Source of the DNA: Candidatus Abyssobacteria bacterium SURF_5 | Lineage (GTDB): Bacteria; Abyssobacteria; SURF-5 | NCBI GenBank assembly: GCA_003598085.1 | Contig: QZKU01000044.1 | Span: 1-36,293, forward strand | Reading direction: 5' to 3' | DNA length: 36,293 nucleotides | In this document: piece by piece, positions 1-36,293 of the stretch | Numbering within the stretch: the first letter of the stretch is position 1 | Layout: every line of letters begins with the position of its first letter | Program-made: the position numbers and the translations under genes | Notes under the pieces: generated by a model | The model's database searches: none | Seen by the model: the letters and a program-made list of their open reading frames with translations, nothing else | What the model was told of the DNA's origin: nothing

Positions 1-109
1 CATCTCCAAAACCACAAAGGAAACCCAACAGAGCCAATAAGAAGGAGCAGTCAGCAAAAATCCGCCCCCAAGGGCCGATTTAGATGCGTAAGCCCTACAT
101 CGCGCGCGA
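1..109. other. Window-edge stretch, no gene recognised
   Basis: No gene can be named here. Forward frames 1 and 3 are open from the window edge to stops at 142-144 and 81-83, so the tail of an upstream gene is possible, but the residues match no family I recognise. The uppS promoter starts at 110, so anything here is probably a separate transcription unit. Confidence 0.3.
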
Positions 110-138
110 TTGCTTTTCTCTTCCTGCGCATGTATAAT
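110..138 (+). promoter_or_regulatory. Sigma-70-type promoter for uppS operon
   Basis: A -35 element TTGCTT (110-115) and a perfect -10 TATAAT (133-138) are separated by exactly 17 bases. Transcription would start near 145, about 53 bases before uppS. This is the likely head of the long plus-strand block. Confidence 0.65.
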
Positions 139-197
139 GAGTGATGGAATAATTCCTTCCGAACCTGCTTATCCTGTTATTAAGATTTCCAATACGC

Positions 198-983
198 ATG
201 CCGAGACTTGTTAAGAAAGAGAAACTTGAAGACCCGGAGAAACGAATTCCGGCATCGCTGAAAGCGGAGTTGGATCCCGTGCGCCTGCCCAAACATGTGG
301 CCATCATAATGGATGGCAACGGCCGGTGGGCGAAAAGGAGAGGACTGCCCAGGGTCGCAGGGCACCGAGCCGGCGCGCGCGCTGTTCGAGAGGTTGTCGA
401 GGCCGCGCGCGAACTCGAAATCCGTTACCTCACGCTGTACGCATTCTCCCACGAGAACTGGAAACGTCCCAAGCCCGAGATCAGAGCGCTGATGTCGTTG
501 CTGCGGAAGTTCATTCGTGAAGAGCTTGAGGAAATGCTCCATCACGAAATCGGCATGAAGGTGATCGGCCGGATCGACATGCTCCCGCCGCGAATCCGTG
601 ATGAGGTTCAGGACATGATCGCGAAGACGGCTCATTGCCGGAAAATGACTGTTATCCTGGCCCTCAGTTACGGAGGGCGCGCCGAAATTGTGGATGCCGC
701 CCGAAGCATAGCGGAAGAATGCGTGGCCGGAACATTGGACCCGTCCCAGATAGATGAGAAGACGTTCAGCCGCCATCTCTATCTGCCGGAATGTCCCGAG
801 CCCGATCTGCTTATCAGGACGAGCGGCGAATGCAGGCTGAGCAATTTTCTGCTGTGGCAACTATCGTATTCCGAAATATACTTTGTGCCCGTTCTGTGGC
901 CGGACTTCACCAAAGAAGAATTCTGTCGCGCCATAATTGAATATCAGAAAAGAGACCGCCGCTTCGGCGGCATCTCCCGCTGA
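198..983 (+). CDS. uppS: Isoprenyl transferase (undecaprenyl diphosphate synthase)
   Basis: Cis-prenyltransferase that condenses eight isopentenyl diphosphates onto farnesyl diphosphate, giving the C55 lipid carrier for peptidoglycan and O-antigen synthesis. The 261-residue length is normal. The catalytic signature IIMDGNGRWAKRRG sits near residues 36-49, with the essential Asp at 39. The C-terminal family motif RTSGECRLSNFLLWQ, followed by SEIYF, is intact near 207-229. About 15 charged residues precede the usual start. The ATG at 198 has no obvious Shine-Dalgarno, so a start further in cannot be excluded. cdsA follows after 23 bases, the common uppS-cdsA pairing, although the usual dxr and rseP do not come next. 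Confidence 0.95.
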   Translation: MPRLVKKEKLEDPEKRIPASLKAELDPVRLPKHVAIIMDGNGRWAKRRGLPRVAGHRAGARAVREVVEAARELEIRYLTLYAFSHENWKRPKPEIRALMSLLRKFIREELEEMLHHEIGMKVIGRIDMLPPRIRDEVQDMIAKTAHCRKMTVILALSYGGRAEIVDAARSIAEECVAGTLDPSQIDEKTFSRHLYLPECPEPDLLIRTSGECRLSNFLLWQLSYSEIYFVPVLWPDFTKEEFCRAIIEYQKRDRRFGGISR

Positions 984-1006
984 TAGACGAGCGGAGGAGC
1001 TGCTGA

Positions 1007-1879
1007 GTGAGCGCTGAAAGCGGAAGCAGAAAATCAAGATATGTATCCGCGGCGGTTGCGATACCAATCGGGTTGGGCCTCTGCATATTTTCCCCCCACG
1101 GTTTCATTCTCCTGGCAATCGTCCTGATCAATGTCGGGGTGGTGGAATTTTATGCCATGGCGCGGCATCGGGGATTTTCCCCCCACAGCGTCATCGGGAC
1201 ATCCTGTTCGATCGGAATCTGCATCCTGGCCTGGCTGGGCACAAACCCGCTCAGCACGCTCTATGCGCTTGCCGCAGCCGTTATTCTTGTTTTCACCTTC
1301 GCAATGGTGCGCAATGTGCGCGACGCGATGATCAATATCTCTGTCACCATTTTCGGCGTCATCTACGTCGGCTGGTTTTCGAGTCACATCATCCTGCTCC
1401 GCCGCCTGAATGACGGAGCCGATGTGACTCCCTTCAACCTCGCCGGCGCCGGATATGTTATAATGTTATTGGTACTCCTGTGGTTAGGAGATGGCGGGGC
1501 TTTCTTCGCGGGAACCGGCTGGGGAAAGCACAAGCTCCTTCCTTCTATCAGCCCAAATAAGACAATCGAAGGCGCGGTCGGCGGTACTATTCTGACATTG
1601 ATAGGAGCGGCGCTTATCAAGGAACTGGGCTTGCTGCTTACTGCCGCGGGTGTCCCTTTCTTTCCGGAATTCAGTTACAGCGCGTATTTGCTGATCGGAC
1701 TGGGAATATCTATAGCCGGGCAGGTCGGCGACCTGTGTGAGTCGTACCTCAAGAGGGATGCGGGACTGAAGGATACCGGAAACCTGTTTCCGGGGCATGG
1801 CGGCTTTCTCGATAGATTCGACAGCCTGCTCACCACGGCTCCGCTGTTTTATTTCTACTTGAAGTTTATGAACTTTTAA
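1007..1879 (+). CDS. cdsA: Phosphatidate cytidylyltransferase
   Basis: Integral membrane enzyme that makes CDP-diacylglycerol from CTP and phosphatidate, the entry point to phospholipid head-group synthesis. It has 290 residues and many hydrophobic segments. The CDP-diglyceride synthetase signature is complete from about residue 246: SYLKRDAGLKDTGNLFPGHG followed by GFLDRFD. The start is GTG at 1007, preceded by GGAGGAG at 993-999 at good spacing, so GTG is preferred over internal ATGs. It probably shares the uppS transcript. prfB begins 28 bases after its stop. Confidence 0.95.
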   Translation: MSAESGSRKSRYVSAAVAIPIGLGLCIFSPHGFILLAIVLINVGVVEFYAMARHRGFSPHSVIGTSCSIGICILAWLGTNPLSTLYALAAAVILVFTFAMVRNVRDAMINISVTIFGVIYVGWFSSHIILLRRLNDGADVTPFNLAGAGYVIMLLVLLWLGDGGAFFAGTGWGKHKLLPSISPNKTIEGAVGGTILTLIGAALIKELGLLLTAAGVPFFPEFSYSAYLLIGLGISIAGQVGDLCESYLKRDAGLKDTGNLFPGHGGFLDRFDSLLTTAPLFYFYLKFMNF

Positions 1880-1906
1880 TTGGATTGAAGAAGGAGATGC
1901 AGGCCG

Positions 1907-3008
1907 ATGTGTATTGAGTGCAAAGACAGACTCGACAGGATTCAGCAAAGTATCGTCGAGATGAAGGAGTGTCTTTGACCCCGCTGCACTCAGAGAGCAG
2001 ATAAGCGGGATCGAGAAGCAAAGCAGCGCCTCGGACTTCTGGGATGATCCCGAAGCGGCGCAAAAGACGCTCCGGAAAATGAGCGCACTCAAAGAGTCGC
2101 TCCGTCAGATCGAGACGCTTGAAAGCCGCCAAATCGAACTTGCCGAATTTCTTGAGCTCTCCGAACAGGAGGGCGATCTTTCTCTGGAGGCGGAAATCCG
2201 CGCGAACCTTGATCAGTTGGAGCGCGAAGTCGAGGATTGGATTCGCCGCAGCACGTTAACCGGCGAGACCGACTCGAGCGGCGCCATCGTCACCGTTCAT
2301 GCGGGCGCCGGCGGAACCGAATCCTGCGACTGGGTCTCGATGTTGCTCAGAATGTACCTGCGCTGGGCCGAGCAGAAGGGATACGCGACTGAAGTAATCG
2401 ATCTGCTCGAGGGAGACGAAGCCGGGATTAAAAGCGTCACTTTTACGGTCAGCGGCCCCTACGGCTACGGATACCTCAAGAGTGAAAACGGCGTTCACCG
2501 CCTGGTGCGGATATCGCCGTTCGACGCCAACAAGCGGCGGCATACCTCGTTCGCGTCGGTCGAAGTCCTGGCGGATGTCGAGGACGATATCGTTGTCGAT
2601 ATAAACGAATCCGATTTGCGAATCGACACCTACCGGGCGAGCGGGGCGGGCGGCCAGCACGTGAACAAGACGAGTTCGGCTGTTCGGATTACCCATCTGC
2701 CGACCGGTATTGTGGCGCAGTGTCAAAATGAACGCTCGCAGCACAAGAACCGATCAATGGCGATGAAGCTGCTGCGCGCCAAATTATACGCCCATTACGA
2801 AAAGCAGCGACAGGCGGAGCTCGCGGCCCAGCGGGGAAAGCAGGAGGAGATAGCCTGGGGCAGCCAAATTCGTTCGTACGTGCTCCAGCCTTACCAAATG
2901 GTCAAAGACCACCGGACGGGCATCGAAGCAGGGAACGTCGGGGCGGTGCTGGACGGCGATCTCGACGCATTCATCAGCGGCTATCTGCAGAGCCGGATCG
3001 CAAAGTAA
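1907..3008 (+). CDS. prfB: Peptide chain release factor 2, programmed +1 frameshift
   Basis: RF2 recognises UAA and UGA stops and releases the peptide. The gene is read in two frames. ATG 1907 (AAGGAG at 1891-1896) opens 23 codons ending CTT, then an in-frame TGA at 1976-1978. A +1 shift at CTT-TGA-C continues at GAC 1977 through the RF2-type sequence FWDDPEAAQ to TAA at 3006-3008. The total is about 366 residues, the normal length. The codon-recognition tripeptide SPF lies in RISPFDANKRR, and the catalytic GGQ in SGAGGQHVNKTSSAV. A start at the ATG at 2079 would lose the N-terminal helices and is not correct. lysS follows with its own promoter. Confidence 0.95.
1964..1979 (+). promoter_or_regulatory. 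prfB recoding site (internal SD plus CTT TGA C)
   Basis: AAGGAG (1964-1969), three bases, then CTT TGA C (1973-1979). This is the same layout as the E. coli RF2 autoregulatory frameshift: the internal Shine-Dalgarno pushes the ribosome +1 when RF2 is scarce at the slow UGA. Confidence 0.93.
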
Positions 3009-3090
3009 GCCGCAGCCGTCGCTCCCCTTGTCGCCTCAAAACTGAAAAGTACTCCGGTTGTCGGATGCTTTTTGCACCCGTCTCGATTCC

Positions 3091-3119
3091 TTGACACCCT
3101 GTACATCGCTCACTATAAT
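3091..3119 (+). promoter_or_regulatory. Consensus sigma-70 promoter for lysS
   Basis: Perfect -35 TTGACA (3091-3096) and perfect -10 TATAAT (3114-3119) with a 17-base spacer. Transcription should begin near 3126, which is 27 bases before the ATG at 3153 and downstream of an earlier in-frame TTG at 3072. It therefore also fixes the lysS start. Confidence 0.85.
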
Positions 3120-3152
3120 GACGAAGAACGACGACCAAAGGCGGATTTGTCG

Positions 3153-4646
3153 ATGGAAGAAAAACAAGATCTCTATGCGCAGCGACTGGAAAAATTATCT
3201 CGGATAAGACAGGCCTCGCAAGAGCCGTATACATATTCATATGCCCGGACGCATACGGTTCAACAGGCATACGATGAGTTTGAAAAACAGCATGAGGCGC
3301 AACCCGAGAGAACCGTTCGCCTGGCGGGAAGAATAACGGCTCTCCGCCTCCACGGCAAAAGTGCGTTCGCCGATCTCAAGGATGATTCAGGGAAAATTCA
3401 ACTCTTCTTCGGCCTTCAGGACGTGGGCGGCGACCAATATGAATTCCTTACGAAGCTGATCAACGTCGGCGATTTCCTCGGGGTCGAAGGGACAATCTTC
3501 ACCACACGCACCGGTCAGGTGACCGTCAGAGTCGGCTCGTTCCTCCTGTTGACAAAAACGCTGCGACCGCTGCCCGAGAAGTGGCACGGACTTAAAGACG
3601 TCGAAATCCGCCTGCGCCGGCGCTACCTCGATCTGCTTGCCAATGTCGAAACCGGGAACCTTTTTCGCAGGCGCAGCGAAATCATCAGGCACATCCGCGG
3701 ATTTCTTGACGCGCGCGGATACATGGAAGTCGAAACGCCGATGCTTCACCCGATACCCGGCGGCGCAAGCGCCCGCCCGTTCATAACACATTACAATGCC
3801 CTCGATCGGGATTTTTATCTGCGCGTCGCGCCCGAGCTCTACCTGAAACGTCTTCTGGTAGGCGGCTTCGAAAAAGTCTACGAGATCAACCGCAACTTCC
3901 GCAATGAAGGAGTCTCCAACAGGCACAATCCCGAGTTCACCATGCTCGAGTTGTATGAGGCGTACGTGGATTACGAGGCCATGATGGAACTGGTCGAGAA
4001 GCTGGTTTCCTTCGTCGTGAAGACGGTCTTGGGAAAACCGAACTTCACGTACCAGGGAAACGACATCAACATCGAACCGCCCTGGCCGCGCGTTTCCTTC
4101 TTCGAGGCAATCCGAAGATTTGCGGACGTCGATCTGGAGCAGACTTCGGATTCGGCAAGGGCGCGTGATCTGGTGGCGCACCTGAAACTGGATCTCGAAG
4201 ATTCCGCCGGTTACGGCAAGATCTGCGACGAAGTCTTGAAATCATACGTCGTTCCCAAAATGATTTCCCCCACATTTCTTATCGACTATCCGCTCGAGCT
4301 TTCGCCGCTCGCAAAAGGCAAGCGCGGGAGCCCGCGGCTCACGGAGCGCTTCCAGCCCTTCGTCGGAGGACTCGAAATCGGCAACGCGTTCTCCGAGCTG
4401 AACGACCCGCTCGAACAGCGCGCGCGCTTCGAGCGGCAGATGCAGCTTCGTGCAAGAGGGGATGAGGAGGCGCAAACGCTCGACGAGGATTTTATCACCG
4501 CGCTCGAGTACGGCATGCCTCCCGCCGGCGGCCTCGGTATCGGGATCGACCGTTTAGTAATGTTGCTTACTGATTCACCTACAATAAAAGAGGTAATATT
4601 GTTTCCGCAGTTGCGCACGGTTAACCACGCAATTGTGGAGGAATAA
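3153..4646 (+). CDS. lysS: Lysyl-tRNA synthetase, class II
   Basis: Charges tRNA-Lys with lysine. At 497 residues it is close to the usual ~500. An N-terminal OB-fold anticodon domain (about 60-150, including VRLAGRITALRLHGKSAFAD) precedes the class II core. Motif 1 lies around GYMEVETPMLHPIPGGASAR, motif 2 is FRNEGVSNRHNPEFTMLELY, and motif 3 is GGLGIGIDRLVML. The start is ATG 3153, because the frame extension back to TTG 3072 lies upstream of a consensus promoter. lolC follows after 5 bases, and its GGAGG Shine-Dalgarno overlaps the last lysS codons, so the two are translationally close. Confidence 0.95.
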   Translation: MEEKQDLYAQRLEKLSRIRQASQEPYTYSYARTHTVQQAYDEFEKQHEAQPERTVRLAGRITALRLHGKSAFADLKDDSGKIQLFFGLQDVGGDQYEFLTKLINVGDFLGVEGTIFTTRTGQVTVRVGSFLLLTKTLRPLPEKWHGLKDVEIRLRRRYLDLLANVETGNLFRRRSEIIRHIRGFLDARGYMEVETPMLHPIPGGASARPFITHYNALDRDFYLRVAPELYLKRLLVGGFEKVYEINRNFRNEGVSNRHNPEFTMLELYEAYVDYEAMMELVEKLVSFVVKTVLGKPNFTYQGNDINIEPPWPRVSFFEAIRRFADVDLEQTSDSARARDLVAHLKLDLEDSAGYGKICDEVLKSYVVPKMISPTFLIDYPLELSPLAKGKRGSPRLTERFQPFVGGLEIGNAFSELNDPLEQRARFERQMQLRARGDEEAQTLDEDFITALEYGMPPAGGLGIGIDRLVMLLTDSPTIKEVILFPQLRTVNHAIVEE

Positions 4647-4651
4647 AGCAC

Positions 4652-5872
4652 ATGCGTTTCGAAGTGTTCGTCGGGTTCCGATATCTGAGAGGAAAACGCA
4701 AAAACGCGTTCATTTCGCTCATCACGTTTTTTTCGATATTCGGCGTGATGATCGGCGTGATGACGCTGATTGTGGTTCTCGGCGTCATGACCGGCTTTGA
4801 CAAGCAGTTGTTCAAAACCGTCCTGGGAACGACATCGCACATCGTGATAACCCGCTCCGGCGGGATCACCGACCATGAAAAAGTGACAGAGGATCTGAAG
4901 CGCATCCCCGAGGTCCTCGAAAGCGCGCCCTTTTTTGCGGGGCAGGTGCTCCTGAAATCCGATAACGCAGTCACGGGAGCGGCCATTCGCGGAGTCGTGC
5001 CGGAGGAGGAAGAGAAGGTTTCAGATTTCGGCAAGTATCTTCACGGAACGTTGCGCGACGGCGGCATTGTCCTGGGCACGGAACTTGCAAGGCAACTGGG
5101 CGCGTTTCCCGGCGATACCATTAAAGTCATTTCACCGTATTTTGTGTCGACCCCGATGGGCGAGGTCCCGTACAAGAAAAACCTAACGGTGACGGGGCTT
5201 TATACATCGGGAATGTACGAGTACGACTCCACTTTTTGCTTTGTGACGATTTCTCAGGCCCAACGCCTTTTCGGAGTCGAGCGGACTATTTCAGGCATCG
5301 AAGTTAAAATCGCCGACCCGATGAAAGCGGGCGTGGTCGCTGTATCCATCACGCGACAGCTCGATGACGGCCTGTGGGCTCGCAGTTGGATGGACCTGAA
5401 CCGGACGTTCCTGGCCGCGCTCAGGCACGAAAAGATCATTATGGCCGTCATCCTGATTCTGATCATTGTGGTGGCCGCATTCAACATAGCAAGCACGCTT
5501 ATCATGGTGGTGATGGAAAAGACGCGGGATATCGGCATTTTAAAGTCGATTGGGGCGCCTCGATCGGCTATCAGAACCATATTTATGATTGACGGACTGC
5601 TCGTCGGAACCATTGGCACGTTCCTCGGCGTGGTCTTCGGATACTTGCTTGCTAATTCACTCGATTCGGTGGTAAAATTAATAGGAACGTTTTTTGGTAT
5701 CGAGCTCTTTCCCAGCACTATTTATTATTTTGATAAGATACCGGTCGATACCAGTATTTTCGATACGTGCTGGATTGCCGGGAGTGCGATCGTTTTGAGC
5801 CTTTTGGCTTCTCTGTATCCGGCCTGGCAGGCGTCAAAGCTTAACCCTGTCGAGGCATTGCGTTATGAATGA
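4652..5872 (+). CDS. lolC: Lipoprotein-releasing ABC transporter permease, LolC/LolE family
   Basis: Inner-membrane subunit of the Lol system, which extracts mature outer-membrane lipoproteins from the inner membrane with LolD and passes them to a periplasmic carrier. It has 406 residues, standard for LolC/E. An N-terminal transmembrane helix (about 20-48, within FFSIFGVMIGVMTLIVVLG) is followed by a large MacB-like periplasmic domain and three C-terminal helices (about 260-290, 305-340, 370-395), the FtsX/LolCE layout. GGAGG at 4637-4641 supports the start. Only one permease is present, so the complex may use a homodimer (LolF-like), or the partner lies elsewhere. It overlaps lolD by 8 bases. 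Confidence 0.9.
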   Translation: MRFEVFVGFRYLRGKRKNAFISLITFFSIFGVMIGVMTLIVVLGVMTGFDKQLFKTVLGTTSHIVITRSGGITDHEKVTEDLKRIPEVLESAPFFAGQVLLKSDNAVTGAAIRGVVPEEEEKVSDFGKYLHGTLRDGGIVLGTELARQLGAFPGDTIKVISPYFVSTPMGEVPYKKNLTVTGLYTSGMYEYDSTFCFVTISQAQRLFGVERTISGIEVKIADPMKAGVVAVSITRQLDDGLWARSWMDLNRTFLAALRHEKIIMAVILILIIVVAAFNIASTLIMVVMEKTRDIGILKSIGAPRSAIRTIFMIDGLLVGTIGTFLGVVFGYLLANSLDSVVKLIGTFFGIELFPSTIYYFDKIPVDTSIFDTCWIAGSAIVLSLLASLYPAWQASKLNPVEALRYE

Positions 5873-6572
5873 GCTGATACGGGCCAAAGGTCTCACCAAA
5901 AGATACGTTTCCGGCAAAAGCGAACTGGAAGTACTGAAAGGGATTGACCTCACCATTTGCGCGGGTGAAATTATCCTGATATACGGTTCTTCCGGAGTGG
6001 GAAAAAGCACTTTGCTTCACATACTCGGCACTCTGGATAAGCCGACCACCGGAACGCTCAGTTATGGTGAGATCGAAATCAACAAGCTGGGAGAAAAAGC
6101 TCTGGCGCGCTTGCGCAATAAACGGATCGGATTCGTCTTTCAGTTTTATCATCTGTTGCCGGAGTTTACGGCGTTCGAAAACGTTTCGCTCCCGGCAATG
6201 GTCAACGGCTATCGCATGAAGGAGGCTCGCAACAGGGCGCAGCGCCTGATCGAGGCGGTCGGCTTGAGCGAGCGCATGAATCATAAGCCGGATGAACTCT
6301 CGGGCGGCGAGCAGCAGAGAATCGCCATCGCCCGTGCGCTGATCAACGGTCCGGATGTGGTTTTCGCTGACGAGCCGACGGGAAACCTCGACGAGGTAAC
6401 GAGCGCCGGCATCTACAAGGTGATCAGGCAATTGAATGAGGAAATGGGGACCACATTCGTCATCGTCACCCATGAGTCTTCGCTTGCGCGAGGGGCGCAT
6501 CGCGCTCTGCATATGGTGGACGGCAGGATCGAAAGGGAGCAGCAGCATGATATGTCATATATGCAAAGATAA
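5865..6572 (+). CDS. lolD: Lipoprotein-releasing ABC transporter ATPase LolD
   Basis: Cytoplasmic ATPase driving lipoprotein release with the preceding permease. The 235 residues carry every ABC element: Walker [10 protein letters not shown] (about 41-49), Q-loop in [20 protein letters not shown], signature [15 protein letters not shown], Walker [14 protein letters not shown] and the switch His in IVTHE. This is the LolD/MacB/FtsE subgroup; the LolC-type partner favours LolD. The start ATG lies inside the end of lolC (8-base overlap), and mcsA begins inside the end of lolD, so the three genes are probably translationally coupled. Confidence 0.93.
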
Positions 6573-7038
6573 GGTGGCCACGATCCGCCTGAAAGAGATA
6601 ATCAACAACGTGGTCACGGAACTGCACCTGTGCCAGGATTGCTACGAATCGCGCGAACACCAGGGGAAGACCGGCCTCGATGATGTGGGAGCAAATCTGA
6701 ACGCGCTGGTTGAGGATGAAAAGAAGAAGGTCAAGGCGAAAGGCAAGGGCAAGCGATGTCCCGGCTGCGGGCTCTCCGAAGAACAATTTCGCGCCCGGGG
6801 ACGGCTTGGCTGCGGCGAGTGCTACAAGATATTCGCGAAAACGCTCGAGCCGATTCTGGTAAAGGTCCATGGTTCGACCGAACATCACGGGAAAATCCCA
6901 CAAGAGTCGGCAAGAAGCCTCGATCTGAAAACCGAGTTGAGAAAGCTCCAGGAGGACCTGCAGAGGGCCATCCTGGCGGAAAATTACGAGCGCGCGGCGA
7001 AGTTGAGAGACAAAATAAAACAGTTCGGATCGATCTGA
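6547..7038 (+). CDS. mcsA: McsA, zinc-finger activator of the McsB arginine kinase
   Basis: McsA-type adaptor that binds and stimulates the arginine kinase McsB. The 163 residues have four CxxC pairs: CHIC (3-6), CQDC, CPGC and CGEC, the expected two zinc sites. A C-terminal UVR domain (about 128-160, AENYERAAKLRDKIKQF) follows; UVR domains mediate contacts in the Clp and UvrBC systems. The start is ATG 6547 with GGGAG at 6535-6539. A longer in-frame reading from 6436 lacks family similarity and lies wholly inside lolD. It overlaps lolD by 26 bases. mcsB follows after 21 bases. No ctsR repressor gene precedes it, unlike in Bacillus. Confidence 0.9.
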   Translation: MICHICKDKVATIRLKEIINNVVTELHLCQDCYESREHQGKTGLDDVGANLNALVEDEKKKVKAKGKGKRCPGCGLSEEQFRARGRLGCGECYKIFAKTLEPILVKVHGSTEHHGKIPQESARSLDLKTELRKLQEDLQRAILAENYERAAKLRDKIKQFGSI

Positions 7039-7059
7039 CGCTCCGGGCGGGGAAACAAG

Positions 7060-8115
7060 ATGTTCGAGCAAATGGTTAAGAGCATCGGGCACTGGCTCAA
7101 GAACAAGGGTCCGCATGCCGATATCGTGTACAGCAGTCGTATCAGGCTGGCGAGAAACCTGAGGGGATTCCCCTTTTCCAATTACTGCAGTGATCAGCAG
7201 CTGCGCGATATCATCGCATTGATACGGGTGTGCATCAACCGGTGCCCGCACCTGAAAAATGCGACCTATTACAGCTTCAAAGACATGAGCATCATCGACC
7301 GCCAGTTTCTGATGGAGCGTTTCCTCATCAGCCGCGAGCTCGCTCAGAGCGCCGGCGAGAAGGGAGTTTTCGTTGATCCGTCTGAACGGATCAGCCTGAT
7401 GGTGAACGAAGAGGATCACCTGCGCATGCAGGTCCTGCGCTCCGGCCTGCTTCTGGCCGAGGCGTGGGGGGAGTTGAATGCGATAGACAGCGAGCTCGAC
7501 AGCCAGCTGGATTTCGCTTTCGAGGAGCCCTGGGGCTACCTCACCTCGTGTGTCTCCAACGTCGGGACCGCGATGCGATCATCGGTGATGATCCATGTTC
7601 CGGCGCTGATCATGACCAAGCGAATCGTCAATATTCTGCAAAAGGCGGGCAAGCTGCACCTGGCGATTCGCGGGCTGCACGGAGAGGGCTCCGAAATGCT
7701 CGGCGACTATTTCCAGATATCGAACCAGGCGACTCTCGGGAAATCCGAAGATGAGATCGTCGAGATGACGGAGAACCTGACCAATGAGTTGATCGACCAG
7801 GAGAGAAGCGCCCGCGACGATCTGATCAAAAACCAGAAGGTCCTCATCGAGGACAAGGTCGGCAGAGCCATCGGCATTCTCTCGAGCGCCAAAATTCTGA
7901 GTACCCGCGAAGCGATGGAACTGCTTTCCAACATTCGTTTGGGAATTTACTACCAGATGATTCCAGGCATAAATCCGGAGACGCTGGATGCCCTGATTAT
8001 CGAGATGCAGCCTGCTCATCTCCAGAAACGCAATCCGGACCACCTGGACCCGCTTGCGCGGGATATCGAGCGCGCAAGAATCATAAAGGAAGCATTGAAA
8101 TACGGAGAGGGGTGA
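7060..8115 (+). CDS. mcsB: Protein arginine kinase McsB
   Basis: ATP:guanido phosphotransferase-family kinase that phosphorylates arginines on proteins; in Firmicutes phosphoarginine marks substrates for ClpC-ClpP. At 351 residues it is full length. Visible features are SSRIRLARNLRGFPF (about 25-39), the catalytic-loop NEEDHLR (116-122), GTAMRSSVMIHVPAL and RGLHGEGSE. The C-terminal RDIERA (334-339) matches the RDxxRA motif of the phosphoarginine allosteric pocket in B. subtilis McsB, which separates it from metabolic creatine or arginine kinases. ATG 7060 is used; ATG 7072 is an alternative. It lies between mcsA and clpC, as in Bacillus. Confidence 0.93.
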   Translation: MFEQMVKSIGHWLKNKGPHADIVYSSRIRLARNLRGFPFSNYCSDQQLRDIIALIRVCINRCPHLKNATYYSFKDMSIIDRQFLMERFLISRELAQSAGEKGVFVDPSERISLMVNEEDHLRMQVLRSGLLLAEAWGELNAIDSELDSQLDFAFEEPWGYLTSCVSNVGTAMRSSVMIHVPALIMTKRIVNILQKAGKLHLAIRGLHGEGSEMLGDYFQISNQATLGKSEDEIVEMTENLTNELIDQERSARDDLIKNQKVLIEDKVGRAIGILSSAKILSTREAMELLSNIRLGIYYQMIPGINPETLDALIIEMQPAHLQKRNPDHLDPLARDIERARIIKEALKYGEG

Positions 8116-8122
8116 TATTCGC

Positions 8123-10603
8123 ATGTTTGACCGATTTACAGAAAGAGTGCGCAAAGTTATTCAATTGGCGCGCGAAGAGGCCATGCGATTTAATCATGAT
8201 TATATTGGGACCGAGCACCTGTTGCTTGGTCTCGTCAAAGAAGGAGAAGGAATCGCAGCCACAGCGCTGGCGAATCTCGGGGTGGACCTGAAGACGCTCA
8301 GGCTCGAAGTCGAGAAACTTGTTGAACAGGGGCCTTCAACCGTGTCGGTGGGAGAAATTCCCTTTAATCCCCAGGCCAAAAAGGTTCTGGAGCTCGCCGT
8401 CGAGGAAGCGCGGAAATTCGGACACAACTATATCGGAACGGAACACCTTCTGCTCGGACTCATAAAAGAGGGAGAGGGCATTGCGGCTCACGTGCTGGAA
8501 AATATGAAGGTCGATGTGGAACGGGTGCAGCGTGAAATCGTGAAGCTGCTTGGCGGACCCTCCACGAAGTTTTCATCCACCACCGCCGAAACCAAGAAAA
8601 CGCAAACGCCCGCTCTCGACGCCTTCGGGCGGGATCTGACCGAGCTCGCGCGCGAAGACAAGCTCGACCCGGTTATCGGACGCGAAGCCGAAATCGAGCG
8701 CGTCATCCAGATTCTCAGCAGGCGCACGAAGAACAATCCGGTTCTCATCGGCGAGGCAGGCGTCGGAAAAACCGCCATCGTGGAAGGCCTCGCGCAGTCG
8801 ATCGTGCAGCGAAAAAACATTCCCGACCTCCTCGCCAACCGGCGGGTACTGACACTTGATCTGGCCGGCCTGGTCGCCGGCACCAAGTACCGCGGGCAAT
8901 TCGAGGAGCGACTCAAGGCCGTCATGAAGGAAATCAAGAAGGCCGACAACATCATCATGTTCATCGATGAGCTGCATACGATCGTTGGCGCGGGAGCCGC
9001 GGAAGGCGCCGTCGACGCATCCAACATGCTGAAGCCCGCGCTCGCGCGCGGTGAACTGCAGTGCATCGGCGCGACGACGCTCGAGGAATACCGCAAGTAC
9101 ATCGAAAAAGATGCGGCCCTTGCCCGCCGGTTCCAGTCGATCATGGTGGAAGCGCCCTCGGTCGAGGATACGATGCATATCATCCGCGGGCTCAGAGACA
9201 AGTACGAGGCGCATCACCGCGTCCGCATTTCCGAAGAGGCCATCGTGGCCGCGGCCCGGCTTTCGAACCAGTACATCACCGACAGGTTCCTGCCGGATAA
9301 GGCGATTGACGTCATCGACGAAGCGTGTTCGCGAGCGCGGCTCAAGAGCACGACTCGTCCTCCGCACCTCGTCGAGGTCGAGGCGCAGATAGAGCGGGTC
9401 ACAAAGGAAAAAGAGGAGGCCATCGAGTCGCAGGAATTCGAGAAGGCGGCCTCTTTGCGCGACCGAGAGAGGAAGCTCAAAGACAGGCTCGACCGCGAGC
9501 AGCAGATCTGGGAGAACACCCGCGAGAACTTCAGCTACACGGTAAGTGCTGAAGATATCGCCTACATTGTTTCCAAATGGACCGGTGTACCGGTCACCAA
9601 GCTCGAGCAGTCCGAATCGGACAAGCTGCTCAAGATGGGCGAAGAACTCCATAAACGGATTGTGGGACAGGATGAGGCCATCGAAGCGTTGACCCATGCG
9701 ATCCAGCGCTCGCGGGCCGGTCTGAAGAACTTGAGGCGGCCGGTCGGCTCGTTCCTCTTCCTCGGTCCTACCGGGGTGGGGAAAACCGAGACGGCAAAAG
9801 CGCTCGCCCAGTTTCTGTTCGGAGACGACAACGCGCTCGTGCGCATCGATATGTCGGAATACTCGGAGAAGTTCACCGTTTCGCGTCTTGTCGGCGCACC
9901 TCCCGGCTATGTGGGCTATAATGAGGGCGGCCAGTTGAGCGAGAAAGTGCGGCGGCGCCCGTATTCGGTGGTGCTCCTCGACGAAATAGAAAAGGCGCAC
10001 CCCGATATTTTCGATACGCTGCTGCAGGTGCTCGAGGACGGCCGCCTGACCGACGCGACCGGCCGGACCGTTGACTTCAGGAACACCGTCGTCATCATGA
10101 CCTCCAACGTCGGTACGCGCGAGATCAGCACCGGCAAAACGCTGGGATTCCAGAAAACCGCCGCCGGCGAGATCAGCTACCAGGTGATGAAGGACAAGGT
10201 TCTCGCCGAAACCAAGAGAATCTTCAACCCCGAGTTCCTGAACCGAATCGACGAGATCGTGGTATTCCACTCGCTCACAAACGAGGATCTGAAAAACATC
10301 ATCGAGATCCTGCTCAGAGAGAGCAGCGAAAATCTCAAGAGCCGCGATATCTCAGTGACGTTTGGAGAAAAGGCGAAGGAGTTCCTCGTGAAAATCGGCT
10401 ACGATCCTGCGTATGGCGCTCGTCCGCTGCGCAGGGCCGTCCAGCTGCACGTCGAGGATCCGCTTTCCGAAGAGATCCTTCGCGGCAATATCCCCGACGG
10501 CTCCGAAGTACTTATCGAGCCGGACGAGAAGGGCGAACGCCTCGTTTTCACCGTGACAGGCGCCAAGCCCGTAGAAGAACCCGAGCACCAACTGAAAACC
10601 TGA
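8123..10603 (+). CDS. clpC: ATP-dependent Clp unfoldase ClpC
   Basis: Class I Hsp100 unfoldase that feeds substrates to ClpP. The 826 residues show two N-domain repeats (1-145, each with [11 protein letters not shown]), AAA1 with GEAGVGKTA and [18 protein letters not shown], a middle coiled coil containing a UVR segment ([20 protein letters not shown]), then AAA2 with [23 protein letters not shown] and a C-terminal D2-small domain ([13 protein letters not shown]). The ATG lies 7 bases after mcsB, with GGAG and GGGG purines upstream. mcsA-mcsB-clpC is the canonical order. No clpP is in the window, so the peptidase partner must be elsewhere. Confidence 0.96.
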
Positions 10604-10625
10604 CGTTGTAGAAGCAGCACCGGAT

Positions 10626-10674
10626 TGAGGCCCCGCCAGATGACGCTGGGCGGCAGTTCCTGTTAGGGGCCTCA
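10626..10674 (+). terminator. Long hairpin between clpC and bamA, possible terminator or attenuator
   Basis: A perfect 9-base inverted repeat, TGAGGCCCC (10626-10634) and GGGGCCTCA (10666-10674), encloses a second small stem (CCAG at 10636-10639 with CTGG at 10646-10649). It is followed by TAATTTCTAT, only modestly T-rich. The position right after clpC fits termination or partial read-through into bamA, whose Shine-Dalgarno lies 12 bases beyond. Confidence 0.45.
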
Positions 10675-10699
10675 TAATTTCTATCGGAAGGCTTGCAGA

Positions 10700-13066
10700 G
10701 TGAGCACGAAAAGCTTCTGGCGTTTCATCCGGGTACTGTCTCTGCTCCATTTGCTGGTTCTGATTCCCTCACATGCGAAAGCCCAAACTCTGGAGGGGAT
10801 GCCTGTTGTTTCCGTCGGGATCGAAGGAAACCAGTTGGTGAGCTCGCAGTTGATCCGCGCGCAGCTCCGCGTCCGGGAGGGGAGACCATTTGTTCCCTCT
10901 GACATCCAGAAGGACATCTCGCGTCTGTTTTCGCTCGGCTACTTCTCCGATATCAAGGCTGATGTCGAAAGGCTGGACAGCGGCGTCTCCGTAACCTATG
11001 TAGTTGAAGAGCGAAAGATCATCAGAGAAGTCCTGATTCTCGGCAACAAGAAGATCAATGAGGATGATATCCGGGCGGTGATCCGCGCGCGTCGGGGTGA
11101 AACGTATATCCCCACGCTGCTCGAGCAAGACATCCAGGCGATCCGCCAGCTTTACCGCAGCAAGGGCTACGCGGAAGCGGTTGTTCAGTCAAGCTACCGC
11201 GAGATCAGCCCGACCGAGGTCGAAGTCGTCTACGAGATCACAGAAGGCCAAAAAGCAAGAGTCCGTCAAATCATCGTCGAAGGCAATCAGGTCTTCTCGG
11301 ATCGCACCATCCGCAAGGCAATGCAGCAGAAAGCCCGCTTTCTGTGGTTCGGCAGCATGTTCGACGAACAGGTTTTGGAGCAGGATATAGATCGCATCAA
11401 GAGCCTGTATGCAAATCGCGGATATGTAGATGCCGACGTGACCGATGCCGACGTCGAGTTCTATGCGGAAGGGAAACGCGCCAGAATACGGGTGACCGTG
11501 AACGAGGGTGCTCAGTATTTCGTTGATTCCATAGGTGTCGAGGGCAATACCGCCTTCCTCGATGCACAGCTCCTTCCCCTCGTCACGAGCGAGCCGGGCA
11601 GTTTTTATAATCGGGATCAAGTCGAGCGCGACGGTTTTGCGGTGCAGACCTTTTATGCTGATCAGGGATATATCCTGGCTGGAGTTCGCCCGAGACTGGA
11701 CATCGATCGCGAGCAGAAACAAATTGACGTGACGTACCATGTGGCCGAGCGGGATCTCATATACGTCGGCAAAGTCGATATCCGCGGCAACGTGAAAACC
11801 AAGGACGAAGTTATCCGCCGCGAGATCAATATCCTGCCCGGGGAGCGCTTCGACGGCAGCAAGATCAGGCGAAGCAGGCAGAAGTTGCTCAATACCCAAT
11901 TCTATAAGGACGTGCTGATCGATACGGCGCCTACCCGGTTTGAGCCGGATCTGATACCGCCGCCTCCCGCCGGAGAACCGGCAGAGGAGCAGACCGGGGG
12001 CGAAGTCGAAGCGGCATACGACCCGGATTTCCGGGATATCATCTTCGAAGTGGAAGAGCAGAAAACCGGCACGTTCAACTTTGGCGCGGGATACAGTTCT
12101 AATGACGCCTTGATCGGTCAGATTCAGATCACCCAGAACAACTTCGACCTGTTCAATCCGCCATCCTTCACGGGCGCAGGCCAGCGGTTCGATCTCATTG
12201 CCAGGCCCGGCACGGTCCTGAGCGAGTACAGGCTCGCACTGACTGAACCGTATTTTCTCGGCTACCCGTTCGCGGCCGGATTTGATCTCTATTACACCGA
12301 CCGCGAGTACGATGAATATGATCAGACGGCTATCGGCGCCGGCATCCGCTTCGGGAAAAGGATAACCGATTTCAGCTCGGTCGGGTTGGGTTACAGCCTC
12401 TCTGAATACGACATAGCCGACGTCGATGAGGATGCCCCGGTGGCCATACAAGAAGAAGAGGGTTCGCGCACCAAGAGCAGCATGAGCCTCAATCTCACCA
12501 ACGATACGCGCGACAGCTATATTGAGCCCAGGACCGGGCACCGGTACAATACGGCCCTCGAATTTGCCGGCGGCCCGCTGGGAGCGCAAACCGATCTGGT
12601 GAAATTGGTCGGAGAAGCGAGGTGGTATCGCCCCTTCGGGGAAAAGATAATCCTCATGAGCAGGCTGGAAGCCGGAATCGTGGAAGAATACGGCGACTCC
12701 GACTTCGTGCCTCTCTTCGATCGCTTCTTTTCGGGAGGCGCAACCTCCGTTCGCGGCTACGACTATCGCGAGGTCGGTCCTCGGGAGAATGGAGATCCCA
12801 TTGGTGGCAAGGCGCTCCTCGAGGGGACGCTTGAGCTTTCCTATCCGACGCTCGAAATTATCAGGCTGTATGCTTTCTTCGATTTCGGACAAGTGTGGCG
12901 CGAGATCGATGATGTGGGGCAAGGCAAGATAAATACTTCCGCAGGCGTCGGTATCGGCCTGCGTACCCCGGTTGGGCCGCTCAGGCTCGACTACGGGTAT
13001 CCGCTGAATCCTGACGATGATCAGGGAAATGGACAAATCCATTTTACCACGGGGATCAGCTTTTGA
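10700..13066 (+). CDS. bamA: Outer membrane protein assembly factor BamA
   Basis: Omp85 protein that inserts beta-barrel proteins into the outer membrane. The 788 residues comprise a signal peptide (about 1-28, ending AKA), five POTRA domains (about 33-440; POTRA starts such as GIEGNQLVSSQLIRAQL and VEGNQVFSDRTIRKAM are clear), and a C-terminal 16-strand barrel ending GQIHFTTGISF, with an aromatic final residue. The loop-6 motif SVRGYDYREVGP (about 684-695) is the conserved VRGF/Y. A Pro- and Glu-rich insert (around 418-440) sits in the last POTRA region. GTG 10700 is supported by GGAAGG at 10686-10691. Two Skp-like genes follow. Confidence 0.95.
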   Translation: MSTKSFWRFIRVLSLLHLLVLIPSHAKAQTLEGMPVVSVGIEGNQLVSSQLIRAQLRVREGRPFVPSDIQKDISRLFSLGYFSDIKADVERLDSGVSVTYVVEERKIIREVLILGNKKINEDDIRAVIRARRGETYIPTLLEQDIQAIRQLYRSKGYAEAVVQSSYREISPTEVEVVYEITEGQKARVRQIIVEGNQVFSDRTIRKAMQQKARFLWFGSMFDEQVLEQDIDRIKSLYANRGYVDADVTDADVEFYAEGKRARIRVTVNEGAQYFVDSIGVEGNTAFLDAQLLPLVTSEPGSFYNRDQVERDGFAVQTFYADQGYILAGVRPRLDIDREQKQIDVTYHVAERDLIYVGKVDIRGNVKTKDEVIRREINILPGERFDGSKIRRSRQKLLNTQFYKDVLIDTAPTRFEPDLIPPPPAGEPAEEQTGGEVEAAYDPDFRDIIFEVEEQKTGTFNFGAGYSSNDALIGQIQITQNNFDLFNPPSFTGAGQRFDLIARPGTVLSEYRLALTEPYFLGYPFAAGFDLYYTDREYDEYDQTAIGAGIRFGKRITDFSSVGLGYSLSEYDIADVDEDAPVAIQEEEGSRTKSSMSLNLTNDTRDSYIEPRTGHRYNTALEFAGGPLGAQTDLVKLVGEARWYRPFGEKIILMSRLEAGIVEEYGDSDFVPLFDRFFSGGATSVRGYDYREVGPRENGDPIGGKALLEGTLELSYPTLEIIRLYAFFDFGQVWREIDDVGQGKINTSAGVGIGLRTPVGPLRLDYGYPLNPDDDQGNGQIHFTTGISF

Positions 13067-13084
13067 AGGCAATCCCATTTTTTC

Positions 13085-13113
13085 TTGCAATACGGATGAT
13101 TTGCTGGTATACT
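13085..13113 (+). promoter_or_regulatory. Promoter upstream of the skp-lpx genes
   Basis: TTGCAA (13085-13090), 17-base spacer, TATACT (13108-13113). Transcription would start near 13120, in the 136-base gap after bamA. It could drive the skp, lpx and downstream genes independently of clpC-bamA. Confidence 0.55.
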
Positions 13114-13202
13114 GTTGGCAGTGAACTGATTTGCCCCTTCATCCTGCCTCTTGACCAAACGCGGTACTTTCGGCAATCGAGCTGAAAAAACCTGTTCGAG
13201 TC

Positions 13203-13769
13203 GTGTATCACTTCAAAAAGCATCGCATACCGCTGGAGGCGGTCGCAGCCGCATGGCTTATAGTCGTTTCGGCCGGTGCCGCCATCGCCGTAGAGCAGCG
13301 CCCCCCGGAGGAAATTCGGGTGGGCATCGCAAACCTGCAGCGGCTTGTCGATGCGTACTGGCGGACTCCTCTGGTGCGGGCGACCCTCCAGCGTCGGAAG
13401 GTGAGCGAGGAGTACCGGCAGAAGCAGATCGAATTGGCCAGGCTCGAACAGGAACTCGTTGACCAGCGCTTCTGGTTTTTCGCCCGAAAAAAGCAGGACG
13501 AGAGAATCAATCAACTGCGGGACGAGCTTGATGCCGTTGCGGCTGCAGAGGCCGGAAAGAAGCGTGCGCGGGAGAGGGAGGCTATCGACGAACTGCTGGT
13601 GGACGTGCAGAAAGCCGCGCGAAACACCGCCGCAGGGCAGAATCTGTCAATCGTGTTCGATGCAGATAATCCGCACATCCTGTTTTTGAATCAGATGGGA
13701 AGCGCCGATATTACGGATGAATTGATCGAGGCGCTGAACTCTGACCAAATGCCGAAATACAATGACTAA
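13203..13769 (+). CDS. OmpH/Skp-family periplasmic chaperone, copy 1
   Basis: Likely periplasmic holdase keeping outer-membrane proteins soluble on the way to BamA. The 188 residues have an N-terminal signal segment (AWLIVVSAGAAIA, about 17-30), then the OmpH-like opening IRVGIANLQRLVDAYWRTP, a charged helical region (about 60-135, coiled-coil arms rich in R, E, Q and K), and a C-terminal strand pair (NLSIVFDADNPHILFLN). The order signal, strand, helical arms, strand is that of Skp. The start is GTG 13203, with a weak Shine-Dalgarno. A second family member follows directly. Similarity to model Skp is low, so exact clients are unknown. Confidence 0.75.
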   Translation: MYHFKKHRIPLEAVAAAWLIVVSAGAAIAVEQRPPEEIRVGIANLQRLVDAYWRTPLVRATLQRRKVSEEYRQKQIELARLEQELVDQRFWFFARKKQDERINQLRDELDAVAAAEAGKKRAREREAIDELLVDVQKAARNTAAGQNLSIVFDADNPHILFLNQMGSADITDELIEALNSDQMPKYND

Positions 13770-13775
13770 ATTAAA

Positions 13776-13782
13776 AAGGAGG
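13776..13782 (+). promoter_or_regulatory. Strong Shine-Dalgarno deciding the second skp start
   Basis: AAGGAGG lies 9 bases before ATG 13792. This supports 13792 over the in-frame ATG at 13762, which would overlap the preceding gene and has no comparable site. Confidence 0.8.
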
Positions 13783-13791
13783 TTCTTCACC

Positions 13792-14337
13792 ATGTCCCGT
13801 CTCTGCCTGCGTATGTTCCAAATAACAGTTGCGGTTTTCATCTCCGCTGCTTTTCTTACCGCAGGATTGCAGCGACAGGCGTCAGCCGAAGAGCGGCTGA
13901 AAATGGGATACCTCGACCTCAACCACGTCGTCCAGGCCGTTGCCAAACAGACGCCGGAATATGAGGAGCTGCGGAAAGAATTGGAAAAACGGCAGGCGGA
14001 GATAGAGCGGCGGGGCGCGGAAATTGATAAACTGAAGGAAGAGCTCAAGGCCAACCGCGTCATCTGGTCGGAAGATAAGAGCCGCGATCAGGAGAAGCTG
14101 ATCCGCGATAAGGATGACGACCTGAAAGTTTACTCCGAGGGCGCCCAGCGGTTCCGCGACGTCGAGGAAAACAAGATTCTCAGACGCCTGCTTCCCGAGA
14201 TCGCGAAGGAAGTAAAACGGGTGGGCGAGCGCGACGGCTACAGCATGATCTTCGAAAAGAGAATCCTCCTCTATGGCTCGCCGTCTTTCGACCTGACCGA
14301 CGCCATTATCAAAGAGATGAGCACAAGAGCCGATTGA
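13792..14337 (+). CDS. skp: OmpH/Skp-family periplasmic chaperone, copy 2
   Basis: Second Skp/OmpH protein, 181 residues from ATG 13792. A signal peptide (about 1-32, ending QASA) is followed by the family opening LKMGYLDLNHVVQAVAKQTP, a long charged coiled coil (about 55-125, repeating E/K/R), and the C-terminal segment YSMIFEKRILLYGSPSFDLT typical of Skp (DLTD/IIK end). Chaperone for unfolded OMPs, upstream of lpxD as in many diderms. It is clearly related to the preceding gene but not nearly identical, so the duplication is old. lpxD begins 33 bases later. Confidence 0.85.
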   Translation: MSRLCLRMFQITVAVFISAAFLTAGLQRQASAEERLKMGYLDLNHVVQAVAKQTPEYEELRKELEKRQAEIERRGAEIDKLKEELKANRVIWSEDKSRDQEKLIRDKDDDLKVYSEGAQRFRDVEENKILRRLLPEIAKEVKRVGERDGYSMIFEKRILLYGSPSFDLTDAIIKEMSTRAD

Positions 14338-14370
14338 TTCCTCACTCCGCAGGAGTGGCGGGATGATTTT

Positions 14371-15414
14371 ATGAAGAAAAGTCTCGGCGAGATCGCAAAG
14401 CTGATCGACGGCACCGTCGAGGGTGATGAAGAAACCCTGATCACCGGTGTGGCCGGAATTAAAGACGCCAAAGCGGGTGACATAACGTTTCTCGCGAATC
14501 CGAAATATCTGCCGCTGCTGCACACGACGCAAGCGTCTGCAATAATCGTGGCTGACAATGCGCCGCCTTGTTCCAATAATCTTGTCCGCACCCGGCATCC
14601 GTACCTTGCATTCGTTGAAATCCTGAAACTGTACTCCGTTCAGCCGCCGCCGCCGCAGGGTATTCATCCGTCGGCGATAATTGGAGAAAATGTCCGACTG
14701 GCAGAGGGTGTCGCGCTGCACGCGGGAGTTTTCCTGGAAAGCGGCTGCTCGATCGGCGCACGCAGTGTTCTTTATCCCGGCGTATGCGTCGGCGCGGGCG
14801 CCGACATCGGCGCCGACTGCACGATTTATCCGCGGGTTGTGGTCGCCCGAAACGTCTCGATCGGAAACGACGTCATCATTCACATGGGGGCGGTCATCGG
14901 GAGCGTGTCGCCGGAACAGATGGTCCTGTACTCGAATACAGAAGACACGGGCAAGACCGTGTTTATTGAGAATGACGTCGAGGTGGGCGCCAATGTCGCC
15001 ATCGACGGCTCGTTTTCCGGTTCCCCCACCGTCATCGGGAGCGGGACGAAAATCGATAATCTGGTCCACATCGGGAGCGGGGCGCGGGTCGGAAACAATT
15101 GCATCGTGGTGTCTCACTCGAGCATCGGGGCTGATTGCACTGTGGGAAATGGAGTGACGATTGCGGGTCAGGCAAGCATTCTGGACGGAAGAACGGTCGG
15201 CGAGGGCACAATCGTTGCGGCTCGATCGGGCGTGACCGAGGACATCGAGGCCCATCAGATCGTCTCGGGATTTCCCGCTTCGAATCATGAAAAATGGCTT
15301 CGCGTTTACGCCAGCATGAAACGGCTCCCGACCATTATCAAGGAGCTGCGGGAGTTGGAAAAGCGGATGCATCAGATGGAGAAACTTGAACGTGCGGAAA
15401 CAGACGACCATTAA
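14371..15414 (+). CDS. lpxD: UDP-3-O-acylglucosamine N-acyltransferase LpxD, altered active site
   Basis: Third step of lipid A synthesis: adds an N-linked hydroxyacyl chain to UDP-3-O-acyl-GlcN. The 347 residues have the LpxD N-terminal uridine-binding domain (about 1-100, with AGDITFLANPKYLPLL), a left-handed beta-helix of hexapeptide repeats (about 105-285) and C-terminal helices. In E. coli the catalytic His239 lies in the segment IDNQCQIAHN; here the aligned stretch is IDNLVHIGSG, so Ser236 sits at the His position, with a His three residues earlier. The DGFG motif is also not recognisable. Context (lpxD-lpxC-lpxA) makes LpxD the best call, but catalysis may differ. Overlaps the next gene. 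Confidence 0.85.
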   Translation: MKKSLGEIAKLIDGTVEGDEETLITGVAGIKDAKAGDITFLANPKYLPLLHTTQASAIIVADNAPPCSNNLVRTRHPYLAFVEILKLYSVQPPPPQGIHPSAIIGENVRLAEGVALHAGVFLESGCSIGARSVLYPGVCVGAGADIGADCTIYPRVVVARNVSIGNDVIIHMGAVIGSVSPEQMVLYSNTEDTGKTVFIENDVEVGANVAIDGSFSGSPTVIGSGTKIDNLVHIGSGARVGNNCIVVSHSSIGADCTVGNGVTIAGQASILDGRTVGEGTIVAARSGVTEDIEAHQIVSGFPASNHEKWLRVYASMKRLPTIIKELRELEKRMHQMEKLERAETDDH

Positions 15415-16696
15415 GCGGCCCGTCTCCTATTCCGGAGTGGGATTGCATACGGGACATAAGACAACGGTCACGTTTCAGCCTGCTCCGCCGGAAACAGGGG
15501 TCGTCTTTGTCAGGACCGATCTTCCCGACCGGCCCAAAATCAAAGCCGATGTCGCTCATGTCACCGACGTCGCCCGCGGAACGACCATTGGTCAGAACGG
15601 CGTCAAAATTCTGACAGTGGAACATGTGCTCGCCGCCTTTGCCGGTCTGGGAATAGACAATGTCTTTTGCGAAGTCGATGCGAATGAACCCCCCGTTGGC
15701 GATGGCAGCTCGATTCCGTTCGTTGAAGTCCTCAACGAGGCCGGAATCGTAGAACAGGACCGCGCTCGCAAAGAAGCGAAGCTGGCGTCGTCTGTGGTGT
15801 ATGAGAACAATGGGCTTGTCCTGGTGGCTTTTCCGTCGGATAAACTGATACTTTCGTACCTGATCGAGTACGGTCACCCTTTGCTCGGGACCCAGTTCAA
15901 GTCCCTTGCGATCGAGCCGTCCGTCTTCGTAAAGGAGATTGCTCCGGCGCGCACCTTTTGTTTTCTCCACGATGTTGAACAACTGAAGGCGCAGGGGCTC
16001 ATCAAGGGGGGCAGCATCGAGAATGCAGTGGTTATCGGAGACGAGGAGATCCTCAATGACAACCTCCGGTTCGAGGACGAGTTCGTTCGGCACAAGCTGC
16101 TCGACCTGCTCGGCGACCTCGTGCTGCTCGGCATTCCGCTCCTCGGCCATATCATTGCCCTGAAGGCGGGCCATGCGGCTCACGTGGAGTTTGTAAAGCA
16201 GCTCCGCCACGAAACCTACCTTAACGGGAGGCGCCAAGCCTGTGCTTTCCCGAGCAAGAAAGGCGACGTGCATGGACTGACGGCGGACCAGATACAGGAA
16301 ATCATTCCTCATCGGCATCCGTTCCTGCTTATCGATCGGGTGACGCGCCTGGAGGAAAAGAGCATTTATGGGATTAAGAACGTAACCATTTCCGAGCCGT
16401 TCTTCGCCGGCCATATCCCCGGTCTGGCGATCATGCCCGGCGTGATCATTCTCGAGGCAATGGCTCAACTCGGAGCGATTCTCATTCTGAAGTATTTGGG
16501 AAAAGAGGGCAAATTGCCGTATCTGCTGGGGATCGAGAAGGCGAAATTCCGAAAAGCCGTTTATCCGGGCGATCAAATAGAGATGATGGCGCAGATCGTA
16601 AACCTCCACAAGAATTATGGGAAACTGCGGGGAGAAGCCCGCGTGAACGGCGTTCTGGCGACCGAGGCGGAGGTAACCTTCGCATTGCCTCGATGA
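15392..16696 (+). CDS. lpxC-fabZ: LpxC-FabZ bifunctional fusion (deacetylase / hydroxyacyl-ACP dehydratase)
   Basis: Fusion of two enzymes. Residues ~1-285 are LpxC, the zinc deacetylase committing UDP-3-O-acyl-GlcNAc to lipid [17 protein letters not shown] carries one zinc His, [13 protein letters not shown] carries the His and Asp ligands, and [10 protein letters not shown] is the catalytic His loop. Residues ~295-434 are FabZ, which dehydrates 3-hydroxyacyl-ACP: [13 protein letters not shown], then FFAGHIPG and [15 protein letters not shown] with catalytic His and Glu. Both halves look complete. Such fusions occur in some diderm phyla, for example Bacteroidota. GTG 15392 is preferred because GGAG at 15378-15381 is well spaced; TTG 15386 is possible. 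It overlaps the lpxD end. Confidence 0.93.
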
Positions 16697-16723
16697 AAGA
16701 GTCTGATTCGCTGCTATTGAAAG

Positions 16724-17533
16724 ATGAAGAGAATGGATCAGAAAACGGCTGAAAAGAGGGGTACAAAGATTCATAAGACGGCCGTTGTAGATACGAATGC
16801 GCAGATCGACAGCGATGTGAGCATCGGCCCTTATGCGATCATCGGTCCCGATGTCACCATTGCGGGCGGGTGCACGATCGGTCCGCATGTCGTCATCGAC
16901 GGCGTTACCACGATTGGCCGGAACAACCGCTTCTTTACGGGCGCCATCGTTGGTTCACAGCCGCAGGACCTGAAATACCGAGGCGAGAAAACCCGGCTCA
17001 CCATCGGAGAGGGCAACACGATCAGGGAGTATTCCACGATCAATACGTCCACGTCCGAAGAAAACGAGACTCGCATCGGGGACAACAATCTGCTCATGGC
17101 GTATACCCATGTGGCTCACGAATGCGTCGTGCAGAACGGCGTGGTTCTGGCCAATAACGCCACGCTCGCCGGTCATGTCACCGTCGAGGATAAGGCCATT
17201 CTGGGCGGTTTGGCGGCCGTTCATCAATTTGTTCGCGTCGGCACGCTGGCTATTATCGGCGGCTGTTCAAAAGTCATACAGGATGTCTTGCCCTACTCGA
17301 TGGTGGACGGACATCCCTGCGCGTGGCATGGCGTCAATTTCGTCGGTCTGAAACGCAGCGGGCTTCCTGAAGAAGTTCGCTCGAACATCAAGAAGGCGTT
17401 CAAGATCGTTTGCCGGTCCAATCTCAATACCTCACAGGCGATCGAACGGCTTCGAGCGGAGTTTGGCAGTTGCGCTGAGATTAACCACCTCATCGACTTT
17501 ATAGAGAAATCCAGCCGGGGCATTTGTAAATAA
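16724..17533 (+). CDS. lpxA: Acyl-ACP--UDP-N-acetylglucosamine O-acyltransferase LpxA
   Basis: First step of lipid A synthesis: transfers a 3-hydroxyacyl chain to UDP-GlcNAc or an amino analogue. The 269 residues are a hexapeptide-repeat beta-helix (about 14-195) plus a C-terminal helical domain. The catalytic His is in LMAYTHVAHECVV, followed by the conserved LANNATLAGHVTVED, AAVHQF and IGGCSKVIQD. The C-terminus ends SSRGIC, like the STRGLI end in E. coli. ATG 16724 or 16733 could start; neither has a clear Shine-Dalgarno. An oxidoreductase rather than lpxI follows, which raises the question of whether the acceptor is the 3-amino sugar nucleotide. Confidence 0.94.
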   Translation: MKRMDQKTAEKRGTKIHKTAVVDTNAQIDSDVSIGPYAIIGPDVTIAGGCTIGPHVVIDGVTTIGRNNRFFTGAIVGSQPQDLKYRGEKTRLTIGEGNTIREYSTINTSTSEENETRIGDNNLLMAYTHVAHECVVQNGVVLANNATLAGHVTVEDKAILGGLAAVHQFVRVGTLAIIGGCSKVIQDVLPYSMVDGHPCAWHGVNFVGLKRSGLPEEVRSNIKKAFKIVCRSNLNTSQAIERLRAEFGSCAEINHLIDFIEKSSRGICK

Positions 17534-17596
17534 GGACAGTCGCCCCGCCCAATACATGTCAGGAAGGTACTTTCCCTAGATTTTCGGACTCTTGCT

Positions 17597-18550
17597 ATGC
17601 AGAAGCTAAGAACCGGCGTGGTGGGGGTGGGCCATCTCGGCTATCACCACGCGCGCAACCTGGCGCTGCTCTCAGAGGTCGAACTGATTGCAGTCGCCGA
17701 TATTGATGAAGACCGCGCCGCCGCGGTGGCCTCCGAGTTCGCAGCCGAATTCGTCGGCGATTACCGAGAGCTGGCGCCCCTGGTGGACGCCGTCAGCATT
17801 GCGGTGCCGACGAGCGCTCATTTCGAGGTGACCCGGTTTTTTCTCGAGCGCGGCAAGCATGTGCTGCTGGAAAAACCGATTGCGACGACGCTGGAGGAAG
17901 CGGACGAACTGATCCGCTTGAGCGAACGAAACGGACTGACACTGCAGATCGGCCATTCGGAACGCTTCAATGCGGCAATCCAGAGCTTGCGCGAACGGCT
18001 GAACAAGCCCATGTTTATAGAGTCACACAGGCTTGCACCGTTTTCGCCGCGCGGCTGCGACGTGAATGTCGTGCTCGACCTGATGATTCACGACCTCGAC
18101 ATTATCCTGAGCCTCCTGAAATCGCCGATCGAGCAAGTTATTGATGCGGTCGGAGTTCCGCTCATTTCGGATTCCGAAGACATTGCGAACGCGCGGCTGC
18201 TTTTCCGCAACGGATGTGTCGCCAACGTTACGGCCAGCCGAATCTCGGCCGAGCCGATGCGAAAGATAAGAATTTTTCAGCCGTTCACCTATTTCTCCGC
18301 GGACTATTCTGCGCAGAGCATCAAGTGCTATCGACTGAATAAGCAGGCGGTGCCGTCGGACACTTCGCACGCGCTCATCTTCGATGAGATCGTCATCGAG
18401 AAAGAAGAGCCGTTGCGAAAAGAAATAGAGGCGTTCGCGGCAAGCGTGCTCCGCGGAGAAGCCCCGGCCGTTACGGGCTCTGAAGCGCGCGAGGCGCTCG
18501 AGGCCGCGTCCCGGATCATCGAAAAGATCCGAGGCAGAACGTACGAATGA
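17597..18550 (+). CDS. Gfo/Idh/MocA-family oxidoreductase, GnnA-like
   Basis: NAD(P)-dependent sugar oxidoreductase. The 317 residues have an N-terminal Rossmann fold (GVVGVGHLGYHHARNL, about 7-22), the family LLEKPIATTLEEAD segment with EKP (about 92-94), and the DLMIHDLDIIL motif (about 159-169) with the conserved Asp and His of the C-terminal domain. Its position between lpxA and lpxB recalls GnnA of Acidithiobacillus ferrooxidans, which oxidises UDP-GlcNAc at C3 on the way to UDP-GlcNAc3N and amide-rich lipid A. That pathway also needs the aminotransferase GnnB, absent here. Role in lipid A is inferred from position. It overlaps lpxB by 4 bases (ATGA). Confidence 0.8.
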   Translation: MQKLRTGVVGVGHLGYHHARNLALLSEVELIAVADIDEDRAAAVASEFAAEFVGDYRELAPLVDAVSIAVPTSAHFEVTRFFLERGKHVLLEKPIATTLEEADELIRLSERNGLTLQIGHSERFNAAIQSLRERLNKPMFIESHRLAPFSPRGCDVNVVLDLMIHDLDIILSLLKSPIEQVIDAVGVPLISDSEDIANARLLFRNGCVANVTASRISAEPMRKIRIFQPFTYFSADYSAQSIKCYRLNKQAVPSDTSHALIFDEIVIEKEEPLRKEIEAFAASVLRGEAPAVTGSEAREALEAASRIIEKIRGRTYE

Positions 18551-19722
18551 GCAACCGAAGACTCTTTATCGTTGCGGGAGAAGCTTCGGGCGACGCCCAT
18601 GCCGCGCGAGTGATCAAGGCACTGAAGAGAATCGACGCCGACCTGCTGGTCGAGGGGCTGGGCGGAGAAGAAATGCAGCGGGCAGGATGCCGCCTTCGGG
18701 CCGATTTCGTTTCTTCCGCGGTGATGGGATTCGCGCGGGTGGTCAAGCGGCTGCCGTTCTTCCGAAGAGTGCTCGTCGAAACCAAGCGCTACCTGCGCGA
18801 AAACAGGCCGGATGCGCTGGTGCTGGTTGATTATCCCGGATTCAACCTGCGGCTTGCGGCGGCGGCAAAGAAGCTGCGTATACCGGTGGCCTATTATATC
18901 AGCCCGCAGGTGTGGGCGTGGAGGCCCGGCCGGATTCACAAAATAGCGAGATGCATTGACAAGATGATTGTGATTCTCCCGTTTGAAGAGAAGCTTTACG
19001 CGGAAATCGACGTCGACGTGACCTATGTGGGACATCCGCTGCTCGATCATATTTCGGAGACGGCGCTTGACGACGAATTCCTGCGGCAATTTCGCTCCGG
19101 CGGCAACCATGCCTGCATCTTCGGATTGATGCCGGGCAGCCGGGAGCAGGAAATCAGGGCGAACCTCCCGGTGATGATCGAGACCGCCGATCTGTTGCTC
19201 AAGCGGATTCCAAACGCGCGGTTCCTCGTCCCGTGCAGCAGCCGCGCCAATCTGGAACTGGTCAAGACGCTCGCATCCGGTCGAGCACTGCCCGTCGAAG
19301 TGTTGCTGGGAAAAATGCATGAAACAGCATCCGTCTCGCGGTGCTGCATCGTGGCCTCAGGCACTGCAGCGCTGGAGGTCGCCTGCTTCCTGACCCCTTT
19401 GATCGTTGTGTACCGGACGAATTTTCTCGCGTGGATGCTGGCGCAAAAAGTTCTGAGGGTGCCTCACATATCTCTGGTGAACATCCTTGCGGGCTCGGAA
19501 GTAGTTCCGGAGATGCTCCAATCGCGAATGCGGCCGGATCTTCTGGCCGAGTTGGCGATCGAACTGAGCGAGGACGGAGAGAGGCGGCGCCAAATGATCC
19601 AGGATCTGCGCGGCGTCCGCGAACGGCTTGGGGCGCCGGGCGCGTCGGATCGGGCGGCGCAGATCATCCGGGAATTGATCAATCGCGCCGAATCTTCAAG
19701 GGCGCCCGCTCTGACTGAGTAG
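18547..19722 (+). CDS. lpxB: Lipid-A-disaccharide synthase LpxB
   Basis: Membrane-associated GT19 glycosyltransferase that joins UDP-2,3-diacyl-GlcN to lipid X, giving the tetra-acyl disaccharide 1-phosphate. The 391 residues have the N-terminal GEASGDAHAARVIKAL (about 10-25), the family segment VLVDYPGFNLRLAAAAKKL with the conserved Asp, YYISPQVWAWRPGR, and PGSREQEIRANLPV in the nucleotide-binding half. The start overlaps the oxidoreductase stop by 4 bases, implying coupled translation. Neither LpxH nor LpxI, which makes lipid X, is in the window. polA follows after 9 bases. Confidence 0.95.
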   Translation: MSNRRLFIVAGEASGDAHAARVIKALKRIDADLLVEGLGGEEMQRAGCRLRADFVSSAVMGFARVVKRLPFFRRVLVETKRYLRENRPDALVLVDYPGFNLRLAAAAKKLRIPVAYYISPQVWAWRPGRIHKIARCIDKMIVILPFEEKLYAEIDVDVTYVGHPLLDHISETALDDEFLRQFRSGGNHACIFGLMPGSREQEIRANLPVMIETADLLLKRIPNARFLVPCSSRANLELVKTLASGRALPVEVLLGKMHETASVSRCCIVASGTAALEVACFLTPLIVVYRTNFLAWMLAQKVLRVPHISLVNILAGSEVVPEMLQSRMRPDLLAELAIELSEDGERRRQMIQDLRGVRERLGAPGASDRAAQIIRELINRAESSRAPALTE

Positions 19723-19731
19723 TGAAGAACA

Positions 19732-22464
19732 ATGGCCGAAGAAAAGAAAAAAATATACCTTATAGACGGTCATTCATACGCCTATCGCGCTTTCCATGCG
19801 ATCCGCCAGTTGACCGACTCGAGCGGACTCGCTCTGAATGCAGTGTACGGCTTCACCCGCATGCTTCTGAAGTTCCTCAAGGAAGAGAAACCCGAATATA
19901 TCGCCGTCGCTTTTGATTCTCCCGGCGAGACGTTTCGGCATGAAATGTATGACCGCTACAAGGCCAACCGCGCGGAACAACCGGAGGAAATGCGCCACCA
20001 GATTCCTTTGATCAAGGAAATCGTGGACGCCTTCAATATCGTCGCATTCGAACTGCAGGGATATGAAGCCGATGACCTGCTCGCCACGCTGGCGAAAAAA
20101 GCGGCCGCGCGCGGGGTTGAAACCATTATCGTTACCGGCGACAAGGATATGCTGCAGCTCGTCTCTGACGGCGTGAAGGTGCTCAATCCGCACAGGGACA
20201 ACTTCATGTATGACGCACAGGCGGTTAGAGAGCGCTATGGGGTCGGCCCGGAGAAAATGCACGAGTTGCTTGCAATGGCCGGCGACCCGATCGACAATGT
20301 TCCCGGCGTGCCGGGGATTGGCCCGAAAACAGCCGCGCAACTGCTGCAGGAGTATGGCTCGCTTGAGGGCATTTACGAACATGTCGACAAGATTTCAGGT
20401 CCAAAGCGCCGCCAGAACCTGATCGAGAATAAAGATATGGCTTTCCTCAGTCGCGACCTGGTCGCCATCAATTCCGACGTGCCGATCGAAGTCGATATCG
20501 ATGCCTGCAAAGTGAGAAAATACGACGTCGACAGGCTGATCGATCTCTTCACGCGCATGGAGTTCCGCACCCTGATCAATGAAGTCGCTGAAGCGCAAGA
20601 GGATCGCGGCGCTGATTATTCCATCATTACGACGGAAGCCGAGCTCGATTCGCTGATGGAGCGCATCAGGCGCGCCGGCCGGTTTACGTTGGATTTTGAA
20701 ACCACCAGCCAGGACCCGATGAAAGCGAAAATGGTCGGCATCTCCATTTCGGTGGAGCCCGAGTCGGCATCTTATATCCCTGTCGGTCATTCCGCAGCCG
20801 CATTTGCCGCGCTCGAGAATCCCGCGCCCGAAGGCGAATTGTTCCCGCATCGGCCGTCGGAGCAGTTGCGCCTCGATCTGGTCATGAAAAAACTGAAGTC
20901 TCTGGCCGAAGACGAAACCATCAAGAAAAACGGCCAGAATATCAAGTACGAGATGGTCATCTTCGCGCGGAACGGGATCGATCTTAAAGGCATCGAGTTC
21001 GATACCATGGTGGCATCTTACTTGCTTAACCCTTCCAAACTGAGCCATGGGCTGGATCAACTCGCTCTTGAATTTCTCAATTACCGCAAGATTCCGCTCG
21101 AAAAGCTGATCGGAAAGGGGAACGCGCAGAGAAGCCTGGATTCGGTGAGCGTCAAAGAGGTCTCTGCTTACTCATGCGAGGACGCCGATGTAACGTTGCG
21201 CCTGCAAGGCGTGCTCGATCCGCTCCTGAAAGAAAAAGGATTGTACGATCTTTTCAAGAAGGTCGAGATCCCGCTGATAAGGGTGCTGGCGAAGATGGAG
21301 TTGAGCGGTGTGTGCGTCGACGTGGATATCTTCCGCGCACTCTCGGCGCGCCTCGCTGAGCAGCTCCAGCAACTCGAGCTGGAAATCTATCAGCTTGCGG
21401 GATGCGAGTTCAACATCAATTCGACCCAGCAATTGGCGAAAATACTCTTCGAGACGCTGAAACTGCCCGCGGGCAAGCGCACCAAGACCGGGTATTCGAC
21501 CGACGTCGCGATCCTCGAGAAGCTGGCCGTCGATCATGAGTGTCCGAGGAAGGTGCTCGATTATCGCGTTCTGAGTAAGCTCAAGTCGACCTATATCGAC
21601 ACGCTCCCGAACCTGGTGAACCCGCAGACCGGCCGGATCCACACCTCGTTCAACCAGACTGTTACGGCCACCGGCCGGCTCAGCAGCAGCGACCCCAACC
21701 TCCAGAATATCCCGATCAGGTCGGGGATGGGACAGGAGATCAGGCGAGCCTTTATTCCGTGCGCCGAAGGCAACGTCATCATGTCCGCGGATTACTCGCA
21801 AATAGAACTTCGGATTCTGGCGCACCTGAGCCAGGACGAGGAGTTGGTGAGGGCCTTCAAAGAAGGGATCGATATTCACGATCAGACCAGCTCAAAGATA
21901 TTCCAGGTCCCCGTTGACCAGGTGACCGGCGAGATGAGGCGGCGGGCGAAAATCGCCAACTACGGCATTCTTTACGGCATCTCCGCCGCGAAACTGGCCG
22001 CCGATATCGGCATCAAGCTGGACGAGGCGCGCGATTTCATTGAGATGTATTTCCGGGTTTTTCCGCAGGTGAAACGATACGTGGACTCGATCATCGAAGA
22101 GGCGCGCCGCGCCGGGTTCGTGACGACCATCCTGAACCGGCGCCGCTACATCCCGGACATAAACAGCCAGAACTTCGGCGTGAGACGTTTTGCGGAACGG
22201 ACGGCCGTAAACACGCCAATCCAGGGATCGGCCGCCGACCTCATCAAGCTCGCCATGATCGAGATCGACCGGCACGTCAGCGCCCTCGGGCTGAGGGCGG
22301 AAATGACCCTGCAGGTGCATGATGAACTGGTCTTCGACGTCCCCGCTGACGAAGTCGACCGCCTGCGCGAAACAGTGAAACAAATCATGGAGACTGCGTA
22401 CCCGATGAGTGTGCCCATCGTTGCCGATGTGCGCACGGGACGCAATTGGCTGGAAGCACATTAA
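19732..22464 (+). CDS. polA: DNA polymerase I
   Basis: Repair and Okazaki-fragment polymerase. The 910 residues contain the 5'-nuclease domain (1-~290, starting IDGHSYAYRAFHAI), the 3'-5' exonuclease domain (~305-490) and the polymerase domain (~500-910). Exonuclease residues: D321 and E323 in LDFETT, Y480 and D484 in YSCED; the position of E. coli D424 (in NLKYD) is Glu407 in NIKYEM. Polymerase motif A is DYSQIELRILAHLS, motif B RRRAKIANYGILYGIS, motif C LQVHDELVFDVP. Motif B has Tyr744 where E. coli has Phe762. It sits between lpxB and rho; the neighbours give no functional hint. Confidence 0.96.
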   Translation: MAEEKKKIYLIDGHSYAYRAFHAIRQLTDSSGLALNAVYGFTRMLLKFLKEEKPEYIAVAFDSPGETFRHEMYDRYKANRAEQPEEMRHQIPLIKEIVDAFNIVAFELQGYEADDLLATLAKKAAARGVETIIVTGDKDMLQLVSDGVKVLNPHRDNFMYDAQAVRERYGVGPEKMHELLAMAGDPIDNVPGVPGIGPKTAAQLLQEYGSLEGIYEHVDKISGPKRRQNLIENKDMAFLSRDLVAINSDVPIEVDIDACKVRKYDVDRLIDLFTRMEFRTLINEVAEAQEDRGADYSIITTEAELDSLMERIRRAGRFTLDFETTSQDPMKAKMVGISISVEPESASYIPVGHSAAAFAALENPAPEGELFPHRPSEQLRLDLVMKKLKSLAEDETIKKNGQNIKYEMVIFARNGIDLKGIEFDTMVASYLLNPSKLSHGLDQLALEFLNYRKIPLEKLIGKGNAQRSLDSVSVKEVSAYSCEDADVTLRLQGVLDPLLKEKGLYDLFKKVEIPLIRVLAKMELSGVCVDVDIFRALSARLAEQLQQLELEIYQLAGCEFNINSTQQLAKILFETLKLPAGKRTKTGYSTDVAILEKLAVDHECPRKVLDYRVLSKLKSTYIDTLPNLVNPQTGRIHTSFNQTVTATGRLSSSDPNLQNIPIRSGMGQEIRRAFIPCAEGNVIMSADYSQIELRILAHLSQDEELVRAFKEGIDIHDQTSSKIFQVPVDQVTGEMRRRAKIANYGILYGISAAKLAADIGIKLDEARDFIEMYFRVFPQVKRYVDSIIEEARRAGFVTTILNRRRYIPDINSQNFGVRRFAERTAVNTPIQGSAADLIKLAMIEIDRHVSALGLRAEMTLQVHDELVFDVPADEVDRLRETVKQIMETAYPMSVPIVADVRTGRNWLEAH

Positions 22465-22487
22465 CACATTTTTTAAAAGGAAGGTGA

Positions 22488-23825
22488 ATGACCATTCAAA
22501 AAGTACCAAAAAAACAAATGAACGATGCAGAGGAAGAAAAGGAGAATTTTCCGAAAGAGAGGATGAACGGAAGGATGAATCTTGCAGAACTGAAAGAATT
22601 AACGATTCCAGAACTATCGAAAATGGCGAAAGACCTCAACATCAACGGCTACAGTTCGTTGAAGAAGCAGGAACTGATCTTCAAGATACTCCAGGCCCGG
22701 ATCGAGTCGGAAGGCTCCATTTATGGAGAAGGAGTGCTTGAGATATTGCCGGACGGCTTCGGCTTCCTGCGTTCGCCCAACTACAACTACCTGCCTGGAC
22801 CCGACGATATTTACATCTCCCCGTCCCAGATACGCCGGTTCGGGCTCCGCACCGGCGACACCATCTCCGGCCAGATCAGACCGCCGAAGGAAGGCGAGCG
22901 CTATTTCGCCCTTCTGCGGGTGGAGGCGGTGAATTTCGAGGATCCCGAGGTTGCAAAAGAGAAGATCATTTTCGACAACCTCACCCCCTTCTATCCGCAG
23001 GAACGTATCCGCCTGGAGACAGTTTCGCAGGAAGTATCCATGCGCATCATGGATCTGTTGACTCCCATCGGAAAGGGACAGAGAGGTCTCGTTGTTGCGG
23101 CCCCGCGGACAGGGAAAACCGTTTTGTTGCAGAAAATCGCGAATGGGATCGCGATTAATCATCCGGAGATCGTGCTGATCGTGCTGCTGATCGACGAGCG
23201 TCCCGAGGAAGTGACCGATATGGAACGCTCGGTGAAGGGCGAAGTCATCAGCTCTACTTTCGATGAGCCGCCGGAGCGCCACGTGCAGGTGGCCGAGATG
23301 GTTATCGAAAAAGCGAAGCGTCTCGTCGAGCATCAGAAGGATGTCGTCATCCTGCTCGACAGCATCACCCGCCTGGCACGGGCCTATAACACGATCATTC
23401 CGCCCAGCGGCAAGGTGCTTTCAGGCGGTATCGATTCGAACGCGCTGCAGCGGCCGAAGCGATTCTTCGGCGCCGCCCGTAATATCGAAGTGGGAGGGAG
23501 CCTCACCATTCTCGCGACGGCTCTCGTGGATACGGGCAGCCGGATGGACGACGTCATTTTCGAGGAATTCAAGGGCACCGGCAACATGGAGGTTCACCTC
23601 GACAGGCGTCTAGTCGATAAGCGGATATTCCCGTCGATCGACATCAACAAGTCGGGAACGCGAAAAGAGGAGCTGCTTCTTTCGCCTGAGGAACTGAACA
23701 AGGTCTGGATTCTGAGGAAGGTGCTCAATCCGCTGGGTGTTGTCGAGGCGCTCGAGCTGATTCAAGAGAAAATGATGAAGACCAAGAGCAATAAGGAATT
23801 TTTGGATTCGATGCAGAAGATGTAA
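22488..23825 (+). CDS. rho: Transcription termination factor Rho
   Basis: Hexameric RNA helicase that ends transcription. The 445 residues show a charged 25-residue lead, a Rho-N SAP-like domain (about 30-70, [20 protein letters not shown]), the RNA-binding cold-shock fold (about 78-150, [18 protein letters not shown]), and the RecA-like motor with Walker [31 protein letters not shown] and the late SGTRKEELL motif. AAAAGGAAGGTG just before ATG 22488 is a good Shine-Dalgarno. It is the last gene of the plus-strand block; it converges on lptG with only 36 bases between stops and no clear intrinsic terminator. Confidence 0.97.
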
Positions 23826-23861
23826 TCCGGCGGCGCTCAGGGGCCGGCATCCCTTCGCTCA

Positions 23862-24938
23862 TTACGTTCTCGCCCTTATTGTCAATGCGGCGCCGATACC
23901 GAAAAAGAGGATGTTTGCCAGCCAGGCCGATAGCACAGCCGGAAGAGAGCCTCCCTTGCCGAGCGTCATTCCTATCTGGAACGTCCCGTAGTACAGGAGA
24001 GCTGCGATCAAGCTGAGGGCGAAGCCGGTTGCCAGGCCGCCCCTGCGGCACTCGAGCGCAAAAGGCAGCGCCAGGAAAATGACGATGATATTCGCGGCCG
24101 GTACGGCAAATTGCGAGTAATACTGCACTTTCAGACGCTGCGCGTCGTAGCCGCTTCTCTCGAGGTTCTTGATCTGATGATGAAGCCCTCTGGCGCCGAG
24201 AAGCACCTCCTCTGACGCATGCATCTGCAATGTCTTGGGCGATTCCTTGAACGGCGCCTTCATCTGGACGAAGGCGGTGGTCTCCAGAAGGGCCCCTTCG
24301 GCGTCGAATTTTTTGACGGTGCCATTCTCCAGATACCATCGTTCGGATGCTGTGTCCCATATCGCTTCTTCGGCATCGATCCGTTCGGTTAAGAAGCCGT
24401 CTTTCATATGATGAATATGCACGCCGCTCAGGACGCCTTGTTCCGTATCGACGAGGTCAAAATAATAAAACAGGTTCCTCCGGCCAAATCCGGCGACATC
24501 GGAGATTTGCGGACCCGACTTGTGCAGGAACTTGTTTTCATCCAGTTCGTTGGCCGTCAGCATTCCACGAGGGACGAGAAATTCCTGCATGATGAATACA
24601 CACAGGTACAGGATCACGCCGATTGCCAGTATCGGAACGGCCACGCTGTAGACACTGATCCCGCCGGATAACAGCGCCGCCATCTCATTGTTCTTTACCA
24701 GTCCGCCAAATACAAACAGGATGGATACAAGAAAACTGATCCAGGAAATCTCGATCAGCACCCGCGGCGTCAGGCAAAGATAATACAGCGATAGAAGCGA
24801 AAGCGGGGCCTGGTGCTTTGTCAGGCGGTCAATGTTCTCCATGAAGTCGACGAAGATGAAGAACGCCAGCATGATCAAAAGAAAACTGAAATAATACAGG
24901 AGCACTCGGCGGCAGATATACCTGGTGAGGATGCTCAT
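23862..24938 (-). CDS. lptG: LPS export permease LptG (YjgP/YjgQ family)
   Basis: Inner-membrane permease of the LptB2FG exporter, which extracts LPS and loads it onto the periplasmic bridge. 358 residues from ATG 24938. Three helices near the N-terminus (for example LLYYFSFLLIMLAFFIFVDF and VLIEISWISFLVSILFVFG) precede a jellyroll periplasmic domain (about 130-255) and three C-terminal helices, the YjgP/YjgQ layout. The motif NNEMAALLSGGIS is the cytoplasmic coupling segment for the ATPase. A longer reading to 25043 would run into lptF and is rejected: lptF stops at 24940-24942, one base away. Which of the pair is F or G is by order and similarity. Confidence 0.87.
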   Translation of the reverse strand: MSILTRYICRRVLLYYFSFLLIMLAFFIFVDFMENIDRLTKHQAPLSLLSLYYLCLTPRVLIEISWISFLVSILFVFGGLVKNNEMAALLSGGISVYSVAVPILAIGVILYLCVFIMQEFLVPRGMLTANELDENKFLHKSGPQISDVAGFGRRNLFYYFDLVDTEQGVLSGVHIHHMKDGFLTERIDAEEAIWDTASERWYLENGTVKKFDAEGALLETTAFVQMKAPFKESPKTLQMHASEEVLLGARGLHHQIKNLERSGYDAQRLKVQYYSQFAVPAANIIVIFLALPFALECRRGGLATGFALSLIAALLYYGTFQIGMTLGKGGSLPAVLSAWLANILFFGIGAALTIRART

Positions 24939-24939
24939 C

Positions 24940-26058
24940 TTATTTTCTCTCCGCTCGCGCCATGCAGATGATGCCTGCAATTCCCAGAAACAGATTCGGA
25001 ATCCACATGCCAAGCAGCGGGTTGACCACTCCTTTCTTCGCAAGGGCCTCCCCCAACATCAAAAGAGAATAATAGGCCAGCAGCAGCCCTGCGCACACGG
25101 CCAACCCGTACATGCGCCGCGCCTTGTGCGGAATAATTCCCAGCGGCGCGCTGACCAGCACGAACACCAGCGGCATGAACGCCATCGCCGTCCGCTCACC
25201 GACATGACGCAAAAGATTCCGCCGTTCCTGTCTCTCAATCGCTGGATCGCCCGCCTGCCGGATTAACTGGGAAAGCGTCATCTCCTTCGGAGAAAGATCT
25301 TCCAGCGCCTGATAGCGCCGAATGTTGCGGTTAAGCGCCTCTACTTCCACCGGAATCGTGAACCTGCCAAATGTCGTGGTTGAATATGTATCCGGCTCCG
25401 CCATGTCGAACTCGTGTATCGCGCCTTCTTCAAGTTCAAGGAAAACCTTGTCCTTTTTTTCACTCAGAAATACTCTCCCGGCTTTTGCCACTATGTTTCG
25501 CCGGGGCCCGTTGTCCGGGTTGATTACGATATCAACGTCCTTCAGCCGCATCCGTTTATGATCAATATCCCCCACAAATATCCGCATGTTGTTCACTTCT
25601 TGCGTCCACGCCTGTTCGTTTAACACCAGCGTCGGTTTCTCCATGATCTTCTCAATGATAAAGACCTTCATGCCGCGTTTAGCTCGCGGAGATACCTCGG
25701 CCCCAAGAATGAGCAACAGCAGCGTCGCAAACATGCCGACAGCGACGGCCGGCACAAAAACCTTCATGATTGGGATTCCGGCCGATTTCATGGCGATAAT
25801 CTCGCAGTCGTTCGATAATTGAGCGAATGCGATAAGCGTAGCGAATAACAGAGCGATGGGGATAGTGTAGATCATTAAGGACGGCAATGCGTACGAAATC
25901 AGGATCGCAACGTCGAGCAGGCCCAGGCCGTTGCTCATAAAGCGGTCTCCGATCTCCTTCAGCAGGTTGCCGACAACAACGAGAAAGGTGATAACCAGAA
26001 ACGTAAGGAAGAAGGGAACCATCACTTCCCGCGCGACATGTTTATGAATAATGTTCAT
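24940..26058 (-). CDS. lptF: LPS export permease LptF (YjgP/YjgQ family)
   Basis: Partner permease of LptG. 372 residues: N-terminal helices (FFLTFLVITFLVVVGNLL, ALPSLMIYTIPIALLFATLI), the coupling segment NDCEIIAMKSAGIPIMKVF (about 83-101), a periplasmic jellyroll (about 135-265), and C-terminal helices (AFMPLVFVLVSAPLGIIPHK, LAVCAGLLLAYYSLLMLGEA). It is first in a two-gene unit with lptG, touching within one base. LptB, LptC and LptA are not in the window. A plausible promoter lies at 26105-26134. Confidence 0.9.
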   Translation of the reverse strand: MNIIHKHVAREVMVPFFLTFLVITFLVVVGNLLKEIGDRFMSNGLGLLDVAILISYALPSLMIYTIPIALLFATLIAFAQLSNDCEIIAMKSAGIPIMKVFVPAVAVGMFATLLLLILGAEVSPRAKRGMKVFIIEKIMEKPTLVLNEQAWTQEVNNMRIFVGDIDHKRMRLKDVDIVINPDNGPRRNIVAKAGRVFLSEKKDKVFLELEEGAIHEFDMAEPDTYSTTTFGRFTIPVEVEALNRNIRRYQALEDLSPKEMTLSQLIRQAGDPAIERQERRNLLRHVGERTAMAFMPLVFVLVSAPLGIIPHKARRMYGLAVCAGLLLAYYSLLMLGEALAKKGVVNPLLGMWIPNLFLGIAGIICMARAERK

Positions 26059-26104
26059 TTCTCGATTGGGAGATCTGTTCTAAGCCAAACAGTATCAAGT
26101 CCTT

Positions 26105-26134
26105 ATTATATCATGCGCCTCGGCGGCCGGTAAA
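26105..26134 (-). promoter_or_regulatory. Promoter for lptF-lptG
   Basis: On the minus strand a perfect -10 TATAAT (26105-26110) has TTTACC (26129-26134) upstream at an 18-base spacing. Transcription would start near 26098, about 40 bases before the lptF ATG. Confidence 0.45.
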
Positions 26135-26164
26135 GGCGGCGGCAGGACTTTCACCCGGCAGATT

Positions 26165-27340
26165 CTATGACACGCGGAGGAACGCGCATTTCAGGTAGGA
26201 TGTCTCCGGCATCGCGAGTGGAATCGGATGATCGCGCGACTGCCCGCGCCACTCGATCAGTGTGCAGCTCCTGCGCTTCTTCCGAGCCGCTCTGGAAAGA
26301 ATTAGCCAAAAGAGTTCTCCCGAGACATGAAATGAACACGAACAGCTTATCAGGAAGCCATCGTGAGATAAAATGGTCATTGCGAGCCGGTTCAGCCGCT
26401 CGTACGCGGCTTCCCCCTGCGGCAGATGCCGCTTGCTTTTCACCAGCGCTGGCGGGTCAAGGACGATGCAGTCGAATCGTTCATCCGATCGAGTCAGATC
26501 TTCCAGCCGCTCAAACACATCGACCTCCTCGAATCGGCAAACCGGCTCGAGTGAATTCAACTCGGCATGCCGGCGGGCCGCCTCAATCGCTCGTGAGGAT
26601 GAATCCAGTCCTAACACATCGCGGGCGCCCGCAAAACCGGCATACAGCCCCCACGCGCCCATATAGGAGAAGCAATCAAGCACTCGTGCTCCGGCAAAAA
26701 GCCGTGCCGCTGCCACTCGATTGTCGCGCTGGTCAAGGTATAATCCCGTCTTTTGTCCCTCCAGCACGTCCACATCGAAGAGCAGGCCGTCCTGCCGTAT
26801 CCTTACGGGATGTTCACATTCTCCGCTCAAAACCCGGCTCTCCTCCGGAAAACCTTCCAACTGAGCCATCGGAGTGTCAGTTCGAAGGATAACTGCAGCG
26901 GCGGCTATTCCGGCTGCGGGAAGCGCCCCCAGGATCTCCGCCAGGCGCACATACATGCCGAGCGTCGAGACCTGAATGACATAAACGTCTTCGTACCTGT
27001 CGATCACCAGGCCGGGCAGTCCATCGGCCTCTCCATATGCAAGGCGGTAACTCTTTTCGTTCGGATACAAGGTTTGGCGAAGCTGATCGGCGCGCCTGAT
27101 GCGTTCCGCAAAGAAATCCTTGTCGATCTCGCGCCGCTCGCGCGCCAAAAGACGCACGCTTATCAGGGACTGCGGGTTGATATATCCCCGGCCGATGAAG
27201 TTGCCGCCGGAGGAAAAAACGTCCACAAGCTCTCCCGGCACAAACTCCTGCCTGACATTGGAGATCTCGTTGCTGTAGATCCAAAGATGGCCCGCTCGCG
27301 CGCGCCTGTCCTCATTTTTCTTTAATTGAACTGTTTTCAT
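26165..27340 (-). CDS. Class I SAM-dependent rRNA methyltransferase, RlmI family
   Basis: RlmI/RlmK-type 5-methylcytosine 23S rRNA methyltransferase candidate. 391 residues: an N-terminal PUA RNA-binding domain (about 1-75, starting VQLKKNEDRRARAGHLWIYS), a middle segment with YGEADGLPGLVIDRYED, then EGQKTGLYLDQRDNR, the SAM-binding VLDCFSYMGAWGLYAGFAGA (about 222-241) and the catalytic DPPALVKSK (about 299-307), plus SCSC late in the domain where the catalytic Cys lies. The domain order is that of RlmI. The exact target cytosine is unknown. It is probably transcribed on its own: 177 bases with hairpins precede it and lptF has its own promoter. Confidence 0.85.
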   Translation of the reverse strand: MKTVQLKKNEDRRARAGHLWIYSNEISNVRQEFVPGELVDVFSSGGNFIGRGYINPQSLISVRLLARERREIDKDFFAERIRRADQLRQTLYPNEKSYRLAYGEADGLPGLVIDRYEDVYVIQVSTLGMYVRLAEILGALPAAGIAAAAVILRTDTPMAQLEGFPEESRVLSGECEHPVRIRQDGLLFDVDVLEGQKTGLYLDQRDNRVAAARLFAGARVLDCFSYMGAWGLYAGFAGARDVLGLDSSSRAIEAARRHAELNSLEPVCRFEEVDVFERLEDLTRSDERFDCIVLDPPALVKSKRHLPQGEAAYERLNRLAMTILSHDGFLISCSCSFHVSGELFWLILSRAARKKRRSCTLIEWRGQSRDHPIPLAMPETSYLKCAFLRVS

Positions 27341-27472
27341 GGCTTGCCGGAACCTGGTCCAGATACAAGATTAACAGCGAGTGGTGTCTGAGGAGACGAC
27401 TTCAAGCTCCTGCTCTCCCAGTCTAAGGTGTTAGATTCCGACGCAGGACGAGGCAATCAATATTGGATGTGT

Positions 27473-27522
27473 GGGCGCGGTATGCCGTGCCCGCTGACAG
27501 GCAACCTGTTTCCGCAGTCAGC
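27473..27522 (-). terminator. Paired hairpins after the selenoprotein gene
   Basis: Two inverted repeats sit at the 3' end of the upstream gene. GCTGAC (27493-27498) pairs with GTCAGC (27517-27522), with inner ACAGG/CCTGT. GGGCGCGG (27473-27480) pairs with CCGTGCCC (27485-27492) with one mismatch and a four-base loop. No T-run follows on the minus strand, so intrinsic termination is only possible; RNA 3'-end protection is an alternative. Confidence 0.3.
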
Positions 27523-28492
27523 GTGATAATTCAGCCGCTCTTGCGGCTGTTTCGGCGCCCAATGCCTTGCATTGCTCGATGTCGTGTTGAAAAAAATTGC
27601 CGACTTTCGCGGAGTCGTCGAAGTCGATCTTGACGATCCTTCGGCATTGATGGTCGCCGAACCTGTTCTGAAACCAGGAGAATAGTTCGGAGCAGCGCTC
27701 GAGCGCATCGTTTGCCGGCGAAAGATCAGGCCTCGCGTAGGCGGACGAACCGAGAGCAAGAGTGAACAAAACCCTCTTCACCGCGGAAAGGATTCCCGTC
27801 TCGCTGGTGTCGCCTCCCCGCGCCAGCCCAATAGCCATGCACCCGCCTATCAACGCGGCGCAGGTGGACCCGGTGTAGCCGACGCCGCCATTCAACGGGA
27901 CGAGGAGATTCGGCCCGAGCATCTGGTTTCGCATCGACTTCTCGCATGCCTGGCAGATGACGGAGTAGGCGCAATGAAAATCGGCATCGAAAAAGCCGCG
28001 ATTCAGCTCGGTAAATCTCTCTTCAGGAGGCCGATTCTCCTCTATGATATCCACTAAATCCTCAGCCGCTCGCGAGGCCGCTTTCACACAGGTGCGCGAC
28101 CCGACCAGCAGGTACCGCCGCACCTGCCCTGAATCGGTGAAATCGGTGCGGGCGATATCCCCGCACAGGATACCGCCGTTCTTTTTCGCAAACAGCCGGA
28201 CAAATCGGTTCACGTGCGTGCTCCCGCGCGCGGTGATGGCAGCCTGATCGTCCTCCGATTGCGCGCTCGCGAGCGCAAGCGTCAAGGCCCCTCCCGTTAC
28301 TATGCCGCATACCGCCGCCTGATGGCCGATCCCGCCGGCCAACCCGGCGGCCGCCCTGATTCGTTTGGTATCTCCCAGACCGAGAAGATCCTGCATGTTC
28401 TGCAGTGTTGCCTGCGCTCAATGCTGCATCTGCATCATCCGAGCGGATGCGCCTTTGGATGCCGCTTTTCTATCCAAATACCTCTTGCCCAT
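27518..28492 (-). CDS. C-GCAxxG-C-C family protein, probable selenoprotein (in-frame TGA = Sec)
   Basis: Putative redox protein with two C-GCAxxG-C-C repeats. The frame opens at ATG 28492 (AGAAGG just upstream) and gives about 324 residues if TGA at 28418-28420 is read through as residue 25. Repeat 1 reads QH-Sec-AQATLQNMQ, then LAGGIG and AVCGIVTGG; repeat 2 reads FHCAYSVICQ, then NGGVGYTGSTCAALIGG. The TGA aligns exactly with the Cys of repeat 2 and with the family's conserved first Cys. A hairpin with a G-starting loop follows 17 bases later (see SECIS). A shorter reading from ATG 28396 loses this active-site segment. Some family members are known to be selenoproteins. The electron partner is unknown; a nonsense mutation is the alternative. 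Confidence 0.8.
28391..28405 (-). promoter_or_regulatory. Candidate bacterial SECIS hairpin
   Basis: On the minus strand CTGCA-GAACA-TGCAG forms a 5-bp stem with a 5-base loop beginning with G. The loop starts 17 bases after the in-frame TGA (28418-28420). Stem, loop size, a G among the first two loop bases and distance all fall within the usual bacterial SECIS rules. Confidence 0.65.
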
Positions 28493-28547
28493 GATGCCTT
28501 CTTTCTTGCCGATGATCCCGAACTTCAAACAGTTTCCATTTGCTTAG

Positions 28548-28577
28548 TATCGTACGCGCCGCACATGAAAGTCAAGA
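28548..28577 (-). promoter_or_regulatory. Promoter for the selenoprotein gene
   Basis: On the minus strand TTGACT (28572-28577), 18-base spacer, GATACT (28548-28553). Transcription would start near 28541, about 50 bases before ATG 28492. This supports a start upstream of the in-frame TGA rather than the internal ATG at 28396. Confidence 0.55.
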
Positions 28578-28741
28578 GAAGCGAGACGCCTGGTCGAGCG
28601 AATCGGAAAAAACCCGTATTCAGAAAGGTTGCCGATGGACCGATGGATGTGCGAAAAAGGCGAACTGAGCGGCTGGTTTTTCGCCCGCAAATATGATATT
28701 ATTATAAGAATTATTTGGGAAACAAAACAGGAGTGTGGAAC

Positions 28742-30337
28742 ATGAGCTTTGAGATCAATCGTTTTCTGGAAACCGCACAAAGGATCTTCGAACAGGCTCT
28801 TGCCGATGGCCGGCTGATAGCCAACCCGGACAAAGACCATCTGAAAGCGATGGTCGAAAAAGAAGAGGGCGTGTCAGTTTCCAGTTATGGGAGTTTCTCG
28901 GTCGACTCCGAACCGAATTCGCGTGCGGCGCAGTTCACCAGAAATAACGTGGACGACCGATTCGGGGACGAGGAGGAGAAGCTTCTTTTGCAGTGCGAGC
29001 AGCACCTGGCGCGCGAGCAGCTTGTCAGTCTTGACCTCCTCGTTGGCAACGGAGCATTGGGTACAACGGCACGGGCCATTGTCCCAAAACGATTTGCCCA
29101 CCTCATCTATGCGGGCGAAAATCAATTCGGCCGCGCGAACGGAAAAGTGGCCGATCCGACATATATCATCATTTTCTTTTTCGACGACAACTTCAGCTCG
29201 AATAAATCAAAACCGCTGCCCAAGAAGGACATCACCATCCGGGTCGCGTATCTGCCCAATGGCAGAATGGTGAAGATCATCCGCAACAGCAACTATTTTG
29301 GCGAATTGAAAAAGGGGATTTTTGCCGCTGAAGACTGGGTTGCAAAAGCGAACCGCGGTGGAATTTTCCTGCACGCCGGCTGCCGCGCGGATTATCTCCA
29401 GCAGGCGCACGGTGGCTACGAATGGGTCCGCTCGCTGCTGATTGCGCTTTCGGCCAATGGCAAAACCACCACCACCAGCCGCGTGCTGGCATGGAAAGAT
29501 CATGAGGAATCGTGGTTGATCCAGGACGATGGCGGCACCCTCATGCCCGACGGCTCGTTCTATGGCTTTGAGGCCGGCGGCATTTTCGTAAAAACGGACG
29601 GACTGAACCCGCGCGACCAGCGCGAAACCTATTACGGCGCACTCAAGCCGGCCACTTTCTTTGAGAATGTCTGGCTCGACGACAGCGGAAATTTCGATTT
29701 CTATAACTCCGAGAAAACGTCCAACGGCAGAGCGATTATCGTCCGCCGCGATTTCATGCATGCCGGCAATAAGATAGATGTTGACGGCATCGAGAACCTC
29801 GTGCTCATCACGAGAGGCCCCACCATACCCGCGATATGCCGCCTCAACGCCGAACAGGCGGCCGCCTTCATGGTGCTCGGGCAGGCAATGCAATCTTCCG
29901 CCGGAGATCCGACGCAGGCCGGCAAGATCATCAGCGAGTTTTTTTATGACCCCTTTATCGCCGGCGACAAAGCGGAACATGCCAATATCTTCTATGAAAT
30001 TATCAAGAACCTGAAAAATTTGAGATGCTTCCTGATCAATACCGGCGGCGTCGGCGAGGGCTTCCGCTATCACGATATCACGTTGAACGACACGATGGGA
30101 ATCCTGGACTCGCTGTGCAGGGGCGGCCTCGAGGACTGGGAAATGAACCCGAACATAGGCTTCGAAATACCAAAGGCGATCCGGCTCGTCGACCCGATCT
30201 TCGTTCACCCGGAGCGCCTTTTTAACGCCGCCGATTTCACGAAGCGGCAAGCAGAACTGAAGAAGGCAAGGATACAGGCTATAGAAGAGGTCGGCTCCGG
30301 GCTTCACCCGGCGATCCGAAAAGTATTCCTTCCGTAA
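28742..30337 (+). CDS. Divergent ATP-type phosphoenolpyruvate carboxykinase
   Basis: PEPCK (ATP) family protein, expected to interconvert oxaloacetate and PEP. 531 residues from ATG 28742, supported by AGGAG at 28729-28733. Ligands match the E. coli enzyme by position: ELKKG (Lys190/191), FLHAG (His211), LIQDDGG (Asp262/263) and SNGRAIIVRR (Arg). The P-loop is ALSANGKTT (Lys241) instead of the usual LSGTGKTT, and the kinase-1a segment FEAGGIFVKT replaces FEGGCYAKT. The core is therefore kept but the nucleotide loop is unusual, so a different phosphoryl donor or a non-gluconeogenic role is possible. It stands alone, with a strong terminator after it. I leave the symbol blank because of the divergence. 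Confidence 0.8.
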   Translation: MSFEINRFLETAQRIFEQALADGRLIANPDKDHLKAMVEKEEGVSVSSYGSFSVDSEPNSRAAQFTRNNVDDRFGDEEEKLLLQCEQHLAREQLVSLDLLVGNGALGTTARAIVPKRFAHLIYAGENQFGRANGKVADPTYIIIFFFDDNFSSNKSKPLPKKDITIRVAYLPNGRMVKIIRNSNYFGELKKGIFAAEDWVAKANRGGIFLHAGCRADYLQQAHGGYEWVRSLLIALSANGKTTTTSRVLAWKDHEESWLIQDDGGTLMPDGSFYGFEAGGIFVKTDGLNPRDQRETYYGALKPATFFENVWLDDSGNFDFYNSEKTSNGRAIIVRRDFMHAGNKIDVDGIENLVLITRGPTIPAICRLNAEQAAAFMVLGQAMQSSAGDPTQAGKIISEFFYDPFIAGDKAEHANIFYEIIKNLKNLRCFLINTGGVGEGFRYHDITLNDTMGILDSLCRGGLEDWEMNPNIGFEIPKAIRLVDPIFVHPERLFNAADFTKRQAELKKARIQAIEEVGSGLHPAIRKVFLP

Positions 30338-30376
30338 GCCTTCAAGTTTCTGAACAACCTGCCTTGCCCATGAGTT

Positions 30377-30420
30377 GCCGCGAAAGCGATCAGATCCCTT
30401 TCGCGGCGCTTTGTTTCCTT
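30377..30420 (+). terminator. Rho-independent terminator after the PEPCK gene
   Basis: A perfect 10-bp stem, GCCGCGAAAG (30377-30386) with CTTTCGCGGC (30398-30407), an 11-base loop, then GCTTTGTTTCCTT. It separates the PEPCK unit from the NMO/FabK unit. Confidence 0.88.
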
Positions 30421-30448
30421 GACTTTCTGGAAACCGATTTATTAGAAT
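30419..30448 (+). promoter_or_regulatory. Promoter for the NMO/FabK gene
   Basis: TTGACT (30419-30424), 18-base spacer, TAGAAT (30443-30448). Transcription would start near 30455. The -35 overlaps the end of the preceding terminator's T-rich tail, a compact terminator-promoter junction. Confidence 0.65.
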
Positions 30449-30484
30449 TGCCAACCAAGGTGTCTCACCCCATCAAATTCTAAT
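30441..30484. repeat. 9-bp inverted repeat overlapping the promoter
   Basis: ATTAGAATT (30441-30449) and AATTCTAAT (30476-30484) are perfect inverted copies 26 bases apart. The first covers the -10 and the second lies 17 bases before the start codon. It could be an operator pair or a leader stem. Confidence 0.5.
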
Positions 30485-30501
30485 AACCAGGAAAGTCTGT
30501 C

Positions 30502-31446
30502 ATGAAGAAAACGAGGTTGACTCAATTACTGAATATAGAATATCCGATCATCCAGGGCGGGATGGTCTGGGTGTCGAACTGGCGATTGGCTGCAGCGGTC
30601 TCTAATGCCGGCGGACTCGGCCAAATCGGGACCGGTTCCATGGATTGGGACCAGATTCGCGAAAATATCCGCCAGGTCCGAAAGCAGACGGAAAAACCGT
30701 GGGGCATAAACATCCCGATGATGCGGCCCGACTTCGAGGAAATCTGCAAGATCGGCCTCGAAGAGGGATGTCGGATTTTCACGACGTCAGCCGGAAATCC
30801 GGCAAAGGCCGCGCCCCTGCTGAAGCGGGACAGCACCATCATTATTCACGTTGTACCTTCTGTGAAAGGCGCGAAGAAAGCGCAGGATGCCGGATTCGAT
30901 GCCATTGTCTGCGAAGGATATGAGGCTGGCGGACATGACGGCATGGACGAGATCTGTACGATCGCGCTTACCCCGCAGGTGGTGGACGCGGTAGATCTGC
31001 CCGTGGTTTCAGCCGGAGGAATCGCCGACGGCAGGGGAATCGCCGCCGCTCTTGTGCTGGGCGCCGAGGGCGTGCAGATGGGCACGCGCTTTGTCGCGAC
31101 CGTCGAATGCAATGCTCATCATAATTTCAAGCAGAAACTGGTCGAAGCGCTGGATAATGGAACCATCATTACCGGACGCAAGATGAACATGCTGCGCTCG
31201 CTCAAGAATGCTTTCACGGTTCGCATGGCTGAGGCTGAACGTAAGGGCGCGTCAACCGAAGAACTTCTCAGGATCATCGGCGACGAACACAATCGCGCCG
31301 AATTAGGAATGATCGAGGGGAACGTCGACGAAGGCGTCTTCGAGGCCGGACAATCATCGGGACTGGTTCATGATATCCCGACGGTAGCCGGGCTGTTTGA
31401 GCAATTGAAAAAAGAATACGAAGAGGCCGTGGCGAGGGTGCGCTGA
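30502..31446 (+). CDS. Nitronate monooxygenase / FabK-like flavoprotein
   Basis: FMN-dependent TIM-barrel enzyme of the NMO/2-nitropropane dioxygenase and enoyl-ACP reductase II (FabK) superfamily. 314 residues: YPIIQGGMVWVSNWRLAAAV (about 14-33), VCEGYEAGGHDG (about 137-148), PVVSAGGIADGRGIAAALVL and GAEGVQMGTRF (phosphate-binding region, about 168-200). The EAGGH and MGTRF segments are as close to FabK as to true NMO, so it could complete fatty-acid elongation or detoxify nitronates; sequence alone does not decide. It has its own promoter. AGGAAAG lies before the ATG. Its stop is 3 bases from the convergent tsaE stop. Confidence 0.8.
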   Translation: MKKTRLTQLLNIEYPIIQGGMVWVSNWRLAAAVSNAGGLGQIGTGSMDWDQIRENIRQVRKQTEKPWGINIPMMRPDFEEICKIGLEEGCRIFTTSAGNPAKAAPLLKRDSTIIIHVVPSVKGAKKAQDAGFDAIVCEGYEAGGHDGMDEICTIALTPQVVDAVDLPVVSAGGIADGRGIAAALVLGAEGVQMGTRFVATVECNAHHNFKQKLVEALDNGTIITGRKMNMLRSLKNAFTVRMAEAERKGASTEELLRIIGDEHNRAELGMIEGNVDEGVFEAGQSSGLVHDIPTVAGLFEQLKKEYEEAVARVR

Positions 31447-31449
31447 AAG

Positions 31450-31941
31450 TCATCTTTCTCTCTGGTAAGGCTGCAAAACTTTCTGCACTTCGGCCGCTAT
31501 TTCCGGCGGCCAATCTCCCGCGAGTGTCACTGTCAGCTCGCGCCGTTCCGCGCCGGATATCTGAAACTCGATGAGGACATGTCGCTCGGGAAGCAGATCG
31601 CGCACCTTGTCGGCCCACTCGATTATCGTCACGCCGCGGGGATCAAAGTACTCCTCATACCCGAGCGCCACCATCTCGGGTTGCCCTTGCAGCCGGTAAA
31701 TATCGACGTGGAAGATCGGCGTTCTCCCCCGATATTCGTTCACAATCGTGAAAGAAGGACTTGATACATATTCATCGGGGTCCACATCGAGTCCTTCGGC
31801 CAGCCCCTGCGTGAGGACGGTTTTTCCGCTGCCGAGCCGGCCTGCCAGCGCCACCACGTCGCCGAGCCTCAGAAGCCGCCCGAGCAGTTTCCCGATCTGG
31901 CGGGTGTCGTCGGGGGAATTCGACAGCAGCCTCATAACCAC
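31450..31941 (-). CDS. tsaE: tRNA threonylcarbamoyladenosine biosynthesis ATPase TsaE
   Basis: ATPase of the TsaBDE complex, which makes t6A37 in ANN-decoding tRNAs. 163 residues: Walker A AGRLGSGKTVLTQGLAEGL (about 33-51), the switch SSPSFTIVNEYRGR (about 60-73), HVDIYRL and ITIIEW-like GVTIIEWADKV near 102-112, all family hallmarks. The start is GTG 31941, which shares one base with the NIF3 stop; ATG 31935 is an alternative. It is the last gene of the minus-strand operon. TsaB, TsaC and TsaD are not in the window. Confidence 0.93.
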   Translation of the reverse strand: MVMRLLSNSPDDTRQIGKLLGRLLRLGDVVALAGRLGSGKTVLTQGLAEGLDVDPDEYVSSPSFTIVNEYRGRTPIFHVDIYRLQGQPEMVALGYEEYFDPRGVTIIEWADKVRDLLPERHVLIEFQISGAERRELTVTLAGDWPPEIAAEVQKVLQPYQRER

Positions 31942-33044
31942 TACATCCAGTCGGAGGGGTCAGTCCGGACGCGCGAGAGAATATATTCGACTCCCGGAAT
32001 TTTCCGCTGGAGTTTCTTCGCGAGAACGGGCAATACGACCCGCTCGGTCGCTCCATGACCCGCCTCAACCACGCAAAGGCCCGAGGCATCCGCATTGAGC
32101 AGCTGATGATACCTCATCTCTCCCGTGATGTAGGCGTGAGCACCCTCCGCAAGAACGCCCGCGAGGAGATCGCCGCCACTGCCGCCGCAGACTGCGACGT
32201 TCTTTATCTTGGCTCTGTCGCGGCCGGTTATGCGCGCTTGTTTGATCCCGAGCCGTCTCTTTACCAGGTCGACGTAATCTTTGAAGTTGACCGCTTCGGG
32301 CAGCTCGCCAATGCGGCCGAGCCCCAACCGCCGGCCCGCTTCGGCGAGTTCGTAAACGTCGTAGGCGACTTCCTCATACGGATGGGCCTCTTTAAGCGCA
32401 TGAACAACAGCGGACAAAGAGGCGCCGGGTATTAAAATCTCCAGCCTCAATTCAGCTTCTTTATTTATTTTTCCCATTGAGCCGAGAAAAGGAGTGGCGT
32501 TTGCCGAGGGCAGAAAAGTTCCGGTTCCCGGAGTTTGAAAGGTGCAATAGCTGTATTCGCCGATCGCGCCTCCGCCGGCCTCGCACATGGTTGAGCGCAC
32601 CTTGTCGACGTGTGTCTCCGGCACAAATGTCACCAGCTTGTATTTCTTCTCCGAATGCGTCACTTTCACCGCGCGCACGTTCTTGAGCTCGAGGCGATCG
32701 GCCAGAGCGTCGTTGACGCCGCCTTGCGCGCAGTCCAGGTTCGTGTGGGCGATATAAATGCCGATGTCGTTCCGGATCGCCGACAGGATGACGCGTCCGC
32801 TAAAATCGGTGCTTCTGATCGCTGACAGCGGCCGATAAATGACCGGATGATGCGCAATAATCAGGTTCGCCCGCCTCCGCTTCGCCTCATTCACGACCCG
32901 CACGTCGACATCCAGACTCAGCAACACCTTTTCCACGGACACCGGACCCGGCGCCTGCAGCCCGACATTGTCATCGGGAAGCGCCAAATGGGGGGGCGCG
33001 ATCCGCTCCATCGCTTCAACAATTGTCGATATCGATGCTGTCAC
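31941..33044 (-). CDS. NIF3-like dinuclear metal center protein
   Basis: NIF3/DUF34 family (YbgI, YqfO type), toroidal hexamer with a two-metal site; biochemical role unsettled. 367 residues, the long form: the N-terminal half carries LIIAHHPVIY (about 61-70) and HTNLD (about 100-104), an inserted PII-like/CutA-like domain spans about 135-235 (HPYEEVAYDVYEL at its end), and the C-terminal half gives AGHGATERVVLP with the remaining His and Glu ligands. Starts with GTG 33044, four bases after the permease stop, so it is cotranscribed with the corrinoid transport genes. Confidence 0.9.
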   Translation of the reverse strand: MTASISTIVEAMERIAPPHLALPDDNVGLQAPGPVSVEKVLLSLDVDVRVVNEAKRRRANLIIAHHPVIYRPLSAIRSTDFSGRVILSAIRNDIGIYIAHTNLDCAQGGVNDALADRLELKNVRAVKVTHSEKKYKLVTFVPETHVDKVRSTMCEAGGGAIGEYSYCTFQTPGTGTFLPSANATPFLGSMGKINKEAELRLEILIPGASLSAVVHALKEAHPYEEVAYDVYELAEAGRRLGLGRIGELPEAVNFKDYVDLVKRRLGIKQARITGRDRAKIKNVAVCGGSGGDLLAGVLAEGAHAYITGEMRYHQLLNADASGLCVVEAGHGATERVVLPVLAKKLQRKIPGVEYILSRVRTDPSDWM

Positions 33045-33048
33045 AGTT

Positions 33049-34065
33049 TCACCCCGTTTTTCGTATCTGCCTGCGCAACAGGAATATGAACAGGGGACCG
33101 CCGCACAACGCGGTCACCACGCCCACAGGAATCTCGCTCCCTCCAATTCCCACCCGCGCAACCGTATCGGAGAAAATAAGGAAAATGCCGCCGCCCAAAA
33201 ATGCCGCCGGAAACAGCAGCCGGTGGTCGGGGCCGAATAGCATCCGCATCGCATGCGGTATGATCAATCCAACGAATCCAATCGGACCCGCTTCGGCCAC
33301 CGCGCCCGCGGTTATCAATGATGTCGCCACAAAGGCCAACCGCTTCAGTCGTTCCACCTCCACGCCGAGCTGGCTTGCGGATGCTTCCCCGAGGCTGAGC
33401 AGATTCAGGTCGCGCGAGCGCCACAGCAGGATCATTGACCCAATAAAAATATATCCAAAAGCCGCCAATAACGTAAAGTAGTTGTATTCGGTCTTGCTCA
33501 GGTTTCCCATCAGCCAAAAAATGATCTCGCGGGCCTTGGTGAAGTCGACAAGAGCGGTAATCAGCATGATCAGCGCGGCAAATACGTAGTTGATAATGAC
33601 GCCGGTCAGGAGCAGCGAATGCGTAAGCACGCGGCCGTAGCTCTGCGCGATCGCATAAACAAAGAAAATGGTAAGCAGCGCTCCGGCAAACGCGCAGACG
33701 GTGATCGCGCTGAATCCAACCAGGCTTTGCTGCAGATTCATCAGGATTCCGCTTGCCGCCCCCAATGCGGCGCCGCTCGAAATCCCGAGCACGTACGGAT
33801 CTGCCAGCGGGTTCCGCAGGATCGCCTGGAAGACCACTCCGGCGCCCGCCAGCGCCCCGCCAATCAGCCCCGCCAGGAGAATTCTCGGGAGCCGGATGCC
33901 GAACAATATCATTCGCTGGGGGTTGGGAACGATGGATGACTCGAGCGCTTCGCCAATGTCGAGCGGAGTCGGCCCAATGAGCGAGCACACCACAATCGCG
34001 GCAAGCAGCAGCATCGTCATCGAAAAAACCACCGCCAGCCATCGTCTTGCGGTCAGCCGTTTCAC
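33049..34065 (-). CDS. FecCD-family ABC transporter permease (BtuC-like)
   Basis: Inner-membrane permease for a corrinoid or siderophore importer. 338 residues from GTG 34065, whose GTGA overlaps the stop of the binding-protein gene; a longer frame to 34224 would lie within that gene and is rejected. About ten hydrophobic helices are visible, starting WLAVVFSMTMLLLAAIVVCS. Family segments include RLPRILLAGLIGGALAGAGV (about 52-71), NPLADPYVLGISSGAALGA and GPIGFVGLIIPHAMRMLFGP (about 264-283, the cytoplasmic coupling region). Substrate inferred as cobalamin from the neighbouring methyltransferase. No ATPase gene follows. Confidence 0.88.
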   Translation of the reverse strand: MKRLTARRWLAVVFSMTMLLLAAIVVCSLIGPTPLDIGEALESSIVPNPQRMILFGIRLPRILLAGLIGGALAGAGVVFQAILRNPLADPYVLGISSGAALGAASGILMNLQQSLVGFSAITVCAFAGALLTIFFVYAIAQSYGRVLTHSLLLTGVIINYVFAALIMLITALVDFTKAREIIFWLMGNLSKTEYNYFTLLAAFGYIFIGSMILLWRSRDLNLLSLGEASASQLGVEVERLKRLAFVATSLITAGAVAEAGPIGFVGLIIPHAMRMLFGPDHRLLFPAAFLGGGIFLIFSDTVARVGIGGSEIPVGVVTALCGGPLFIFLLRRQIRKTG

Positions 34066-34982
34066 TGATCCTGCTCTCGTTGCGGGAATGCCTCCGGATG
34101 GATTGCCCGGGCCATCTCCTCGATCCCGATTCGAAGCCTCGGGCCGGGAAGAGTCACATGATCCGCCACCAATCCGTGTATCCGTCCCTCTTTGACCGCC
34201 GGAATCGTCGAGTAGGCGCTCCATACTTTTTCCGCCTGCTTCTCCTGATCGCCCGTCAATTCGAAATTGAGCGATGTGTAAAAGATCACTTCCGGTGCTT
34301 TCGAGACAACCTGCTCTATGCTCAGCTGCGGATATTTCATTGAGCTGTCACCGGCAATGTTCTCGCCGCCGGCGATCCCGATCAAATCATTGATAAAGGT
34401 CCCTTTGCCCGCAACGAACAGCGGGTCCATTCCGACGATGAACATGACCCTGCGCTTCGGTCTGTCCGCCACGCGACTGCCGACCTCGGCAAACTTCTCC
34501 TGCAGTCCCTTAATCATCTCGGCGGCGGCCGCCTCGGCGCCGGCCTCTTGCCCGATGGTTTCAACGGTGGCGTAAAGGTCGGCGATTGTGTCGTTCGGGA
34601 GCGAAAGCATCTTGATGCCGAGTTGCCTGAGCGAGCGATACGTATTCTCATGAGTCGCGTTCGGGAGCGCGATGACAAGGTCAGGCTCAAGCGCGATCAC
34701 AGCCTCGACGTTCGGGTTCACGAGGCCGCCCACTTTCGGTCTCTTGGCCGCCTCGGGGGGATAATCGCAGAAATCGCTCACTCCCACCACCTTCTCGCCG
34801 AGCCCGAGCGCAAAAACTATTTCAGTTATGCTCGGCGCCATCGAGACGATCCGGTTCGGGGGCATCTCTTGCGCCCGCGCGTCGGCGGAAGACATGATCG
34901 GTTTCTGTGGCTCATTCCCGCACGAAGGGAACCCGAGCATTATCAGGAAAAGAAAGGCAACAATCGCTTTCGGCGTCTTCAT
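34062..34982 (-). CDS. Periplasmic binding lipoprotein of ABC importer (BtuF/FecB-like)
   Basis: Class III substrate-binding protein feeding the next permease. 306 residues from ATG 34982, which begins a clear lipoprotein signal [16 protein letters not shown] ending at a lipobox GFPSC (Cys about 21). The mature part starts [20 protein letters not shown] (about 44-63), the usual first strand-helix of BtuF, then [30 protein letters not shown] and a long linking helix. It could bind a corrinoid, haem or ferric chelate; the upstream MetE-like gene favours corrinoid. ATGA overlap with the upstream gene. Confidence 0.87.
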
Positions 34983-36025
34983 TTCCGGCCGTTCCTTTCC
35001 CTCATCGCCTGTGACAGCCGCGTCGCCATTATCAAGATCTCTTCCGCGGCGCGCTCGTCGGCAATCGGGCCGACACCGCAACTGGGCGTGATCAGCGATT
35101 GTTCCCATACCATGTGACCATCAATCCCCTTCGAATCGAAAGCCGCAAATGCCGCATTCATTCTATCTGCCAAAACGGGCGCCGTCTCCGTCCCGGTATA
35201 TGCTTCCGTCGGCACCATCCCCCAGGCAATCCTGCCGCCGCGTTCGAGAAACTGTGAGATCTCCGAACTGTAACAGGCGAAACCGGTGAGGTAGCCGAAT
35301 GCATCGAAGCTGATGATGTCGGTCTCGGTCTCGAGCAGCATCTTCCAGTCAGTGTTGCCGCAGCAGTGAATGCCTGCCACAGCGCCTGCCTGCCGGATGG
35401 GACGAATGAGCTGATCGAGGATGTCGATGATCCGCTCGCGCGTCAGGCTGCTGAATGGACCTCCAAAACTGGAAAGATACGGTTCATCAATGAAAATGAT
35501 TGGGGTCGCACCGTATTCCTGAAACAGCTTCGCCTGCCACCGCGCCTTCATCTCCAGGCATTTGATCACGATGTCGGCTGCGGCTTCATCATAAATGATC
35601 CCGTATCCCGCTTCATTGAGTACGCTCAGACCGAACGTGATCGGGCCAACCAGGTGCCCCTTGAGAAACGGGGGACGGATTCGCCTTTTCTCGACGGCGG
35701 ACAGAAAAGCATGCAGCCCCTCCGCATACTCGGGCGAGATTGAGAAGTAGTCAACGCGCCCGTTGATATACTGCTCGTAGAACTCCGCTTGAAGATCGGG
35801 GGCGGCTTGTGTGAACTGGATTCGACGCGACGATTCATCCACGATAACCCCGCACATCTTCTCGGTAAACTGTACCAGCATCTGCTCCAGAAACCGCCTT
35901 CTGCTGAGCTGAGGCCAGAACGGCGCTTCCGTAAAGTGTTCAAGAATCAGGGCGATGGGCCGGTCCGGCTCCATATGCGGAACAGTCCCGATTCCCGTCG
36001 CAATCGCTTTACCTAAAAAACTCAT
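34979..36025 (-). CDS. MetE/UROD-superfamily zinc methyltransferase (core methionine synthase-like)
   Basis: TIM-barrel methyltransferase of the methionine-synthase/uroporphyrinogen-decarboxylase superfamily. 348 residues from ATG 36025. The N-terminus reads [15 protein letters not shown] then [15 protein letters not shown], typical of the short MetE-like group. Putative zinc ligands are His220 and Cys222 in [10 protein letters not shown], and Cys316 in TPSCGVGP. It lacks the N-terminal half of full MetE. Core MetE-type enzymes can use methylcobalamin rather than methyl-folate; the adjoining corrinoid-type importer fits that. UROD activity is less likely because of the Cys ligands. First gene of the operon; a promoter and leader hairpin lie upstream. 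Confidence 0.8.
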
Positions 36026-36057
36026 GCTGCCGAAAAGACCTTCCCTGATGAAACCTG

Positions 36058-36089
36058 CTCCGCTCCTGCAAAATCGCACAGGAACGGAA
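36058..36089 (-). promoter_or_regulatory. Strong leader hairpin before the MetE-like gene
   Basis: An 11-bp stem (36058-36068 with 36079-36089, including two G-T wobbles) and a 10-base loop lie inside the predicted 5' leader, about 33 bases before the ATG. No B12-box is seen, so this is not a recognisable cobalamin riboswitch. It may be a different cis-regulator. Confidence 0.5.
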
Positions 36090-36111
36090 GCAAACACCCT
36101 TCAGCTTTAAA

Positions 36112-36141
36112 AGTATAGCATACACACTTTAACGGGTTCAA
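36112..36141 (-). promoter_or_regulatory. Promoter for the MetE-like/btu-like operon
   Basis: On the minus strand TTGAAC (36136-36141), 18-base spacer, TATACT (36112-36117), with an extended -10 TG one base before it. Transcription would start near 36105, giving a leader of about 80 bases. Confidence 0.6.
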
Positions 36142-36293
36142 TCGGGGGCAAAGCTTGCCACGAAGGAAAGAACAGACAGTTTCGCGAAATTTGCGGAGTA
36201 ATGTCAAGAAATTTCTGTAAAATGCTCTTTTCTTTGGTCTTTGTCTTTAAAGGTGCGAAGCGAATCAGCAGTAGTAGGCGTTGTGGGAATGTG
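36142..36293. other. Window-edge intergenic stretch with two palindromes
   Basis: No gene is recognised. Two perfect 10-base palindromes are present: TTTCGCGAAA (36180-36189) and AGAAATTTCT (36207-36216). A minus-strand TTGACA (36202-36207) lies between them, but no good -10 follows. The palindromes could be operators for a gene beyond the edge. Confidence 0.3.

Follow-up and report, generated by a model that had tools for sequence, protein, structure and literature searches.

Analysis of a 36,293-nt stretch of DNA (here called the window) revealed a minus-strand gene for a 324-residue protein made of two C-GCAxxG-C-C (PF09719) domains, in which residue 25, encoded by an in-frame TGA, is very probably selenocysteine (Sec). 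Both repeats have all four conserved Cys columns of the family, and the Sec stands at the first of these in repeat 1. We consider it likely, as a joint claim, that the gene encodes a functional selenoprotein and that its role is of a redox type in the broad sense.

The in-frame TGA and the two PF09719 domains

The read-through frame opens with an ATG at 28492 and ends with a terminal TGA (27520-27518), and its single in-frame TGA is codon 25; the original prediction had the frame, the TGA, the stop and the 324-residue product right. The standard open reading frame call for this gene begins at 28396 and is 292 residues long. As anticipated, ordinary gene calling thus loses the first 32 residues together with the key residue 25, and it likely does the same in relatives. 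Of the two expression signals that had been claimed in front of the ATG, the Shine-Dalgarno-like AGAAGG is present; the sigma-70-like promoter offers weak support, because it agrees with the consensus at only 9 of 12 positions and is one of three such matches in the stretch (0.7 expected from shuffles). No signal peptide was apparent by eye in the 324-residue translation, which ends in AAELSR.

Table 1. Features of the selenoprotein gene and its surroundings (window positions)
Feature	Position	Strand	Basis
Two-domain PF09719 selenoprotein gene	27518..28492	-	Translation with TGA=U; PF09719 in two stretches; orthologues L019 and L020
In-frame TGA, probably read as Sec (residue 25, first invariant Cys of PF09719)	28418..28420	-	TGA also in G001 and G002; invariant column
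Repeat 1 (Sec domain): U25, C62, C110, C135	28055..28423	-	PF09719 match, residues 24-146; invariant columns
Repeat 2 (Cys domain): C174, C211, C283, C308	27530..27979	-	PF09719 match at G000:C44:27530-27979; conserved columns
Putative bSECIS hairpin with apical GGUC (28378-28381)	28370..28389	-	35-36 nt past the TGA; comparable in G001 and G002
Shine-Dalgarno-like AGAAGG	28497..28502	-	4 nt upstream of the ATG, read directly
Possible sigma-70-like promoter TTGACT-18-GATACT (weak)	28546..28575	-	Consensus scan only, 9/12 matches
Downstream neighbour: RlmI-like 23S rRNA methyltransferase gene	26165..27340	-	Same neighbour in L019 and L020

The Pfam family PF09719 (C_GCAxxG_C_C) matches the 324-residue protein in two stretches (E=3.1e-30; score 105.1 against a curated cut-off of 27), and the NCBIfam model TIGR01909 gives 56.6 bits, above its cut-off of 47.4. 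The TIGR01909 score rises to this value from 52.6 bits once the part before 28396 is added, and the read-through part therefore fits the family. The segment QHU-AQATLQ of repeat 1 aligns with FHCAYSV of repeat 2, exactly where the TGA had been placed. We then aligned 71 domain rows, with Sec shown as Cys: the residue-25 column is Cys in 22/22 first repeats, 22/22 second repeats and 27/27 single-domain proteins. The C62, C110 and C135 columns are likewise all Cys, except for gaps in one partial row.

Orthologues L019 and L020 come from two other genomes of the same family and different genera (G001 and G002). They are 53 to 54% identical, and each has exactly one TGA, at the position of codon 25, and zero other stops. 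Judged from the three sequences, purifying selection acts on the codons before the TGA, with pN/pS of 0.39 to 0.60 in codons 2 to 24 versus 0.37 to 0.45 downstream. Coding conservation starts at the proposed ATG, since ungapped nucleotide identity is 23 to 28% in the 75 bases before it and 51 to 60% in the first 72 bases after. The order of the two-domain gene and the RlmI-like methyltransferase gene on its 3' side is kept in 3/3 genomes.

Each of the three genomes also carries a second PF09719 gene (L029, L030 and L031), which has a single domain and ~150 residues, with a TGA at the homologous codon in the context F-N/S-U-A/T-Q. The position of the TGA is not a matter of chance, since the two other genera have it at that codon too and the three single-domain paralogues have one at the equivalent codon. 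The paralogue L029 is found at G000:C73:10679-11128, G000 being the genome of the two-domain gene; an MscS-type channel gene lies near the single-domain paralogue in G000 and G002.

Two other minus-strand loci call for comment on their annotation. The 98-residue open reading frame at 28544-28840 has no family match and overlaps the start of an opposite-strand PEPCK_ATP-like gene; it is probably not a gene. At 23862-26058, the adjacent LptF/LptG genes overlap by ~100 bases as called, and the second start is probably further in.

Selenocysteine machinery and candidate SECIS hairpins

Can this genome decode UGA as Sec? All four genes of the pathway, selA, selB, selC and selD, for which a search had been proposed, are present in G000, which is 98.5% complete in 145 contigs. 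On contig C41, selA (E=1.3e-176) lies directly upstream of selB (E=8.2e-114). There is one tRNA-Sec, with anticodon UCA, and selD (L064; G000:C42:20143-21069, minus strand) has an in-frame TGA of its own, in SGGUACK. In the mechanism that we propose, SelB and the Sec-tRNA(UCA) would read UGA codon 25, helped by a GGUC-tipped hairpin.

The GGUC loop and the stem position of this putative hairpin are common to the three two-domain orthologues, and one-sided changes keep the pairing; two outer pairs are lost in G002 and the innermost pair in the G000 gene. Published criteria for a bSECIS are an apical loop of 3 to 9 nt, a G in its first two positions, a distance of 16 to 37 nt from the UGA and an MFE of ≤ -7.5 kcal/mol (PMC13188914). 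Loop and distance lie within these limits in 3/3 orthologues, and the energies are -7.0 (G000 gene), -8.8 (G001) and -8.6 (G002) against the threshold of -7.5. When synonymous codons were randomized in each gene separately, the hairpin appeared in 13/60 randomizations for the G000 gene and in 33/60 for G002. Taken singly, the hairpins are thus mostly no rarer than in synonymous randomizations, and the SECIS argument therefore rests on comparison between genes.

Several such comparisons could be made. The hairpin of the single-domain paralogues has an apical GGC 22 nt past the TGA, and all three genes keep 8/8 pairs, T-A replacing C-G through a double change at one of them. In selD, a hairpin carries GGUC at or near its tip, about 33 nt past the TGA. 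Among the distant two-domain genes described below, eight related Sec genes have the stem GTCGAG-AGTT-CTCGAC fully paired in 8/8, with double changes at two pairs, and the three Cys genes nearest to them have 3 to 4 of the 6 stem pairs broken. In a second distant group, the two Sec genes are fully paired and two double changes apart, and all three Cys sisters are without the top pair. This covariation across genes supports a SECIS role for the candidate hairpins. Rfam SECIS families gave zero matches in the 36,293-nt window, a result that is uninformative because SECIS_1 matches nothing in control genomes either. Folding of the whole 96 nt of RNA around the TGA gave no signal (z=0.46).

Two other readings of the TGA have to be weighed against these data. 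In a decaying gene, the TGA would be a nonsense mutation and the product would be the 292-residue protein from ATG 28396, or none. The start of the standard open reading frame at 28396 fits this account, but that product would drop an otherwise invariant Cys. In addition, three genera share the TGA codon, three paralogues have a TGA at the equivalent codon, other lesions are absent, silent-site bias is seen upstream of the TGA, and the hairpins covary. Close relatives with a different residue at this site and frameshifts elsewhere had been named as the mark of decay; the two other genera share the TGA and show no frameshift. On the conserved TGA, the intact frame in relatives and the pN/pS upstream of the TGA, we reject decay as having a negligible chance of being correct. 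The TGA might instead encode another amino acid, or act as a signal for read-through or attenuation with no selenium involved; other organisms can recode UGA differently. The Cys in the other rows of the residue-25 column and the full Sec pathway in the genome argue against this, and we reject it as very unlikely because TGA also terminates this gene and selD has a TGA at its own Sec site.

Structure, proposed role and an iron-centre alternative

A first structure model, built on 3 rows, was too poor (pLDDT 60.6). A model on 21 rows reached a mean pLDDT of 87 and is all-helical; residue 25 starts a helix (25-37), and C62, C110, C174, C211 and C283 are at or beside helix starts. Such a position favours thiolates and selenolates. 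With the pLDDT-87 model, a fold search of the PDB gave zero matches at E≤0.001, and a PDB sequence search with the two-domain protein gave zero matches; neither a substrate nor a partner nor a closely related solved structure was found for this protein.

On the basis of family annotation and chemistry, we lean slightly toward a soluble thiol/selenol redox protein. Sec25, at its helix start, would be the selenolate that reacts, with C62, C110 or C135 as the resolving residue. Repeat 2, always all-Cys, would serve as a structural or electron-relay partner. A more specific proposal, that the two homologous domains work as a single redox unit in which the Sec of repeat 1 trades electrons with the all-Cys repeat 2 in a selenenylsulfide relay, or else that this Sec is a natural ligand of an iron centre, is improbable on our assessment. 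Either, if true, would add a new type of selenoprotein chemistry, and the fold concerned has no closely related solved structure.

The main rival to a thiol/selenol reductase is suggested by the kinship of PF09719 with split-Soret cytochrome c: an electron carrier whose Sec and Cys residues would hold an iron or iron-sulfur centre, selenium being one of the ligands. The kinship is seen through L072 (411-1253, minus strand), a protein that joins a PF09719 domain to CxxCH haem motifs. Its match to split-Soret cytochrome c (1h21) has E=2.6e-39 and aligns all four motif Cys, tying PF09719 to a solved structure with the four-Cys domain in common. We take the iron centre of this cytochrome to be of the [2Fe-2S] type. 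The title of the split-Soret cytochrome c paper, as cited in PMC5701242, names a novel iron centre. The four Cys are also invariant in the 71 domain rows, as would be the case for ligands. However, 1h21 has c-type haem motifs and Cys, not Sec, whereas the two-domain protein is without CxxCH and without a direct sequence match to 1h21, which is also absent among the best 50 fold matches of the two-domain model. Sec takes a single one of the four Cys positions, which would be expected of a nucleophile, and to our knowledge selenium is very rare as a natural Fe-S ligand. We regard the iron-centre reading as unlikely, though a serious contender.

Known relatives and distant two-domain genes

C-GCAxxG-C-C is listed as a selenoprotein family with a form 1 and a form 2, each with one Sec (PMC9312934, PMC13188914), which bears out the earlier statement that some of its members are selenoproteins. 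Since Sec is already catalogued in PF09719, the gene described here belongs to a known selenoprotein family, and both of its repeats match PF09719, the protein also scoring above the cut-off of TIGR01909 ('C-GCAxxG-C-C family (seleno)protein'). It is set apart from the catalogued PF09719/TIGR01909 forms, as these are described, by its ~320 residues, its two domain copies and its Sec in only the first. The HUGP/GUXX-star fusion selenoprotein (NF045501) aligns with residues 10-136 (E=8.6e-17), but at 61.4 bits against a cut-off of 325, and the protein here has no C-terminal GUXX-stop and one Sec, not two. Repeat 1 covers almost all of the model for the DVU_1555 family C-GCAxxG-C-C protein (NF045669; E=1.5e-19), but its 70 bits are below the cut-off of 103, and that model has 140 positions and one domain. 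Going by catalogue descriptions, we make a modest claim of novelty for a two-domain form that has its Sec in repeat 1 alone.

How widely does this asymmetry occur? Two-domain genes were gathered with PF09719 and two-domain profiles from 386 genomes and then from the phyla of three matches. We read 23 of them, the G000 gene included; one is without repeat 2 on its contig and another is without its end. The first Cys of repeat 1 is TGA in 16 of the 23 (one partial) and Cys in 7, and the first Cys of repeat 2 is TGA in 0 of the 22 genes that have a repeat 2. Thus, the arrangement that the original prediction had proposed for one gene, Sec in repeat 1 and Cys in repeat 2, recurs in several lineages. 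On a tree of 22 two-domain genes, three switches of the Sec/Cys label are required, and well supported branches force at least two of these. A good selA match was found in all but one of 24 genomes checked (three matches being partial or split); the exception, G288, is a Sec genome that is perhaps incomplete or contaminated. Since the Cys-form genomes also carry selA, the swap between Sec and Cys took place in Sec-decoding organisms.

The two-domain set offers natural Sec/Cys swaps at one site, with an equivalent in the second domain that is never Sec in the genes read. This built-in comparison makes it possible to test at which of the two equivalent sites selenium is needed. No shared partner was seen among the neighbours of the distant two-domain genes, and a contig scan for further relatives yielded one weak single-domain Cys protein.

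One potential explanation for the distribution of these genes is that the domain was duplicated separately here and in the other phyla, with Sec only in repeat 1 arising in parallel. We hold this to be nearly, though not quite, an even proposition, and it is compatible with the selenoprotein reading. In the domain tree, repeat 1 of the G000 gene stands apart from the other first repeats, and the shortest tree paths from both G000 repeats lead to their own single-domain paralogues. The deep forks of that tree are unresolved, however, and trees holding together all first repeats (p-AU 0.41) or both G000 repeats (p-AU 0.40) were not rejected.

Further PF09719 genes with a TGA were observed in these genomes. 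Genome G008 has tandem two-domain selenoprotein genes (L079, 407-1249 and 1345-2178), each with Sec in repeat 1. Single-domain genes with a TGA at the first Cys occur in three other families (L081, L083 and L088), and the N terminus of L088 is twin-arginine-like (NRRRFLKK).
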